DNA from: Microvenator marinus
GTDB lineage: Bacteria > Myxococcota_A > Bradymonadia > Bradymonadales > Bradymonadaceae
NCBI RefSeq assembly: GCF_007993755.1
Contig: NZ_CP042467.1
Span: 4,736,001 to 4,800,000 of the forward strand
DNA: 64,000 bases
Reading direction: 5' to 3'
The notes below the pieces were generated by a model. It ran no database searches and was not told the origin of the DNA. It saw only the letters and a list, made by a program, of their open reading frames with translations. A program made the translations under genes and the position numbers. Shown in pieces: positions 1-64,000 of the stretch; the stretch's first letter is position 1, and every line of letters starts with the position of its first letter.

Positions 1-85
1 TGTCCATTTCAGTGGGTGGAGGCGTCTCTTTGGTGTCCTCACCACACGCAACCAACAACAACGTAAATAGAAATAACCAGCGCAT
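1..85 (-). CDS. Lipoprotein, N-terminal fragment (cut by left edge)
   Basis: The first 28 codons of a minus-strand gene are present. They encode a short basic start, a hydrophobic stretch and a lipobox LLVAC with Cys14 as the predicted lipidated residue, followed by a polar, Pro/Glu/Thr-rich region typical of the linker after the lipid anchor. A strong Shine-Dalgarno, GAGGAG, lies 5 bases before the ATG at 83-85, which fixes the start. The mature domain lies outside the window, so no function can be given. It is divergent from the aldolase operon that starts at about 206, leaving roughly 120 bases for both promoters. Confidence 0.7.
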   Translation of the reverse strand, partial: MRWLFLFTLLLVACGEDTKETPPPTEMD

Positions 86-205
86 CAGGTCTCCTCGAAA
101 TCATCGCTCGCGCGCGACACTCTAACTATCTGAACCACTCGCGTCCAATCGACATTTCCGAAACCGACTGCTATGGGGTACGAAACCGTTTTCATTCGGA
201 TTCTT

Positions 206-1213
206 ATGGGTCAAATCATCATAAACGATTGCACGCTCCGAGATGGGATGCACGCACTCGCGCATCAGTACACCTTGGAGCAAATGGTCAGTGTGGCCTC
301 CATGCTCGACGCGGCCGGCGTGCAGATTATCGAGGTCAGCCACGGCGACGGCCTCAATGGAAACTCGGTCAACTACGGGTTCTCGCGCCACACGGAGATG
401 GAGTACCTGCGCGCCGTGCGCGAAGTGCTCAAGAGTGCGCGCCTTGCTGCCCTCCTCCTGCCTGGAATCGGAACCATAGAAGATATGGATATGGCCATTG
501 AGGCCGGAATTGACACCATTCGGATTGCCACGCATTGCACCGAGGCCGACGTCTCAAAACAACATATCGAGGCCGCTCGCGAGAGGGGCCTTGATACCGT
601 TGGGTTCCTGATGATGGCGCATATGTTGGAGACTTCGGAGCTGGTTAAACAAGCAAAGCTCATGGAGTCCTACGGCGCGCATTGTGTGTACGTGACGGAC
701 TCCGCTGGTGCGCTGCTCATGGATGAAACGCGTGAAAAAGTCCGCGCGCTCAAAGACGCACTTCAATGTCAGGTGGGCTTTCATAACCACCACAACCTTG
801 GGCTCGGTGTGGCCAATACGGTGATCGCGGCAGAGGAAGGGGCCGACCGCCTTGATGGGTCTATCGCAGGCATGGGTGCAGGAGCCGGAAACTGCCCGCT
901 CGAGGTTCTGGTGGCGGTCCTTAATCGCATGGGAATTGAGTCAGGCGTGGAGCTCTACCCCTTGCTTGAATGCGCCGAAAACGTGGTCCGCCCCTTGATG
1001 ACTCGCCCCGTCCAGACCGATTCCAGCGCGATTATGTTGGGATATGCCGGGGTGTACTCGTCATTCCTGCTGCATACAGAGCGCGCCTCGAAGCGCTTCG
1101 GTGTGGATTCGCGCGATATCCTCGTCGAGCTCGGTAAACGCCGCATGGTAGGCGGGCAAGAGGATATGATCGTAGATGTGGCGCTCGAGATTTTGGAAAA
1201 ACAAAAAGGATAA
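206..1213 (+). CDS. 4-hydroxy-2-oxovalerate aldolase-like (DmpG/MhpE family)
   Basis: Predicted to cleave 4-hydroxy-2-oxo acids to pyruvate and an aldehyde, the last step of meta-cleavage aromatic degradation. The HMGL/DRE-TIM barrel signature TLRDGMHA sits at the N-terminus (Arg/Asp for substrate and metal binding), and the metal-binding HNHHNLG motif is near residue 190. Length (335 aa) is normal. Two starts are possible, ATG at 173 or 206; neither has a clear Shine-Dalgarno, and 206 puts the first beta strand directly at the N-terminus. In most bacteria this enzyme channels acetaldehyde to an acylating acetaldehyde dehydrogenase encoded next door; none is visible here, so the physiological substrate is uncertain. 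The next gene follows after 3 bases. Confidence 0.85.
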   Translation: MGQIIINDCTLRDGMHALAHQYTLEQMVSVASMLDAAGVQIIEVSHGDGLNGNSVNYGFSRHTEMEYLRAVREVLKSARLAALLLPGIGTIEDMDMAIEAGIDTIRIATHCTEADVSKQHIEAARERGLDTVGFLMMAHMLETSELVKQAKLMESYGAHCVYVTDSAGALLMDETREKVRALKDALQCQVGFHNHHNLGLGVANTVIAAEEGADRLDGSIAGMGAGAGNCPLEVLVAVLNRMGIESGVELYPLLECAENVVRPLMTRPVQTDSSAIMLGYAGVYSSFLLHTERASKRFGVDSRDILVELGKRRMVGGQEDMIVDVALEILEKQKG

Positions 1214-1216
1214 GAA

Positions 1217-1996
1217 ATGATGGATCAAGAAACCGTCGAAAAACTCGCTAGGGTCGTGGACGATGCGGCCATGGAATCTACGCCCATCACCATGCTCACT
1301 GCGGAACATGACGGGCTGACCATAGAGGACGCCTATCGAATTCAGCGCGCCTCCATGCGCCGAAGGTTCGGCCGCGGCGAGACGTTGGTGGGGATGAAGA
1401 TGGGTCTGACGTCACGGGCGAAGATGGAGCAGATGGGCGTTCACAACCCCATTTACGGCCACCTGACCAGCTCTATGAAGCTCACCTCCGGCGGCTCCTT
1501 CAAAAAGGAGAGCTATTGCCACCCGCGCGTGGAGCCCGAGATTGCGTTTATCATGGGCCGGGACATCAGCGGTCAGGTCACAAGCCAGGAAGCCCTGAGC
1601 GCCGTCTCAGGCGTGTGTGCGGCGCTTGAAATCATCGACTCCAGATACAAAGACTTCAAGTTCACGCTCAACGACGTGGTGGCCGATAACGCATCGTCCA
1701 CTCTCTTTGTGCTGGGCGAGAAAATCGCGACTCCGGATTTGGACGTGTCCAACTTGGGGATGGTGATGTCGGTGAATGGTGAGGTGCGTGAGACCGGCAG
1801 CAGTGCTGCAATTCTGGAGCATCCTTTGCGCTCCCTTGCCGCCCTTATCTGCATGCTGGATTCCGTCTCCGAGGGCCTACACGCCGGGCAGATCGTGCTC
1901 GCTGGCGGGGCAACACAGGCCATCGCTTGCACGCCGGGTTCGCACGTAAGTTTGGAGGTTGAATCACTCGGATCGGTCGAGTTTTTTGTGGAGTAG
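1217..1996 (+). CDS. 2-oxo-3-hexenedioate (4-oxalocrotonate) decarboxylase / 2-oxopent-4-enoate hydratase family
   Basis: A 259-aa member of the fumarylacetoacetase-fold family that includes XylI/DmpH (decarboxylase) and XylJ/DmpE/MhpD (hydratase). Recognisable are the VGMKMGLTS segment, HPRVEPEIAF with the metal-binding Glu residues, the internal DSRYKDF region and VLAGGATQAI near the C-terminus. The decarboxylase reading fits best because DmpH-type proteins share this N-terminal pattern, but hydratase activity cannot be excluded. AAGGA lies about 8 bases before ATG 1217. With the aldolase it forms the lower part of a meta-cleavage route that yields pyruvate. Confidence 0.8.
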   Translation: MMDQETVEKLARVVDDAAMESTPITMLTAEHDGLTIEDAYRIQRASMRRRFGRGETLVGMKMGLTSRAKMEQMGVHNPIYGHLTSSMKLTSGGSFKKESYCHPRVEPEIAFIMGRDISGQVTSQEALSAVSGVCAALEIIDSRYKDFKFTLNDVVADNASSTLFVLGEKIATPDLDVSNLGMVMSVNGEVRETGSSAAILEHPLRSLAALICMLDSVSEGLHAGQIVLAGGATQAIACTPGSHVSLEVESLGSVEFFVE

Positions 1997-1999
1997 AGG

Positions 2000-3160
2000 A
2001 TGCTCGAACTCGACCCGGGACAGGTCCTTGAAGGACTTAAACACACGTATCTGATCGAAGCGGAGCAGGGGCGAGGCGGCTTCGGAATCACGTGGAAGGC
2101 TTCCGATGAAGACGGGAAGCTCGTGGTCGTCAAGCAGCTTCGCCTGGACAAAGTGGACTCGTGGAAGACGCTCGAGCTCTTCCACCGCGAGGCCGAGGTG
2201 CTCGAGTCGCTCAATCACCCACAGATCCCGGATTACGTGGAGTTCTTTGCACTGGCTGATGGCAAGGCTATTCCGATCGAACCAGGGGCTGAGAATTCGG
2301 GCGCACTCTTTCTGGTGCAGCGCTTCATCGAAGGGAAAACACTCGCCCAATTGCGCGCTGAGAAAACCCACCTTGAACCGGCTGAGATACGCTCCATCCT
2401 GCGTCAAAGTTTGGAAGTTCTGGCCTACCTGCACGAGCTCTCGCCGCCCGTGATTCACCGCGATATCCACCCTAAGAACCTCATCTTAGGACCCGACTCC
2501 AAAGTCTATCTCATCGACTTTGGCGCCATGCAGGATCGCCTCAGATTCGGCGACGAGATGGGCTCCACCACGGTAGGCACTTTTGGGTTTATCCCGCTCG
2601 AGCAGAGTATGGGCCGCGCCCAGCCCGTCTCAGACCTCTACGCGCTCGCTATGACAATCCTGAACCTCGTTTCAGGTCGCGCACCACACGAGCTTCCCGT
2701 GGACGAAATGACGGGCAAGGTAAAGGTTGCCGAAGTGGTCTCAGACTCGGCGCTACGCGGCGTCTTGGACGCGATGGCGGAGCCCATTGTTGGGCAGCGC
2801 ATCAAGAGTGCTCGCGCGGCCCTCGAGGCTTTGGACAACCCCACCGCGCTCGTCAAAGCGCCGGTCGGCGCGCTTGTGCGACCAGAACCCACAGCCAGTA
2901 TAACCGCGCGGCGCATCTACCGAGTCCTCGCCGGAAGCTCGATTTCAGGCGCCGTGCTGACATACGCCATCTTCTTCAATGACCTTAGCGAAACCCAGCT
3001 CGTAGCCTTTGCCCCATTCTGGGTTTACCCTATGGTGATTGGACTTAGCGGCATCATCTCCGAGAGACGACCAAAACCTTATCAATCTTTGGTGGTCTAC
3101 TCTGTGGTAGCCATCGCGGCGTTTAGCTTCTTTTTGTACGGTATTTTCCCGGGTCTTTGA
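2000..3160 (+). CDS. Membrane-anchored Ser/Thr protein kinase
   Basis: 386 aa. Residues 14-285 form a Hanks-type kinase: Gly-rich loop GRGGFG (24-29), Lys45 in VVVKQL, Glu64, catalytic HRD 153-155 with Asn160, DFG 173-175, and the subdomain IX motif SDLYALA. The catalytic loop reads HRDIHPKN, so the usual Lys after HRD-x is His. After the kinase come about three hydrophobic segments (about 311-327, 334-353, 364-384), placing the kinase in the cytoplasm and the C-terminus in the membrane. There is no extracellular sensor domain. It starts 3 bases after the decarboxylase gene and its TGA overlaps the next ATG by one base, so it is embedded in a catabolic/transport operon. Its substrate is unknown; the neighbouring permeases are one possibility. 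Confidence 0.85.
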   Translation: MLELDPGQVLEGLKHTYLIEAEQGRGGFGITWKASDEDGKLVVVKQLRLDKVDSWKTLELFHREAEVLESLNHPQIPDYVEFFALADGKAIPIEPGAENSGALFLVQRFIEGKTLAQLRAEKTHLEPAEIRSILRQSLEVLAYLHELSPPVIHRDIHPKNLILGPDSKVYLIDFGAMQDRLRFGDEMGSTTVGTFGFIPLEQSMGRAQPVSDLYALAMTILNLVSGRAPHELPVDEMTGKVKVAEVVSDSALRGVLDAMAEPIVGQRIKSARAALEALDNPTALVKAPVGALVRPEPTASITARRIYRVLAGSSISGAVLTYAIFFNDLSETQLVAFAPFWVYPMVIGLSGIISERRPKPYQSLVVYSVVAIAAFSFFLYGIFPGL

Positions 3161-4056
3161 TGTTTACCTTCCTCCAACTCCTGGTTTCTGGACTGGCTAT
3201 TGGCTCGGTCTATGCCCTCGTGGCGCTGGGGTTCGTGGTGGTTTACAGGGCCTCGCAGGTTTTTAACTTTGCGCACGGGGAACTCCTGACGTTTGGCGCG
3301 TTCATCATGGTCACGTTCACGGGCCTCGGTCTCTGGTGGCCGCTCGCGCTCGTGGCCTCTATGGTGGCCACAGGCCTCGTCTCCGTACTCATGGAGCGAG
3401 TCTTCTTAAGGCCGATGGTGGGGCGCCCGGTCTTCGTGACCATCATCCTCACGATTTTCCTCGGCCTAATCTTACGCATTGCCATCATGGCCACATGGGG
3501 AACCGACGTCCGCGGTATGCCCACACCATGGGACACTTCGGCCGCGCTCCGCCTGGGTGAGGCGAGCATCCTCTACAACTCGGTTGCCGCGATCGTGGCG
3601 AGCGGTGTGGTGCTCGCGCTCTTCTTCGCCATGATTAAGTACACCCGTCTTGGAATCGCGATGCGTGCAACCGCTTCAGACCAAGAGGTGGCGCTGGCTT
3701 TGGGGATTCCAGTGGGTAAGATTTTTGGTGTGACGTGGTTCAGCGCCGGTGCGATGGCCGCCCTAGGTGGCATCTTCCTCGGAATGTTCCCCAGACAAGT
3801 AGAACCGACGCTCGGATACATTGCCTTGAGGGCCTTTCCTGCCGTGATTGTCGGCGGTCTTGAGTCGCCCGGCGGGGCTGTGATTGCGGGCCTACTACTG
3901 GGCGTGCTTGAGGTCCTCTCACAAGCCTATATCAACCCCCATTTGGGCGCCTTCGGGCACAATTTCCACGCCGTGTTTCCCTACGTGGTCATGATCGTTT
4001 TCCTCATCGTCAGGCCGCATGGCATGTTCGGTCAAAAAGACGTGGAGCGTGTCTGA
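3160..4056 (+). CDS. livH: Branched-chain amino acid-type ABC transporter permease, LivH-like
   Basis: 298-aa polytopic inner-membrane protein with the LivH pattern: GLAIGSVYALVALGF in the first helices, a following FNFAHGELL segment, the cytoplasmic LGIAMRATASDQEVA loop that contacts the ATPase, and GGLESPGGAVIAG near the C-terminus. The ATG at 3160 overlaps the kinase stop (TGATG), implying translational coupling. Liv systems import branched-chain amino acids but relatives take up urea, short amides or aromatic acids. The neighbouring meta-cleavage genes make an aromatic or dicarboxylic substrate a reasonable inference. The ATPases LivG/LivF and a binding protein are not in the window. Confidence 0.9.
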   Translation: MFTFLQLLVSGLAIGSVYALVALGFVVVYRASQVFNFAHGELLTFGAFIMVTFTGLGLWWPLALVASMVATGLVSVLMERVFLRPMVGRPVFVTIILTIFLGLILRIAIMATWGTDVRGMPTPWDTSAALRLGEASILYNSVAAIVASGVVLALFFAMIKYTRLGIAMRATASDQEVALALGIPVGKIFGVTWFSAGAMAALGGIFLGMFPRQVEPTLGYIALRAFPAVIVGGLESPGGAVIAGLLLGVLEVLSQAYINPHLGAFGHNFHAVFPYVVMIVFLIVRPHGMFGQKDVERV

Positions 4057-5114
4057 TGCCAACTCGAGCCCTTATCACGGGATACGAAGACGACCTCAAG
4101 CTTTGGCCAGATTTTTGGCATAAAGTCGCCTGGTTTTTTGGCCTCTTAGTCTTCGCAGCGTTTCCGCTTATGGGTGCATGGTGGACCACCATCGCGACTC
4201 TTGGTTTCATCCATATCGTGGGCGCTCTGGCGCTCATGATTCTCACGGGATTTGCCGGCCAGATAAGCCTTGGACACGCAGCATTTCTGGCAATTGGGGC
4301 GTACACAGCAGCTGTGCTTGGCAATGAATTCGAGCTCCCCTTTTGGCTCCTGATCCCGATTTCGGGCGCCATGGCCGCGTTAGTGGGGCTCGCGCTTGGC
4401 CCCTTTGCGCTGCGTTTGCGCGGCCTCTATCTGGCCATCGTGACGATCGGCCTGCTATTCCTCGTGAACCACACCCTGCACACAATCCCCCAAACCGGCG
4501 GAGTGGGTGGTACCTCGGTCCCCATGTACTACTGGTTTGGTGCCGAGTACGACGTGCAGGCCCTCAAGGTCGGAGGCTCGTTCGAGCTCAAACTCTATGC
4601 GCTCTTCGGCCTCATGGCCTTCTTCTGCGCCATGGCTTGCGTGAACATCCGCCGCTCAAACATCGGGCGCGCCATGTTCGCTATCCGTGACCACGACTTG
4701 GCCGCGGCCGTGCTGGGCGTAAAGCCGCTCAAGACGAAACTCATGGCCTTCGGAATCTCCTCATTCTTTGCGGGAGTAGCCGGCGCCATGTTCGCGTTTC
4801 AACAGCAGTACATCACCATCGAGCCGCCCTTCGATATGAACATGAGCGTTCAATACATCGCGATGATCGTTCTGGGCGGAATCGGCACGGTGTTTGGTGC
4901 GGTTGCGGGCGCTCTGGTCTTCACATTCTTGACCCCGCTGGCCGAGCTTGTCGGCCCGTTCATACCTCTTGTGTCCGAGCTTTCATCCGCTCAGCAGAGC
5001 ACCCTGATTTTCTCGTTGGTGGTGTGCGGATTTTTGATCTTTGAGCCGATGGGCGTGCTCGGAATCTGGCTCAGAATCAAACGATACTTCCAGACCTGGC
5101 CATTTTCGTACTAG
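4056..5114 (+). CDS. livM: Branched-chain amino acid-type ABC transporter permease, LivM-like
   Basis: 352-aa polytopic permease, the partner of the upstream LivH-like protein. Diagnostic segments are GFAGQISLGHAAFLAIGAY, the coupling-loop motif NIGRAMFAIRDHDLAAA with GVKPLKTKL after it, and GGIGTVFGAVAGA near the C-terminus. The N-terminus carries an extra soluble stretch of about 25 residues. Its ATG overlaps the LivH stop by one base. It is the last gene of the operon and ends 7 bases from the convergent lipoprotein gene, with no obvious terminator between them. Confidence 0.9.
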   Translation: MPTRALITGYEDDLKLWPDFWHKVAWFFGLLVFAAFPLMGAWWTTIATLGFIHIVGALALMILTGFAGQISLGHAAFLAIGAYTAAVLGNEFELPFWLLIPISGAMAALVGLALGPFALRLRGLYLAIVTIGLLFLVNHTLHTIPQTGGVGGTSVPMYYWFGAEYDVQALKVGGSFELKLYALFGLMAFFCAMACVNIRRSNIGRAMFAIRDHDLAAAVLGVKPLKTKLMAFGISSFFAGVAGAMFAFQQQYITIEPPFDMNMSVQYIAMIVLGGIGTVFGAVAGALVFTFLTPLAELVGPFIPLVSELSSAQQSTLIFSLVVCGFLIFEPMGVLGIWLRIKRYFQTWPFSY

Positions 5115-5121
5115 CCGCGAT

Positions 5122-5511
5122 TCAGAGTGCACACCTGCACACAGCTGGTTCGTCTCCGGTATAGGCTTCCTCCAAGACCGGACAAGATTCCCAGCCATCC
5201 AACGTGTAGGTGGCTCCGAACAAAACGGCAGAAGGAGATTCTAATTGTTCACGATAAAGCACCACGCTGACGGCACTTCCGTCTTGAATCTCCCCACAAA
5301 ACTCAACTTGAGGCCCATCACAGGTGGGCTCTTCGGCCGTCCGGTCAGCACTTAAATCTATACCATCCAAGACCGCGCATCTTTCGGGACACGAATCTGC
5401 AGCAAAGGACGCACACGGCACCAACTCTTCCTCAGATGACCCACAAGAAGCCAAGAAACCTGAAGCAAATGCTCCGATCACAATAAGTTTGAAAAAGCCC
5501 ATTCTTTGCAC
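5122..5511 (-). CDS. Small Cys-rich lipoprotein of unknown function
   Basis: 129 aa. A signal peptide ends in the lipobox FLASC (Cys23), followed by SSEEE, so the protein is probably sorted to the outer membrane. The mature part is about 107 aa, acidic, with about eight further Cys residues including a CRC near the C-terminus, consistent with disulphides. AGGGG lies 5 bases before a GTG start at 5509-5511; the ATG at 5502 lacks a well-spaced Shine-Dalgarno. No known domain was recognised. It lies convergent to livM. Confidence 0.7.
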   Translation of the reverse strand: MQRMGFFKLIVIGAFASGFLASCGSSEEELVPCASFAADSCPERCAVLDGIDLSADRTAEEPTCDGPQVEFCGEIQDGSAVSVVLYREQLESPSAVLFGATYTLDGWESCPVLEEAYTGDEPAVCRCAL

Positions 5512-5570
5512 GTGAACCCCTAGTAGTTGTCCCGGATACAGACTAGTTCACCTCAATTTGCCGATCAAAC

Positions 5571-6356
5571 TTAATCCAACTCCTCGATCCGAGCACCATC
5601 TTCGATGACTGCATCGGTACGGTCCCGCTTCATCACCGAATCCAGGGCATCAAGAATACGATACACACGAACGGTTACCGGGGCGCCTTGATGTTTAGGG
5701 TACTTGCCCTTCTCCATCTTCTCCACGAGGCATTCTTTGACCTCGTCCGAAACTTCCACCGACGTCTCAAACTTGGAGATTTCTACGCTGGGCTTCTTGC
5801 TCTCAAAACGGAGCCTGAGCTCTACATGGCCGCTACGAGGCTCCTTGGAGCTAGTCCAAAACTTCTTATGGCAGGATTGCAACGACGTCTTAAAACGTTT
5901 TGAGACTGCGTTCGTCAGATTGGTGCGTGCCTTTTCCTGCGCGGCCTTTTCACGTTTCGTCATCCCGTACTGATGGTCCTCGCCGATACCCCATGCAACA
6001 GGAGAGTAGGGCACATAATCAAGCTCTGTGGTGCCTGAGCAGATGGAAGGACGAATGGTCTTCTTATCCGGATTTGCATAGATCATGTACGACTTACCGG
6101 CACCGAGCTCCAAATCGCACATACTCTCGGAAGCACCGACTTTGAACTTCCGACCTTTCTTCGTGCCCTTCCAACTCTTGACCACCTTAACTTCGAGCTC
6201 GCCATCCTTGCCCTCCGAGACCTCGCCGTAGAACACGAGTTTGTGGCCATCCACCTGAGCACCACGAGACTGAGGCTTACACGAGCAGGCGTGAGAGTCT
6301 CGCGCCACGCCGATGACCACGAAGAGAGTGAGTAGGGCGGAGGCAATGACTTTCAT
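5571..6356 (-). CDS. Secreted protein: TIMP/netrin-like N-terminal domain plus AgmX/PglI-like C-terminal domain
   Basis: 261 aa. Signal peptide 1-23 is followed directly by CSC (24-26), the hallmark N-terminus of bacterial TIMP/NTR-like domains; Cys80 and Cys106 (SICSGT) complete the pattern, ending near residue 115. Residues 145-235 resemble the AgmX/PglI C-terminal (TonB-like) domain: a Cys at 162, a beta hairpin, then a Cys at 209 before a short strand. The ATG at 6354-6356 overlaps the stop of the phosphofructokinase gene (ATGA), which settles the start. Such domains are known in myxobacterial envelope proteins, but the role here is unknown; the coupling to a glycolytic gene is unexpected. 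Confidence 0.75.
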   Translation of the reverse strand: MKVIASALLTLFVVIGVARDSHACSCKPQSRGAQVDGHKLVFYGEVSEGKDGELEVKVVKSWKGTKKGRKFKVGASESMCDLELGAGKSYMIYANPDKKTIRPSICSGTTELDYVPYSPVAWGIGEDHQYGMTKREKAAQEKARTNLTNAVSKRFKTSLQSCHKKFWTSSKEPRSGHVELRLRFESKKPSVEISKFETSVEVSDEVKECLVEKMEKGKYPKHQGAPVTVRVYRILDALDSVMKRDRTDAVIEDGARIEELD

Positions 6357-7420
6357 AGTTTTGCTCCGAAGGACATTCCTACGGCATGACACGCCTTGAT
6401 GAGCGGCGAATCAAGGGGCACCGTCTTGACCATATTCGCCACCTCGGAGAGTGGGACGCTCGTAAGTTTTCCGTCTTGACGCGCCACCATCCGGCCGAAC
6501 TCGCCCCTCCGAATGAGCTCCGATGCATGTGCCCCATATTGGGTGGCCAGAATGCGGTCGGCTGGGGTCGGCGTGCCTCCTCGCTGAACATGGCCAAGAA
6601 TCGTGGTCCTGACTTCAGAGTCAATGCGTCCCTTGAGTTGTGCCTGAATCACATTGCCTACACCGCCAAGGCGAATAGGGTCTGGCGAATCATCAATCGT
6701 TTCTCGCACGGTCATCTTACCCGACTGCGGCTTCGCACCTTCGGCAACCACAATAATGGTGAAACTCTGCCGGTCTTCGCGCTCATCACAAACCCGAACA
6801 ATTTCGTCAATATCGTACGGAATCTCGGGAATGAGCACGATATCCCCGCCGCCCGCTAGCGCGCTCTCCAGTGCAATCCAGCCCGCGTAGCGGCCCATGG
6901 TCTCAAGGATCATGACTCTGCGGTGGCTCTGTCCGGTTGTCTGAAGTCTGTCCACTGCCTCAGTCGCAATCGAAACCGCGGTATCAAACCCAAACGTGCG
7001 GTCGGTCGCCATCAAGTCGTTGTCGATGGTCTTGGGCACGCCCACAATCCTCATGCCCTTTTTCTCCATTTCATGAGAGATCGACATGGTGCCGTCGCCG
7101 CCAATGACTACGAGCCCGTCCAACCCGAGCTCGTTGTAGTACGCCACAACTTCATCGGAGACGTCCGCTCCGTCACGCCCAAAATAGCTTAGGGGGTTCG
7201 CCCTATTGTGGGTGCCAAGAATGGTACCGCCCTGCGCCAGAATACCGCTCACATCTTTGTACGATAGCGAAACCGCGTTTCTCTCAATGAGTCCGAGAAA
7301 GCCTTCCCTGAATCCAATCACCTCGGCGTCGCAATGAAGCATCAAGCTCTTTGCCACGGCGCGGATCACAGCATTCAATCCTGGGCAGTCTCCACCACCT
7401 GTCAAAACCCCAATCTTCAT
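6353..7420 (-). CDS. pfkA: 6-phosphofructokinase
   Basis: 355-aa phosphofructokinase, committing fructose 6-phosphate to glycolysis. GVLTGGGDCPGLN forms the N-terminal phosphate-binding loop, GGDGT is at 107-111, PKTIDND at 129-135 and METMGR-type sequence ETMGR at 173-177. The donor-selectivity residues are mixed: Gly110 (position 104 in E. coli, ATP-like) with Lys130 (position 124, PPi-like). Enzymes with this combination include both ATP- and PPi-dependent members, so the phosphate donor cannot be assigned. GAGGTG precedes the ATG at 7418-7420. The downstream TIMP-like gene overlaps its stop codon. Confidence 0.92.
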   Translation of the reverse strand: MKIGVLTGGGDCPGLNAVIRAVAKSLMLHCDAEVIGFREGFLGLIERNAVSLSYKDVSGILAQGGTILGTHNRANPLSYFGRDGADVSDEVVAYYNELGLDGLVVIGGDGTMSISHEMEKKGMRIVGVPKTIDNDLMATDRTFGFDTAVSIATEAVDRLQTTGQSHRRVMILETMGRYAGWIALESALAGGGDIVLIPEIPYDIDEIVRVCDEREDRQSFTIIVVAEGAKPQSGKMTVRETIDDSPDPIRLGGVGNVIQAQLKGRIDSEVRTTILGHVQRGGTPTPADRILATQYGAHASELIRRGEFGRMVARQDGKLTSVPLSEVANMVKTVPLDSPLIKACHAVGMSFGAKL

Positions 7421-7528
7421 AAAACACCTCAATTTCTGAATGACTGGTTGCAGCTTAGTTTTTGGTGGTATCTTTGTAAACGCTGTGCACGCAGGGCTCT
7501 TTGCCCGTTCCCTATGATAGGTCCGAAA

Positions 7529-8218
7529 ATGTTTAGATATCTGCTACTCGCTTTTTCACTCCTCGCCGCCTCATGCGCCACCGATGAAGTTCCACCGCCA
7601 GATTTGGGGACGGACTTGGATGTTCCGGACTTCAATCAGCCCGAGCAAGACCAGGGCACCACTGAGCCCGATCAGGCTGAAGACATGCCGGTTTCGGAAG
7701 ACATGCCCGTGGAAGATATGCCCGCTGAAGAGGACATGCCAGCTGAGGAGGACATGCCTGCCGAAGATATGTCGACGGATGCTGAGCCCGATGCCGAACC
7801 AGATTCGCCGCCAGACTTGCCGGAAGGAGACACGTGCCAAGACGCAATCGATGTCACCGCTGGAGCCGCTTTGAGCGGCCAGACCACCGTTGGCGCGACC
7901 GATGATTACGAGGCTTCCTTTTCCGGAGACAATTGCCCGAACGCTAGATTCAGCGGGCCGGATCGAGCCTATGTAGTCCAACCTGCGACCCAAACGACGT
8001 ACACCGTGCAGGTGCTTCCTGAGGCAGGATTTGACCCGTCGCTCTACGTTAAGGTGGACTGCTCTCAAGACGCGTGTGTCACCGGTACGGTTCTGAACGG
8101 CGAAGGCGTCCAGGAGTCCGTCACGTTTGACGCCCCTGCTGGAATCCCAACCTACATCATCGTGGACGGCGAACAATTCAGCGAAGGCATGTTCGACCTG
8201 AATGTCACCATCAACTAG
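7529..8218 (+). CDS. Lipoprotein with acidic Asp-Met-Pro repeats and a C-terminal beta domain
   Basis: 229 aa. Signal peptide with lipobox LAASC (Cys15), then an acidic linker to about residue 100 in which EDMP-type units repeat about seven times (7680-7780), then a globular C-terminal domain of about 120 aa beginning DTCQDAIDV. The C-terminal domain resembles the pre-peptidase C-terminal (PPC) beta-sandwich seen in deltaproteobacterial secreted proteins, a tentative match. The ATG at 7529 has AGGT 7 bases upstream and leads straight into the signal peptide. Probably an outer-surface protein whose linker holds the domain away from the membrane. It is divergent from pfkA. Confidence 0.75.
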   Translation: MFRYLLLAFSLLAASCATDEVPPPDLGTDLDVPDFNQPEQDQGTTEPDQAEDMPVSEDMPVEDMPAEEDMPAEEDMPAEDMSTDAEPDAEPDSPPDLPEGDTCQDAIDVTAGAALSGQTTVGATDDYEASFSGDNCPNARFSGPDRAYVVQPATQTTYTVQVLPEAGFDPSLYVKVDCSQDACVTGTVLNGEGVQESVTFDAPAGIPTYIIVDGEQFSEGMFDLNVTIN

Positions 8219-8290
8219 CTCAGCTAAATTTTGTTTGTAACTCTTTGAGGGTTAAGGCAACTAAAGCTAAAGAGCTCTAGTGAGATACGT

Positions 8291-9190
8291 ATGATCGAAG
8301 TTGATTTCCGCGCGGTAGACCGAAAAGACCTGCCCCCGCCCACTCTGGATTTCCTCCACCTGGATACACTCTGGTTGCAGGTCACGGGTACACTATGCAA
8401 CCTCGCGTGCACCCATTGTTTCATCTCGTGTGGGCCGAAGAACGACTCCCATCCCTTCATGAGCCTCGACGATGTGCGGGGCGCCGTGGAGTCCGCGGCC
8501 GCGATGGGCGTACAGGAGATATATTTCACGGGCGGCGAGCCGTTCATGCACCCGGATATCAAGGAGATGATCGAGCTCTGTCTGGAGGTAGCGCCGCTCA
8601 ACATCCTGACCAACGGCATTCTCATCACTCCGGAGATGGCCGACTGGCTCGCGCACAAGTTCAAAACTGCCAAATACAGCCTCGATTTGCGCGTGTCCCT
8701 GGACGGAACTACTCCCAAAGAAAACGACGCCATTCGCGGCCGAAAGACGTTTGACAAAATCATCGCGTCCGTCGAGCTCCTCTGGAACGCCGGCATCAAT
8801 CCAGTCATCACCGTGACCACCTGCCATGCCGACCTTTCGGCTGTGGAAGGGCGCATGAAGTTCATCGAACTCCTCGCGGAACACGGCATCACACAACCTC
8901 GCATGAAGTTTCTCTCGCCGTTCAAAATCGGGCGCGAGGAGCGCCGCGATCAAGGCTATGCCGACTATCAGCGGCTCGTAGAGGGCGACCTCCTTGAGGG
9001 CGAGGAGCACGATCTTCAGTGTTCGAGCTGTAGAATGGTGACGGCCAAAGGTGTTTGGCCGTGTCCAATCCTCATCGAAGTGCCTGAAGCCCGCATGGGG
9101 ATTAGTCTTGACGATGCTGCTATTCCAATCAAGCTCGACCACCCCGCGTGTTATACATGCCATGTTGAGGGGGTTTCATGTCGGACATGA
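8291..9190 (+). CDS. Radical SAM protein with C-terminal Cys-rich (SPASM-like) region
   Basis: 299 aa. The radical SAM [4Fe-4S] motif is C36xxxC40xxC43 (CNLACTHC), followed by GGEP at 81-84 and the barrel strand DLRVSLDG near 132-139. Six further Cys residues at the C-terminus (244, 247, 258, 287, 290, 297) could bind an auxiliary cluster, as in SPASM/twitch enzymes that modify peptides. No short precursor peptide gene is evident within a few hundred bases. The stop codon lies inside the start of the phosphoesterase gene, so the two are almost certainly co-translated and functionally linked. Substrate and product are unknown. Confidence 0.85.
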   Translation: MIEVDFRAVDRKDLPPPTLDFLHLDTLWLQVTGTLCNLACTHCFISCGPKNDSHPFMSLDDVRGAVESAAAMGVQEIYFTGGEPFMHPDIKEMIELCLEVAPLNILTNGILITPEMADWLAHKFKTAKYSLDLRVSLDGTTPKENDAIRGRKTFDKIIASVELLWNAGINPVITVTTCHADLSAVEGRMKFIELLAEHGITQPRMKFLSPFKIGREERRDQGYADYQRLVEGDLLEGEEHDLQCSSCRMVTAKGVWPCPILIEVPEARMGISLDDAAIPIKLDHPACYTCHVEGVSCRT

Positions 9191-9963
9191 AAGTCCTGAT
9201 TTTTGGTGGGATTTACAACAACTATTTGGCGCTTGAAGCCCTGCTTGAAGCTGCCGAAAAAGAAGGCGTAGATCAGATTTACTTTCTCGGAGATGTCGGA
9301 GGTTTTGGCCCTCATCCCGACAAGGTATTTCCATACTTAAGAGATACCAAGAACATTTTCCTTATGCAGGGAAATTACGATCATAGTATCGGGAACAGAC
9401 TAGAAGACTGTGCATGCGGATACACCGACCCGAGAGATAATTATTTTGCACAGATTTCTTATGATTATACTCTGGAGAATACATCTGATGAGAACAAGGA
9501 TTTCCTAAAGTCCTTCGCGCCAGAATTTCGTCGCGATTGGGCTGGAAAACGCATACTCATGGCCCACGGTTCACCTCGTCGGGTCAATGAGTTCTTATGG
9601 GAGTCCACAAGTCCAGTAGGCTTCTTGGATTATATCTTAAAAGCGTCAGATTCTGACGTTCTTTTTGTGACGCATACGGGCATCCCCTGGATGCGTGAGT
9701 TTCGAGACGGAAGGAAGGTGGTCAATGTGGGCGCCATCGGAAGGCCTGCCAATAACGGGAAGACCACCGTGGATTACGTCATCGTGAATACCAACACGCT
9801 TGATATCACTCTTCACGAACTCGCTTATGACCATGTCCGGCTTGCGTCTGAGATGGCGGCTGAGGGGTTACCAGAGCCCTTTGTTCAGACCATCTTGACC
9901 GGATGGTGGACCACATGTCTCGAAGTCCTCCCTGCACGAGAGCGCGCGAGAGGAATTCACTAA
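9178..9963 (+). CDS. Metallophosphoesterase-fold protein with degenerate metal site 1
   Basis: 261 aa, calcineurin-like fold of the YfcE/MJ0936 type. The GD motif (38-39), GNYD (65-68), MAHGSP (His130) and a C-terminal THTG (165-168) are seen. The first motif, normally D-x-H-G-N, reads GGIYNN (10-15), so both metal ligands are missing, and the final GHTH reads THTG, so its second His is missing. All losses fall on ligands of metal site 1; the site 2 ligands (Asp39, Asn66, His130, His166) remain. GAGGGGG lies 4 bases before ATG 9178; a second ATG at 9187 overlaps the radical SAM stop. The gene is more A/T-rich than its neighbour. Confidence 0.8.
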   Translation: MSDMKVLIFGGIYNNYLALEALLEAAEKEGVDQIYFLGDVGGFGPHPDKVFPYLRDTKNIFLMQGNYDHSIGNRLEDCACGYTDPRDNYFAQISYDYTLENTSDENKDFLKSFAPEFRRDWAGKRILMAHGSPRRVNEFLWESTSPVGFLDYILKASDSDVLFVTHTGIPWMREFRDGRKVVNVGAIGRPANNGKTTVDYVIVNTNTLDITLHELAYDHVRLASEMAAEGLPEPFVQTILTGWWTTCLEVLPARERARGIH

Positions 9964-9967
9964 TCAG

Positions 9968-9996
9968 TTGAAAGTTGGTGACTCGAGTGTCATACT
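9968..9996 (+). promoter_or_regulatory. Sigma-70-like promoter for the SpoIID-domain gene
   Basis: TTGAAA (9968-9973) and CATACT (9991-9996) are separated by 17 bases, matching the consensus at 5 of 6 and 4 of 6 positions. Transcription would start near 10003, inside the palindrome at 9999-10019 and about 23 bases before the start codon. Assigned by eye. Confidence 0.4.
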
Positions 9997-9998
9997 TT

Positions 9999-10019
9999 TA
10001 CCTACATCATCTGTAGGTA
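9999..10019. promoter_or_regulatory. Perfect 8-bp inverted repeat, candidate operator or leader hairpin
   Basis: TACCTACA - TCATC - TGTAGGTA, perfectly symmetrical, covering the predicted transcription start of the SpoIID-domain gene and reaching to 6 bases before its ATG. Part of the likely ribosome-binding sequence (AGGTAG) lies in the right arm. It could be a repressor operator or an RNA hairpin that masks the ribosome site. No T-run follows, so a terminator is less likely. Confidence 0.45.
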
Positions 10020-10025
10020 GAGAAT

Positions 10026-11315
10026 ATGAACAGTCGCTACGCTCTTATTTTCGCACCACTCCTTGCGCTCAGCGCTTGTGTAGACGGTCCGGATGCCGGT
10101 CAAACCGAGGCTGAAGTTACGTCTTTGCCGGGTTACCGCACTCAATTTTTTGCGCTCGAAGCCCCTGCAACGATCAACGTAGAAGGTGTTGGGCAGGTTA
10201 ATATCGAGGAAGATTATATTCCCGGCGTGGTCGCGTGTGAAAACGGCGGTGCCCCGCTTGAGGCGCTCAAGGCGCAAGCAGTTCAGGCGCGCTCGTTCCT
10301 CTACTACAAGATTTTTGTGGCGGGCCAGACCACCATCCGAAACAGCACTGCGGATCAGGTCTATTCGTGTTCTTACAGGCCGAACGGACCCGACGAGATT
10401 CACCGACGTGCCGCGCGTGAGACCAAGGGGCAGTACCTTGAGTGGAACGGAAATATCGTGGCTGCATTCTACGTGGCCGGCGCAATACCTCCGAATCCAG
10501 ACCCTGCAAACGCAATCGAGTCATGCAAGCCAAACGGTGGAAATGACCCCACATCAACTCAAAGATGGGTGACGTACAATTGGGGCAAATCGGGCTGTGG
10601 TATCGAAATGACGCCACTCGGTTGGGTGCCGGCAGATTGCAATAGAAACCCTCATAACCGCGGCTGTGCTTCGCAGAACGGCGAGGCATGCCTTGCGAGG
10701 GTGGGGTGGAAGTACCAGGACATGCTCGACTACTATTACGGTAGCGATATTGTTCTTACCAACGCCACGGGAACTCATGGTGGGCCTCCACCACGCGAGC
10801 TTACCGATTACGATCGATTCTGCGGTCTAAAGGCGGACGGCTCCTACTGTTTTGACGCGAACGTGCGTGTGGACTGTGCCGAGGAGTTTGGAGCCGGCTC
10901 AGAGGTATGCGGCGGTGGTTGCCAAGAAGGTGCCTGTGTGGCCGTTGAGGAGCCCGGAGACGAGACGTGTGGGGACCTTGCCGATGGCGCCCATTGCGCT
11001 GACGCAGCAACCCGCATTGAATGCGTAGAGGGCACGCTATCATTGAGTGAAAACTGTCCGGGTGGATGTGAGACTGGAACGTGTCTTGAGCCAGGCAACA
11101 ACACTCCAGAGATACCGTCCAATAACCAGAATCCAGAAAATCCAGAGAATCCGGAAGTGCCTAACAACCCGGATCCGACAACACCTGCTGAGTTCCCGTC
11201 GCTCGTCTCTACGTCAAATGGCAACGTCCAGTCATGTGCGACGGGTGGAGGGCCAGCGTCCTTGATCTTGACCCTCCTAGGTGTGTTGATGGTTCGAGTG
11301 AGACGCAGGGCCTAA
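10026..11315 (+). CDS. SpoIID/LytB-domain lipoprotein with Cys-rich repeats and MYXO-CTERM-like tail
   Basis: 429 aa. Signal peptide with lipobox ALSAC (Cys18). Residues 45-240 match the SpoIID/LytB domain, which in sporulation and amidase-enhancer proteins acts on peptidoglycan: VNIEEDYIPGVVACE, LKAQAVQARSF, and the YCS/ARETKGQYL region. Two Cys-rich repeats of about 45 aa follow (about 262-355), then an Asn/Pro-rich spacer, then SCATGGGPA, a hydrophobic segment and RVRRRA at the C-terminus, which is a MYXO-CTERM-like sorting signal. Having both a lipobox and a C-terminal sorting signal is unusual. A palindrome lies immediately upstream. Confidence 0.8.
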   Translation: MNSRYALIFAPLLALSACVDGPDAGQTEAEVTSLPGYRTQFFALEAPATINVEGVGQVNIEEDYIPGVVACENGGAPLEALKAQAVQARSFLYYKIFVAGQTTIRNSTADQVYSCSYRPNGPDEIHRRAARETKGQYLEWNGNIVAAFYVAGAIPPNPDPANAIESCKPNGGNDPTSTQRWVTYNWGKSGCGIEMTPLGWVPADCNRNPHNRGCASQNGEACLARVGWKYQDMLDYYYGSDIVLTNATGTHGGPPPRELTDYDRFCGLKADGSYCFDANVRVDCAEEFGAGSEVCGGGCQEGACVAVEEPGDETCGDLADGAHCADAATRIECVEGTLSLSENCPGGCETGTCLEPGNNTPEIPSNNQNPENPENPEVPNNPDPTTPAEFPSLVSTSNGNVQSCATGGGPASLILTLLGVLMVRVRRRA

Positions 11316-11326
11316 GCCCGCGTCCA

Positions 11327-12439
11327 CTACTTCATCAGGTGGCATTCCACGCCTTCGCGCGGACCGGACTGCTCAAACGAACTAAGTGCCCAATCGCCCC
11401 AACGTCGCTCGCCTGAAGGCCGCTGGCGCTCAAGCTTGTACGTGTAAAGACCGCACTGCCGTGGACGGCCCTCAAACTGGGCGTCAGCAGGACGCACGCC
11501 GCAAAGGAAGCCCTCGAACGATTCGTACTCGAAGCCTTCGCGCTCTTCCACCTGACCTGGCGCCAAGACGCGCGGCTTAGTTCCGGCAACCTCAGCAATT
11601 TTGCCTTTCAGCACCTTTTGCGCCGTTCGAAGCTCGGAACTCGCACGTGCGCCGTCAGGACAAGGCTTACCCACGGAATAGACCGCGTACTCCATATAGA
11701 GTTGACGCTCCTTGAGCTCAGCCACACGCATGCCAAGTTCCTTGAACTGACCGTTCAGCTCAGCAACGTCAGCGCCATACGTGTTCTCCATGGCGGTCAA
11801 GATAGTCTCAGACTTTGAAGCCAGGTCCTTGATACGGCTCCAGTCCTCAGCCAGCGTGGCCCCACGCCGATACTCACCTTCAATCGCGTTGAGGGCGTCC
11901 GTAAACTTCAAGAAGTCGCTCGGATCCATCTCGGCGTGAAACTCATGAGCCTCCGTGATCTTCTTCTCGATACGCGTGGCTTCGCGCTCAGCATCACCAA
12001 TCGCAGGTGCGAGTGAGTTCTGACGAAGCTTTTGGTCCTCAATCCAGGGGGCGAGACGCGCCATGAAGGCGTTGGCGATTTCCTGGCGTTGACCGTCATC
12101 ATCCTTTGCACACGCATCGAGCCGGCGGTACTCAAGCTCTCCTCGAGCCCCGGGGAAACACGCCTTGGGCTCTTCGTATCGGAGAAGTTCGTCGCGAATC
12201 GCCTTTGACTTAGCCGAATGCTGTCCGAAGAAGCGCGCGAGCTCGTCGATCTCGTAGTTCCCTGGTCCTTCAACGCGGTCAAGGTATGACTCGCAGTAGG
12301 TTCGCCAATCTTCCTCAAGGAATCGCGGGAAGGCGCCTTGTTCGCAGTATTTGGGGGTGCCACAGCTCGAAGCCAGCAGCCCCGTGATCATACAACCCGC
12401 CAACAGCGCCCGAGTCATCGGGTCCAACTTGGTGTCCAT
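11327..12439 (-). CDS. Lipoprotein with long helical region, unknown function
   Basis: 370 aa. Lipobox LASSC at Cys26 of the longer form. The mature protein is largely helical with coiled-coil-like stretches rich in Glu, Lys and Arg (about residues 130-290), and Cys residues in the N- and C-terminal parts. Two starts are possible: ATG at 12437-12439 with a strong GAGGAG 5 bases upstream, or ATG at 12416-12418, which overlaps the stop of the GspE-like gene as ATGA. The Shine-Dalgarno favours the first. In either case the gene overlaps the upstream fusion gene and is probably translated with it, suggesting a joint envelope function. No known domain was recognised. Confidence 0.7.
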   Translation of the reverse strand: MDTKLDPMTRALLAGCMITGLLASSCGTPKYCEQGAFPRFLEEDWRTYCESYLDRVEGPGNYEIDELARFFGQHSAKSKAIRDELLRYEEPKACFPGARGELEYRRLDACAKDDDGQRQEIANAFMARLAPWIEDQKLRQNSLAPAIGDAEREATRIEKKITEAHEFHAEMDPSDFLKFTDALNAIEGEYRRGATLAEDWSRIKDLASKSETILTAMENTYGADVAELNGQFKELGMRVAELKERQLYMEYAVYSVGKPCPDGARASSELRTAQKVLKGKIAEVAGTKPRVLAPGQVEEREGFEYESFEGFLCGVRPADAQFEGRPRQCGLYTYKLERQRPSGERRWGDWALSSFEQSGPREGVECHLMK

Positions 12440-14601
12440 CTCAACTCCTCTTGTGGAATGATTCCGCCCGCTACAAGCCTTTGTGCGGACATCTGTAAAG
12501 TCGTAACGCCATCTTCTTGCGCTACCATTCTGAGCGCGTCAATGCCATTACCCTTTGAAATTTCGGATCGTAGCCGTGGCGAAACTTCCAGGAACTCTGT
12601 GACAGCGATGCGCCCGCGGGTTCCGCGGCCTTCGCAAACTTCGCACCCTTTGGACTTGAAGGCTTTGCCGTCTTCCCAGTTCATGGCCTCAGAGAGCTCG
12701 TCGCTTAGTGACGTCTCGGTCTTGCACGCAGGACAAAGTCGTTTTGCCAGACGCTGTCCAACCACCGCGATCAGCTCGCTCGCCACGGTGTCGGATGGGA
12801 CGCCAAATTCAGTCAGGGCACGCACACCGTCGATGGTGTCTCGGCCAGTGATGACGCCAATGACGAGGTGTCCGGCACGGGACGCTTTGACCGCCGTGTG
12901 CGCAAGCTCAGCGTTGTCGATATCTCCAATCAATATTGCGTCAGCATCATCTCCCATCACTGAGGTTAAGGCTGCTGCAACGCCGAATCCGGCACGAGGG
13001 TCGACCTTGATCTGATAGACGTTGGCCAACGAATACGTCACAGGGTTTTCGACCGAAATCACCTTTCGCGTCACGTTCTCTGCGACATGGCCGATCGTGG
13101 CGTACATCGAGGTCGAACGCCCTGAACCAGACGGCCCGACCACCAAGATCAGGCCCGAGCGTCGGTCACAAAGGTGGCGAAGCCGCTCCGCAGAACCTTC
13201 CGGGAATCCGAGCTCCTCAAGAGTCTGCACCCTGTGGTCCTGAGGAAGGATTCTAAGGGTCACCGTCTCGCCGAACTGCGTAATCTGTGTTCGAGCGCGG
13301 ACGTCGTAGATACGGTCGGCCAGGCGCCGCTGAAAGTGGCCTTGCTGAGGTCGGGTACGCTCGGCTTGGTCCATCCGTCCGCTGACCTTCACTAGGTTGA
13401 CGATGCCACCGAGTCGCTCCGCGTTGAGCTCAAACGATTGCGGATGCAGGTCGCCGTCAATTCTAAACCTCACTCGCACCTCGCCCTCATGACGCTCAAA
13501 ATGTACGTCACTCGCACGGCGCTCGATGGCTTGGTTGAGCAGGGCCTCGAAGAACGAAATCGTCTCCGCATCAAATTTCGGAGCAGCCTGCTTCGCCGGT
13601 GCCGGCGCGCCCAAATCGACTTCAGGCTGAGGCTCTTTGCGGTCGAGCGCGCTCCACACAATCTCATAATCAGTAGGCGAGATAAGCCCGAGGTCGATCG
13701 TGACAAGGTTGAGGGCGGCCGCGAGCTCATGCGCCTGTGCATAAGGGTCCGAGGTCACAACCTGCAGCACTCCCTGATGTTTCATCACAGGAATGATCCG
13801 GTTATGACTCATGAACGCGCGAGGCATGCTCTGGACGAATTGCTTGTCCATATGCCGCAGCACTTGCTCGGCGGACCAAAGCTTCATGTCGTTTTGCTTG
13901 GCGAGCGCCTGATAGATATCACCTTCCTGGACGTAATGGCCTTCGAGCAGAGCTTCACCGAGTTTCTTACCCTTCACATCTGCCTCCATCGCCGCCATTT
14001 CCACTTCGTGCCTATCCACCACACCCATTTCGACGAGGATATCGCCCAGCAAAGGCTTCACCGTGAGCTCTCCCAGGTACTCTTCCTTGAAGCTTGAGTC
14101 GGTGTAGCGTTTCATGCGCACGAGCTGCACGCCCGAGCCCTGGATCAATGGCGCTACGAGGCTTCCCTGATTCCCAAGTCGTTTGGCCAGTTTTTGAGGC
14201 AATTCCTTCATGCTCGCTGAGACCAAGATCCCATCGTACGGGGCGTTCGCTGCGTATTGTTTGAGCGTGTTCCCGTAGAGCACCTGGACGTTCTTAAAAC
14301 CTAGCTCGGCCAGTCTCTTCGCGGCGAGCTTGGCCTGGTCTTGGTCTTTCTCCACGGAGAAGACCGAAGTTGCAAGGCGCGAAAGAATCGCCGAGATATA
14401 GCCAGAACCCGTGCCCACATGAAGGACGGTCCCGGCGTCCTTTAAGCCCATCGCTTGTACCATTTTGGCAGCGATTTCAGGCGCGTGAGCGGTTTCCCCA
14501 TTATCCAAAAAGTCTGCGTGTTTGACCTCACCCATCGCTTTCAAAACGGCGGGATCGTGGATGCCACGCTTCTTCAACCAATCAATACCAACTTCACTCA
14601 A
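12415..14601 (-). CDS. Fusion of PCMT-like methyltransferase, MshEN-like and GspE/PulE-like ATPase domains, catalytic motifs eroded
   Basis: 728 aa in three parts. Residues 1-185 resemble protein-L-isoaspartate methyltransferase: the SAM motif HVGTGSGY (61-68) is intact but the usual GQTIS active-site segment is absent. Residues 186-320 resemble the MshEN/GspE N-terminal domain. Residues 345-728 are GspE/PulE-like, with the zinc-binding pairs C623/C626 and C653/C656 kept. The P-loop is GPSGSGRS (489-496) with Arg495 for the invariant Lys, the Walker B GEIRD is GDIDN (559-563), and the His box (577-588) lacks its His. It may be a regulatory or scaffolding relative of the type II secretion / type IV pilus motor. 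No pilus genes adjoin it. Confidence 0.8.
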   Translation of the reverse strand: MSEVGIDWLKKRGIHDPAVLKAMGEVKHADFLDNGETAHAPEIAAKMVQAMGLKDAGTVLHVGTGSGYISAILSRLATSVFSVEKDQDQAKLAAKRLAELGFKNVQVLYGNTLKQYAANAPYDGILVSASMKELPQKLAKRLGNQGSLVAPLIQGSGVQLVRMKRYTDSSFKEEYLGELTVKPLLGDILVEMGVVDRHEVEMAAMEADVKGKKLGEALLEGHYVQEGDIYQALAKQNDMKLWSAEQVLRHMDKQFVQSMPRAFMSHNRIIPVMKHQGVLQVVTSDPYAQAHELAAALNLVTIDLGLISPTDYEIVWSALDRKEPQPEVDLGAPAPAKQAAPKFDAETISFFEALLNQAIERRASDVHFERHEGEVRVRFRIDGDLHPQSFELNAERLGGIVNLVKVSGRMDQAERTRPQQGHFQRRLADRIYDVRARTQITQFGETVTLRILPQDHRVQTLEELGFPEGSAERLRHLCDRRSGLILVVGPSGSGRSTSMYATIGHVAENVTRKVISVENPVTYSLANVYQIKVDPRAGFGVAAALTSVMGDDADAILIGDIDNAELAHTAVKASRAGHLVIGVITGRDTIDGVRALTEFGVPSDTVASELIAVVGQRLAKRLCPACKTETSLSDELSEAMNWEDGKAFKSKGCEVCEGRGTRGRIAVTEFLEVSPRLRSEISKGNGIDALRMVAQEDGVTTLQMSAQRLVAGGIIPQEELRWTPSWTR

Positions 14602-14704
14602 GGCAATCCCCTAATGTGGCGAATGTCGCACGTCTAACAATGTTCATCTAAAGCTATTGCTGATGAACCTTCGTAGTTGGGATTTGGTTTGATGGCAAGG
14701 AAAA

Positions 14705-14723
14705 CGCGCGAAAAAGGCGCGCG
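14705..14723 (-). terminator. Rho-independent terminator for the small acidic gene
   Basis: Read on the minus strand, a CGCGCG stem with a 7-base loop (CCTTTTT) and a second CGCGCG is followed by TTTTCCTTG. It begins 8 bases after the stop of the gene ending at 14732 and separates it from the GspE-like fusion gene downstream. Confidence 0.6.
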
Positions 14724-14731
14724 AGCGACCC

Positions 14732-15037
14732 TTAGGACTTCGACTTGAGGGCGTCGATAATCTTCGACTTGGCTTCGAGGTGCCGGTCTTCGAGGTCGAG
14801 GAGTGGGGCGGGCGTACGAGAAAATGCCTCGATGAGTTCTTTCTCGATCATCGCCAGTTTGAGCCGCGTCTCCGCATCAGCTCCAACCGCGAATTGGAGC
14901 TCGTGATCGCCTTCCTCGCTCAGGCCGTGCAGCATACGCATGGCCTTTTCTTCCTCAGGAAGGAGGCCCTCGAATCCTTGCTCAACACGCTCTTGAGTTG
15001 TCGTTGAGGGTGCTATACTTCTTCGTTTATCGTTCAA
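14732..15037 (-). CDS. Small acidic protein of unknown function
   Basis: About 101 aa, hydrophilic and predicted helical, with acidic clusters (LPEEEKAM and similar) and a basic C-terminus. A perfect AGGAGG lies 8 bases before a TTG codon at 15035-15037, which is taken as the start; the frame is open further upstream to another TTG at 15070. A terminator follows directly, so it is a monocistronic unit. No family was recognised; the Shine-Dalgarno and terminator are the main evidence that it is real. Confidence 0.5.
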   Translation of the reverse strand: MNDKRRSIAPSTTTQERVEQGFEGLLPEEEKAMRMLHGLSEEGDHELQFAVGADAETRLKLAMIEKELIEAFSRTPAPLLDLEDRHLEAKSKIIDALKSKS

Positions 15038-15146
15038 AGCCAATGCCTCCTGACGCGCGTCGGGCGCCAAAATGATGGGTGCTCTTTTTGTATGTGCCCG
15101 CGCTTTGGTCCCGCAGCACGCTTTTCTTTATAGGACCTCAGCCATC

Positions 15147-15168
15147 AGGTGGCAACTTTTTGGCACCT
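15147..15168. terminator. Stem-loop at the end of the dedA-family gene
   Basis: AGGTGGCAA - CTTT - TTGGCACCT pairs at 8 of 9 positions and overlaps the stop codon of the DedA gene. On the plus strand it is followed by ATTTT; on the minus strand, the direction of the gene, no T-run follows. It may be an RNA end-protecting hairpin rather than a true terminator. Confidence 0.3.
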
Positions 15169-15814
15169 ATTTTGGGTCGATTTCCTCTGATGCTGATGAG
15201 CGCTTGAGAAGCGTGCTTTTCAGAACGAAGAGGACCAAAATTACCCCGAGAATGATGAGCACCCAGCGCGTGTATTGAGTCACAAACCCCACGAGCTCAT
15301 CGAGGTGATACCCAAGAACCATGCCCACTCCCACCAACATCGCGTTCCAGAGTGCGGCGCTAATTCCAGCGAGCAAAGCCACCTTTCTCGCCTCTACCCC
15401 CGACATGCCGGACGCCAAAAAGATCAGCGCGCGAAACGCGGGAATGAATCGATTCATCAAAAGGTAATATGTGCTCCGTCTGGCGAGGTGGCTCTTGATC
15501 TTCGCCAGTTTCGGTGCAACTTTCTCGGACTCGACAAGGCGGCGCGCCCAATGCCCGTCTGGCCGATTGACGAGCCATTGACCTAACCAATAGTTAAACA
15601 TCGAACCCATGATGCTCCCCGCGATTACGCTCCCCCATACGCCCCACCACGGCCAGCCGGCGGCGCCGACCAACACCGCGCCCACAACCACGACCGTGTC
15701 ACCGGGGAACGGCGGGAACACGTATTCAATGAGCGCCCCGAGCCCGAGTATTAGAATCCCGACCCACGTCGGGAACTGATTGAGCCATTCAAGGAAGTTT
15801 TCAACCCAAGGCAT
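15167..15814 (-). CDS. DedA-family membrane protein (SNARE-associated / VTT domain)
   Basis: 215 aa, inner-membrane protein of the DedA superfamily, members of which have been linked to undecaprenyl-phosphate and phospholipid transport across the membrane. Seen: the conserved FPPFPGDT segment (Glu29/Asp near 39) in the first re-entrant region, and the NRFIPAFR motif with its conserved Arg residues near 123-130. About four to five hydrophobic segments and a basic C-terminus. GGTGA 5 bases before the ATG acts as Shine-Dalgarno and overlaps the start region of the divergent glycerol-1-phosphate dehydrogenase gene; only 8 bases separate the two start codons. Confidence 0.85.
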   Translation of the reverse strand: MPWVENFLEWLNQFPTWVGILILGLGALIEYVFPPFPGDTVVVVGAVLVGAAGWPWWGVWGSVIAGSIMGSMFNYWLGQWLVNRPDGHWARRLVESEKVAPKLAKIKSHLARRSTYYLLMNRFIPAFRALIFLASGMSGVEARKVALLAGISAALWNAMLVGVGMVLGYHLDELVGFVTQYTRWVLIILGVILVLFVLKSTLLKRSSASEEIDPK

Positions 15815-15822
15815 GTTTCACC

Positions 15823-17187
15823 ATGAACGCGAAAATAGAGTCGATCCAGAGCACCATTGATACCCTTCTTACACGCTTCGACGCAAAGGTGGACACGAAG
15901 GTGGCCATCGTCCAACCCGGCGCCTTAAAAAACGCTGCCGAGGTTTTGCGCTCGAACTTGCCGCTCGATAGGCCATGGCTTGTAGCCGTGGACCAAAATA
16001 CCTGGGAGGCGGCCGGCAAAGATTTGGCTGCTGGGCTCGATGCCGCCGGTGTAGCCTGGGAGCGGTGGGATGTGCCTCTGGTTGACGGTGAGACCGAGCC
16101 ATTCTGCGATGATGAGCGCGTGGAAGCTTGCCAGAAAGAACTCGGAAAAGGATTCGGTGCAGGGGTGGCGGTCGGGTCCGGAACCATCAATGATGTGGTC
16201 AAGCTCGCCGCTCATCGCCTGAATTTGCCAATGGCGTGTGTGGCCACCGCTCCGAGCATGAATGGTTTTACCTCGGGCATCGCCGCGGTGCTCTCCGAGG
16301 GCGTCAAAACAACAGTGCCGTGTACGGCTCCAAAGGTCGTGATCGCCGATCTGGACGTCTTGGCCGAAGCCCCTCAACGCATGATTCAAAGCGGCCTTGG
16401 GGACCTCCTGAGTAAGCCAGTATCCAACGCAGATTGGGCACTCTCAGCCATGCTGATAGGCTCGGTACACTCCAAAGAAGCCCTCGAAGTCATCGAAAAA
16501 GGCTCCGACATGCTCAACGATGTCGCGCCTCGACTTCCTCTCAAAGACCGCGAGGCTGTTGCAGGTTTGACGGGCTCCTTGATCCTCTCCGGCATCGCGA
16601 TGAGTGTGGCGGGATCTTCATCCCCGGCATCCGGAGGCGAGCACCTGATCTCGCATTATATCGACATGACCGGACATGCCTTTGACCTTCCGTGCGATTT
16701 TCACGGCTGTCAGGTCGGGGTCGGCACTCTGACGACTGCTTTCCTCTACGAAAAGTTTAGGACGTTGGATCCCGCCGGAATAGACGTAGACGCACTGGTC
16801 GCCGCGCATAAACCCTGGGACGAGTTCGAACGATGGTTGGAAGAAGTCTTCGGCCCTTTATTTGAGGCTGTCTCCAAACACGCGAAGGCCGGCTATCCAA
16901 CCCAAGATGAACTCAGAGCGCGGTTGACCGTTGTCAAAGAGCGCTGGGCGGAGTTGATGGAGGCCATCAAGCCCGGACTAAGGACGTCCGGGTCCATCGA
17001 GGCGGAGCTGCGTGAGGCCGGCTGCCCCGTGCGTTATGCAGAACTGAACGTGGATGAAGGCCGCGCGTCAGACGCCATTAAACTCTCCAAAAATATCCGA
17101 AACCGCTACACCATCCTTCATCTGGCAGCCGAACTCGGCGTTCTCGATGGCTGGGCGGACGAAGCGATGGAGCGCTTCTACAGATGA
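15823..17187 (+). CDS. sn-glycerol-1-phosphate dehydrogenase family protein (AraM/EgsA-like)
   Basis: 454 aa, iron-containing-alcohol-dehydrogenase fold. NAD(P)-binding GSGTINDVVK (118-127) and ATAPSMNGFTS (141-151) are characteristic, and the metal ligands are Asp194 (SGLGDLLSKP), His274 (GGEHLISH) and His294 (CDFHGC). The family reduces dihydroxyacetone phosphate to sn-glycerol 1-phosphate, the archaeal lipid stereochemistry, and also exists in some bacteria (AraM of Bacillus). The C-terminal 120 aa are longer than in archaeal EgsA, as in bacterial members. The ATGA overlap with the next gene links it to an EamA-type exporter. What the bacterium does with the product is not visible here. 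Confidence 0.85.
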   Translation: MNAKIESIQSTIDTLLTRFDAKVDTKVAIVQPGALKNAAEVLRSNLPLDRPWLVAVDQNTWEAAGKDLAAGLDAAGVAWERWDVPLVDGETEPFCDDERVEACQKELGKGFGAGVAVGSGTINDVVKLAAHRLNLPMACVATAPSMNGFTSGIAAVLSEGVKTTVPCTAPKVVIADLDVLAEAPQRMIQSGLGDLLSKPVSNADWALSAMLIGSVHSKEALEVIEKGSDMLNDVAPRLPLKDREAVAGLTGSLILSGIAMSVAGSSSPASGGEHLISHYIDMTGHAFDLPCDFHGCQVGVGTLTTAFLYEKFRTLDPAGIDVDALVAAHKPWDEFERWLEEVFGPLFEAVSKHAKAGYPTQDELRARLTVVKERWAELMEAIKPGLRTSGSIEAELREAGCPVRYAELNVDEGRASDAIKLSKNIRNRYTILHLAAELGVLDGWADEAMERFYR

Positions 17188-18032
17188 AGTCCTATCCTCT
17201 CGGTCTGAGGTATATGGTCGAGAGCGCGCTCTTTTTCAGCGTGATGAGCGTTTTGGTCAAGATCGCTGGCCAGAGCGTTCCGGTGTCCCATATCGTGCTC
17301 GCTCGAACCAGCGTTGCCTTCGCGATGAGCCTCGCCATTCTTCGGTCTCAGGGGATTTCGCCGTGGGGCGTTCGCAAAGATCTGCTGGCCTTGCGAGGAT
17401 TCCTCGGTGTGGGTGGGCTCGTGTGTTTCTATTCGGCGTTGACGATCTTGCCCTTGGCCGATGCGACGACCATTCACTACACAAACCCAATCTTGGTGGC
17501 TTTGTTGGCCGGGTTTTTCCTGGGTGAGAAAATCACGCGTGGCATTGTTGTGGCGAGCGCATTGTGCGTGGTGGGAGTGGTCTTGGTGGCGCGGCCAGGC
17601 TTTCTTTTTGGAGGCGCAGCCTACGACCCGATTGGGATTTGGGCGGCGGTCGGAGGTGCGTTGTTTAGTGCGGCTGCCTACACCACGGTGAGGAAGCTCG
17701 GGCAGACTGAGCATCCGGTTGTCACTGTGTTTTGGTTTCCGATGGTGGCGCTGCCTCTGGTGCTTCCATGGGCCATTTGGACGGGAACGGTCCCAACGTT
17801 GACAGAGTTCGCCATCTTGTTGGGCGTGGGTATCAGCACGCAACTCGCTCAAGTTCGCATGACTCAGGGCCTGCAGTTGGAGTCGGCAGCGCGTGCTACG
17901 TCCATCACCTACCTTCAAGTCGTCTTCGCTTTCGTGTGGGGCGTCCTTCTCTTCGGCGAGATTCCGACTTGGACGGCCGTTGTGGGCGCCGTCCTGATTG
18001 TCGCCCTCTCCAAGAGGGCTCTCTCGTCTTAG
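17184..18032 (+). CDS. EamA/DMT-superfamily transporter
   Basis: 282 aa with about ten hydrophobic segments in two EamA repeats (about 10-138 and 150-280). Typical features are the Arg-rich first cytoplasmic loop, ADATTIHYTNPILVALLAG in the fourth helix and LQVVFAFVWGVLLFGE in the second repeat. Members export amino acids, nucleosides or other metabolites; substrate unknown. The start overlaps the dehydrogenase stop by four bases, so the pair is probably one operon. Confidence 0.85.
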   Translation: MKSYPLGLRYMVESALFFSVMSVLVKIAGQSVPVSHIVLARTSVAFAMSLAILRSQGISPWGVRKDLLALRGFLGVGGLVCFYSALTILPLADATTIHYTNPILVALLAGFFLGEKITRGIVVASALCVVGVVLVARPGFLFGGAAYDPIGIWAAVGGALFSAAAYTTVRKLGQTEHPVVTVFWFPMVALPLVLPWAIWTGTVPTLTEFAILLGVGISTQLAQVRMTQGLQLESAARATSITYLQVVFAFVWGVLLFGEIPTWTAVVGAVLIVALSKRALSS

Positions 18033-18036
18033 ACAT

Positions 18037-18065
18037 TTGGGACTTTTACAGAACACAGGTATGCT
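18037..18065 (+). promoter_or_regulatory. Sigma-70-like promoter for the MopE-repeat lipoprotein
   Basis: TTGGGA (18037-18042) and TATGCT (18060-18065) are 17 bases apart, each matching consensus at 4 of 6 positions. The start codon is at 18092, giving a leader of about 20 bases. Confidence 0.35.
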
Positions 18066-18091
18066 GGGGTGATGTTTGTGATTGGTGACCA

Positions 18092-19402
18092 ATGAAATAC
18101 GCCCTTTTGATTTTCGTGTTTGCTCTCGGCTGTGCGGAAGGTGAACTCCCTCTAGACTACTCAGACAGCGGCATTCCGCCCGCTCAAGACGTTGGATATG
18201 TCCCTCCGAAGAACGATCTCGGAGCCGACGAACCCGACATGGCACCGGACCTGCCAGACCCAGGCTGCAGAGAAGGGCAGCCTGGCTGCGAGTGCACCGA
18301 CGGAGTCACCGAGCCATGCCCCGGAAACTCGGAAGGTACGTGTGACCCAGGAACCCGCACATGTGTGGAAGGAAGCTGGGGCACGTGCACCGGAGTCGTC
18401 AGCGCCTCCACCGAGACCTGCAACAACCTCGATGATGATTGCGACGGCGAAGTCGATGAGGGGCTCCTTGACGCAACCTGCGGCGTGGGCGTCTGTGAAG
18501 TCACCGTGGCTACGTGCGTGAACGGTCAGGCTCAGACGTGTGAGCCTGGCGAGCCACAAACCGAGATTTGCAACAACCTTGACGATGATTGTGATGGCGA
18601 AGTCGATGAGGGCTGTGAATGCCAGCCATCCGACACACGCGCATGTTATTCCGGAACCTCGGTCACCCGAGAAGTAGGTGAATGCCAAGACGGCGTTCAA
18701 ACATGCGGGGCAAACGGTCAATGGGGCGCATGCGAAGGCGAAGTGCTTCCGGCCACAGAAATCTGCGACGGACTCGATAACGACTGCAACCCGGCGACCG
18801 AAGACGGCTCAGCCGACCCTGCCGCCGGAGCCGCGTGTGACGGTCCCGACTCAGACCTCTGTGAAAACGGCACCACGTCCTGTGTGGCCGGTGAAATCGC
18901 CTGTGACGAAGACCCAGACCTCAACCAGACCGAGAGCTGCAACGGAATGGATGATAACTGTGACGGCATCATCGACAACGCGAATCTGGACGACAACCCA
19001 GTTTGCTCGTTCGTGGATAACCTCTATCTGGGCTCAGTCAGCGGTGATACCGGCTCCGACACCTTGTCAGATTCCTGGTATGACGAAGAGTTTGTAGAGT
19101 TCACCGTGGTCGAAGATTCAAGCTCGAACGTTTATCTCTCGGCCACGATTACTCTTGTGAGCGCCCCGGGCACCGACTTTGACCTCTACGTGCGCTGTGA
19201 CGGTTGTTCTCAAAGTGTGGTCGGCTCCTCGATCAGCACGAGTCCCACCGACGTGGTGAGGGTTAGGCGCAACGACTCCTTCGCGAGCAGCGATACATTT
19301 GACGTGGTTGTCGAAATTCGGCATGCATCGTCTACAGCTTGTGGTGATTGGGAATTGACGATTCAGGGGAATACGTCTGTCGCCACGGCAACCTGCTTCT
19401 GA
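18092..19402 (+). CDS. Lipoprotein with MopE-type metal-binding Cys/Asp repeats
   Basis: 436 aa. Lipobox ALGC (Cys14), an acidic Pro-rich linker, then several copies of the MopE-type putative metal-binding motif, recognisable as CNNLDDDCDGEVDEG (twice), CDGLDNDCNPATED and CNGMDDNCDGIIDN, each 45-70 residues apart with extra Cys pairs. The last 130 aa form a separate beta-rich domain without repeats. MopE itself is a copper-binding surface protein of Methylococcus; in myxobacteria these repeats are common on secreted proteins of unknown role. The Asp-rich loops suggest calcium or other metal binding. Confidence 0.8.
   Translation: MKYALLIFVFALGCAEGELPLDYSDSGIPPAQDVGYVPPKNDLGADEPDMAPDLPDPGCREGQPGCECTDGVTEPCPGNSEGTCDPGTRTCVEGSWGTCTGVVSASTETCNNLDDDCDGEVDEGLLDATCGVGVCEVTVATCVNGQAQTCEPGEPQTEICNNLDDDCDGEVDEGCECQPSDTRACYSGTSVTREVGECQDGVQTCGANGQWGACEGEVLPATEICDGLDNDCNPATEDGSADPAAGAACDGPDSDLCENGTTSCVAGEIACDEDPDLNQTESCNGMDDNCDGIIDNANLDDNPVCSFVDNLYLGSVSGDTGSDTLSDSWYDEEFVEFTVVEDSSSNVYLSATITLVSAPGTDFDLYVRCDGCSQSVVGSSISTSPTDVVRVRRNDSFASSDTFDVVVEIRHASSTACGDWELTIQGNTSVATATCF
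18415..18985 (+). repeat. MopE-type motif repeats within the lipoprotein gene
   Basis: Four copies of a C-N-x-L/M-D-D-D/N-C-D-G-like coding motif; the first two share nearly identical DNA around 18420-18465 and 18570-18615 (TGCAACAACCT then GATGATTG). Confidence 0.7.
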
Positions 19403-19419
19403 TTCGCGCGACACATTGA

Positions 19420-20886
19420 ATGAATTTTGTTAAGAAACACCCTCTCGCGTTTTTCGTGCTGGCCCTCATTGTGCTCCGAATCCCAATGATTTGGTGGTAT
19501 CCGGCGCCGTTGACCGACGAACTTTTTATTATCGACCAATCCTTCTACGGGCCGGGAAGACGCCTCCCGATGCTGCCATCGCTCATCGATATGGCCACAT
19601 GGGTCGGCTTTGGAAACTGGATGAGCGGCAAGTTTATTGCCATGGTAACGGGGGTGCTCACCGTCATACCCGTCTTCTACATGACTCGACGTATCGAGCC
19701 CGACCCACGCGCAGCATGGCTTGCCGCAGGTCTCACCGCCATCAGTCCGCTTGTCGTGCGTTGGTCCTTGCGCTGCATGACTGATGTACCCTTTACGCTA
19801 TTTCTTACGGCGAGCATCGCGTCCGCGGTCTACTGGGTCTATGAGCCAAAAACTCGCAATCTAGGCGCCTTCATGGGCTTTGCTGGCCTCGCCATGCTCA
19901 CTCGCCCCGAAGGACTCTTCATGATTCCGCTGATTCCGGGCGTGATGATTGCGCATATGATTCGCCTCAGGGGTGAGGGGTTAGTATCTGCTCTCAAGTC
20001 TACCGCGTTCAGCATTTGGGGGCTCATACCCTGGGGGCTCTGGGTCTACTGGCGCCTCGTGGTCAACGCTAAAGACGCCTACACGGGCACTTTTTCCAAA
20101 AACCTAAAACGCATAAGCCTGGACTATCTAGGCGAGATGTCGGCGCATTTTGGCTCGTACACCATCACGGGTTTCTACATCCTCGGACCAGTCATTTGCC
20201 TCGGTGTGCTCGCCTACGCTGCGTCACTCGCTGAGAAACCAAATAAAGACCGGTTCTGGGCAGGCATGGGCGTGCTCTACGTCATCCTGGCCACCACCTT
20301 CATCAGCTGTGTTCACTGGTTTTTCAGCATCCGCCATATGGTCTTCATGTTTCCGGCGATGATTTCTCTCGCTGTGGTTGGTCTCTGGCATTACCGCGCA
20401 CGTTTCCCACGCACCGTTAAGGGGCTCTTCGTGGCTCAATTTCTACTCTCGGCGCTGGTCTTATGTGTCGGGCTCTGGGTCACCAAAGACTCATTTCTGG
20501 ACATCAAAGTTGCGGCTACAGCGGCACGTGCAGACGGATTCAAAGGCACCGTCAGGGCAACAGATTTCAAGCAACGAAAAACCGAGTATTTTTCGGGTGG
20601 CAACGCAATTCCCTTCAACGCTAAACATAAGTTTAAGGCAGGAGAACGCATCCTACTCGACTCATTTATGTTGAGCCCCAAAGGAGTTGATCGTCATCTA
20701 AGCTCTCTCAAGCGCAGCTATAAGATCCGCGTGATAGCAGATGCCACATCGAGACAAGGCCAGTTTATGGCAGATGATATCGCGGAGTCTGTGCGCGAAA
20801 ACGGAAACTATCGGATCGTCATGAATCGACTCTTCAAATGGCAAAACTTTCGAACAGTTGTCGTGGAAATCGAAGGCCCCAAATGA
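19420..20886 (+). CDS. GT39-family-like membrane glycosyltransferase (PMT/ArnT type)
   Basis: 488 aa. The first 340 residues hold about nine to ten hydrophobic segments, and the first external loop has PAPLTDE, the Asp-Glu pair that acts at the active site of protein mannosyltransferases and ArnT. Periplasmic loops and a soluble C-terminal domain of about 120 aa follow. Enzymes of this type move a sugar from a polyprenyl-phosphate donor to a protein or lipid acceptor on the periplasmic side. Donor and acceptor are unknown. It begins 17 bases after the MopE-repeat lipoprotein gene and overlaps the next gene by four bases. Confidence 0.8.
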   Translation: MNFVKKHPLAFFVLALIVLRIPMIWWYPAPLTDELFIIDQSFYGPGRRLPMLPSLIDMATWVGFGNWMSGKFIAMVTGVLTVIPVFYMTRRIEPDPRAAWLAAGLTAISPLVVRWSLRCMTDVPFTLFLTASIASAVYWVYEPKTRNLGAFMGFAGLAMLTRPEGLFMIPLIPGVMIAHMIRLRGEGLVSALKSTAFSIWGLIPWGLWVYWRLVVNAKDAYTGTFSKNLKRISLDYLGEMSAHFGSYTITGFYILGPVICLGVLAYAASLAEKPNKDRFWAGMGVLYVILATTFISCVHWFFSIRHMVFMFPAMISLAVVGLWHYRARFPRTVKGLFVAQFLLSALVLCVGLWVTKDSFLDIKVAATAARADGFKGTVRATDFKQRKTEYFSGGNAIPFNAKHKFKAGERILLDSFMLSPKGVDRHLSSLKRSYKIRVIADATSRQGQFMADDIAESVRENGNYRIVMNRLFKWQNFRTVVVEIEGPK

Positions 20887-22298
20887 CCAAGCGAATCAAC
20901 CTCCTGCTCGCAGCAATCCTCGGGATGAGCTCCTGCGCAACACCACCTCAGAAACCGGAAATAGCGACTACCGCCAACGCCGCGCCTGCCAAAAGCTGGG
21001 AGCGTCCAGACCTCGTGCCGGTCAAGAGCGAGACACAGAATATCGTCTTTAGAGGCGCCACGATTCTGACCGCCAACGGCGAGCGATTGGAAGAGGCGGA
21101 CCTATGGATTCGAGACGGGAAAATCGTCGCTCTCGGAAAGGATATAGAGGCCCCCGAAGCCAAAGAGTTTGACGCGAAAGGCCGTTGGCTCACACCCGGG
21201 CTCATCGATACTCACTCTCATTTAGGAGTCTATCCAGTCCCCGGCGTGGAAGGACATGGAGACGGCAACGAGGCGACGTCGCCGAATACCGGGCAGGTTC
21301 ACGCGTTGCAGAGTGTTTGGCCGCAAGACCCAGGGTTCTACGAGGCGCTCAAAGGTGGCGTCACGGCCCTACAAATCCTGCCCGGCTCGGCAAACCTGGT
21401 GGGTGGCCTCAGTGCAACTCTGCAGATGAGACCCGCCGTGTCTGCCCAGGCCATGGTTTTTCCGGGCGCACCGCTCGGTATGAAGATGGCGTGTGGCGAG
21501 AACCCGAAGCGCGTCTATGGTCAGAAGGGCGGTCCATCTACTAGGATGGGGACCTACGCCGCATTTCGTCAGATTTTCCTAAAGGTGAAAGACTATCAGC
21601 GGGCACAGGCCCGTTTTCAGGCACAACATGAGGCGTGGAAGGCTAAGCCGGGAGCCAAGCCTACCGATGAGCCGCAAGCACCACCGAGGGACGTCGCCAT
21701 GGAGCATCTTTCGGGTGTTTTCAAAGGGGAGATCCTCGCGCACGTCCACTGTTATAGGGCGGACGAGATGGTCCAGATCCTGGAGCTCGCCCATGAATTT
21801 GGCTTCCCCGTGCGGTCTTTTCATCATGCGGTAGAATCCTACAAAATCCGCGATATTTTAGCCGAATGGAATGTTGCGACCTCAACTTGGGCCGATTGGT
21901 GGGGCTTTAAGATGGAAGCGTACGATGCGATTCCTCAAAACGCTGGCTTGCTAGCGGATTCAGGGGCAAAAGCCATCATCCACTCGGACGACGCGATAGG
22001 CATCCAACGGCTCAATCAAGAGGCCGCCAAAGCCTATTATTCTGCACTGGAAGCCGGGTTAGAGGTTTCCGAAGACGAGGCGCTTCGATGGATTACGGCG
22101 AATGCCGCATGGGCGCTCGGCATCGACCACCTCACAGGCACTTTGGAAGAAGGGAAACGCGCGGATATCGTGGTCTGGACCCATCACCCGTTCAGCGTCT
22201 ATGCGCGCCCGGAACGCGTCTACGTCGAGGGCGTTTTGGAGTTCGACCGCCAGAATCCAAAGGCTTCGTGGAGCGACTTTTTGGTGGAGCAGCAATGA
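20883..22298 (+). CDS. Amidohydrolase-superfamily lipoprotein (metal site intact)
   Basis: 471 aa. Lipobox MSSC (Cys18). The amidohydrolase barrel keeps its ligands: HSH at 111-113 (PGLIDTHSH), His287/His289, His314/His315 and Asp369/Asp370 (IHSDD). This points to imidazolonepropionase-like or prolidase-like hydrolysis outside the cytoplasm. The segment AQARFQAQHEAWKAKPGAKP near 241-260 is a polar helical insertion. The ATG at 20883 overlaps the stop of the GT39-like gene (ATGA). It is coupled to the following amidohydrolase by a second ATGA, so the two may form a heteromer. Confidence 0.8.
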   Translation: MTKRINLLLAAILGMSSCATPPQKPEIATTANAAPAKSWERPDLVPVKSETQNIVFRGATILTANGERLEEADLWIRDGKIVALGKDIEAPEAKEFDAKGRWLTPGLIDTHSHLGVYPVPGVEGHGDGNEATSPNTGQVHALQSVWPQDPGFYEALKGGVTALQILPGSANLVGGLSATLQMRPAVSAQAMVFPGAPLGMKMACGENPKRVYGQKGGPSTRMGTYAAFRQIFLKVKDYQRAQARFQAQHEAWKAKPGAKPTDEPQAPPRDVAMEHLSGVFKGEILAHVHCYRADEMVQILELAHEFGFPVRSFHHAVESYKIRDILAEWNVATSTWADWWGFKMEAYDAIPQNAGLLADSGAKAIIHSDDAIGIQRLNQEAAKAYYSALEAGLEVSEDEALRWITANAAWALGIDHLTGTLEEGKRADIVVWTHHPFSVYARPERVYVEGVLEFDRQNPKASWSDFLVEQQ

Positions 22299-23614
22299 GA
22301 ACCCTACTTCTAATCATCGTTTTGGTCCTTGTAGCGTCACCGGCTGCAGCTCAAGTGCTCATAAAGAATGCCCGAATCTACGATGAGTCCGGGCAGCTCA
22401 TCACAACGAATATACTGACCGGCGCGGACGGTAAAATCGCCACGATTGATACTGTGATTCTTGCCCCGCCGGGCGTAAAGACGATTGATTGCGGCGAATG
22501 CATCGTGACGCCAGGTCTCGTCGAAGTGGGAACGCCAGCTGGTCTCGTGGAAGTTTGGTCGGTGGCTGGAACCCGAGACCATACCTCGGGTCAAACAGAC
22601 GCAATTCGGGCGTCCTTTCAAGCCGCAGATGGCATCAACCCGGATTCAGCGGTCCTCCCCGTGATTCGATCTGGCGGCATTACGTCCGTGCTTAGCGTTC
22701 CGGCTGGGGGCATCATTTCGGGGCAATCCGCATGGCTTGACCTGGCCGTGCGACCTCTCGTCATCAACCCGAACCTCGCGATGCACGCGAACCTCGGCGA
22801 ATACGGAAGTCGCGACAAAGCAGCCTCAAGGGCGGACGTAGTCCTGCACCTCAGAGAGGTCTATGAAGACTTGGACTTCTTCCTCGCAAACCAGGCAAAT
22901 TTCGACCAAAACCGGTCTCGGGAACTGGGTGCGAGCAGGCTCGACCTCCTTGCGCTTCAGAGGACGCGACAAGGAATGCCCGTGGTCATCGAGGCGCATC
23001 GTGCGAGCGATATCGAAAAGGCTATCGAACTCGGGAAGGAGTTGGGGATTGAGATTGTGATTTCAGGCGCCACGGAAGCGTGGGTTGTGGCCGAGAAGTT
23101 GGCTCAGGCAAAGGTGCCCGTCATCGTAAATCCGATTCGAGATCTTCCGTCCAAGCTCGACCGAATTAGAGCGCGCGAGGATGCCCTTGGTATCCTCGAG
23201 AAGGCGGGAGTAGAGATTATCATCTCAAGTTTTGACGTTCACAGAGCCAATACTCTGCGCCAAATCGCCGGAAATGCGGTGGCTTTTGGCATGACACATG
23301 CCGGCGCGATTCGTGCCGTGACCACCGTGCCTGCGGCGGTCTTTGGCATGCAGGGATACGGGCAGATTGAGGTGGGCGCCCGTGCGAATCTCGTCGTCTG
23401 GAGCGGGGATCCGCTAGAACTGAAGACCTCGGTCAGGCATATTGTTGTCGGTGGGTTCGAGGTCGAAAATCGCTCTCGCCAAACCGACCTGCTTGAAAAA
23501 TATCGAAACCTCGATAGGCGCGCCGCACCTGCCAAAGCGCCTGCACAATTTGAAACACCTTCTGCGGAACCGACACGAGGAGAAGGTCCGCGCGGAGCGT
23601 TTTCGGTAGAATAA
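22295..23614 (+). CDS. Exported amidohydrolase-fold protein lacking the HxH metal motif
   Basis: 439 aa. Signal peptide ending ASPAAAQ (no lipobox). The fold matches the preceding protein, but the first metal motif, normally PGLIDxHxH, reads PGLVEVGTP (73-81), so both His are gone. An H near the middle (VIEAHRAS), the IISSFD segment and the C-terminal GQIEVGARANLVVWSGDP motif typical of the family remain. It is probably catalytically inactive or uses a different metal arrangement, and may act as a partner of the intact upstream enzyme. The C-terminal 40 aa are Pro/Ala/Glu-rich. The start overlaps the preceding stop. Confidence 0.75.
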   Translation: MRTLLLIIVLVLVASPAAAQVLIKNARIYDESGQLITTNILTGADGKIATIDTVILAPPGVKTIDCGECIVTPGLVEVGTPAGLVEVWSVAGTRDHTSGQTDAIRASFQAADGINPDSAVLPVIRSGGITSVLSVPAGGIISGQSAWLDLAVRPLVINPNLAMHANLGEYGSRDKAASRADVVLHLREVYEDLDFFLANQANFDQNRSRELGASRLDLLALQRTRQGMPVVIEAHRASDIEKAIELGKELGIEIVISGATEAWVVAEKLAQAKVPVIVNPIRDLPSKLDRIRAREDALGILEKAGVEIIISSFDVHRANTLRQIAGNAVAFGMTHAGAIRAVTTVPAAVFGMQGYGQIEVGARANLVVWSGDPLELKTSVRHIVVGGFEVENRSRQTDLLEKYRNLDRRAAPAKAPAQFETPSAEPTRGEGPRGAFSVE

Positions 23615-23638
23615 TTTTATCTAAACCTGGGAGTCGAA

Positions 23639-24295
23639 ATGTCAGCAAAAACTATCGGTCTGAGCGAAGAACTTCACGCCTATCTTGTGAGCGTTGGCTT
23701 ACGCGAAACAGACGTGCAACGCGAATTGCGCAAGGTTACCGCCGAACACCCGAAGTCGAATATGCAGATTTCGCCGGAACAAGGCGCCTTCATGCAGTCG
23801 CTCATTCGTCTCTCTGGCGCGAAACGTTGTTTGGAAATCGGCACGTTCACGGGCTACTCGGCCCTGAGTATGGCACAGGCTCTGCCGGCCGAAGGCCAGG
23901 TTGTATGCTGTGATATCTCAGAGGAGTTTGTGGCTGTGGGCCGACCTTTTTGGAAAAAGGCTGGCGTAGATTCGATGATTCACGTCCACATCGGCCCAGC
24001 CCTCGACACCCTAAACTCACTAGAAGGGCCTTTCGACCTGGCCTTTATCGATGCGGACAAAGAAAACTACCGCGCCTATTACGAAGCATGTCTGGAGTTG
24101 GTCCGGCCAGGTGGGCTCATTCTGATCGATAACACCCTCTGGAGTGGTCAAGTTGCTCATCCCGAGTACGACGATCCGGAAACCACTGCAATTCGTGAAC
24201 TGAACGCGTTCATCCATTCCGATCCCCGCGTATTTCCTACGCTTGTGCCTATCGGAGATGGTCTGACTTTGGCCGTCAAATCTCCGGGCATCTAA
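23639..24295 (+). CDS. SAM-dependent O-methyltransferase (caffeoyl-CoA OMT / catechol OMT-like)
   Basis: 218 aa. Methyltransferase family 3 pattern: SAM motif LEIGTFTGYSAL, DISEEFV, the metal-binding FIDADKENY (Asp) and LIDNTLWSG with a second Asp/Asn pair, so a divalent-cation-dependent O-methyltransferase is likely. Acceptors in this family are catechols and related hydroxylated aromatics. It starts 24 bases after the amidohydrolase gene and may end that operon. Confidence 0.85.
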   Translation: MSAKTIGLSEELHAYLVSVGLRETDVQRELRKVTAEHPKSNMQISPEQGAFMQSLIRLSGAKRCLEIGTFTGYSALSMAQALPAEGQVVCCDISEEFVAVGRPFWKKAGVDSMIHVHIGPALDTLNSLEGPFDLAFIDADKENYRAYYEACLELVRPGGLILIDNTLWSGQVAHPEYDDPETTAIRELNAFIHSDPRVFPTLVPIGDGLTLAVKSPGI

Positions 24296-24306
24296 ATTTC
24301 CTGAAC

Positions 24307-24324
24307 AAAATTCGCAACACTTTT
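24307..24324 (-). repeat. 18-base motif shared with the recD2-like promoter
   Basis: Read on the minus strand this is AAAAGTGTTGCGAATTTT, identical at all 18 positions to 60978-60995. It lies between the O-methyltransferase stop and the Rpn-like fragment at 24371. Confidence 0.6.
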
Positions 24325-24370
24325 CATTTTTGGCCGAAAACAAGAAGGAGGTTTCTTCTTCGAGGTCATT

Positions 24371-24841
24371 ATGGTTTCAAAAGAACATGCGAAACTAGAA
24401 TTGTTGGTGGACGCAAACATATCCGTGATCCTGAGGTGGTTAGGCATCGAAGGACGAGCAAGACCCGAAAGGACCTGCGAGTTGGATGAGCGTGAATTTC
24501 GAGCAATATTTGTTACACTCTTTGAGGCCTCCACCTTAGAGTGGCGGAGGCGGTGTTTGGAGGTTGATATGCAGAAGTTAGATGTTCTTCAGGAAATGGA
24601 AGAACGAGCCAGGCAACGAGGGATGGAGGCGGGACTTGAAGAAGGAATCGAGAAGGGGATTGCCGAAGGAATCGAAGAAGGACTCCGGTCGGCGATTCGA
24701 AAGATCTGCGAAAAGCGCGGTTTTCAAATGACCGCCGAACACTCGGACTACTTGGCCAGCTGCCATGACCGTGGCGTCCTAGAAAACCTGCTTGAACGCG
24801 CGTTGATCGCGAAGAGCTTCGAAGAGATCTTTTCGGTCTAG
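24371..24841 (+). CDS. Rpn/DUF4351-type C-terminal fragment-like protein
   Basis: 156 aa. The second half has a charged heptad-like run of EGxEKGIAEGIEEGL units followed by a helical bundle ending in SFEEIF, as at the C-termini of Rpn-family recombination-promoting nucleases and related DUF proteins. The N-terminal PD-(D/E)XK nuclease domain is missing, so this could be a decayed remnant or a stand-alone regulatory domain. GAGG lies 7 bases before the ATG, consistent with translation. The match is from memory and tentative. Confidence 0.55.
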   Translation: MVSKEHAKLELLVDANISVILRWLGIEGRARPERTCELDEREFRAIFVTLFEASTLEWRRRCLEVDMQKLDVLQEMEERARQRGMEAGLEEGIEKGIAEGIEEGLRSAIRKICEKRGFQMTAEHSDYLASCHDRGVLENLLERALIAKSFEEIFSV

Positions 24842-24875
24842 CCCAGAATTTCGGAACGGATCCCTGCTAGACGTC

Positions 24876-24891
24876 TGGATGAGCCTTTGCT
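24876..24891 (+). promoter_or_regulatory. Sigma-54-like -24/-12 promoter before the acc-like operon
   Basis: TGGATGAGCCTTTGCT has GG and GC separated by exactly 10 bases and a full TTGCT -12 half; the -24 half keeps only TGG. Transcription would start near 24903, 25 bases before the start codon. A sigma-54 activator is encoded at 38649. Confidence 0.28.
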
Positions 24892-24927
24892 AGTTTCCGC
24901 CGCAATTTGAAACGCGTGGAGCGAGGC

Positions 24928-26451
24928 ATGTTCAAAAAAGTACTAGTGGCGAATCGCGGTGAGATCGCGGTCCGAATCATGAGAACTCTCCGAGAAATGG
25001 GGATTAAGTCGGTGGCCGTTTACTCCGAGCCAGACCGCGAAGCCCTTCATGTCAGATATGCAGACGAGGCCTACTGTGTTGGGCCCGCAGCTAGCGCCGA
25101 GAGTTATCTTCGAATCGACAAAATTCTGGAAGTTGCCAAGAAATCTGGGGCTGAGGCCATTCACCCTGGCTACGGCTTTCTCTCGGAGCGTGCGCCATTT
25201 GCGCGCGCCTGCGAAGAGGCTGGCGTGGTGTTCATCGGTCCAAAACCTCATGCCATTGAGGCGATGGGCGACAAAACCGAGGCCCGCAAACTGATGCTCA
25301 AGGCCGGCGTGCCTTTGGTTCCTGGCACCAAAGACACCATCGAGGACGCGTCAGAAGCCCTTCAGGTAGCGAAGGAAATGCGTTTCCCGGTACTCATCAA
25401 GGCCTCAGCGGGCGGCGGCGGAAAAGGTATGCGTCGCGTGGACCGCGAAGAAGACTTCACCGCAGCATTTGAAGGTGCGCGCCGCGAGGCCCTCGCCGCC
25501 TTTGGAAATGGTGACGTCTATATTGAAAAATATGTGGTGAACCCAAAACACGTGGAGTTCCAAGTTCTTGCGGACGAACATGGGAACGTGGTTCACGTGT
25601 TTGAGCGCGATTGTTCGGTTCAGCGTCGCCACCAAAAGATCATCGAAGAAACACCGTGTGCCACTCTTCTTCCCGAGACGCGCCGTAAGATGGGTGAGGT
25701 CGCGGTAGCCGCGGCCAAAGCCGTGGATTACGTCGGCGCTGGAACCATCGAGTTCCTCCTCGACGTGGACCAGAACTTCTACTTCCTCGAGATGAATACC
25801 CGTCTTCAGGTCGAGCATCCGATCTCCGAGATGCTGACCGGAATCGACCTGGTGAGATGGCAGGTCAAGATTGCTGCGGGCGAGAAACTCACCCTTGGTC
25901 AGGACGATATCAAGCCTCGTGGACACGCGCTCGAGTGCCGTGTTTATGCGGAAGATCCCGAAAATAACTTCATGCCTTCTCCTGGGCATATTCGATACCT
26001 TCACGCGCCATCCGGTCCTTGGGTCCGCGTTGATTCAGGCGTTTATTCTAACGCGACCGTCCCCGTCTTCTACGACCCGATGGTCGCCAAACTCGCTGTT
26101 TGGGGTGAAGACCGGCAGCACGCCATCGACCGCATGAAACGGGCCCTTGGTGAGTACGTGGTCAGTGGAATCGCAACGAATATCGCGTTCCAAATCGAGG
26201 TTCTCGACCACCCAGACTTCAGGGATGGTGGATACGACACGGAATTCGTTCCGAACTATCTCAAGAACCGCGAGCCATCGGAGAATCCTATGTTGGAAAT
26301 CGCCGAGCTGGCGGCCGTGCTTGAGCGACATCGCCGAGACGAAGAAGTCGCCGAAGGGGCCATGGGTTCAGGCCAAGCGCCTCAGGCCAAGGCGAATCCG
26401 TGGAAACAATATGGCCGATTCCAACAACTTCGCGGCGTACGCCTGATTTAA
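24928..26451 (+). CDS. accC: Biotin carboxylase subunit (AccC / PccA type)
   Basis: 507 aa. ATP-grasp biotin carboxylase: VLVANRGEIAVRIMRT at the N-terminus, the HPGYGFLSE motif, Gly-rich ATP loop ASAGGGGKGMR, QRRHQKIIEE and EMNTRLQVEHPISE. It carboxylates biotin on a carrier using ATP and bicarbonate. A linker of about 40 aa after the carboxylase domain is longer than in E. coli AccC, as in propionyl/acyl-CoA carboxylase alpha chains. GGAGCGAGG precedes ATG 24928. The biotin carrier is the next gene; no carboxyltransferase subunit is in the window, so acetyl- versus propionyl-CoA specificity is open. Confidence 0.92.
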   Translation: MFKKVLVANRGEIAVRIMRTLREMGIKSVAVYSEPDREALHVRYADEAYCVGPAASAESYLRIDKILEVAKKSGAEAIHPGYGFLSERAPFARACEEAGVVFIGPKPHAIEAMGDKTEARKLMLKAGVPLVPGTKDTIEDASEALQVAKEMRFPVLIKASAGGGGKGMRRVDREEDFTAAFEGARREALAAFGNGDVYIEKYVVNPKHVEFQVLADEHGNVVHVFERDCSVQRRHQKIIEETPCATLLPETRRKMGEVAVAAAKAVDYVGAGTIEFLLDVDQNFYFLEMNTRLQVEHPISEMLTGIDLVRWQVKIAAGEKLTLGQDDIKPRGHALECRVYAEDPENNFMPSPGHIRYLHAPSGPWVRVDSGVYSNATVPVFYDPMVAKLAVWGEDRQHAIDRMKRALGEYVVSGIATNIAFQIEVLDHPDFRDGGYDTEFVPNYLKNREPSENPMLEIAELAAVLERHRRDEEVAEGAMGSGQAPQAKANPWKQYGRFQQLRGVRLI

Positions 26452-26461
26452 GGAGCCTAAG

Positions 26462-26977
26462 ATGCCTAATTATTTTGTAAGTGGTGGCGAAGAGGACCGA
26501 GTTTGGAAGGTCGAGACGCTTCAGGATGGATGTTACGAAGTCACCGCACCGAGCGGAAAGACCTACCAGGTAGATGCGTTTGCACCCGATGCAGGCAGAC
26601 TTCACCTGATGCTTGGAAACGAGTCGTGGGACCTCGATGTGCGTGAAGACAAGTCGCATACTTACCACGTGCAGTGGCGAGGCCAGACCTTTGAGCATCA
26701 TGTGCTCAATGAGCGTCAGAAGCGCATGGAGGCGGCAACTGGCGGTAAGCGCGACGTAGGTCCTGAGCTTCTGAGCCCGATGGCCGGCAAAGTCGTGGCT
26801 GTTCAGGTAGAGGCTGGACAAGCTGTTACCGAAGGCCAAGTCCTGTTGATCGTCGAAGCCATGAAGATGGAAAATGACCTCAAGGCGCATAAATCTGGAA
26901 TCATTTCGGAGCTCAAAGCCGTCCAAGGAGAGGCAGTTGAAGTAGGTGACGTCCTGCTCACCATTGCCGACGAATAG
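26462..26977 (+). CDS. Biotin carboxyl carrier protein
   Basis: 171 aa. The C-terminal biotinyl domain (about 100-171) has VEAMKMEND with Lys135 as the biotinylation site, and the swinging domain start LLSPMAGKV. The N-terminal 90 aa resemble the BT (biotin carboxylase-carboxyltransferase interaction) region of acyl-CoA carboxylase alpha chains, supporting a split PccA-type enzyme. It starts 10 bases after the carboxylase gene, with AAGGAG upstream. Confidence 0.88.
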   Translation: MPNYFVSGGEEDRVWKVETLQDGCYEVTAPSGKTYQVDAFAPDAGRLHLMLGNESWDLDVREDKSHTYHVQWRGQTFEHHVLNERQKRMEAATGGKRDVGPELLSPMAGKVVAVQVEAGQAVTEGQVLLIVEAMKMENDLKAHKSGIISELKAVQGEAVEVGDVLLTIADE

Positions 26978-27002
26978 TTCTTTTGAAATTGGATCATTGA
27001 AG

Positions 27003-28334
27003 ATGCCAAAACACGACGGAGTGCGTTTCCTTCAGCCTCGCTTTACGCGGGCGCTTATCATCGAAAACCCAGACCCGGAGCTCGACGAGCTTCTGCGTGC
27101 GCAGGGGATTGAACCGGAGAGATTGCCCGAAACAGCAACGCTCGACCGGCAGTTCATCATCGACCGCCTGCGCGATGGCCAGCACGACCTGCTCTTTAAG
27201 CGCAGCCGCTTTGAGGTAGACGCCGAGGTGCTCGCAGCTTCCGAGAACTTGGCCGCCGTGATGCTTTGCTGCATAGGGGATGATTCGGTGGACAAGGTCG
27301 CGTGCGCGAATGAGGGCATCATGGTGATGAACGACCCGATTTCCAACGGCCGCTCCGTCGTGGAGTTGGTGTTCGGAGAGCTCATCTGCCTCTCGCGCCG
27401 TATCTTCGATGCCGTGGAAAAAACTCGCGACAGCCGTTGGACCAAAGACTCCATCCGGCGCTACGAGCTAAAGGGCAAGACTCTGGGCATCATCGGTCTC
27501 GGGAATATCGGTAAGGCTGTGGCGCAGATGGCGCGGGCTCTTGAGATGGACGTGGTCTTCTATGACAACCGTGAGCTCTCCAGAGAAGTCGGCACCACGC
27601 TCGGCTGGACCTTTGCCAAGAGCGTCGACGAGGTCTTTCGTCTTTCAGACTTCGTGACGGTCCACGTCTCCGCTGAAGACCACAAGGGGCGCACGAATAA
27701 ACACCTCTTGAGCTACCAGCAATTTGCGCAGATGGGAGCCGACCGGCCCGAGAATAGCCCCAAGATATTCTTGAACCTCGCCCGTGGATTCCTCTTTGAG
27801 CCGGAAGAGCTCAAGCGGGCTGTGCGCGATGGCCATATCCGCTACGCCTCCGTGGATGTTTTCCCAGAAGAGCCTGGCTCAAAGAAGGACGTGTGGGCCA
27901 ATCCGTACGGGGATATGCCTGAGATCGTCTCAACTCCGCATATTGGTGCCGCCACCGAAGAAGCCCAGCCGCGCATCGCGCAACATATGGCCAACACGGC
28001 GCGACTCTTCAATCTCTACGGAACTGTGCGTGACACTGTGTATGCGCCCGGGCAAACCATCGGTGTGGACGGTGCTGAGCCACCTTCCATCCTTTCGGTG
28101 GTCCACTCGGACAAGCGGGGTACCAAGAAGGCCGTGGCCGATGCCATTTTCGAGGCTGGATTCTCGAACCTTGAGTCGTCGCACCGCGACTTCCCCAAGT
28201 ACCAGTTCGCCTACGACCTTAACGCTGTGGACCAGCAGATGAACGAAACGCAGATTAAGGCGATGATTGAAGCTGCGCGCAAGATTTCAGGTGATTCGAA
28301 CGCTATCAGGTCCGTGAGGGTGATTCCTCAGTAA
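27003..28334 (+). CDS. D-3-phosphoglycerate dehydrogenase-like (SerA family)
   Basis: 443 aa, D-2-hydroxyacid dehydrogenase family. The NAD-binding GIIGLGNIGKAV, the catalytic Arg in LNLARGFL, Glu in VDVFPEEPG and His in STPHIGAATEE are all present. The last 90 aa resemble an ACT domain. If SerA, it opens serine synthesis from 3-phosphoglycerate. It starts 26 bases after the biotin carrier gene, an odd partner for a carboxylase. Distinct from E. coli SerA by an extra N-terminal stretch of about 25 aa. Confidence 0.8.
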   Translation: MPKHDGVRFLQPRFTRALIIENPDPELDELLRAQGIEPERLPETATLDRQFIIDRLRDGQHDLLFKRSRFEVDAEVLAASENLAAVMLCCIGDDSVDKVACANEGIMVMNDPISNGRSVVELVFGELICLSRRIFDAVEKTRDSRWTKDSIRRYELKGKTLGIIGLGNIGKAVAQMARALEMDVVFYDNRELSREVGTTLGWTFAKSVDEVFRLSDFVTVHVSAEDHKGRTNKHLLSYQQFAQMGADRPENSPKIFLNLARGFLFEPEELKRAVRDGHIRYASVDVFPEEPGSKKDVWANPYGDMPEIVSTPHIGAATEEAQPRIAQHMANTARLFNLYGTVRDTVYAPGQTIGVDGAEPPSILSVVHSDKRGTKKAVADAIFEAGFSNLESSHRDFPKYQFAYDLNAVDQQMNETQIKAMIEAARKISGDSNAIRSVRVIPQ

Positions 28335-28356
28335 CCCGCGATAACACGAGGTGGAC

Positions 28357-30843
28357 GTGCTCGAAGAATTCAGATCCGAAGGTATCGTCGAGACTAAGGG
28401 ACATTTTAAGCTCGACGAGTCCGCCGCGCGCGAGAAGCTCCAACAATTCCGCCTCAAGGATCCCCACGCATGGGTGCTCGAGTTCGTAAGGGCCGCGCAG
28501 CTAGGCGGTGTGGCCGATATTTTCTTCACTTTCTCACCAAGCCTTTGGCGCTGCGAGATTCCGGGGCTCGAAGTCCCCGTGGAGGTTGCGCGAGACTGGG
28601 TTCAGGCGCCCTTTGCGCCGTTGAACACCAAAGAAGCCCGTGTCATGCGCTACCTCTCGATTGGGCTAGGCACCATTCAAGGACTCAAGCCCAAAAAGAT
28701 CCGATTCGAATCTGGCGGCAGGGAGCACCGGCTGGCTTTGGAGATTTCGGGGCAGTCCGAGACCGAGGTTACTCCAGAATACATGGTCGGAACCCTGATC
28801 GAAGTTGAAGGTAGAACGTGGCATGGCGTGAGTCGGTTCTTTGAACAACTCTTCGGCAATTTGGCCGAAGTGACTCACCTAAAAGAATCCTGCAGATTCG
28901 CGAAAGTCAGGGTCACGATCGACAAAGAGTCCATCAACAGAGATCCCTTTCCAAATTCCGCATGGCACGTCCCAATCCAGTCACCACGAGAAGACGGGGT
29001 GCTCTCCCTAAATGATAGCCACGGTAAACTACTTTACCTTCAACAGTACGGCGTCAAGATCGAGGAAGTCAAAGAGCCGAGCTACCATCCGTGGGACTCA
29101 TTTGGGGCCGTGGTAGAGAGCCAGTCGGTTAGGACAGACCTCGGCGCTTCCAAGGTGGTTCGTGACCAGCACTTCGAACAGGTGATGTCGCTGGTCGGTA
29201 TGGCGTGGGCGCGTGCCGTGGTCCATAGGTTGGAAAATACGCCCGAGCACCAATGGGGAGATTTTGTAAAGGTTGCTCTGAAGAGAATTGCATTATCAAA
29301 AGAGAAAAATAAGACGATCACCCCGAGCTATGCGCTCCTCTGGGAGAAGATAAAAGATGTTCCGGTTTGGCCCGCGCTCGTTGGACCAGAACAGAAAAAA
29401 CGCCTGATTTCGACTCAGGAGCTATCCGATGTGCCAGGCAAACGTCTGAACTACGTGACACAGGATTGGCCAATCGGGATGATCAGTGAGAACGAGATTC
29501 TCTTGCGGGCAGGGTTTAAGCAAGGCGTGAACTCGAGCGGCCAGCGCTACGACGGTGTCTTTGTGGGAGAAACCGCGATTCAGACCATCGAATTGCTCGT
29601 CGATAAGAAGCATTACTCCTACCAGAGTGTGATTCAGGGGCGCGAAGAGTTTCACCTAAACAAGTCCCGATGGAAACAAAGTCCGGTGGAGGATGCTCGA
29701 CTGACGAGGGTGCAGGTGCAGTCTCGTTTAGAGCTAATATCCAAAGAGAGCGGAAAATGGGTCGTTGAGGTCGGGTTTGGCCATGGTATTGGCGGCACTC
29801 AGGCCGTTTGCATCAAAGAAGGCCGTCTGCTCTCCCGTACACGGCATGCGCAAGGGCCCGACGTGGCGATCATGATTCAGGGAAACTTGCCGCCGGATCA
29901 GTCCTTTAGGCGCCTCGACCCGAACCACCAAGACGTCCACGCTCTGGTCCAGACTCTTGCGTTCGAGACCGCGAAGCTCGCACAACGGGTGCTTTATACG
30001 CCGTTGAGCGGTGGTGTAGAACGGCCCCTACTCAACAAGATTGCCCGAGAAGTCCTCGTCCAGATGTTGGCCGGCGAGTTAACGATTTCGATAGCTAGGG
30101 GCCTCGGGGTTTCTGAGTTGATAGGGCGCAAGCTCGACTATGCCCCGCCGGTTTCAATCGGTACGGATAGTAGTCTGACGCCTGAGCAAAAAATCGCGTT
30201 GATACGGCCTCAGATCACCTCGGTATTGCTCTTTCGGTTCGGCTCGAGATGGAAGTCGCTAGAGCAGATCTTGCAGTCCGCGGTGCCCCACAAATATATC
30301 ATCTACACCGAACACCAATCTATCCATCACGTGGTGGAAGATGCGCTCTACCTGACACCGATGGACTTCCGAGCGTTGATCCCGCTGCTCTTGGACAAGT
30401 TGGTGGAGCACGTGCCAGAGGGCGCTCAGACTCGTCCAGAGCCTCAGAGTCCGCGGCCGCGCAATGTGCCCAAACCTGCGCCGAAACCCGTGGAAGAGCG
30501 TAGCCATCGTGGCGAGGATCCGTACACAGATCGCGTGGTCGCTTGGCTCTTGGGTGTGTGCCAGAGTGTGTTCGGAGAGGCGAATCTTCGAGGGATGCGT
30601 ACCTTTGAGGGCAATGGGAAGCAGGTCGCGCGGCTGAGGTATGATCGCGTTGAGCTCGACACCAAGCATCCTGTGGTGGCAGCTTCAATGGCCAGGCCAG
30701 ATGACCAGATACTGATGCAAATGGTCGCGTCCAGCGTCTACACGGTGGTCAATCAAGAGTTGGAGGTTGTGACAGACCAGCACGAGTTCAACTTCGTGTC
30801 GACGCTTGTGCATGGCTGCGCAGCGCATCTCCCACCATCATAA
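28357..30843 (+). CDS. Large protein of unknown function, weak GHKL-like N-terminus
   Basis: 828 aa. GAGG lies 5 bases before the GTG at 28357; an earlier in-frame GTG at 28351 overlaps the Shine-Dalgarno. The first 130 aa (KLQQFRLKDPHAWVLEFVRA and beyond, then SIGLGTIQGLKPKKIRFESG) recall a degenerate GHKL ATP-binding domain, but no clear N-box Asn or DxGxG motif is seen. The rest alternates beta-rich and helical stretches, with a Pro/Arg-rich linker around 690-725 and a C-terminal domain of about 100 aa. No signal peptide or membrane segment. It lies 22 bases after the SerA-like gene and ends facing a lipoprotein gene. Confidence 0.6.
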   Translation: MLEEFRSEGIVETKGHFKLDESAAREKLQQFRLKDPHAWVLEFVRAAQLGGVADIFFTFSPSLWRCEIPGLEVPVEVARDWVQAPFAPLNTKEARVMRYLSIGLGTIQGLKPKKIRFESGGREHRLALEISGQSETEVTPEYMVGTLIEVEGRTWHGVSRFFEQLFGNLAEVTHLKESCRFAKVRVTIDKESINRDPFPNSAWHVPIQSPREDGVLSLNDSHGKLLYLQQYGVKIEEVKEPSYHPWDSFGAVVESQSVRTDLGASKVVRDQHFEQVMSLVGMAWARAVVHRLENTPEHQWGDFVKVALKRIALSKEKNKTITPSYALLWEKIKDVPVWPALVGPEQKKRLISTQELSDVPGKRLNYVTQDWPIGMISENEILLRAGFKQGVNSSGQRYDGVFVGETAIQTIELLVDKKHYSYQSVIQGREEFHLNKSRWKQSPVEDARLTRVQVQSRLELISKESGKWVVEVGFGHGIGGTQAVCIKEGRLLSRTRHAQGPDVAIMIQGNLPPDQSFRRLDPNHQDVHALVQTLAFETAKLAQRVLYTPLSGGVERPLLNKIAREVLVQMLAGELTISIARGLGVSELIGRKLDYAPPVSIGTDSSLTPEQKIALIRPQITSVLLFRFGSRWKSLEQILQSAVPHKYIIYTEHQSIHHVVEDALYLTPMDFRALIPLLLDKLVEHVPEGAQTRPEPQSPRPRNVPKPAPKPVEERSHRGEDPYTDRVVAWLLGVCQSVFGEANLRGMRTFEGNGKQVARLRYDRVELDTKHPVVAASMARPDDQILMQMVASSVYTVVNQELEVVTDQHEFNFVSTLVHGCAAHLPPS

Positions 30844-30849
30844 CAAAGA

Positions 30850-31710
30850 TTATTGGCAGAGAGAGGGTTTGCCCGGCGAACCGATGAATGAGTCAGGACC
30901 GGCTACCGGCGTAGATTCAAGGCACCAGTTTTCAGGGTTGTCGTTGGAATCCACGTCCTCAAAACCGGGACGGACTCCTAGGCTGATATCTTCCACGATT
31001 TCCAACCCAGGACTCTCCAGTTCTGGGTCGGTCGGTCTCAACTCACTGCTCACCCAACGCACAGAGTCCAAAATCTGGAATCCCTCGGGAGAAAAATACT
31101 GGACTTCAATGCGTCTTTCCCCCGAATTGGCGAAGGAGATCAGATTTCCCCATGTGCCAAAATCGAAGTAATTTCCAGCGCCCATGATTTCTAAGAGTGG
31201 AAGTTCTGGGATCTCAAAACGCGCGAATACAAAATAGGAACCGGGTTGGATGTCCTGAAGGCCGTTGAAGATGGCGAGCTGTTCGTCCGAGGATGGCTGA
31301 GAGATGACGACGGTGCCGCTGCGGCCCATCTCATTGTGCAAGACCAGGGAAATGGCCCTTGGATCGATCGGACCAACCCCAACGTTCTTCACTTCTAGAT
31401 ATTCGCCGATCTCGCCACCGTTTGCCTGTGGGCCCGTATTGATCATGATTTCTGTAATCACGAGCTCTGGTGGCCCACTCGGCAGGTCCGGCTCCATGTC
31501 CTCAGGAGGCGCCATATCCTCGATAGGCTCCATATCCTCGACGGGCTCTGAGAGGTCTTCGGGCATGTCCTCGATGGGCATGTCTTCCCGTATATCTGCA
31601 TCCATATCCACGGCCCCCGCTCCCTCATAAGGGAACGAGTCGATATCGAACACCAGGTTACAGCCGCTGGCGCCGAGCATGAGCAAAATCGTGGCGTAGG
31701 TGGTCTTCAT
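30850..31710 (-). CDS. Lipoprotein with acidic Asp-Met-Pro linker and lamin-tail-like domain
   Basis: 286 aa. Lipobox GASGC (Cys17), then an acidic linker with about seven EDMP/EDME-type units (31475-31600), then a domain beginning PPELVITEIMIN with GEYLEVKNVG, the pattern of lamin-tail (LTD) domains in bacterial surface proteins. The ATG at 31708-31710 lies 4 bases after the stop of the upstream LeuA-like gene; the frame is open further but only this start gives a signal peptide. The linker composition matches that of the unrelated lipoprotein at 7529. Confidence 0.75.
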   Translation of the reverse strand: MKTTYATILLMLGASGCNLVFDIDSFPYEGAGAVDMDADIREDMPIEDMPEDLSEPVEDMEPIEDMAPPEDMEPDLPSGPPELVITEIMINTGPQANGGEIGEYLEVKNVGVGPIDPRAISLVLHNEMGRSGTVVISQPSSDEQLAIFNGLQDIQPGSYFVFARFEIPELPLLEIMGAGNYFDFGTWGNLISFANSGERRIEVQYFSPEGFQILDSVRWVSSELRPTDPELESPGLEIVEDISLGVRPGFEDVDSNDNPENWCLESTPVAGPDSFIGSPGKPSLCQ

Positions 31711-31714
31711 GGGT

Positions 31715-32314
31715 TCATTTATGGGCGTTCTTAAGGCTCTCCACAACCTCCGAGTAGGAGGTGTTCTCCACCACACGCGTCATGATCTCGGTGTACTTCT
31801 CCACAAGATCCATGCGGCCGGAGTTTCGATAATGCTCGATGATATCGTGGAGCTTGACGTAGGTCTTCTCGCTGTTGACGAAGTAGGCGGCGGCGCTCAG
31901 GGTCGCCTGAATTCCAGCGCGGCTGATCGACGAAGACTTCGCTCGAAACTTGAACTCTTGGCCCTCGCTATTCAAGATTCCCAGCGTGGCTTCCGCCTCG
32001 GCCTGCGAACCCTTCGCGGTATCATCGCTAGACAAGATGCCTCGGATATTAAACTCCGAGAATTTGATCGAGTTCAAAGAAGTGAAATCGCGAGCGAATC
32101 TAGATTTCAACGCATTAAAAAACGCATCGATCGTTCCGACACCCTCGGATTCGACTTGGAAATCGGATCCATCACCATTTGCTAGGGTGGCAGAAACGCG
32201 GCAGGTGCCTTCGTCCAAGCTCTCGAAAGTCTGATATGACCTCACCCTGAGTTCAACGTACTCATCTTGTAGGATCTCGCGCATCAATGCGAGCATTCGT
32301 TCTTGTTTGTCCAT
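31715..32314 (-). CDS. Stand-alone LeuA-regulatory (dimer)-domain-like protein
   Basis: 199 aa. Residues 20-150 resemble the allosteric C-terminal domain of 2-isopropylmalate synthase: the SEGVGTIDAFFNALKS segment matches the GxGPVDAxYNAI signature, followed by a strand like the DAQGEVTV element and then KSSSISRAGIQATLSAAAYF, like the DIIEAS helix. The catalytic barrel is absent. Such free domains could bind leucine or a similar effector. It is followed after 4 bases by the lamin-tail lipoprotein gene and is divergent from the GspF-like gene. The match is by pattern only. Confidence 0.6.
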   Translation of the reverse strand: MDKQERMLALMREILQDEYVELRVRSYQTFESLDEGTCRVSATLANGDGSDFQVESEGVGTIDAFFNALKSRFARDFTSLNSIKFSEFNIRGILSSDDTAKGSQAEAEATLGILNSEGQEFKFRAKSSSISRAGIQATLSAAAYFVNSEKTYVKLHDIIEHYRNSGRMDLVEKYTEIMTRVVENTSYSEVVESLKNAHK

Positions 32315-32363
32315 GTGCTTCCTTGCTTGGAAAGTTCGCGTCGGTTCTGTTACCTTCTTACAC

Positions 32364-32369
32364 TATAAC
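32364..32369 (+). promoter_or_regulatory. Possible -10 element before the GspF-like gene
   Basis: TATAAC 23 bases before the ATG; no good -35 at the expected distance. Weak. Confidence 0.22.
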
Positions 32370-32392
32370 GTGTTCTGAGCCACGAGTCCCGA

Positions 32393-33487
32393 ATGAATGC
32401 CGAATATTACGACGATATTTCCGCGCAACCCATAGAGCGTCCAGCGGTGGTGCGCGAGTTATCCACGTACATGACTGACGCGGATTCCGAAAAGGTGTGC
32501 CGCCTCTTTGCTGACGGCCTGAAGTCCGGTGTGGGTTATGCCAAGATCTTCGACTTCATGGAGCGTCAGAAGATCGATACCAAGATGACCAATCGACTCC
32601 GAGTGGCACTCTTGGAGTACGGCGACAAACTCGGAGAAGCCTTTGCGCGCTTCGGCATTTTGGACGCGCCTTCGCGAAAGCTAATCCTCGTCTCAGAAGA
32701 GCAGGGTGAGCTTCCGGAGACATTTAAGACGCTCGCCCGAGCCTATGCAGACCGACTCAAGCGCAAGAAGCGTGTGCTCTTCGGCATGATCGAGCCCGTG
32801 ATCGTCTTCTGTTTGGGTGTGTTCGTCCTCACGAATCTCGTGTCCAATATCTACGAGATGGCGCTCGGGGACTTCTGGCAAAGTCTCAAGCACGTGGTGG
32901 TGCGCTCAACGCTTCAATCCACGATCTTCGTAATTTTGATGGGTGGACTGGCCTACGTATGGATGAACCTGCCCACGGAGTCGAGTTTTAGAGAAGCCGT
33001 AGGCCGTATCTACTTCCGAATCCCTTTGATTTCTAAGGCGCGCCGTCTCTCCGCCACCGCAAGCCTTGCTCAGTTCTTCCGTCAATCCGTGCGAAGCGGT
33101 ATGGACGTCTTCCAAAGCGTCGAGCTCGCCGCTGAAGCCTCAAATAGCCCGTGGTACATGGAGTCAGTGGACAAGGTTCACGCAGCCCTTGAAGCTGGCT
33201 ACCCGCTCGATATGGCTTTCCGACAGTTCAAAGGACTACCCGAAGAATTTGCAGATTACGTCGGCATCGGTGAAGAAACCGGTCGTCTCGACGAAAATCT
33301 TCAGTTTCTTTACGAGCGTTATGACGAGCTCGCGCGCGACTGGTTCGAGCGTTCACTCGAGTTTACCGTCGTCGTGATGCGAATTCTGCTGATCGTGGTC
33401 GTCATCATCTTCGCAATTTTCCAAGGATTGCACGACTTTGCAGCCACGAGCGACCTCTCAAATATGATTAAGAGTGGCGTGCGCTAA
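32393..33487 (+). CDS. Type II secretion F / PilC-family membrane protein
   Basis: 364 aa. Two GspF-like domains: helical cytoplasmic region 15-125 and 210-320, with membrane segments at about 135-160, 180-200 and 325-350. Family features are SEEQGELPETFKTLA in the first domain and GIGEETGRLDENLQFL in the second. GspF/PilC is the inner-membrane platform of type II secretion and type IV pili. It is not adjoined by other secretion genes, so it is an orphan copy; the GspE-like fusion is 18 kb away. Confidence 0.8.
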   Translation: MNAEYYDDISAQPIERPAVVRELSTYMTDADSEKVCRLFADGLKSGVGYAKIFDFMERQKIDTKMTNRLRVALLEYGDKLGEAFARFGILDAPSRKLILVSEEQGELPETFKTLARAYADRLKRKKRVLFGMIEPVIVFCLGVFVLTNLVSNIYEMALGDFWQSLKHVVVRSTLQSTIFVILMGGLAYVWMNLPTESSFREAVGRIYFRIPLISKARRLSATASLAQFFRQSVRSGMDVFQSVELAAEASNSPWYMESVDKVHAALEAGYPLDMAFRQFKGLPEEFADYVGIGEETGRLDENLQFLYERYDELARDWFERSLEFTVVVMRILLIVVVIIFAIFQGLHDFAATSDLSNMIKSGVR

Positions 33488-33506
33488 GTGAGTTGATTTT
33501 CCAAAG

Positions 33507-33527
33507 GGGCGGATGTATGGTCCGCCC
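33507..33527 (+). terminator. Stem-loop after the GspF-like gene
   Basis: GGGCGGA - TGTATGG - TCCGCCC, a perfect 7-bp stem 19 bases after the stop codon. The following sequence, GCTTGTGCTC, is not T-rich, so a rho-independent mechanism is uncertain. Confidence 0.4.
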
Positions 33528-33731
33528 GCTTGTGCTCATGGAGCCAAGCCTCACGTAATTGAGAGAGCGGGTTCCGACTTTGGTGTCAGGGACTGAGCAA
33601 ACGCGGCACGGGCCGCTAACACGTTAAATCGTAAGATTCCGAAGAAACCGGTCGTGAAAGGCTTATTGGGCAAAGAAGTGTTCTTGCCTGGCCTTACACC
33701 TCTTGTAACGGCGGAGAACCTTGAGGAAGAG

Positions 33732-34313
33732 ATGAGCGAGGAAACTACCAGTGCAGAGCCTGGTCGGCGTCGGCGACGCCGCAGGCGTAAACGTGGGTCG
33801 GGCGGTGGCTCGAACCAGAATCAGTCCAACCGGTCAAACCGACCAAGTCAGAATCAAAACTCCAGAGATCAACGCTCGAATCAGCGGCGGTCAAAGACTC
33901 CGAACGAAAAGTTCGGTGGCCGAGATCCCGTGGCGCAGCTCGAGGTGGAAGACAATGTCCTCCCTCTCAACGCGTTTGAGCTCTTCTGCACGTATTATCT
34001 GGGGATTACCGCTGATAATGGGTTTAGAAAGCCCAATATGCGTGAGGTTGCACGGCGCTTCGACCGGTCCCCAAAAGAGATCGAGGACGCGCTCAAGGAA
34101 TGCGGGATGAGTCAGGATATTCTCAAGAAAATCTCTTGGGATATGTCGCTTGCGCAGCTCGATATTTCTGTGGCACCTGAAGGTATCGACAAGAAGGAAT
34201 TGGCCAAGAATCTCTTCGAAGAGTTCGTGGCTGAGAATCCACATTTTGTCGATTGGTCAGAACCTGAGATGGATGACCAAGACGATGATGATTATGATGA
34301 CGAAGAAGAATAA
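33732..34313 (+). CDS. Arg-rich, acidic-tailed protein of unknown function
   Basis: 193 aa. After MSEETTSAEPG there is a run of eight Arg, then a Gly/Ser/Asn/Gln-rich disordered stretch to about residue 75, a folded helical domain (80-165), and a C-terminal tail of about 15 Asp/Glu. The Arg-rich N-terminus suggests nucleic-acid or membrane-surface binding; the tail could compete with it. GAGGAAGAG lies just before ATG 33732. It is followed 15 bases later by a response regulator. No family was recognised. The 244 bases between 33488 and 33731 hold one stem-loop and nothing else clear. Confidence 0.6.
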   Translation: MSEETTSAEPGRRRRRRRRKRGSGGGSNQNQSNRSNRPSQNQNSRDQRSNQRRSKTPNEKFGGRDPVAQLEVEDNVLPLNAFELFCTYYLGITADNGFRKPNMREVARRFDRSPKEIEDALKECGMSQDILKKISWDMSLAQLDISVAPEGIDKKELAKNLFEEFVAENPHFVDWSEPEMDDQDDDDYDDEEE

Positions 34314-34328
34314 TCCCGAGGCAGTGTC

Positions 34329-34766
34329 ATGAGCGAAGAGCAAGACGAGCTCAATTTTGGGGAACCTTCTGAGAGAAGTCGGCCCCTGATTCTATTGGCC
34401 GATGACGATCCTGAGATTCGGCGCCTTCTCACCACGTTCTTCGAAGATCAGGATTGTGATCTCATCGAAGCATCGGACGGCGCCTTGGCGTTGGAGAATA
34501 TCATTCTTCACCGCCCAAATCTGGTGATTCTCGACGTGATGATGCCAGAGTTGAACGGCTGGCAAATCTGCAAGTACGTCAAATCCAGGGACGGTTTTGA
34601 AAGCGTAGGAATCATCATGTTGACCGCCATTGGGCCGGTCAATAATGAGATGACTTCGCCCCTCTTCGGCGCCGATGATTATATCGACAAGCCATTCGAT
34701 TTTGAGGAGCTTGAGTTCAAAGTGCGTAAAGTGCTTTCCGAACGAAAAGGCCCTCAGGTCGGCTAA
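34329..34766 (+). CDS. Single-domain response regulator
   Basis: 145 aa, receiver domain only (20-140). Asp triad at 25-27, phospho-acceptor Asp69 in LDVMMPE, Thr99 and Lys121 in DKPFD. A 19-aa N-terminal extension precedes the domain. With no output domain, it probably acts by protein contact or as a phosphate sink. The GspF-like and Arg-rich genes lie upstream; the stop is 7 bases from the convergent FHA gene. Confidence 0.88.
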   Translation: MSEEQDELNFGEPSERSRPLILLADDDPEIRRLLTTFFEDQDCDLIEASDGALALENIILHRPNLVILDVMMPELNGWQICKYVKSRDGFESVGIIMLTAIGPVNNEMTSPLFGADDYIDKPFDFEELEFKVRKVLSERKGPQVG

Positions 34767-34773
34767 ACGCCTC

Positions 34774-37008
34774 CTAAAGTTCCTTCAACATATTCTGGGC
34801 TTTTTGATACGTGGTGTCGGACTTCGGCAACATGGTCATGATGGTGCGGCAATGCGCCGCCGCCTGTGCCGGATTAGATTTTCTCTCGCCCGCCGCCTTG
34901 ATGTAGAGGTTGCGCGCCTCAACGAGTAGTTTGGCCTGTAAATCGGATGCCTTTGCATTCTTGGAATCTAGCTTTTGTGCCTCGGTTTGAAGCGCAAAGG
35001 CCTTGGCAAATTCTTTGCGGCTCAACTGCTCAAGTCCCCGAGCTGCCTTCGCTTCAGCAAGCCCTTTTGAGATCTCGTTGAAGAAGTACCCACGGTTTCC
35101 AGAGACGGCGGCATCCGCGCGTCTGGCACTCGTAAAGTCCTTCTCAGCCTGGCTCCACTTCTTAGCTTCAAGAGCAGACTCCGCCGCGCCATAAGCCTTC
35201 TCAAAGGTCGAGATATTCTTCGCTGTGCGTCGAGCGCGATCAGCAAGCGCTCCGTCATTTTGCTTGGCCAGATCCTCGAAGAAGGCTTCAGCCGCTTTGA
35301 AGTCCTTTGCGCGATAGAGCCTAAACCCTTCTGTAAAGTTCACTGCTTTACCCGAACCCGACGAGCTTGGGGCATCCGTCGCAAACGGGTCGATCGCGCC
35401 GGTCTTTTGAGGGGCGCTGCGCGTGGCGGCCGCCACACGGCGCGCTTCTTCCTGCGCCTTTTTCTCCTCTTCCTCAGCCTCCAAAGCGTCGATCTGGCCC
35501 CGAAGCTCTAGCGCGCCTGTATGGTCCGGCACGCGGTCGAGAATCTCTTGAACCTTCTCCCGCGCGCTATCGAACGCGAGCTCGGTGGTGTCTCGTTGAG
35601 CCTCGGTAAAGAGTTCGTCAATCTCGCGCGTCTTCGGCGACCGAATCAGGCTTTGCGCCTGGGTGTAGTAGACGCTCTGAGATGGAATTTGGGCTACGGC
35701 TTCGCGAGCCCGCGTCATATCGCCCTCAGCCACCGAGCGCTCAGCCTCACTGAGTAGTTTCTCAGCGATGCGCTCGCGCTTAATCCGGCTAATCTGTTGT
35801 TCAACCTGGAGGTTTGGATCGAGCTCAGCCGCCTCCACAAAGAGTGCCTCCGCGCTTTCCCAATCTCGGATCTTTGTGGCCTCAACCCCAGCAAAATAGC
35901 GCTGTCCGGCGAGCTCGCCCGTGGGCGCTTGTGCGTCAGCGGTGGTGTTCTTGGTGGCGAGAATCCAAAAGATCCCGACGACGACGATTAGTGTCAGTAC
36001 GCCCGCCAAGATAGTGGCTGCGGTGAAGATACGCGTCAGATCTGGACCACCATTCCGGATGACCTGAGCACCGGTCTGATCGGCCGGCGGAGGTGATGTA
36101 GTGAGAGCTGCAGGAATCACACGGCGGTTTCTGGATGGGCTTGGCGCGTTGCCTTGAATCAGGAACTGAAATGTGGTTTTGCCGATCTCGATGCGGTCGC
36201 CATGAAAGAGGTCAGCCTCACGGATTCGTGTGCCATTGAGAAGGGTGCCATTGATCGATTGAAGATCACGCACGGAATACGAGTCGTCCGTATTCTTTAT
36301 GATCTCGATATGCTGCCGGCTCGCCGCGAGGTCATGGATGATGATGGCGTTGGTATCGCCTCGGCCCACAGTGGCCCTCAAACCTGTGACAAAGAACTCC
36401 TGGCCCGTATTCGGCCCTGCCAAAACAAGGAGCTTGGGGACCGCGGTATCGGACTCAAACGGCGAGTTGATGAGTTCCGTCTTTAAGCCTTCGAGGTCCG
36501 AGATGTCTAGCTCTTCCTCCTCGTCTTCGGCCGGCGCCGGCATCTGGCGGTTTATCGGCGACGGTAGCGCGGCAGTCGAAGCAAAAGGCAGCGAGAACTC
36601 AGGTCCTTGGGACTCTTCAACCGCGCCGAGCGCTTGGGTTGGCAAATGGCCGATTGCCTCAACGGGTTTTGAGTCGAACTTTGCGAACATCGAAGGATGT
36701 TCTTCCACAAGAGGAGCGCCGATCTCGGTACGAGCGCTCTCAAAATCAGACGATTCGGAGAGATCCGCCATCTGAGTCTTTTCGTCCTCAAATTCCTCTG
36801 ATGCCTCCTCTAGAATGTCACCTGCAGACAATTCGTCCAGGTCCACCGGTAGATTGTCAAAACTATCGTCGTGCCCGACATCCGCGATCGCCGAAAGCGT
36901 GGGCTTTGGAGTGGATTCCGTGCCGGGAAGGGCCGGTGGTGGTAGGCGCATTCCAACCCCCAAAAGGGTCTTCTTGGGCCCCCGAGGCTTTCCCTTCTCA
37001 TCAGACAT
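34774..37008 (-). CDS. FHA-domain membrane protein with TPR-like repeats
   Basis: 744 aa. An acidic, disordered region (to about 185), an FHA domain (about 190-285; VGRGDTNAIII, SRQHIEI, SINGTLLNG), a single membrane segment near 330-352, and a long helical, TPR-like C-terminal region with Ala/Glu/Lys-rich helices. The FHA domain binds phosphothreonine, pointing to Ser/Thr kinase signalling; the C-terminal part would be outside the cytoplasm. ATG 37006-37008 follows a good promoter (37036-37064). It is divergent from the histidine kinase gene. Confidence 0.85.
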   Translation of the reverse strand: MSDEKGKPRGPKKTLLGVGMRLPPPALPGTESTPKPTLSAIADVGHDDSFDNLPVDLDELSAGDILEEASEEFEDEKTQMADLSESSDFESARTEIGAPLVEEHPSMFAKFDSKPVEAIGHLPTQALGAVEESQGPEFSLPFASTAALPSPINRQMPAPAEDEEEELDISDLEGLKTELINSPFESDTAVPKLLVLAGPNTGQEFFVTGLRATVGRGDTNAIIIHDLAASRQHIEIIKNTDDSYSVRDLQSINGTLLNGTRIREADLFHGDRIEIGKTTFQFLIQGNAPSPSRNRRVIPAALTTSPPPADQTGAQVIRNGGPDLTRIFTAATILAGVLTLIVVVGIFWILATKNTTADAQAPTGELAGQRYFAGVEATKIRDWESAEALFVEAAELDPNLQVEQQISRIKRERIAEKLLSEAERSVAEGDMTRAREAVAQIPSQSVYYTQAQSLIRSPKTREIDELFTEAQRDTTELAFDSAREKVQEILDRVPDHTGALELRGQIDALEAEEEEKKAQEEARRVAAATRSAPQKTGAIDPFATDAPSSSGSGKAVNFTEGFRLYRAKDFKAAEAFFEDLAKQNDGALADRARRTAKNISTFEKAYGAAESALEAKKWSQAEKDFTSARRADAAVSGNRGYFFNEISKGLAEAKAARGLEQLSRKEFAKAFALQTEAQKLDSKNAKASDLQAKLLVEARNLYIKAAGERKSNPAQAAAHCRTIMTMLPKSDTTYQKAQNMLKEL

Positions 37009-37035
37009 GTGTTGTTTCGAAGTCTTCGTTGCCTC

Positions 37036-37064
37036 AGAGTATCGGCAGAGCGTGGGTGCGTCAA
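37036..37064 (-). promoter_or_regulatory. Sigma-70-like promoter for the FHA gene
   Basis: On the minus strand TTGACG (37059-37064) and TACTCT (37036-37041) are 17 bases apart. The -35 matches 5 of 6; the -10 3 of 6. Transcription would start near 37029. Confidence 0.4.
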
Positions 37065-37075
37065 CGAAACCCACG
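37051..37075. promoter_or_regulatory. Inverted repeat in the divergent FHA/histidine kinase promoter
   Basis: CGTGGGT - 11 bases - ACCCACG, a perfect 7-bp repeat covering the -35 of the FHA promoter and lying 25 bases before the histidine kinase start. Candidate operator for a shared regulator, perhaps the adjacent two-component system. Confidence 0.4.
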
Positions 37076-37099
37076 TTTGCGAGCCAGTTATTCCAGTCT

Positions 37100-38581
37100 A
37101 TGATGCCACCCATGCGATCATTGCGCACAAAAATTACCGCGGCGTTCCTTGCACCTACGCTTATCATTGTGCTCCTCTTTGGGCTCTTGACCTACTTCGC
37201 ATCGAGGCAGGGCCTAGAGGACGAGCTCGGGCGTCGTCTGATTTCCGTGGGGCAAACACTCTCTTCTCAGCTCTCAGACGTAGACGTTGAGCAGATCAGC
37301 CGGCTCACAGAAGACAACGGCAGGGTCATCGCGAGGCTCAAGGATCGTCTGACCAAGGCAAAAGACACGACCGGGGTGGAGCGGGTTTTTCTATTCAACA
37401 AAGAGTTGAAAAGCCTTGTGGATACTCAGGAGACCGCGTTTGGGCAGGTGCTTCATGCCCAGGCCGCCGATTCAGTGGAGCTCGAACGAGTCTTTGCGCA
37501 CGCGGAGCCGCGCACGAGCGTGCTCTTCGCCGGCCCTGAGGGAACGCTCTACAAGACGGGATACGCACCGGTGATGCGCGAAGGCGAAGTTGTGGCGGTC
37601 ATCGGCGTGGAGGCCAGCGCCGAGTTCTTTGTTCTCCTGCGAAACTTCGCGAGCGTCATGACCTTTCTGGGCCTCGTCGGGTTGTTGTTGATGATGCTCG
37701 TGTCTGCCGTGGTCTCCCGGCGAATCACAAAGCCAGTTCGGGCCCTTGTGGCGTCCGCAGACAATCTTGGAAAAGGCGATTATATCACTCCGATCCCGAG
37801 CCCGGCGGGCCGCTGGCGAGATGAGATCGCGCTCTTGAGTGAGTCCTTCGAGGAGATGCGCAAAGAGGTTCTTTCGCGCGACCGTCAGACTCAGATGATG
37901 CTCTCGGGAATCGCCCATGAGGTCAGAAACCCGCTCGGCGGCATGAAGCTCTTTGTTGGCCTTCTCAAGGAGGATCTGAGTGACCGGCCGGATGAATCTG
38001 AGAAAGTTCAGAAGATCGAGCGCGAGCTCAACTATTTGGACCGAGTCGTGACCGATTTCTTGGACTTTGCGAGGCATCAAGCCCCAGATATGGAGCGCTT
38101 CCGCGCGGCTACACTCCTGGGCGAGATCGACTCCTTGATGAGCGCTGAGTGTGCCGGTGTGGGTGCGCGTATTGAGTTGGCGTGTGAGCCCGAAGAAGTG
38201 GAGCTCACGGCGGATAGGCAAAAGCTCCGAAGGGCCATCATCAATTGTGTACGAAACGCCTACCAGGCGTGTGAGACCAGCGATGTCACTATTCGAATCG
38301 AGGTTAAAGAGGTCGGTGAAAGGCGCCATATCGAGATCAGCGACAACGGCCCCGGAATTCCCGAAGACACGCTCAAGGAGATTCTCACGCCCTTCTTTAC
38401 GACTAAGGAGAAAGGGAGCGGGCTCGGACTCTCGCTCACCAATCGAATCATGGAGGAGCACGGGGGCTCGATGTCCATCGAAAGTGAGGTCGGAAGCGGC
38501 ACCACCGTAAGGTTTGATCTGCCGTTTAACGCCGAGATTGAGGCCGAAGAGATGAACATTCCAGAAGGGTGGTTGGGATGA
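37100..38581 (+). CDS. Membrane sensor histidine kinase (NtrB-like kinase core)
   Basis: 493 aa. Membrane segment 12-32, a periplasmic sensor of about 145 aa (CACHE-like, ending YAPVMREGEVVAVIGVE), a second membrane segment near 180-203, HAMP (204-258), then HisKA with His273 in GIAHEVRNPL and a HATPase domain (N-box NCVRNAYQ, DNGPGIP, TTKEKGSGLGLS). Predicted to phosphorylate the sigma-54 activator encoded 67 bases downstream. ATG at 37100 is taken as start because it leads into the membrane segment; the frame is open further upstream but overlaps the FHA gene. Confidence 0.88.
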   Translation: MMPPMRSLRTKITAAFLAPTLIIVLLFGLLTYFASRQGLEDELGRRLISVGQTLSSQLSDVDVEQISRLTEDNGRVIARLKDRLTKAKDTTGVERVFLFNKELKSLVDTQETAFGQVLHAQAADSVELERVFAHAEPRTSVLFAGPEGTLYKTGYAPVMREGEVVAVIGVEASAEFFVLLRNFASVMTFLGLVGLLLMMLVSAVVSRRITKPVRALVASADNLGKGDYITPIPSPAGRWRDEIALLSESFEEMRKEVLSRDRQTQMMLSGIAHEVRNPLGGMKLFVGLLKEDLSDRPDESEKVQKIERELNYLDRVVTDFLDFARHQAPDMERFRAATLLGEIDSLMSAECAGVGARIELACEPEEVELTADRQKLRRAIINCVRNAYQACETSDVTIRIEVKEVGERRHIEISDNGPGIPEDTLKEILTPFFTTKEKGSGLGLSLTNRIMEEHGGSMSIESEVGSGTTVRFDLPFNAEIEAEEMNIPEGWLG

Positions 38582-38648
38582 GCGGCTTTGCTAGATTGCA
38601 AGCGCTCCTGCTGCTATAAGCCGTTTCAATTAGAGAGAGAGAAAAGCC

Positions 38649-40055
38649 ATGGCACGGATATTAGTGGTTGAAGACAATGCGACCCTTCGAGAAGGGATTG
38701 TCCAAGTCTTAAAGCGAATGGGGCACGAAACCATTGACGCCCCGAACGGCAAGGTGGGCCTTAGCTCATGGGAATCTGAGAAACCCGATATGGTGATCAG
38801 CGACCTCAAGATGGACCAGATGGATGGGATGGACCTGCTTAAGGCCATCCTGAATCGGGATCCCGAGGCGGTGATTATGATCGTGACGGCCTTTGGGAGC
38901 ATCGAGAAGGCTGTTGAAGCCATGCAGGCTGGTGCCTACGATTTCTTGCCCAAGCCATTCCCGCCCGATTTGTTGCGTTCCAAAGTAGAGCGAGCCCTTC
39001 AGATGAAGGACCAACGCCAGAAGAACGAACGGCTGGTGCGTGAAAACGAGATGCTGCGCGACGACGCGAAACTCACCGATGCCGTCTCGATTGTGGGTCA
39101 GTCGGACATCATGGCGGATGTCTTCCAGAAGATCCGCAAGATCGCGCCCACGGATTCAACCGTGCATATCTACGGGGAATCCGGGACGGGCAAGGAGCTT
39201 GTGGCGCGCGCCATTCACGAAAATTCCCAGCGAGCTCACGGCCCGTTCATCAAGGTCAACTGCTCCGCGCTCGCTGAGTCCTTGCTTGAGTCAGAGCTTT
39301 TTGGTCATGAGAAGGGCTCCTTTACCGGCGCTGCAAAACAGAAGCTCGGCCGATTCGAGCTCGCCGATGGCGGCACCATCTTCCTCGACGAGATTGGCGA
39401 TGTCTCACAGACCATCCAGCTCAAGCTCCTGCGCGTGCTCCAAGAGCGGCAGTTTGAGCGCGTAGGCGGTGAAGAGACTGTTCGTGTGGATGTTAGAATC
39501 GTGACTGCGACCAACAAAGACCTTAAAGAAGAGGTCAAAGAAGGGCGATTCAGAGAGGACCTTTTCTACCGCTTGGCCATCATCCCGATTGAGCTTCCGT
39601 CGCTTCGAGAGCGCGTAGAGGACGTCAATCCATTGGTGGAGCACTTTTTGGAAAAGCTCCGGGTCCGAACCCATAAACGCGTTGACCATATCTCGCCGCA
39701 GGCCATGCATATGCTCAAGCAATACCGGTGGCCGGGCAATGTTCGAGAGCTCGAAAATGTGATTGAGCACGCCATGGTTTTTGCCGATGGCAACACCATT
39801 GAGATCGACGACCTCCCGCCGGTAATCACCGGAAAGCGCAACGAAGACCACCTGGCAATTCCGGATGGGGACCGCCCACTCCCGGACATTCTTGAGGATC
39901 TCGAGCGCCAGCTCATCATGCGAGCCTATCGAAAGGCAAAAGGCGTCAAGACCGAGACGGCGCGCCTGCTTGGGATCAAAGCCAGCGCGCTCTATTACAA
40001 GCTCGAGAAGTACGGCATCGACACAGACGGTCCTCCAGATGACTCGGATGACTAG
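38649..40055 (+). CDS. NtrC-family sigma-54-dependent response regulator
   Basis: 468 aa. Receiver 4-116 with Asp52 and Lys102, AAA+ domain 145-385 with Walker A GESGTGKE (176-183) and the sigma-54 contact loop GSFTGA (223-228; Ser for the usual Ala), and a C-terminal Fis-type helix-turn-helix ([17 protein letters not shown]). Activates RNA polymerase carrying sigma-54 after phosphorylation, most likely by the kinase encoded upstream. Targets unknown; a sigma-54-like element precedes the biotin carboxylase operon at 24876. Confidence 0.9.
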
Positions 40056-40144
40056 ACCAAATAGGGCTTTCCTTGCGCGTTTGTGTGCACGGGTATAGCT
40101 TCGCGAATAAAGAGACTTCTAATGGCTGAAATAAGGAGAAGGGC

Positions 40145-42127
40145 ATGAACCGATTTTATGTCGGAATGGTGGTAGCTGCGTTGACAGGCGTTTCAGGAAA
40201 TGCGCTTGCTCAGTCGTCGACTCGTGTACAGGTGGATCGCTTTGAGCCGCTCGGTGCGCAGGGAAGCACCATCCTCAACGTGGCGACCTCCGACGTCATG
40301 CCTCACGGCAATCCGCATTTTGGGCTCTTCGCGCATTATATGGATGACGCCCTCGTCCTGCGAGCTGACGGCGAAGAGACCTCGATCCTCGGGTCCTCTC
40401 TGAAGACCGAATTTTCGGCAGGTATCGGCCTCTGGAACTGGTTGGATATCAGCGTGACCTTACCGCTTGTGGCGTGGCAAGACGGCGAGCTCGGACCGCT
40501 CGGCGCCCCCGGCGAGTCGTTGGAGTCTCCGGTGCTGGGCGATGTGCGTGTGGTGCCTAGAATCCAGCTCGTCAATCACGAGAACTGGGGCGGCTTTGGG
40601 TTCGGTGTTGTCCCGATGGTCTCCGTGCCTACCGGAACGGCACTCAACACTGAGGGAGACTTGCGTTTCGAGCCACGCGCAGTGCTCGACTGGCGCCACG
40701 ATTCAGGCTTTCAGATCGCAACGAATATTGGCTATTCGTTCAGAGGCCAAGAAGACGTCTACAACCTTTACAAAGACGATGTGGTGCGCTGGTCCGTGGG
40801 TACCCGCGCACCGATCGTCGTGGAGGACCTGAACGTGGTGGCGTCCTTCTTCGGCGACGTGCCTCTCGACGATGATATCAACGTGGAACGCCCTCCTGGG
40901 CGACTCGACGAGCGCAGTGGCAATCCGTTGGAACTCGCCGGTGGTCTTGAGTACGGGGTCTCGGATTGGGTGATGACGCTCGGTGGTGGCGCCGGTCTGA
41001 ACGCAGGATTTGGCGCGCCGGATTTCCGCGTTTTCTTAGGGATCGGCTATACGCCGCTCGTTGCGGATATTGACGGTGACGGCATCATCGATAGCAAAGA
41101 CTCGTGCCCGAACGAGCCTGAGGATGTGGACGGCTACCAGGATACAGATGGATGCCCCGATCTGGACAACGACGGTGATGGCATCAATGACGCCGATGAC
41201 CAATGTCCAAACGAACCCGAAGATCTGGACGGTTTTGAGGACGAGAACGGCTGCCCAGATCCCGACAATGATGGCGACTCGATCGCCGATGTCCACGACC
41301 TCTGCCCGATGGAGGCAGGCGTCATGGAAAATCAAGGTTGTCCAATCGTAGATAAGGATGGTGACGGCATTCTCGACGCGGACGATAAGTGCCCAGAAGA
41401 GGCCGAGGACAAAGACGGATTCGAAGACGAAGACGGCTGTCCGGACCCCGACAACGACGCTGACGGAATCCCCGATGCGGAAGATAAATGTCCTGACGAG
41501 GCCGAAGATATGGACGGCTTCATGGATGATGACGGTTGCCCAGACTTGGACAACGACGCCGATGGAATTCCTGATACCGAAGACAAATGCCCGAACGATG
41601 CGGAAACCATCAACGGCGTGGATGACGAGGATGGCTGCCCTGATAAAGGTGCTTCTAAGGTCAAGATCACCACGACCAAGATCGAGATTTTGGACCGCGT
41701 CTACTTCGACACCGGCAAGGCCACCATCAAGAACCGAAGCTACAACCTGCTCAATCAGGTCGCGAGCATCTTGAAGGCTAACCCGCAGGTCACAAAGATT
41801 CAGATCGAAGGCCACACGGATAACGTGGGCAATGACGACGCCAACCAGAAGCTCAGCCAAGAACGTGCCGATTCGGTCAAGGTTTACCTGAGCGCTCAGG
41901 GCATTGAGGAAGGTCGTCTTGAGGCCATCGGCTACGGCGAGGCGAAGCCAATCGCAGACAACGCCAACGCGGCCGGTCGTGACCAAAACCGACGCGTGGA
42001 GTTCACCATCGCTGAGGTCAACGGCAAGCCTGTTTCCGGAGACGGTCCCGTAGTGATCGAGAAGGAAGAAGTCATCGAAGAGGGTGCTGAAGGCGAGGGC
42101 GCGAGCGAGGAAGAGAAGAGTGAGTGA
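40145..42127 (+). CDS. OmpA-family outer-membrane protein with thrombospondin type-3 repeats
   Basis: 660 aa. Signal peptide ending GNALAQ; residues 25-305 form a beta-strand-rich barrel; 306-500 carry about seven TSP3 calcium-binding repeats (D-x-D-G-D-G-I-x-D-x-x-D-x-C-P); 505-620 are an OmpA/MotB peptidoglycan-binding domain (IEGHTDNVG, Asp and Arg ligands). It links the outer membrane to the wall. AAGGAG precedes ATG 40145. The next gene starts inside its stop codon. Acid-rich C-terminal tail of about 25 aa. Confidence 0.88.
   Translation: MNRFYVGMVVAALTGVSGNALAQSSTRVQVDRFEPLGAQGSTILNVATSDVMPHGNPHFGLFAHYMDDALVLRADGEETSILGSSLKTEFSAGIGLWNWLDISVTLPLVAWQDGELGPLGAPGESLESPVLGDVRVVPRIQLVNHENWGGFGFGVVPMVSVPTGTALNTEGDLRFEPRAVLDWRHDSGFQIATNIGYSFRGQEDVYNLYKDDVVRWSVGTRAPIVVEDLNVVASFFGDVPLDDDINVERPPGRLDERSGNPLELAGGLEYGVSDWVMTLGGGAGLNAGFGAPDFRVFLGIGYTPLVADIDGDGIIDSKDSCPNEPEDVDGYQDTDGCPDLDNDGDGINDADDQCPNEPEDLDGFEDENGCPDPDNDGDSIADVHDLCPMEAGVMENQGCPIVDKDGDGILDADDKCPEEAEDKDGFEDEDGCPDPDNDADGIPDAEDKCPDEAEDMDGFMDDDGCPDLDNDADGIPDTEDKCPNDAETINGVDDEDGCPDKGASKVKITTTKIEILDRVYFDTGKATIKNRSYNLLNQVASILKANPQVTKIQIEGHTDNVGNDDANQKLSQERADSVKVYLSAQGIEEGRLEAIGYGEAKPIADNANAAGRDQNRRVEFTIAEVNGKPVSGDGPVVIEKEEVIEEGAEGEGASEEEKSE
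41065..41650 (+). repeat. Thrombospondin type-3 repeat block in the OmpA gene
   Basis: Tandem coding repeats of about 24-48 bases with GACGGxATxxxxGAxGCGGAxGAxAAxTGCCC-like units. Asp-rich loops bind calcium. Confidence 0.75.
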
Positions 42128-42899
42128 GCTCCTGATTCGGAATGAAGAGGCGGTTCGGTGGTTGATCCTCAACCGTCCGGAAGCGAGGAACGCGTTCACG
42201 GACGAGATGACCGCCGCGATTATCGAGGCGCTCAAAGATGCTGCTGAAGACTCAAGCGTCCGCGTGGTGGTCGTCGCGGCCAATGGCAGCGCGTTTAGTG
42301 CCGGTGGCGACCTCGAAGCCATGGTGAACAGAACGGGCATGTTTGCCGGTGATGCCGCCGAGCTCCGTGACGCCTATATGCGTGGCCTTCAAGCGCAGTC
42401 GCGTGCTTTCCAGGCCTTTGAGAAGCCGGTCATTGCTGCCATCAACGGCCCAGCGATTGGCGCCGGCCTTGGGCTCGCCCTGCATGCTGATATTCGGATC
42501 GCCAGCGAAAGGGCCAAGCTAGGTGCGACGTTTGCCAAGGTTGGGCTCATTCCCGGAGATGGGAGCGCGTATTTTTTGATTCGGGCGATTGGGTTTCCTC
42601 GAGCCTTAGAGCTCGTGTTGACCGGACGTGTGGTGGACGCCAATGCTGCCTTGAGCCTGGGGCTTGTGCACGAAGTGGTTGATGCCGACGAGCTAGAGGC
42701 CCGCGCTGGTGCGGTGGCGGCCGAGATCGCTGCCTTGCCTCCAAAAGCTGTAAAGCTCGCGAAGTCTCATATGTACCGCACAGCGCACCTGGACTCCGAT
42801 ACCGCGCTCCATCTGGCTGCCGCATACCAAGGGTTGGTCCAGTCCGGCGATGAGCACGTAGCGGCCGCACAGGCCGTTCTAGATTCTCTGAAGAGGTGA
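42120..42899 (+). CDS. Crotonase-superfamily protein (enoyl-CoA hydratase/isomerase-like)
   Basis: 259 aa. The oxyanion-hole segments SAFSAGGDLEAM and GPAIGAGLGLALHADIRIAS are present. The two catalytic Glu of classical hydratases are missing: the GAGLG stretch has Gly where Glu144 lies and ATFAKVGL has Phe where Glu164 lies. The PGDGSAYFL pattern recalls PaaG-type isomerases. Isomerase or another crotonase reaction is therefore more likely than hydration. GTG start at 42120 with GAGGAAGAGAAG upstream; overlaps the OmpA stop by eight bases. Confidence 0.78.
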   Translation: MSELLIRNEEAVRWLILNRPEARNAFTDEMTAAIIEALKDAAEDSSVRVVVVAANGSAFSAGGDLEAMVNRTGMFAGDAAELRDAYMRGLQAQSRAFQAFEKPVIAAINGPAIGAGLGLALHADIRIASERAKLGATFAKVGLIPGDGSAYFLIRAIGFPRALELVLTGRVVDANAALSLGLVHEVVDADELEARAGAVAAEIAALPPKAVKLAKSHMYRTAHLDSDTALHLAAAYQGLVQSGDEHVAAAQAVLDSLKR

Positions 42900-42900
42900 G

Positions 42901-43998
42901 ATGATGATTGGGAGAAGTGCAATTCTGTTTAGCCTGATAGGTCTTATGAGTGCGTGCGGCGCAAGCCAGAGTGCTCAGGTTTCCGACTCTGAGGGTGCTG
43001 AGTCGCCCAATAGTGAGGTGCGGGAAGACTCGGCACCGAAGGAGTCGCCGGTGACTACCGTGGCACCAGCCGCTGGGCCGTCCGCCACGATTTCTTATAT
43101 GGCGTTTGGCGAAGGTGGCCTCCACGTGGGTACAAGGGATGGCTGGCTCGGTACTTTTCAGATCATGAACCGAAGTACAACTGCTCATCAGATGTCCAAC
43201 TCCGGCGTGAGCGTGGCCGCGGCTTCGGCTGACGGAGGGCTTGCGCTCTTGGCATCAGACCCGCCGCAGGTGGTGAACAAGGAGGGTGCCCTTATCCTCA
43301 ATTTGAACACAGTCGCTGGAATGGAGTCTGGGATTTTTGCCCGAGATAGTTTCAGCCTCTTTGTTTCTGAGACCAGCGGCCGTGTGCGCGTCTGGGGGCA
43401 GGCACATAGCTTCGAGGTGCCCAAAGGCGACGAAAAGCTCGAGAACTATCTCAACAAACAAGCCTCGGACTTCAACGTGACCTTTGCGCCGCTTTCGGGC
43501 CCGCTCTATCTGATGCCGGGCGGCTCCATGGTCTTCGGCGATAAAGAGGGCGTAATATCCATTTGGAATCCCGCAAAGCCCTCACAGTCTTCTCGGATTA
43601 TGAAGCTCAACGGGCCCGTTAAGAGCTTGTCGGGGAGCGGCAACGAGGTTGTGGCCACGTCTGTGGGCGGTCAACTCAAGGCGGGGCGCCTGGACCCACC
43701 TAGTTTTTATGGCTGGGCGCGTGATGCCAAAGGGGATTACGCGGCAACAGCGGACCTCCTGCGCGGCAAGTTCGTGGAGTCCTCTGAAGGTGTGATTCGT
43801 CTCAGAGTCACCGAGACCGGTGAAACCGAATGGGAAGTTCCTGCCGAAGGAAAACCTTGCGGTGTAGCGGTTTCCCCAGATGGAAATTTTGCAGCCGTGT
43901 GTTTGGACCACAAAGTGGCGATCCTCCAAGTTTCAAACGGTGCGTGGGATTCCACGGTTTGGATCGACAAAGGTAAGTTGCACGTCGCCGAAAACTAA
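42901..43998 (+). CDS. Lipoprotein with beta-propeller-like repeats
   Basis: 365 aa. Lipobox LMSAC (Cys19), a Ser/Glu/Pro-rich linker of about 45 aa, then WD40-like strands (VWG, ISIWNP, GVAVSPDG, VAILQVSN) forming a probable beta propeller. ATG at 42901 or 42904, one base after the crotonase stop. Function unknown; probably part of the ompA operon. The stop overlaps the convergent Nudix gene by four bases. Confidence 0.7.
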   Translation: MMIGRSAILFSLIGLMSACGASQSAQVSDSEGAESPNSEVREDSAPKESPVTTVAPAAGPSATISYMAFGEGGLHVGTRDGWLGTFQIMNRSTTAHQMSNSGVSVAAASADGGLALLASDPPQVVNKEGALILNLNTVAGMESGIFARDSFSLFVSETSGRVRVWGQAHSFEVPKGDEKLENYLNKQASDFNVTFAPLSGPLYLMPGGSMVFGDKEGVISIWNPAKPSQSSRIMKLNGPVKSLSGSGNEVVATSVGGQLKAGRLDPPSFYGWARDAKGDYAATADLLRGKFVESSEGVIRLRVTETGETEWEVPAEGKPCGVAVSPDGNFAAVCLDHKVAILQVSNGAWDSTVWIDKGKLHVAEN

Positions 43999-44387
43999 GC
44001 GTGCTGCGCTAGCTTTTCTACCGCCGGCAGGTCCGCGGGCGCAAACTCCAACTCTTTGAGGGCTGAACGAGATACCCAGCGGATTTCGGCATGTTCTTTG
44101 GCATGTGGCGTGCCAGCCTGAAGTTCACACCCATACACGTCGAGCACCACCTTGACCTCGCCCACCAGGTGCTCGCCTCGAGCCACAAACTCTCCGACCT
44201 CCACACTGCACTCGAGCTCTTCAAAAATCTCGCGCGCGAGGGCCTCTTGAGGGGTCTCAGAAGCCTCGACTTTTCCGCCAGGAAACTCCCAGAGTAGGGG
44301 CAAGGGCATAGTTGCCGACCTTAGCGCAACAAGCACCAAGTCGTCTTTGAATATCGCGGCGCCAACCACGTGAACTTCGCGTTTCAC
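43995..44387 (-). CDS. Nudix hydrolase, MutT-like
   Basis: 130 aa. Complete Nudix box G-x5-E-x7-REU-x-EE-x-GU: GGKVEASETPQEALAREIFEE starting near residue 37. Small size and position suggest an oxidised-nucleotide or CTP-type pyrophosphatase. The start overlaps the stop of the Ser/Thr kinase gene (ATGA), so both are co-translated. Confidence 0.88.
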   Translation of the reverse strand: MKREVHVVGAAIFKDDLVLVALRSATMPLPLLWEFPGGKVEASETPQEALAREIFEELECSVEVGEFVARGEHLVGEVKVVLDVYGCELQAGTPHAKEHAEIRWVSRSALKELEFAPADLPAVEKLAQHA

Positions 44388-46123
44388 TTCTTGACTCCGA
44401 AGGTCACAGTTCGTTGATGGTTAACGATTGGCGCGCCGATCTTCGCCTCTCCAAATGACCAGCTCTGGACCTTGGATTTGATGCACTCGGTCGTCTTGGG
44501 TCCAAGTTCGGTGGAGTCGATTTTCACGCCGTCCACGCTGCCATCGGGCAATATTCGGAACGAGAATTTCACGTCGCCGGCAGCCTCTGGATCTTGCCGT
44601 TGGTTGTAGCAAGGTAGAAGACCGCGTGATTGTCGGCGCGCGCGGGTTTCTATGGAAGTCGGAGTGCGAAGATCGAGGAGCGCGTTGGTCTTCTGAGCGA
44701 CCTTGGGTCTCGTGGCGACCCGTACCGGTTCGGGCGTTTGCCCTTTGGGGGTCAGAGCCATGCTGGTTGCAAAAATCGAGGTGTTTCGCGCCAAGATTTC
44801 TGCTTCGGCTCCAGCATTCTCCGTATACATTTCTTGCCGGGCGTCTTCGATGGCTTCTGGCACGATTCGTACCGCCTCAAGCAAGGCGCCGATCTGGTTG
44901 CCTGGTTCGGGCTTCGCGATGAAAAAATCCTTTCCAACCACCGCCGCACCGGCCGCCAAGACGAGAACCCCGGTGATGGCCCATAGCACGGGCGCGCGGC
45001 TCGCGGGTTGTGGCGCAGCGTCTTCCACTGTCTCGGTAGGTTTCGGAAGACTTTCGTACGAGCCCAGATTGATGAGCTGAGAGCTCTGTCGGGTCCGCAC
45101 CATGGTCATGGCATGAGAGTCCTGACGCCTTAGCTCCTGTGTCTGAGTCACGGAATCCTGGTACGCCTCCTGGGCAGCCGTGTCTTGAACGAGCCTCTCC
45201 AGTTCATTCTCAAACGCGCGTTTGGCCGCACTGGCCGAGGAGTAGCGGTCATCGGGATGTTTCTGCAGCAGGGTCCGCAAAACTGTGTGGATGCCGGAAG
45301 GCAGGGCCACGTCCGAGTTTCTCAGGTCTGGAACCGGGTCGTTGACCTGTGCGAGCAAGATCTGAATGATGCTCGAAGACTGGAACGGAGGGTGGCCCAC
45401 AATCAGCTCGTGCAGGATGCAACCCAGCGAGTAGAGGTCTGAGCGCCCGTCGATATCCGTCTGACTCAGGCATTGTTCGGGGCTCATGTAGTCAGGGGTT
45501 CCGAAGATCTGCCCGGTCTTGGTCATGTTGGACTTTCCGAGCTCCTTGGCGATACCAAAGTCGAGGACTTTGACCATGATGCCGGGCTGATCCAGCAAGA
45601 AGATATTCTCGGGCTTCAAGTCGCGGTGCACGATATTGGCGGCGTGTGCAGCCTCAAGTGCCGAGAGAATCTGGATGCATATCTCCAGTGCCTGAGTCAG
45701 TGGGAGGCGACCCTTTGACATCCTCGCGTAGAGATCCTCGCCCTGGAGATACTCCATGGCCAGGTAGAGCACCTGATTCTCTTGGTCCTGACCAAAGTCG
45801 TAGATATGGACGAAGTTTGGGTGACTGATGGTGCTCGCGATATTGGCTTCGCGCAGGAAACGATTGACGTACTCCTCGCTTACAGCCATCGCGGGGCGCA
45901 GGACTTTGATGGCTACCGGCCGATTCACACTCAGCTGGATCCCAGAGAAAACCTCTCCCATCCCGCCTTCGGCGAGTTTCTTTTCGACCTGGAAACGTCC
46001 GTCTAGAATCTTTCCTGTGAGCCGGATGGCTTGGTCGTTGAAGGGCTTGAGAGGCGACTCGTCATCCTCGCAAAACTCAACCTCATCCCCGTATTGGCGC
46101 AAACACTTCGAACAAATTTTCAT
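44384..46123 (-). CDS. Ser/Thr protein kinase with N-terminal zinc-ribbon-like and C-terminal AgmX/PglI-like domains
   Basis: 579 aa. Residues 4-18 have C-x2-C...C (Cys4, Cys7, Cys18). Kinase 40-310: Gly-rich loop GGMGEV, Lys73, HRDLKPEN (166-173), DFG 188-190, all intact. A membrane segment near 388-408, then a periplasmic region ending in an AgmX/PglI-like domain with paired Cys (LLPCYN and TTECIKSK). ATG at 46121-46123. It is co-translated with the Nudix gene. The C-terminal domain occurs also in the protein at 5571, suggesting a shared envelope signalling theme. Confidence 0.88.
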   Translation of the reverse strand: MKICSKCLRQYGDEVEFCEDDESPLKPFNDQAIRLTGKILDGRFQVEKKLAEGGMGEVFSGIQLSVNRPVAIKVLRPAMAVSEEYVNRFLREANIASTISHPNFVHIYDFGQDQENQVLYLAMEYLQGEDLYARMSKGRLPLTQALEICIQILSALEAAHAANIVHRDLKPENIFLLDQPGIMVKVLDFGIAKELGKSNMTKTGQIFGTPDYMSPEQCLSQTDIDGRSDLYSLGCILHELIVGHPPFQSSSIIQILLAQVNDPVPDLRNSDVALPSGIHTVLRTLLQKHPDDRYSSASAAKRAFENELERLVQDTAAQEAYQDSVTQTQELRRQDSHAMTMVRTRQSSQLINLGSYESLPKPTETVEDAAPQPASRAPVLWAITGVLVLAAGAAVVGKDFFIAKPEPGNQIGALLEAVRIVPEAIEDARQEMYTENAGAEAEILARNTSIFATSMALTPKGQTPEPVRVATRPKVAQKTNALLDLRTPTSIETRARRQSRGLLPCYNQRQDPEAAGDVKFSFRILPDGSVDGVKIDSTELGPKTTECIKSKVQSWSFGEAKIGAPIVNHQRTVTFGVKK

Positions 46124-46197
46124 GACTGACCGCGCGACGGGTTTTGCGAACCTTATCACATTGTCGTAGTGATGGTAGCGATGTTTAGGAGACTTAG

Positions 46198-46890
46198 ATG
46201 CGACGACTTCTGGTTTTGATGTGTGTGGGTGGGACCTTGGGATGTGAGCAGGCTCCGGCGCCCGTGCAAGCCGACCGACCGACCGTAGCCCTCGGCGTGC
46301 GCGTGCTTACCGAGAATATCCCGCCGATTGAAGGTTGGGAGCTTCAGGCCTGGGTCATGACCCTGAGCGCCGTGGAACTGCATCTCTGCGAGGAAGTCGC
46401 CTGGAGCTTCGTGCCGTCGGCGTGGGCGCACGTGCCTTCATCCTCCACGCGTCTTGGCACGCCCGTCGTCGAAGATCTAACGCGTGGTTCGGGCGGGGCT
46501 CGGATTATCGGCGAGATTTCGCCGCCGCCTGGCAGATACTGTAAGGCTTATGCGGTATTCTCGCCGGCCGACGATGACGTCCTCAATATGACTCCGCTCT
46601 CCACATCTATGGTCGAAGGGGCCACAAGCCTCAGGGTATTGAGAAAACCCGACCAGGAGCCTCTCGTGCAGCGCTGGGAAGGGAAAAAGGTGGTCGAAGT
46701 ACTCCTCAATGGCGAAAACGGGCCTGGTATGAACCTCAGCTGGGGGCAACACGGGCAAATCGTGTTTGAGATTCCCGTAAATCCTCCTCAGAACAAGGTA
46801 GACGAAGCGGCCGAATCCGGTGATAACCCTCCCTCTTTAGAGCCGTGGGTTGAGCACGTGCTGATGCAGGTCAAACTCTTCGAATCATGA
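46198..46890 (+). CDS. Lipoprotein of unknown function
   Basis: 230 aa. Lipobox TLGC (Cys16). Mature part about 210 aa with beta-strand-like segments, a Gly-Glu-Asn region and an acidic, Pro-rich C-terminus. AGGAG precedes ATG 46198. Its stop overlaps the next gene (ATGA). First gene of a four-gene set ending at 49320. No family recognised. Confidence 0.7.
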   Translation: MRRLLVLMCVGGTLGCEQAPAPVQADRPTVALGVRVLTENIPPIEGWELQAWVMTLSAVELHLCEEVAWSFVPSAWAHVPSSSTRLGTPVVEDLTRGSGGARIIGEISPPPGRYCKAYAVFSPADDDVLNMTPLSTSMVEGATSLRVLRKPDQEPLVQRWEGKKVVEVLLNGENGPGMNLSWGQHGQIVFEIPVNPPQNKVDEAAESGDNPPSLEPWVEHVLMQVKLFES

Positions 46891-47657
46891 ATCAAAAAGC
46901 CACTCCCGATAGTTTTGTTTTTCTCGTCGCATGTCCGTGGGCCGATGCCGGTCTTGAACTCCTGCGGCAGGCCTTCGCCGAACATTGGTCCGAAGAGCTT
47001 TCGGTACATAACGTGCCGGGGTCCATCACCCTGAGCCTCGGTGATGACGAAGCAACACTGGCCTTTGACGAGCCGATTCCTGAGCTGGCCGACCTCGCGC
47101 CGACCACTCTGGAGCCGTACGGCCCGGCAGAGGTAGAGCTTTTGCGCGCCCACCAATCGCTCTGGAGACTCACGCTCCAAGGCGGGACCGAGCGCGGGCT
47201 CGCCCCCTCTATTTTTGGCGCCAAACTCATGTCCGCACTGATGGTCGCTGGCGGGAGCGGCGTCTTTCTTCCGATGACGATGCGACTGCACTCACCCCGA
47301 ACCATTCAGCGCCAAACCATGGACCCTGAATTTCCACCTGCTATCACAAATCTCTACGTGAACTGCTGGGACCAGGAAGGCTGGATGCGAACCCGAGGGC
47401 TCACGGCGTTTGGCCTGCCAGAGCTTGAAACGCCAGTCACCGACGGCCTAAACGCCGCCTATTTCAGACTGATGGACGTGGCCGCAAACATGATCGCGCA
47501 AGGGTTCGCCTTTCCAAACGGAGGGCAGATTCTTGCCGGCCCGCAAATCTATGAAATCAAAGATGGCCCCGCCGGGCCAGCCGATGAGAAAATACCGATG
47601 GCAGGACATTTTGGCGTTCAGACGCTTCGTCCCACCCTCCCAACGAGGAAAAACTAA
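46887..47657 (+). CDS. DUF4261-like protein
   Basis: 256 aa. The C-terminal half (RTRGLTAFGLPELET, then LMDVAANMIAQGF and FPNGGQILAG) fits the DUF4261 pattern, a family of unknown function. No signal peptide. Starts inside the lipoprotein stop and its own stop overlaps the next ATG. Match from memory. Confidence 0.65.
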   Translation: MNQKATPDSFVFLVACPWADAGLELLRQAFAEHWSEELSVHNVPGSITLSLGDDEATLAFDEPIPELADLAPTTLEPYGPAEVELLRAHQSLWRLTLQGGTERGLAPSIFGAKLMSALMVAGGSGVFLPMTMRLHSPRTIQRQTMDPEFPPAITNLYVNCWDQEGWMRTRGLTAFGLPELETPVTDGLNAAYFRLMDVAANMIAQGFAFPNGGQILAGPQIYEIKDGPAGPADEKIPMAGHFGVQTLRPTLPTRKN

Positions 47658-48598
47658 TGTGGTATTGGATCGCCCTCGCGGCGCCTTTTGTTCTCTGGGT
47701 AGTCCTTCACATGAAGACCTCGCGGCCCGACGGCAAGATTATCAAGGTGCACCCATACCGCCGTATCATGTGGTACATCATGCCCACACGAAACGAGTCG
47801 GTGGTCTACTTCGACTCCTATGTCATCGCGGACGAAGTTCTGAGATACGTGGAGGACCTCAACAAAGTGATCCCTTGCACGCTCAATGACGTGCTCGTGG
47901 CCGCAGTTGCGCGCGGCCTGATCCAGACGCCTGAGATGGACCGTTTTGTGGCAGGTCACCGGCTCTACCAGCGTTATGAGCCGTCTATTACCTTCAGCAT
48001 GAAGCGGGAGCGAAAGAACAAGAAATCCAAGATTTCTACGGTGAAGCAGGTGATTCGACCTGACCACACAATTCTCACGATGATCGAAGATATCCGATCC
48101 AAGGTGAAGGTGGAGCGCTCGGACAAGAAGACCACTGCAGACACTGAGTTTCAGGTGCTGAACTTGATGCCGCGCCCTATGTTTCGCGGCGCCTTTTCGC
48201 TTGTACGGCTGCTCGACTACTTCAATCTTCTGCCGGGGTTTTTCATCAAGACCGACCCGATGCACACGAGTATCTTCATGGCGAATCTCGGCTCGATCAA
48301 TATGGCCGCTGGATACCACCACCTCTACGAATACGGGACCTGCCCGCTCTTCATCATGATCGGCAAGATCGAGGATCGGCCGATGGTTGTTGATGGCGAG
48401 GTAGTCGTCAAACCAGTGATTCACGTGCGGTTTTCATTCGACGAGCGAATCGATGACGGGATGACCGCCGGAAACGGTATCTACGAGTTCACAGGCGCGC
48501 TCGAGAATCCGTACGAAATCCTCGGTTGTGTGGGCGAAGATGACGCATACGAATATGGCACCGAGCGACCACGACACTGGAAGAGGACTGACGAGTGA
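47657..48598 (+). CDS. E2 (2-oxoacid dehydrogenase acyltransferase)-fold protein with His-to-Glu active site
   Basis: 313 aa. Hydrophobic N-terminus (about 1-17), then an acyltransferase (CAT) fold; the active-site loop, normally DHRxxDG, reads DERIDDG (262-268), so the catalytic His is Glu263. No lipoyl or subunit-binding domain. It resembles stand-alone E2-like proteins, several of which are membrane-linked. Catalysis by the usual route is unlikely. The ATG overlaps the previous stop by one base; its own stop overlaps the next gene. Confidence 0.7.
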   Translation: MWYWIALAAPFVLWVVLHMKTSRPDGKIIKVHPYRRIMWYIMPTRNESVVYFDSYVIADEVLRYVEDLNKVIPCTLNDVLVAAVARGLIQTPEMDRFVAGHRLYQRYEPSITFSMKRERKNKKSKISTVKQVIRPDHTILTMIEDIRSKVKVERSDKKTTADTEFQVLNLMPRPMFRGAFSLVRLLDYFNLLPGFFIKTDPMHTSIFMANLGSINMAAGYHHLYEYGTCPLFIMIGKIEDRPMVVDGEVVVKPVIHVRFSFDERIDDGMTAGNGIYEFTGALENPYEILGCVGEDDAYEYGTERPRHWKRTDE

Positions 48599-49320
48599 GC
48601 CCGATTCTGCGTCTGCGCCAGTGGTGGTGGTCGCGATACGCGAACGAAGCGTTTCCCGACGCATGGCTGGAGATTCTGGAAGATCGCGTGGACTTCTTTG
48701 ATGCGATTCCTGCCGACGAAAAGAAGGCCTTCCTGAAGCACCTCCAGGTCTTTATCAACGGGCGCAAATGGTTCGGGGCTGCCGGCCTTGAGATCACCGA
48801 CGAAATGAAGGTGGTGGTCGCTGCTAGCGCGGCCAGAATGTCCAGAAATATGGGGATCGAAACATGGCGAAGTCTCGGCTCCGTCATCATCTACCCAAAA
48901 GGCTTTAGACCTCCGGACGGAGGCCATACGCTTGGTCAGGCCACCCGCCTTGGAAGCATCGTTTTGAGCTGGGATTCGGTGGTGCGTGGAATCGAGATTC
49001 CCACCGACGGCCACGACGTGACCATCCATGAGCTCGCCCACGTCTTGGACCTAAAGGGCGACCATATCTTTGATGGGGTGCCGGACATTGATGGCCGTGT
49101 GGCATACGGCGTCTGGGCGCGCGTTCTTGGCGAGCACTATGACAAGCTCGTGGATGGCAAGACGAAGACCCGTCTTTTGGATGATTACGGCGCGCAAAGT
49201 CCCGCCGAATTCTTCGCTGTGGTCTCCGAAGTGTTTTTTGAAAAACCGCGGCAACTCAAGAAGCATAAACCCGATTTGTACCGCGTTTTGAAGAAGTACT
49301 ACCGAATCGATCCGGCCTAG
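48595..49320 (+). CDS. MtfA-like zinc metallopeptidase
   Basis: 241 aa. HELAHVLD (145-152) gives the HExxH zinc site, and the downstream SPAEFFAVVSEVFFEKP supplies the third ligand, as in MtfA. MtfA of E. coli modulates the Mlc repressor and is a peptidase. N-terminus WWWSR may be membrane-associated. GTG start at 48595 overlaps the E2-like stop. Operon end, 14 bases from the convergent subtilase gene. Confidence 0.82.
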   Translation: MSPILRLRQWWWSRYANEAFPDAWLEILEDRVDFFDAIPADEKKAFLKHLQVFINGRKWFGAAGLEITDEMKVVVAASAARMSRNMGIETWRSLGSVIIYPKGFRPPDGGHTLGQATRLGSIVLSWDSVVRGIEIPTDGHDVTIHELAHVLDLKGDHIFDGVPDIDGRVAYGVWARVLGEHYDKLVDGKTKTRLLDDYGAQSPAEFFAVVSEVFFEKPRQLKKHKPDLYRVLKKYYRIDPA

Positions 49321-49334
49321 GCACGTGGGACTTC

Positions 49335-51710
49335 CTAGTTTGGCTCGTTGTCGCCAATTCCCGTGTAAGTGCAAAACACACTTGCAGAGGCTGACCCTGC
49401 GGAAGAGATTGCCATTCGATGAATAGTAACCTCAACACACTGTCCTACAAGACTTGACTGGCCTTCTATTGCGACCATATGTTTTAGGTCGTAAGACGCA
49501 TCGAACGAGGTTGTAGTTGGGTTTCCAGGGCTTGTACAGCTCCCTCCACTCGAGTCCCTTAGCGTCACTTGTAAGTATTGGTCACTAACGTCTGTCTTGT
49601 TGGCCATGTATTCATGTTCTTGCATTACACATTTCAAGTTCTCAGTCCCGGAAGGTAGCGGTTGTGAGAATGGATAGTAGGTGTGTAGTCCGACAGAAGT
49701 GGTAGTTGCCGTTCGAATGTGATTGCCCCAAGCGCCAATTCCGGAACCATTCCAGAACGGACGCAATTTCAGTTTTCCTGCTCCGTGGACGTAGTCAAAA
49801 CCAGTGCTGGATTGAACTGTTCCACGATGTCGGTCACCCATGCTCAACATGACCGTGTGGAGACGGCCTGGTGAATTCACCCACGAACGTCCGGTAGCCA
49901 GCAACCAGTGTTTGACCAGAGCAGCAGCACCTGAAACGTGAGGGGCGGCGATAGAAGTTCCACCGGTATTTGTAGTTATGATGGTTCCATCATTGCCACT
50001 TTGTGAACCTCGAAACGTGATACGTCCTGGTGCTTGGAGGTCGATCCCTGACATTGCTCTAGACCTCACCAATCCACTCACTGTCACGTCGATACCTCCA
50101 CGTGCTGAGGCGGACCCATCAATCACACACTGTTGATAGTCTGACTGGCAATTCGAACTTGCGGACGCGAAACCATTAACCGTGAAACTGGTCGGAAGAT
50201 CCCCGGGCGAGTCAAGATTACACGCTCCGGTCTGAGGGACGGAACCCACATTATCCGGGCCGTTAACAACCAGGACTCCTGTCTGGTATGCGGCTTCGAT
50301 CGCATCCTCAAACGTGTAACTTGATGTCGGATTACATCGATTTGTCTCTTTGTGAGACGTTGAGAGATTCATGACGTCAGGGATCTTCGAGCTCGCAATT
50401 GCGTTCAGTATCGCATTATCAAGAGTGTACTCGGTAGTCGCTGCGGCAAACATTTGAACATTGACGTGTCTTGCAATTCCGGTGCTAGCATTTTCCCAGT
50501 CTGCACAGTGGCTTCCACCGCCACTCCAACAGGTGTCCCCCATTGAGGAGCCGTAAGCTTGACCAGACAGAAGATCAGCCGCAATGATACCGCCAACCAT
50601 CGTAGGGTGTGAGTTTCCTGTCGTTGCATCGTTAAAGTTAACAACATCAGCGCAGTTTTGTGGCGAAGTCACGCATTTGACTCGTCTTGAAATTCTTGAA
50701 GAGCCAAGATAATCGTTCCACCAGAGCGCTTCGTCTTCCCAAAAATCTTCAGCTCCTCGCTCCAAGACAGCGACATTGAGTCTAGAGTCGCCGTGGAAGG
50801 TAGGATTTGCCATTGCTCCCGAATAACCTTTCCACCAAAACTCATCCACTCCGAGTCGTTCGTTCACGCGGCCTTCGCCTAGACGCCAGGTTCCTGCACC
50901 GGCAAGGTTGCAAGTTGGAGAGGTAATACAGGCATTTGGGGTTAGTGAATTCGCTTTTGCTGAAGTTACTCGAACAATATCTGCTCTTTGCAGAAGAGCA
51001 TCCAATTGACTGGTGGGTATATCCAGCTTTAACCACCCAATAAGAAGTGAAGTGGTATCGAACTTGCCGCCAACAGACTCAGTCCAGCGTCGCAGACCGT
51101 TGGATAGCGTTTCAATGTTGTTTGCTCTCTGTCGAATCAATTCTGTCCTTTCCAATTCTGCCTTATCGGCATCTTCTGTAGAGATGTAAGTCCGATCGAT
51201 TGGGGGCGGAATCTGCCAAACGGGAGTATCTCTGAGTTTGACGTTTAGATAACTGCGTTCACCCTTCTCGTTCAAGACATCCTCGTCCACTTCAAGTGGG
51301 CGCGTGTCCAACGATTTAGTGTTTCGACGTGTGTCTACATTAATTGAGTAGAGAGAGTAGATCCGCTCTTCCGCTGTGTCATTTTCAATTGATCTCAGTT
51401 CTTCGCTTTCAACAATAACAGAGCCTGTGTCTTCAATGTGCAGCCACGGTGCTTGCGCCCGTTTAACAAGTTCAGCAGTCAGCGTGCCTGTTTCTTTCAA
51501 GCTTACAACCTTTCCATCACGCCTAACTTCATGGCGTTGGTAAACAAGGCGCTCCTCATCAACTGGTCCCGTCTTCTCGCCGTCTCGCCCATTGGTGGGC
51601 TCAATATTCAAACCCGTCTGTCGAAACTCTTGCGAGTCTTCCTTGTCAAAATCGCTGCATCCGAACGTGCTCGCTAAGCCAAGCGCCAGTAATAACATGT
51701 GTCGATTCAT
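49335..51710 (-). CDS. Subtilase (S8)-family lipoprotein with Asp-to-Glu active-site change
   Basis: 791 aa. Lipobox FGC (Cys18), a long N-terminal region, then an S8 domain about 290-680. The Ser586 motif GGTSIAAPHVSG and His368 in NSHPTM are seen; the Asp motif reads VAVLERG, so Glu317 replaces the catalytic Asp. C-terminal beta-rich region after 690. AT-richer than preceding genes. A perfect TTGACA promoter precedes it. May be active with a Glu, or inactive. Confidence 0.8.
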   Translation of the reverse strand: MNRHMLLLALGLASTFGCSDFDKEDSQEFRQTGLNIEPTNGRDGEKTGPVDEERLVYQRHEVRRDGKVVSLKETGTLTAELVKRAQAPWLHIEDTGSVIVESEELRSIENDTAEERIYSLYSINVDTRRNTKSLDTRPLEVDEDVLNEKGERSYLNVKLRDTPVWQIPPPIDRTYISTEDADKAELERTELIRQRANNIETLSNGLRRWTESVGGKFDTTSLLIGWLKLDIPTSQLDALLQRADIVRVTSAKANSLTPNACITSPTCNLAGAGTWRLGEGRVNERLGVDEFWWKGYSGAMANPTFHGDSRLNVAVLERGAEDFWEDEALWWNDYLGSSRISRRVKCVTSPQNCADVVNFNDATTGNSHPTMVGGIIAADLLSGQAYGSSMGDTCWSGGGSHCADWENASTGIARHVNVQMFAAATTEYTLDNAILNAIASSKIPDVMNLSTSHKETNRCNPTSSYTFEDAIEAAYQTGVLVVNGPDNVGSVPQTGACNLDSPGDLPTSFTVNGFASASSNCQSDYQQCVIDGSASARGGIDVTVSGLVRSRAMSGIDLQAPGRITFRGSQSGNDGTIITTNTGGTSIAAPHVSGAAALVKHWLLATGRSWVNSPGRLHTVMLSMGDRHRGTVQSSTGFDYVHGAGKLKLRPFWNGSGIGAWGNHIRTATTTSVGLHTYYPFSQPLPSGTENLKCVMQEHEYMANKTDVSDQYLQVTLRDSSGGSCTSPGNPTTTSFDASYDLKHMVAIEGQSSLVGQCVEVTIHRMAISSAGSASASVFCTYTGIGDNEPN

Positions 51711-51740
51711 ACGTTCCCTTTGTGTTGTAGGTGGCCTTTA

Positions 51741-51768
51741 ATGTTATAAGTGTGATTTCTCCTGTCAA
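51741..51768 (-). promoter_or_regulatory. Sigma-70-like promoter for the subtilase gene
   Basis: On the minus strand a perfect TTGACA (51763-51768) and TAACAT (51741-51746) are 16 bases apart, about 31 bases before the start codon. Confidence 0.5.
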
Positions 51769-51788
51769 GGAAGTATTGTGATTTTGTG

Positions 51789-51794
51789 TATAAT
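51789..51794 (+). promoter_or_regulatory. Perfect TATAAT -10 before the alpha/beta-hydrolase gene
   Basis: TATAAT with no clear -35; leader of about 98 bases to ATG 51899. Confidence 0.3.
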
Positions 51795-51898
51795 TTTTAT
51801 CCGTTTGTTTTGGGAGGGCCACAAGCGCTTTTCTATCGAAAGTTGAATGACGATTGAGTCTCGGGCAAGCTCTCCTGCGATCACAAGTTGGAGAGTTG

Positions 51899-53446
51899 AT
51901 GAGAGCACGATATTTCCCCTTATTTTTTTTCTTATTTGCTTGCGGGGACGATGAACCAGGGCGCACATACCCTGGTGATGTGGACCCTTGTGCAGTGGAC
52001 GTGGCGCTGAGTTCTCTGGACGAGCGCCGCGAGGCACCTGAGCACTTCCATCAACCAGGCGAGTTTTTCGCGTGGAATACGGCGCCAAAAGAAGAGTGTC
52101 GGGCCAATGTGCGCATTAGTGATGGGCCGCTAATGGACAAAGAAGTTTACGTCACATACCCGACACTTAGCGAACCAACGGTGACTGGTGAAGGCGGTAT
52201 CGCGGATGGAAAGTTCCCCGTGATTGTGTTTGCACACGCAAACCATGATGGAGTCTGTAGTATTTTCGAGCGCTACTTCTCCCTTCATAACCATTGGGCA
52301 TCATGGGGAGCGGTGGTTTTCGCGGTCGATGGTACTGATACGAATTGCCAACGTGGTGGCCGCCAGAACCTTCAAGATAGGTCTGACGCGCAGCGCGCCG
52401 CGCTAGCTGAAGCTCGCCGACTCAACGCCGACCCAGAGAGTATGTTCTTTGAACGGCTTGACTTGGATCGTGTAATCCTGGCCGGACATAGTCGTGGCGG
52501 CGGTGCGAGTCTTGTCTCTGCCGAAGCTGAACCGGGGATAAAGGGCGTTATCAATCTCCAAGGTGTTGATCTCACAGCCTTTGGTTTTGGTAGTGCGACG
52601 CTTGGGGATTACCCTGTCTTGGGTATGACTGCTGGAAACGACGTCGACGTTAACTATCCATACTTCGAACCTACAGAAGACCAGCTAGGGGGGGACTATA
52701 CATGGGTGAACATGAACGGAGCAATTCATGCGTACACCGCTGATACCGTTCCACTAGAGCCGGATGACCCACCTGAAATTTCACGTCAACAACAACACGA
52801 TCTGACCGAGTACTTTACGACTGCCTTTATGGACCGAGTGATGGGGTTGCCGGTGAAGGCGGCTTCAGCAGAAATGGATGTCATGTCCAGTTTCGAGGGT
52901 GCTAGCTTCGTGAAAGAAGAAATCAGTGAAATGGGGGTCACCATCCGATGGAGATGGGAAGAGGAGGCCGTTTGGGTAGATGATTTCAGTGGCGACACAC
53001 TCGATGAAAACCTCTTGGGAGGTTCAGTGGTTGCCGAGAATCTGAGTGCTGAAGAGATAGCGACGTACCGCCCGGATGAAAATCCCACATCAGGTGCGTA
53101 TGCCAAGTCCTATTCTTTGCGGCTCAGTGCGGATGACGGAGGCGGTACATATCATACCCGTTTTGATCCCGTGACAGTTTCTCAGGGGGATCAGGTACTT
53201 TTTCGGGTTAAGGGGCCAGACTCGGGACCCATCGCAAATCTTGAAGTTGGACTGGAATCAAACGGAAGCGAGGTTGTGCGATTCGATATTGAAGCCCAGG
53301 TTGGCCCGGTGGAACTCAACAATCGGTTCACACAGGTCGTGTTTGAGTTTCAAGAGAATACTACTTTCGACTCGGTTTTGTTCTACGCGAATGGCGGGCA
53401 AATCTTTGTCGACGATCTTCGGATTATAACCCAGCCTGTCAACTGA
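51899..53446 (+). CDS. Alpha/beta-hydrolase lipoprotein with C-terminal beta domain
   Basis: 515 aa. Lipobox LFAC (Cys15). Hydrolase about 80-310 with nucleophile Ser198 (GHSRGG), an oxyanion HANHDG segment (113-118) and His277 (AIHAYT); similar to chlorophyllase/PHB-depolymerase-like enzymes. A beta-rich domain after 355, possibly carbohydrate-binding, contains YRPDENPTSG. ATG 51899 follows GGAGAG. A second copy at 55588-57147 is broken. Substrate unknown. Confidence 0.78.
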   Translation: MRARYFPLFFFLFACGDDEPGRTYPGDVDPCAVDVALSSLDERREAPEHFHQPGEFFAWNTAPKEECRANVRISDGPLMDKEVYVTYPTLSEPTVTGEGGIADGKFPVIVFAHANHDGVCSIFERYFSLHNHWASWGAVVFAVDGTDTNCQRGGRQNLQDRSDAQRAALAEARRLNADPESMFFERLDLDRVILAGHSRGGGASLVSAEAEPGIKGVINLQGVDLTAFGFGSATLGDYPVLGMTAGNDVDVNYPYFEPTEDQLGGDYTWVNMNGAIHAYTADTVPLEPDDPPEISRQQQHDLTEYFTTAFMDRVMGLPVKAASAEMDVMSSFEGASFVKEEISEMGVTIRWRWEEEAVWVDDFSGDTLDENLLGGSVVAENLSAEEIATYRPDENPTSGAYAKSYSLRLSADDGGGTYHTRFDPVTVSQGDQVLFRVKGPDSGPIANLEVGLESNGSEVVRFDIEAQVGPVELNNRFTQVVFEFQENTTFDSVLFYANGGQIFVDDLRIITQPVN

Positions 53447-53554
53447 GCCCGTCTACAACTTCGCTGGTGATATAGTCGGTGCGAAGGGCGTTCCTCTTGA
53501 GCCAACAATCTGGGTATCATCCGCTATCAAGTCTTTAAGCGGAACGTGTAACTA

Positions 53555-54743
53555 ATTCATTGGATCTGGAAACGAGTTTCTTGGATAGTGGACTTTTGGG
53601 GCTGGTTGCCTGAGTAACTAAGATGTGGGAGTCGAAATGGGGAAGTTTTTGTTGGTGGTGTTTGCGTGCGCTTTGTCAATGGGCTGTTCTTCGGGAGGAG
53701 GTGATAGTTATGTGGCGCCTCCCACGTGCGAAGAACTTGCTTGTCCTGAGACCAGCAGTTGTGTCGTTAAGGAGGGAACCAGGGTTTGCGAGTGCATTCA
53801 AGGCTACACAGGGGTCGCATGTAACGAGTGCGCCGAAGGCTATGGCGAGAAGAATGGCGTTTGCTTAGACAGGGGTTCGTGTGCCTACGATGATTTTTGT
53901 GGTGCCGGCGGACATGAGTGTGTGGACCTGTCCAATGGCATTAGGGACTGCCAGTGTCCGAGGGGATTCGCTGACGAGGGGGATGCATGCATTTGCTACG
54001 GCTCATTAGAAGACGGAAAGTGCTACGTCGGTCGCCCGTGCTTCGAAGTCAACCCATGTGGCGGCAGGGGGGGGTGTATTGATGATGGTGAAATGACGAC
54101 TTGTGGATGTGAAGAAGACTACACTGGACCGCGATGTGATGAATGTCCAGCAGACCGCGTGTTTCGAGATGGACGTTGCTATCTGATCGAACAAGACGGA
54201 GAGGCAATCTGCAGTGATGGTCGTTTTGACTCAAGCATTGAGGCTTGCGACGATGGAAACACCAACCCCGCGGATGGAGTGACTGACTTTTGTTCCGCTA
54301 ACTGCACCGAACACGTTTGGCCGGAAGGTGGGTGGCCCGGCTTTGCACCTGGGAAAACTGCAACCCAAAACACAAGGGTTCTTGTAGAGTTGAACGAAAG
54401 TACAGCTCCATATCTAGTTGTTGACTCTGGTACCGAACTAAGGGTGAAAGTGGTTGGGGAGCATGACTTTGACTATCGACAAAAGGATCAGGATTTGAAC
54501 ATTGGGGTATTCGATAGTTTGGGTAGGAATATAGGGCAGACTTTGTGCCTGCACATGCCTTCTCGTGAGGACTACGGGTACTCACATACAGAATCCGTGC
54601 GAGGCGAGCTCGTGTTCACAGCCCCCGCCGAGACAGGTACTTACTACGTACGGTGGTCTCATGGACTGGCGATTCGCCCATGCCAGTTGCAAATGTCCAA
54701 TTGGGGTCCTGAGTTCAATCTTTTCATAATATATGTCCGGTAG
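53555..54743 (+). repeat. First copy of a gene-plus-promoter duplication
   Basis: The 82 bases before the start and the whole coding region are matched by 57241-58434, including GGGGCTGGTTGCCTGAGTAA and the start GAAATGGGGAAGTTTTTGTT. Confidence 0.8.
53637..54743 (+). CDS. Cys-rich EGF-like lipoprotein, copy A
   Basis: 368 aa. Lipobox SMGC (Cys17). EGF-like modules to about residue 185, then a Myxococcus-type Cys-rich repeat (EACDDGNTNPADG, DFCSANC) and a beta domain of about 130 aa. Copy B is at 57325. Likely a surface adhesin or binding protein. The 190 bases before it, after the hydrolase gene, hold only the duplicated leader. Confidence 0.72.
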   Translation: MGKFLLVVFACALSMGCSSGGGDSYVAPPTCEELACPETSSCVVKEGTRVCECIQGYTGVACNECAEGYGEKNGVCLDRGSCAYDDFCGAGGHECVDLSNGIRDCQCPRGFADEGDACICYGSLEDGKCYVGRPCFEVNPCGGRGGCIDDGEMTTCGCEEDYTGPRCDECPADRVFRDGRCYLIEQDGEAICSDGRFDSSIEACDDGNTNPADGVTDFCSANCTEHVWPEGGWPGFAPGKTATQNTRVLVELNESTAPYLVVDSGTELRVKVVGEHDFDYRQKDQDLNIGVFDSLGRNIGQTLCLHMPSREDYGYSHTESVRGELVFTAPAETGTYYVRWSHGLAIRPCQLQMSNWGPEFNLFIIYVR

Positions 54744-55043
54744 AGGAACCGCGAAGTGGGTGGTGAGGTGGGTTCGTTGCCTTTTACCCAACTCGCTGTC
54801 GAGGTCCCGCTGTATCTGGCTCTTGACTATCATGACTTGGTCGCCTCAACGTCCCCAGAAAACTCTTCTACAAGTTCTTCACCAGGTTGTGCGTTTGGAA
54901 GTTCTATTCACAGTGGCTTTGTTCGTGCCAAGGAGGTCCGGAAATAGCCTGAGATAGGTCACACATCTGCTTGAAACGAGATATGGCAAACGATAGAGTC
55001 CGAGAGTTGGCTTTCCAGAACACTTCGGAATGAGGATTTTTTG
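54744..55043. other. Intergenic stretch of 300 bases, no gene supported
   Basis: No RNA gene, terminator or repeat was seen. The frame of copy A stays open for 67 codons past its TAG, but copy B ends at the same place without such an extension. Confidence 0.5.
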
Positions 55044-55538
55044 ATGAAACACCAAATTGGAGTTTTCGTGTTGATGCTCACCACTCTCGTTGGTTCGAGT
55101 AACGCTCTTGCTCAGGATTTCGTGACGGACTGCCAGTTCGAGGATGAGGGAGATGTTTGCACTGACGGGGTTTTTGAGGGTCTCTGCAGGGTGGAGTCCT
55201 ACAATAATTGTATTGAAGATGAAAACGGAGACACGGTGTGTGATTACCCTGATTGTCGACCAAAATATTGCAGACAAGACCAGCAACCGGGGGATCCTTG
55301 TAAGTTAGGCGATCTTGATGGAGTCTGCGAATATCGTTGCAGTCGAGTCGAATGTAACTACCAGCCGTCAGGGAGCGGCTGGTGCCTGCTACCCGCAGCG
55401 CTCGAAGATGATAGGAGTAACCTTTCCGACGATGGTTGCTCCGCCACGGGCAGTGAGCCTGTAGGCCCTTTACATTTCCCCTTTCTCCTCGGGGTCTTAG
55501 GACTACGTCGATACCGCAGAAGTCGCCATTCGCCCTAA
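55044..55538 (+). CDS. Small secreted Cys-rich protein with MYXO-CTERM-like tail
   Basis: 164 aa. Signal peptide ending NALAQ, about 100 aa with about 13 Cys, then GCSATGSEP, a hydrophobic LHFPFLLGVLGL and RRYRRSR, like a MYXO-CTERM sorting signal. GAGG about 10 bases before ATG 55044. It lies between the two duplicated units. Confidence 0.65.
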   Translation: MKHQIGVFVLMLTTLVGSSNALAQDFVTDCQFEDEGDVCTDGVFEGLCRVESYNNCIEDENGDTVCDYPDCRPKYCRQDQQPGDPCKLGDLDGVCEYRCSRVECNYQPSGSGWCLLPAALEDDRSNLSDDGCSATGSEPVGPLHFPFLLGVLGLRRYRRSRHSP

Positions 55539-55587
55539 AGGGAGTTGAACCGGTTTCCTTTCCCACCTTGCTCGCTGGAAAAGAGAT

Positions 55588-57147
55588 TCACTGCAAATCT
55601 AACGGTGGTGCAAACCGCAAATCGTCTACAAACACTTCACCAGCTTCTACATCGAATCTCAAGGCAACAATCTCGGTCTCATGAGGTACCAATTCCTCAA
55701 GGGGAACTTGGAGCTGCGTGTACCACTTGGAGAGAGGCATCGGACCGATGAACTCCAGAGCATCCAATTGAATCTCACCCTCCGTGGTCACGATAGTAAG
55801 ACCGAGTCTTTCTAGTCCTGATTCGTTTCCAAGCTTCACCCGGGCGTCGATGGTCCAATCGCTATCTATCGGTAATGGCTCCGGCATGTGTGTGATGTAT
55901 CGGCCTTCTAAATCAGTTCGAAGGCGGAGCGCAGAGGCTCTGGAGAAACGGCCGGAGGTGGGGTTCTCGTCAGGTCGATAAGTTTTCACCACCTCGGCAT
56001 CGAGTCCTTCAAACTCCACCTCGCCGCCGAGTAGGTTGAGCGTAGCGCCTCGTTCTTCAAACGTATCGATCCACACGTGTTCAACATCGCGCCGTCATCT
56101 CAATGCTGCGCCATGGGGATAGACTTCGTTCAATACTTTTTCTGCGCCATGTTGAGACATGAGGAATGCTGACGTGAACTCTTTGGGCCAATCCGAGGCG
56201 AGTGTGGTGTGGCGGTCAAGAAACGCGGTGGTGAAGAAGTGGGTGGCAGCCTGTTGAGCCTCTCTCTCAATCTTTGGGTCATCCGTCTTTTTGATACGTA
56301 GTGAATCACCGGTGTAGGCGTGGATGGCATCAAAAAGTGTGACCCACGTATACTCGCCTCCGAGTTGGTCTTCCATCAAGTCGGGATGCGGATACCAGAG
56401 GTCCGTGTCGTCGCTCGCGGAAATGCCCAGAACGGCGTAGTCGCGAAGGGTTTCCGAGCTGAATCCGATGGACCTTAGATCGTTACCCTGAAGGGTGATA
56501 ACACCACGAGTCAACGGATAGGCTTCTGCAGAAAGGAAGCTAGCGCCTCCTCCACGGCTATGACCCGAGAAAAACACGTAGTCTTCGTCTATCGTCAGGC
56601 CTTGAAAGACTGTTTCATCCCAGCTTAGAACTTCTTCAAGTGCGGCAATTTGAGCGTCGGAGCGCAACTGAAGGTTCTCCTTGGATGTGCGCCGGCAATT
56701 CGCGTCCGTGCTATCCACGGAGACCACCACAAAACCCCACGATGCCCAGTGATTGTGCAGGTTTTTATAGAGCTCAAATGCCGTGCAGTAGAAGTTGTTG
56801 GCGTGCGTGAACACCACAACCGGGAGTTCCCCTGCTGGAATCGTAACCACCCCGGTTTCCAACGGTTCATCCACCACTGGATAGGTGATGTAGAGCTCCT
56901 TCCCGCTGAACTCGCCTGAACGAATGGTAGGGTTCGAGGGGCAATCCTCGCTTGGGTTTGAGTTCCAGGGAACAAAGGGGCCGGGTTCGTGATAATCGCC
57001 ATCGTGCATCTGAAATACGGGCCCAGTAGCGCTAATCTCGCTAGACAATGCACAAGGTGTGTGGACCACAGCTGTTTCCGTGTGGTCTGCGCACCCATAA
57101 ATAAATGTCGAAAAAACAAAAGCTTGAATCAGAATTCTTCGGCCCAC
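55588..57147 (-). pseudogene. Alpha/beta-hydrolase lipoprotein, copy B, interrupted by one in-frame TGA
   Basis: Frame of 520 codons including the final stop, colinear with the intact copy (515 aa). Codon 351 is TGA (56095-56097) where copy A has Trp351 (TGG): the flanks R-x-R and VW(V/I)D align. The reading frame is kept on both sides, and YRPDENPTSG is shared downstream. The hydrolase half (lipobox YGC, GHSRGG) is complete before the stop; the C-terminal domain is cut off unless the stop is read through or GTG 56074-56076 restarts. AAGGA precedes GTG 57145-57147. Confidence 0.82.
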
Positions 57148-57240
57148 TGCCCGTCCTTATCCCCAAGATTGGCTGACCGTAGAGAAAACCCGATCGTTTT
57201 CCAAACAAAATTCAACAGGCATCGAGACATCAATTGACTG

Positions 57241-58434
57241 ATTCATTGGATCTACAATCGGGATTTCTAGATAGTGTGATTTCCAGGGGCTGGTTGCCTG
57301 AGTAATTATGATGTGGGAGTTGAAATGGGGAAGTTTTTGTTGGTGATGTTTGCGTGTGTTCTCTCAGTGGGCTGTTCTTCGGGTGGAGGTGATAGCTATG
57401 TGCCTCCGCCCATCTGCGATGAGTTAGCATGTCCAGAAACAAGCAGCTGTGTAGTTCAGGAGGGCACACGGGTCTGCGAGTGCAACGAAGGCTACGCTGG
57501 CGAGGCGTGCGACGAATGCGCCGAAGGCTTTGCGGAGAAAGACGGTGTTTGCCTGAACAGGTTCTCGTGCGCTTACGAGGCCCTCTGCGAGGAAGGGTTC
57601 GTCTGCGTGGATACGGCAGATGGTAAGAGGAGCTGCGTGTGCCCAAGTGGGTTCACTGACTTGGGAGACGAATGCGCGTGTTTCGGCACCGTCGAGGACG
57701 GAGAGTGCTTCATAGACCGCCCATGCTTGGAAGTAGACCCGTGCGGGGAAAGAGGAACCTGTGCTGATGATGGCGAAATGACGACTTGCGGATGCGAAGG
57801 AGACTACGCCGGACCGCGATGTGATGAATGTGCACCAGACCGAGTATTTCTAGACGGGCGTTGCTCTCCCATTGAGCCCGAAGGTGTTGGTGTTTGTGGT
57901 GACGGCCGTTTTGAGCCGAGTGTCGAGGTTTGCGATGATGGCAACAACGATCCCTCGGACGGCGTGACCGACTTTTGTTCCACTGATTGCACCGAACACG
58001 TTTGGCCGGGGGGAGAGTGGCCCGGCAATGCGCCTGTGCGAACTGAAACCGACGACACAAGGCTTCTTGTGGAGTTGAACGAAAGCACAGCTCTATATCG
58101 AGTTGTTGATTCGGGTACAGAGTTAACGGTGAAAGTGGTTGCCGAGCATGACTTCGATTTCTTAACCCATGATCAGGATGTGAACCTCGGGTTATTCGAT
58201 AGTTCGGGTGCTAAACTGGGCGAGTCTTTGTGCCTGAACATAGCCCGTTCTTTTGGATTCGAATACGAACCCTCTCACACCGTTTCCGCCCAAGGCGAGC
58301 TCATCTTCACAGCTCCGGCGGAGCCAGGTACGTACTACGTGCGGTGGTCTCATGGGGTGGCGATTCGCCCATGCCAGATGCCAATGTCCAATTGGGGTCC
58401 AGAGTTCAACTTGTTTGTGATCTACGTCCGATAG
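57241..58434 (+). repeat. Second copy of the gene-plus-promoter duplication
   Basis: Matches 53555-54743 from ATTCATTGGATCT through the stop codon; homology stops just after it. Confidence 0.8.
57325..58434 (+). CDS. Cys-rich EGF-like lipoprotein, copy B
   Basis: 369 aa, colinear with copy A. Lipobox SVGC (Cys17), EGF-like modules, the Myxococcus-type repeat (EVCDDGNNDPSDG) and a C-terminal beta domain. Conserved Cys spacing and no frame damage suggest selection still acts. Ends 1 base from the convergent FadH-like gene. Confidence 0.72.
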   Translation: MGKFLLVMFACVLSVGCSSGGGDSYVPPPICDELACPETSSCVVQEGTRVCECNEGYAGEACDECAEGFAEKDGVCLNRFSCAYEALCEEGFVCVDTADGKRSCVCPSGFTDLGDECACFGTVEDGECFIDRPCLEVDPCGERGTCADDGEMTTCGCEGDYAGPRCDECAPDRVFLDGRCSPIEPEGVGVCGDGRFEPSVEVCDDGNNDPSDGVTDFCSTDCTEHVWPGGEWPGNAPVRTETDDTRLLVELNESTALYRVVDSGTELTVKVVAEHDFDFLTHDQDVNLGLFDSSGAKLGESLCLNIARSFGFEYEPSHTVSAQGELIFTAPAEPGTYYVRWSHGVAIRPCQMPMSNWGPEFNLFVIYVR

Positions 58435-58435
58435 C

Positions 58436-60502
<2,067 letters not shown>

Positions 60503-60516
60503 CTACACAACGCGGG

Positions 60517-60909
60517 TCATTCTGTCACTGTGATATGGGGTTTGAGCTTCTCGAGCGTCTTTTTGCCAATGCCTTTGACGCGCCGGAGATCTTGGACTTT
60601 CTTGAACGGGCGTTTTTCTCGATAGGCGATGATGCGTTTGGCCGTGGCTGGGCCCACGCCGGGTAGAGTGTCGAGCTCGGCTTCGGTGGCGGTGTTTAGG
60701 TCAATCGGGCCGGTGGGCTCTGGAGGTTTTGTTTCGACTGCCTTTTTGGGTACCGCGGCTACGACGGCAGCCGGCTTTGTGTGCTCTGCTTTATCTGCTT
60801 TATCAGCGCGCCACTCGTCGATCTCTTGTCGCGTCCACTCACCGCCTTTGACCCAGGGTTGTTCGCACGCCGTGGTGCTCAGAACTAAAAAGAATGATAT
60901 CCAGTACAT
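60517..60909 (-). CDS. ComEA-like helix-hairpin-helix lipoprotein
   Basis: 130 aa. Lipobox TTAC (Cys15), a Lys/Pro/Ala-rich linker, then HhH motifs DLNTATEAELDTLPGVG and VKGIGKKTLEKLKP. ComEA binds DNA in the periplasm for uptake. Perfect AGGAGG before the ATG; a GGGCC stem-loop (60936-60952) lies in its leader. Divergent from the helicase. Confidence 0.75.
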   Translation of the reverse strand: MYWISFFLVLSTTACEQPWVKGGEWTRQEIDEWRADKADKAEHTKPAAVVAAVPKKAVETKPPEPTGPIDLNTATEAELDTLPGVGPATAKRIIAYREKRPFKKVQDLRRVKGIGKKTLEKLKPHITVTE

Positions 60910-60969
60910 GTTGCCTCCTGATTGATTTTAAGTGAGGGCCAAAAGAAGGCCCCTGAGATTGTTATCGGC

Positions 60970-60984
60970 CACTTTTCAAAAGTG
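60970..60984. promoter_or_regulatory. Palindrome before the RecD2-like gene
   Basis: CACTTTT - C - AAAAGTG, perfect 7-bp arms, 26 bases before ATG 61011, overlapping the shared 18-base motif. Candidate operator. Confidence 0.4.
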
Positions 60985-60995
60985 TTGCGAATTTT
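60978..60995 (+). repeat. 18-base motif shared with the region before the Rpn-like gene
   Basis: AAAAGTGTTGCGAATTTT, identical to the minus strand of 24307-24324. Confidence 0.6.
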
Positions 60996-61010
60996 CTTCG
61001 AGAAGGTTTC

Positions 61011-63182
61011 ATGGGAGCTGAGCTCATCAAAGGCACGTTGGGGCGAATTCGATTCGCAAGCGAAGATGGTGAGTGGGCTGTGGCCGAGGTAGAGACGGCC
61101 AAAGGCAGCGTCATCGTCGTTGGGAATCTGCTTCAGACGAAGCCCGGCGAGGACGTGGTGGTCACGGGTCAGTGGCAGAACAACGCGAAGTTTGGGCGGC
61201 AGTTTGCGATCGAATCGATCAAGACCGTGGCGCCCACTACCATCGAGGGCATTCGAAAATACCTATGCAGCGGGCTCGTCGAAGGAATCGGTCCGGTGCT
61301 CGCCGATCGCATCATCGAGAAATTTGGTGAGAATACGATCGATATTATCGATGCCGATCCCAGCAGGATTAGGGAAGTTGAGGGCATTGGTAAGAAGAGG
61401 GCCGAGACGATCACTCAGAGTTGGGAAGAGCAGCGTAGCGTTCGAAACGTCATGGTCTTTCTTCAGTCGCACGGCATTACGCCCGCATATGCGACGCGAG
61501 TTTGGAAGGCTTACGGGCACGACGCGATACGGGTTATTCAGGAAAATCCGTACAAATTGTCCGAAGATGTTTTTGGGATTGGCTTTGCTACGGCGGACTC
61601 CATCGCGAGCCATGCGGGGATCAAGGAGGACCATCCGGCCAGGGTGCGGGCTGCGATCCTTCACGTATTGCGCGAGGCGCAAGGGCAGGGGCATGTCTTC
61701 TTACCGCTCGCTGAGTTGAAGACTCGCGCGGCGCAACTCCTTAGTTTACCTGAGGATGCCGTGGTGCAGGGCATTGAGGCGCTGCGTGAGTCCCAGCGAA
61801 TCATGGTGGATGCGCTTGATTTTGCGGGGGAGCGCGTCGCTGCGGCCTATCGGACGGGAGCCTGGCGTGCCGAGGCCGGGGCGGCCGAGGGCTTGAGGCG
61901 TCTTGTAGGCGTGGAGCGGGTCTTTCAGCCTCGGTCGGTAGACCATCACGTGAGAAGCGTGGAGGAGCGATTAGGTGTGCGTCTTGCGACGCAGCAGAAG
62001 GAGGCCGTGAGCGCAGCTTTTGAACATAAACTCGTGGTGATTACGGGTGGGCCTGGTACGGGGAAAACCACCATCATTCGCGCGATTTGTGAGATCGCTC
62101 AGGGCCAAGAGATGCGCGTGGCGCTCGCCGCACCTACAGGACGCGCGGCAAGGCGAATGTCTCAGGCCACCGAGCGCGATGCGGTCACGGTGCACCGTTT
62201 GCTCGAGTACAATCCCAACGAAGGTGGCTTTCAGCATAACTCGGAGCGACCGCTCGACGTTGATATTCTCATCTTGGACGAGTCCTCCATGGTGGATGTC
62301 TACTTGCTCTATGCGATTGTGGATGCGCTCTTGCCGCGGGCCGTGCTCGTTTTGGTCGGTGATATCGACCAGCTTCCTAGTGTGGGGCCGGGCACGGTTT
62401 TGGCGGATATCATTGAGTCTGGTGCAGCGCGTGTGGTGCGCCTGACCGAGATTTTCAGGCAGGCCGAGAACTCGAATATCGTGGCGAATGCCTACCGAAT
62501 CAACCGCGGGGAAATGCCACAGGACGCGCCGCGAATCGAAGGAAAACTTTCGGATTTCTATACCGTGAACGCGCGTTCGGCGACCCACGCTCAAGAACTC
62601 ATTCTGGAGTTGGTTTCGCAACGAATTCCGAGTGCTTTTGGCCTGGATCCCTTTGAAGATATACAAGTGCTCGCGCCCATGCACCGTGGAGAAATCGGAT
62701 GCGAGACGCTCAATGTTGCACTGCAACAAGCGCTAGTGGTTGAGCGTGGTGAACGGGGTGTGGAGCGCGGCGGAGTTAAGTGGTTGGTGGGGGATAAGGT
62801 GATGCAGACCCGCAACAACTATGAGCGGGGTGTGGTCAACGGTGATGTGGGTCGGATCAAGAGTGTTGAGGCGGCGCAGAAGAAGTTGAACGTAGTGTTC
62901 GAAGATCGAGAAGTGACCTATGCGTTCAATGAACTCGATGAGCTGACGCATGCATTTGCGATTACGGTCCACAAGAGCCAGGGCTCTGAGTATCCGGTGG
63001 TCGTGATGCCGGTCATGACCCAGCATTTTGTAATGTTGAAGCGAAATCTTCTCTATACGGCAGTGACTCGTGCGCGCCAACTCGTGGTGCTGGTTGGCAC
63101 GTCACGTGCCGTGAGTATTGCCGTGTCTCAGGCGGACACTGGCGTGCGTTTTTCGGGGCTCGCACACCGGCTCCGCAGCTGA
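61011..63182 (+). CDS. recD2: RecD2-like ATP-dependent DNA helicase
   Basis: 723 aa. N-terminal OB-like region and tandem HhH (GLVEGIGPVLADRI, VEGIGKKRAETI), then SF1 helicase: Walker A GGPGTGKTT (~345-353), Walker B ILDESSMVD, C-terminal VHKSQGSEYPVVV and LYTAVTRARQLVV. RecD2 acts without RecBC in 5'-3' unwinding. Its stop abuts the convergent aldo/keto reductase. Confidence 0.88.
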   Translation: MGAELIKGTLGRIRFASEDGEWAVAEVETAKGSVIVVGNLLQTKPGEDVVVTGQWQNNAKFGRQFAIESIKTVAPTTIEGIRKYLCSGLVEGIGPVLADRIIEKFGENTIDIIDADPSRIREVEGIGKKRAETITQSWEEQRSVRNVMVFLQSHGITPAYATRVWKAYGHDAIRVIQENPYKLSEDVFGIGFATADSIASHAGIKEDHPARVRAAILHVLREAQGQGHVFLPLAELKTRAAQLLSLPEDAVVQGIEALRESQRIMVDALDFAGERVAAAYRTGAWRAEAGAAEGLRRLVGVERVFQPRSVDHHVRSVEERLGVRLATQQKEAVSAAFEHKLVVITGGPGTGKTTIIRAICEIAQGQEMRVALAAPTGRAARRMSQATERDAVTVHRLLEYNPNEGGFQHNSERPLDVDILILDESSMVDVYLLYAIVDALLPRAVLVLVGDIDQLPSVGPGTVLADIIESGAARVVRLTEIFRQAENSNIVANAYRINRGEMPQDAPRIEGKLSDFYTVNARSATHAQELILELVSQRIPSAFGLDPFEDIQVLAPMHRGEIGCETLNVALQQALVVERGERGVERGGVKWLVGDKVMQTRNNYERGVVNGDVGRIKSVEAAQKKLNVVFEDREVTYAFNELDELTHAFAITVHKSQGSEYPVVVMPVMTQHFVMLKRNLLYTAVTRARQLVVLVGTSRAVSIAVSQADTGVRFSGLAHRLRS

Positions 63183-64000
63183 TTAGGCCCAGATGCCGTC
63201 AGCCGTGTAAGGCGAGTTGGGGCCGGCGAAGAAAGTGCCGTCGATATAGCGGTAGGACTTGCCGAAGTTGCTGATCGCGCCCATATCGTCCGCGTCCAAC
63301 TTGAGCTCGGTGGCTTTGAGATTGGAGCGGATACGAGAGTCTGTGACCGATTTGGGAATCACTGAGGTGCCGCGTCCGAGCGCCCATGCGATGAGCACAT
63401 CACCCGTTCCGACTCCATGCTTCTCAGCGATTTCCTTGATGGTCGGATGTTCAAGCAAAGAAGGCTCGTCGCTCTTTCGAGTCTGGCGGTCTGGTGAGCC
63501 GAGCGGTGAATACGCCGTGAGCTGGATGCCCTTGGACTGGCAGTAGGTCAGAAGCTCGGTTTGAGGCAGATAGGGGTGAGACTCCACCTGATTGACGGCA
63601 GGCGTTTCTCCAACGCCTGAGAGCAGGTCGATACGCTCGGGACCCATATTCGAAACACCGATTTGGCGAGTGAGCCCTTTGGCCTTGAGTTCTGCCATGG
63701 CCTCCCAGGTCTTTTCCAGAGGTGCCTCTTCCAGCGTGAGGAATTCCTCGCGTGAGCGCGGGAAAGTCACACCGTGCTTAAACGCAACCGGCCAGTGGAT
63801 GAGGTAAAGGTCTAGGTATTCAAGGCCGAGGTCGGAGAGCGTCTTTTGGAGCGCGCTTTCTACGTGTTGCGCCTCGTGGCTATCGTTCCATAGTTTGGAC
63901 GTCACCCAGATTTTCTCGCGTGAGGTGTCGCCGGCCTTGATGGCGTCGGCGATGGCTTTTCCCACTTCGTCTTCGTTCTGGTAGATGGCCGCACAGTCGA
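63183..64000 (-). CDS. Aldo/keto reductase (cut by right edge)
   Basis: Lacks its N-terminus. Residues DCAAIYQNEDEVGKA carry the catalytic Tyr and preceding Asp; VTSKLWN gives the Lys, YLIHWP the His, and the NADPH-binding IPKSVTDSRIRSN is near the C-terminus. Likely reduces aldehydes or ketones with NADPH. Confidence 0.88.
   Translation of the reverse strand, partial: DCAAIYQNEDEVGKAIADAIKAGDTSREKIWVTSKLWNDSHEAQHVESALQKTLSDLGLEYLDLYLIHWPVAFKHGVTFPRSREEFLTLEEAPLEKTWEAMAELKAKGLTRQIGVSNMGPERIDLLSGVGETPAVNQVESHPYLPQTELLTYCQSKGIQLTAYSPLGSPDRQTRKSDEPSLLEHPTIKEIAEKHGVGTGDVLIAWALGRGTSVIPKSVTDSRIRSNLKATELKLDADDMGAISNFGKSYRYIDGTFFAGPNSPYTADGIWA

Follow-up and report, generated by a model that had tools for sequence, protein, structure and literature searches.

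Bacteria have few known routes to complex organoarsenicals. The arsenosugar pathway of Synechocystis comprises ArsM and ArsS, the latter being the enzyme described by the TIGR04167 model, and the activity that defines ArsS is adenosylation of methylated As(III). Among proteins with a phosphoesterase fold, SapH (Spr1479; structure 3qfm) is an asymmetric Ap4A hydrolase, an adenine-nucleotide enzyme, and Vps29 is an example in which the fold has been repurposed. The published C-As-forming radical SAM enzymes are ArsS, which adenosylates arsenic, and ArsL, which transfers a 3-amino-3-carboxypropyl group to As(III) (PMC12159101, PMC8552651). ArsL is 428 aa long and has no more than three conserved Cys residues (PMC8552651).

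The window, which is the whole 64,000-nucleotide stretch of Microvenator marinus DNA analysed here, contains a radical SAM gene followed by a phosphoesterase-like gene (Table 1). The overlap between these two genes that had been claimed in the original prediction is real. With the phosphoesterase read from ATG 9178 the overlap is 13 bases, and an alternative start at ATG 9187 gives an ATGA overlap; the same 13-base overlap was detected in 15 of the 22 loci of the order when best-fitting starts were used, the choice of start being heuristic. Elsewhere in the window, a 728-aa ORF on the minus strand (12415-14601) is an odd fusion of PCMT (protein-L-isoaspartate methyltransferase), MshEN and a type II/IV secretion ATPase (T2SSE), and a lipoprotein-like SpoIID-domain protein encoded on the plus strand (10026-11315) ends in a C-terminal CATGGGPASLILTLLGVLMVRVRRRA tail resembling a sorting signal.

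Table 1. Positions in the window of the two genes and of their motifs
Feature	Position	Strand	Basis or state
Radical SAM gene, 299 aa	8291..9190	+	ORF; Pfam Radical_SAM (PF04055), 78.6 bits
CxxxCxxC (C36, C40, C43), for SAM-binding cluster	8396..8419	+	40/40 radical SAM orthologues aligned
C-terminal Cys region of radical SAM, including R248 and CPxL motif	9020..9181	+	Alignment
Phosphoesterase-like gene, 261 aa	9178..9963	+	ORF; Metallophos_2 (PF12850), 43.3 bits (cut-off, 27)
Altered motif I, GGIYNN (aa 10-15)	9205..9222	+	G11 and Y13 in place of the metal-1 ligands D and H; 80/80
Motif II, G-D39, metal-2 ligand retained (bridging Asp in intact family)	9289..9294	+	80/80
Motif III, G-N66, metal-2 ligand retained	9370..9375	+	80/80
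C78-x-C80	9409..9417	+	80/80; present in intact sister family too
Motif IV, H130, metal-2 ligand retained	9565..9567	+	80/80
Altered motif V, THTG (aa 165-168)	9670..9681	+	H166 retained, second His replaced by G168; 80/80
C247 in C-terminal tail of phosphoesterase	9916..9918	+	80/80; intact sister sequences end earlier

Membership of the first protein in the radical SAM superfamily was borne out by the Pfam match and by the cysteines of the CxxxCxxC motif, which were present in all of the orthologues aligned. The original prediction had counted six extra C-terminal Cys residues in this enzyme. Five of these (C244, C258, C287, C290 and C297) are invariant across the family in the alignment of 40 proteins, and to that extent the count stands; the sixth, C247, is lineage specific, the position being a Cys in just 12 of the 40. 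A confident AlphaFold model (pLDDT 93.5) exhibited fold matches to SkfB, BlsE, anSME and MoaA. The five invariant cysteines and the matches to SkfB, anSME and MoaA recall the SPASM/twitch enzymes, in which C-terminal Cys residues hold auxiliary [4Fe-4S] clusters, any such clusters being invisible in sequence. This SPASM/twitch-like C-terminus, with SkfB, anSME and ChlB as the top fold matches, would fit an enzyme that matures peptides (RiPPs), the phosphoesterase then being an accessory protein. MoaA and BlsE, however, belong to the same fold class, the conserved partners of the pair are small-molecule enzymes, and no conserved small ORF was found near the pair in a search of 13 loci, in agreement with the earlier remark that no precursor peptide was recognised. 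This peptide-maturation reading was dropped for want of a conserved precursor ORF and is now highly improbable; the missing precursor is explained because nothing suggests a peptide substrate. Selenocysteine was also rejected for two genomes in which a TGA had been reported inside the radical SAM gene, as this stop precedes the true start.

The radical SAM enzyme of the window resembles ArsS in having the canonical CxxxCxxC motif and C-terminal cysteines in the order C, C, CxxC, C, and in belonging to a family found beside or tied to ArsM and with TIGR04282/04283 genes as neighbours, genes of a type that also adjoin ArsS at one locus (L157). In contrast to ArsS, it scored only 61 bits against the TIGR04167 cut-off of 300, lacks the DCDFNQ and CFGCTAGxGSSC motifs while having CPxL and ACxTCx6C, and has phosphoesterase and oxidoreductase partners. 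An identity as ArsS was ruled out by the score and motifs. In a profile comparison with ArsS, the match extends over the radical SAM core into the first part of the C-terminal domain; it was not used as evidence of kinship, since any radical SAM family would give one. Within the window's class, ArsS was detected in 13 genomes and the pair in none of those 13. The likeness to ArsL, from the arsQML genes for arsinothricin, would lie in a radical SAM enzyme working with ArsM on arsenic, which we infer for the window enzyme by analogy. At 299 aa, and with five further invariant C-terminal Cys residues, the window enzyme differs from ArsL in size and cysteine content, and on these two grounds an identity as ArsL was ruled out. 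By analogy, the enzyme would work like ArsS without being ArsS.

The identity of the second protein as a calcineurin-like phosphoesterase (PF12850) was borne out by both domain and fold matches, its AlphaFold model (pLDDT 92.6) matching 1nnw, 2gju, 3rqz and SapH 3qfm. Relative to the intact proteins 3rqz and 3qfm, the D-x-H-x-N of motif I corresponds to G11-x-Y13-x-N15 and the GH-x-H of motif V to T-H166-T-G168. Orthologues were drawn from the window's order and class and from a scan of named genomes, the scan giving 195 stretches with a relative, of which the best 80 were retained. The titles of the scan records, mostly MAG labels of which some may be wrong, cover about ten phyla altogether: Myxococcota (including Lujinxingia), Planctomycetota, Acidobacteria, Bacteroidetes, Calditrichaeota, KSB1, Latescibacterota, Gemmatimonadetes, Eisenbacteria and Ktedonobacteria. 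In all 80 of these best matches, G11, Y13 and G168 replace the three metal-1 ligands, and the metal-2 set of D39, N66, H130 and H166 is invariant, as are C78, C80 and C247. The invariance of the C-x-C is partly selected, as this motif lies inside one scan seed, whereas the metal positions lie outside the seeds. The two-metal ligand set (D-x-H, GD, GN, H and GHxH) is, hence, incomplete in this family through the loss of the metal-1-only ligands. The change from D-x-H-G-N to GGIYNN and from GHTH to THTG, with metal 2 kept, had been proposed from the window alone and now extends to the whole set; whether any orthologous partner keeps D-x-H had been set beforehand as a test, and none of the best 80 of 195 does. 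Simple decay was ruled out by this invariance and, as judged from the aligned proteins, the half-site is a conserved, fixed state.

In paralogous phosphoesterases of this class, D-x-H and GHTH are intact and the C-x-C is present as well, indicating that the C-x-C is older, whereas the missing metal-1 site and the C247 tail are derived. Sister phosphoesterases with all of the metal ligands intact were observed at five loci (L025 and L028-L031) and share a DDCGCAY C-x-C motif. The window family resembles SapH 3qfm and 3rqz in fold over the whole length (TM, 0.74 to 0.76) and in the metal-2 residues but, unlike these proteins with their intact D-x-H and GHxH, is without all three metal-1-only ligands and has the C-terminal C247 tail. 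A phosphoesterase fold without the usual active site is shared with the archaeal proteins 1nnw and 2gju and with Vps29. The archaeal proteins have lost the metal-2 residues too, whereas the window family keeps metal 2 exactly, and Vps29 is more distant from the window protein (TM, 0.41 to 0.43).

Co-occurrence of the two genes, also predicted originally, was examined in the 57 genomes of the window's class. Of these, 27 had the phosphoesterase and 28 the radical SAM gene, namely, the same 27 and a 99%-complete relative (G001; locus L154, G001:C1:538000-553000) that has kept the radical SAM gene and lost both the phosphoesterase and the oxidoreductase. In a sample of 294 Planctomycetota genomes, all 19 with the phosphoesterase had the radical SAM gene; in the class and in this sample the phosphoesterase was thus always accompanied by the radical SAM gene, whether or not the two were linked. 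For 14 genomes with an unlinked phosphoesterase, the radical SAM gene was located elsewhere in 11, mostly directly behind the oxidoreductase gene, and the other three are drafts. Fisher tests on co-occurrence ignore phylogeny. As the phosphoesterase almost never occurs without the radical SAM gene while the reverse happens, these distributions suggest that the phosphoesterase acts in support of, or after, the radical SAM step. A repurposed, possibly mononuclear, partner serving the radical SAM enzyme, as first proposed, fits both this strict co-occurrence and the uniform absence of D-x-H. Viral contigs yielded nothing in the scan, and plasmids nothing closer than phosphoesterases of ∼30% identity. 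A literature search found no account of such a pair, many subscription papers lying outside its coverage. In some Planctomycetota (L086, L093, L102 and L112) the phosphoesterase gene is located behind genes for an ABC-transporter ATPase and a protein of ~950 aa instead of behind the radical SAM gene.

The same observations bear on whether the phosphoesterase is an enzyme at all. Within the same arsenic module it could be a noncatalytic scaffold or an arsenical-binding partner, perhaps holding As(III) on C78, C80 and C247. The invariance of these three cysteines in the best 80 of 195 orthologues, the missing metal-1 ligands, the gene overlap, the presence of Vps29 among the fold matches and the absence of any phosphoesterase without a radical SAM gene in the class or the Planctomycetota sample are consistent with such a role. 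Conversely, the entire metal-2 set is invariant, which would be needless for a pure scaffold, and the C-x-C is present in the intact sister family and within a scan seed. A noncatalytic role is, therefore, considered a possible but distinctly less favoured explanation.

A third partner is a YpdA-like FAD/NAD(P) oxidoreductase, present in 26 of the 27 pair genomes of the class although unlinked there (in the window genome at G000:C1:3995473-3996618) and immediately preceding the radical SAM gene at many loci in other phyla. Around the oxidoreductase gene in the window's class, no further partner was conserved across families.

The original prediction named no pathway; the neighbourhoods of the pair point to arsenic. 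ArsM-type genes accompany the pair in records named Acidobacteria, KSB1, Myxococcales, Pirellulaceae and Calditrichaeota, and about ten loci have TIGR04282 'arsenosugar' transferase genes; these counts are uncorrected for shared ancestry, the ArsM-bearing loci carrying labels of five phyla, and the 'arsenosugar' names of TIGR04282 and TIGR04283 are annotations. One locus (L205) contains a five-gene operon of TIGR04282, oxidoreductase, radical SAM, phosphoesterase and ArsM-type genes. Two natural fusions were also detected. In the first (L192-L197), a radical SAM enzyme of this family and a complete ArsM make up a single protein of about 610 aa that retains all five C-terminal Cys residues and the ArsM cysteines, and at L196 this gene is followed by a TIGR04283 'arsenosugar' transferase gene. 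In the second (L099), oxidoreductase and radical SAM enzyme are joined in one protein, and the ArsM and phosphoesterase genes come next. No phosphoesterase orthologue was found in the genomes with the radical SAM-ArsM fusion, indicating that the phosphoesterase is not required for the chemistry of radical SAM and ArsM.

The pair-linked methyltransferases gave profile matches to solved arsenic methyltransferases (4kw7, 4fr0 and others), and C40, C64, C191 and C243 are invariant among them, so that the arsenic-site cysteines are kept (alignment A4). Their membership of ArsM rests on this homology and these cysteines; no curated equivalog cut-off was exceeded, the top score being 342 to 348 bits with the arsinothricin ArsM model (cut-off, 500). 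In a tree of the Planctomycetota proteins, the ArsM-type copies of most pair genomes formed one lineage, even when unlinked (support, 94/92), and second copies grouped with those of genomes without the pair. The ArsM-type family was enriched in the Planctomycetota pair genomes (11/19 versus 71/275 of the others, by a Fisher test ignoring phylogeny) and was absent from the remaining 8 of the 19 when searched for. In the window's lineage there were no arsenic neighbours at the pair locus, the ArsM-type gene of the window genome lying ~680 kb away. ArsM does not track the pair within the window's class and was undetected at the thresholds used, or gave weak partial matches, in some pair genomes that are nearly complete (G008, G010, G011 and G012, for example).

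These last observations, together with the fusion genomes that are without a phosphoesterase, are points against an arsenic module. The pair could instead modify another small molecule or a cofactor, with the nearby ArsM-type methyltransferases acting on that same molecule, as the pair occurs without ArsM neighbours in the window's class, ArsM is not strictly co-distributed and the TIGR04282 names are themselves inferred. Such a non-arsenic function is unlikely given the two fusions, the ArsM operons in several phyla, the pair-specific ArsM lineage, and methyltransferases in which the arsenic-binding cysteines are retained and which resemble solved arsenic methyltransferases. On the grounds of the ArsM and TIGR04282 operons, the two fusions, the pair-specific ArsM lineage and the lack of overlap with ArsS, the pair probably forms the centre of an uncharacterised module for organoarsenical (arsenosugar-like) biosynthesis, the chemistry being predicted from genes, fusions and folds. 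The best reading of the predicted module is an oxidoreductase, a radical SAM enzyme and a half-site phosphoesterase, joined in many genomes by an ArsM-type methyltransferase and GT-A-type transferases.

MFS or sodium-solute-symporter genes were observed directly upstream of the radical SAM gene at L075, L078, L114, L139 and at L105, L122, L127, in several phyla, and these transporters may move a substrate or product. They would also suit a radical SAM enzyme acting in the reverse, detoxifying direction, for example, by breaking a C-As bond or yielding an inert form of arsenic for export rather than making an end product, and in most bacteria ArsM serves detoxification. The glycosyltransferase-type neighbours and the non-overlap with ArsS, however, suggest synthesis, and we regard detoxification as rather improbable.

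In the proposed biosynthetic scheme, ArsM would make methylated As(III), to which the radical SAM enzyme, in an ArsS-like reaction, would join a 5'-deoxyadenosyl (or other SAM-derived) group, creating the C-As bond. The oxidoreductase would supply electrons or maintain the reduced state of the arsenical or of a thiol. The phosphoesterase-like protein would bind a single metal at the retained D39/N66/H130/H166 site, and the space vacated by metal 1 may hold the adenosyl-arsenical product, probably for hydrolysis or handing on; the similarity in fold to SapH, which acts on an adenine nucleotide, favours this reading. Action on the radical SAM product with one metal is the predicted and most likely role of this protein, a binding role being the main alternative.

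To our knowledge, the steps that follow ArsS in arsenosugar synthesis have no assignment. The compact and widespread module described here, with its ArsM fusions, offers testable candidates for a new enzyme that forms C-As bonds as well as for a step downstream. A more speculative reading, rather less likely than not, is that a further radical SAM route to C-As bonds, distinct from ArsS and ArsL, extends across Planctomycetota, Myxococcota, Acidobacteriota and other phyla, and that a phosphoesterase became a one-metal arsenical processor by discarding exactly one metal site. If true, organoarsenical synthesis would extend to further phyla, in which we know of no description of it, and the phosphoesterase family would clearly exemplify how a two-metal enzyme fold can be cut down to a single, fixed metal site.
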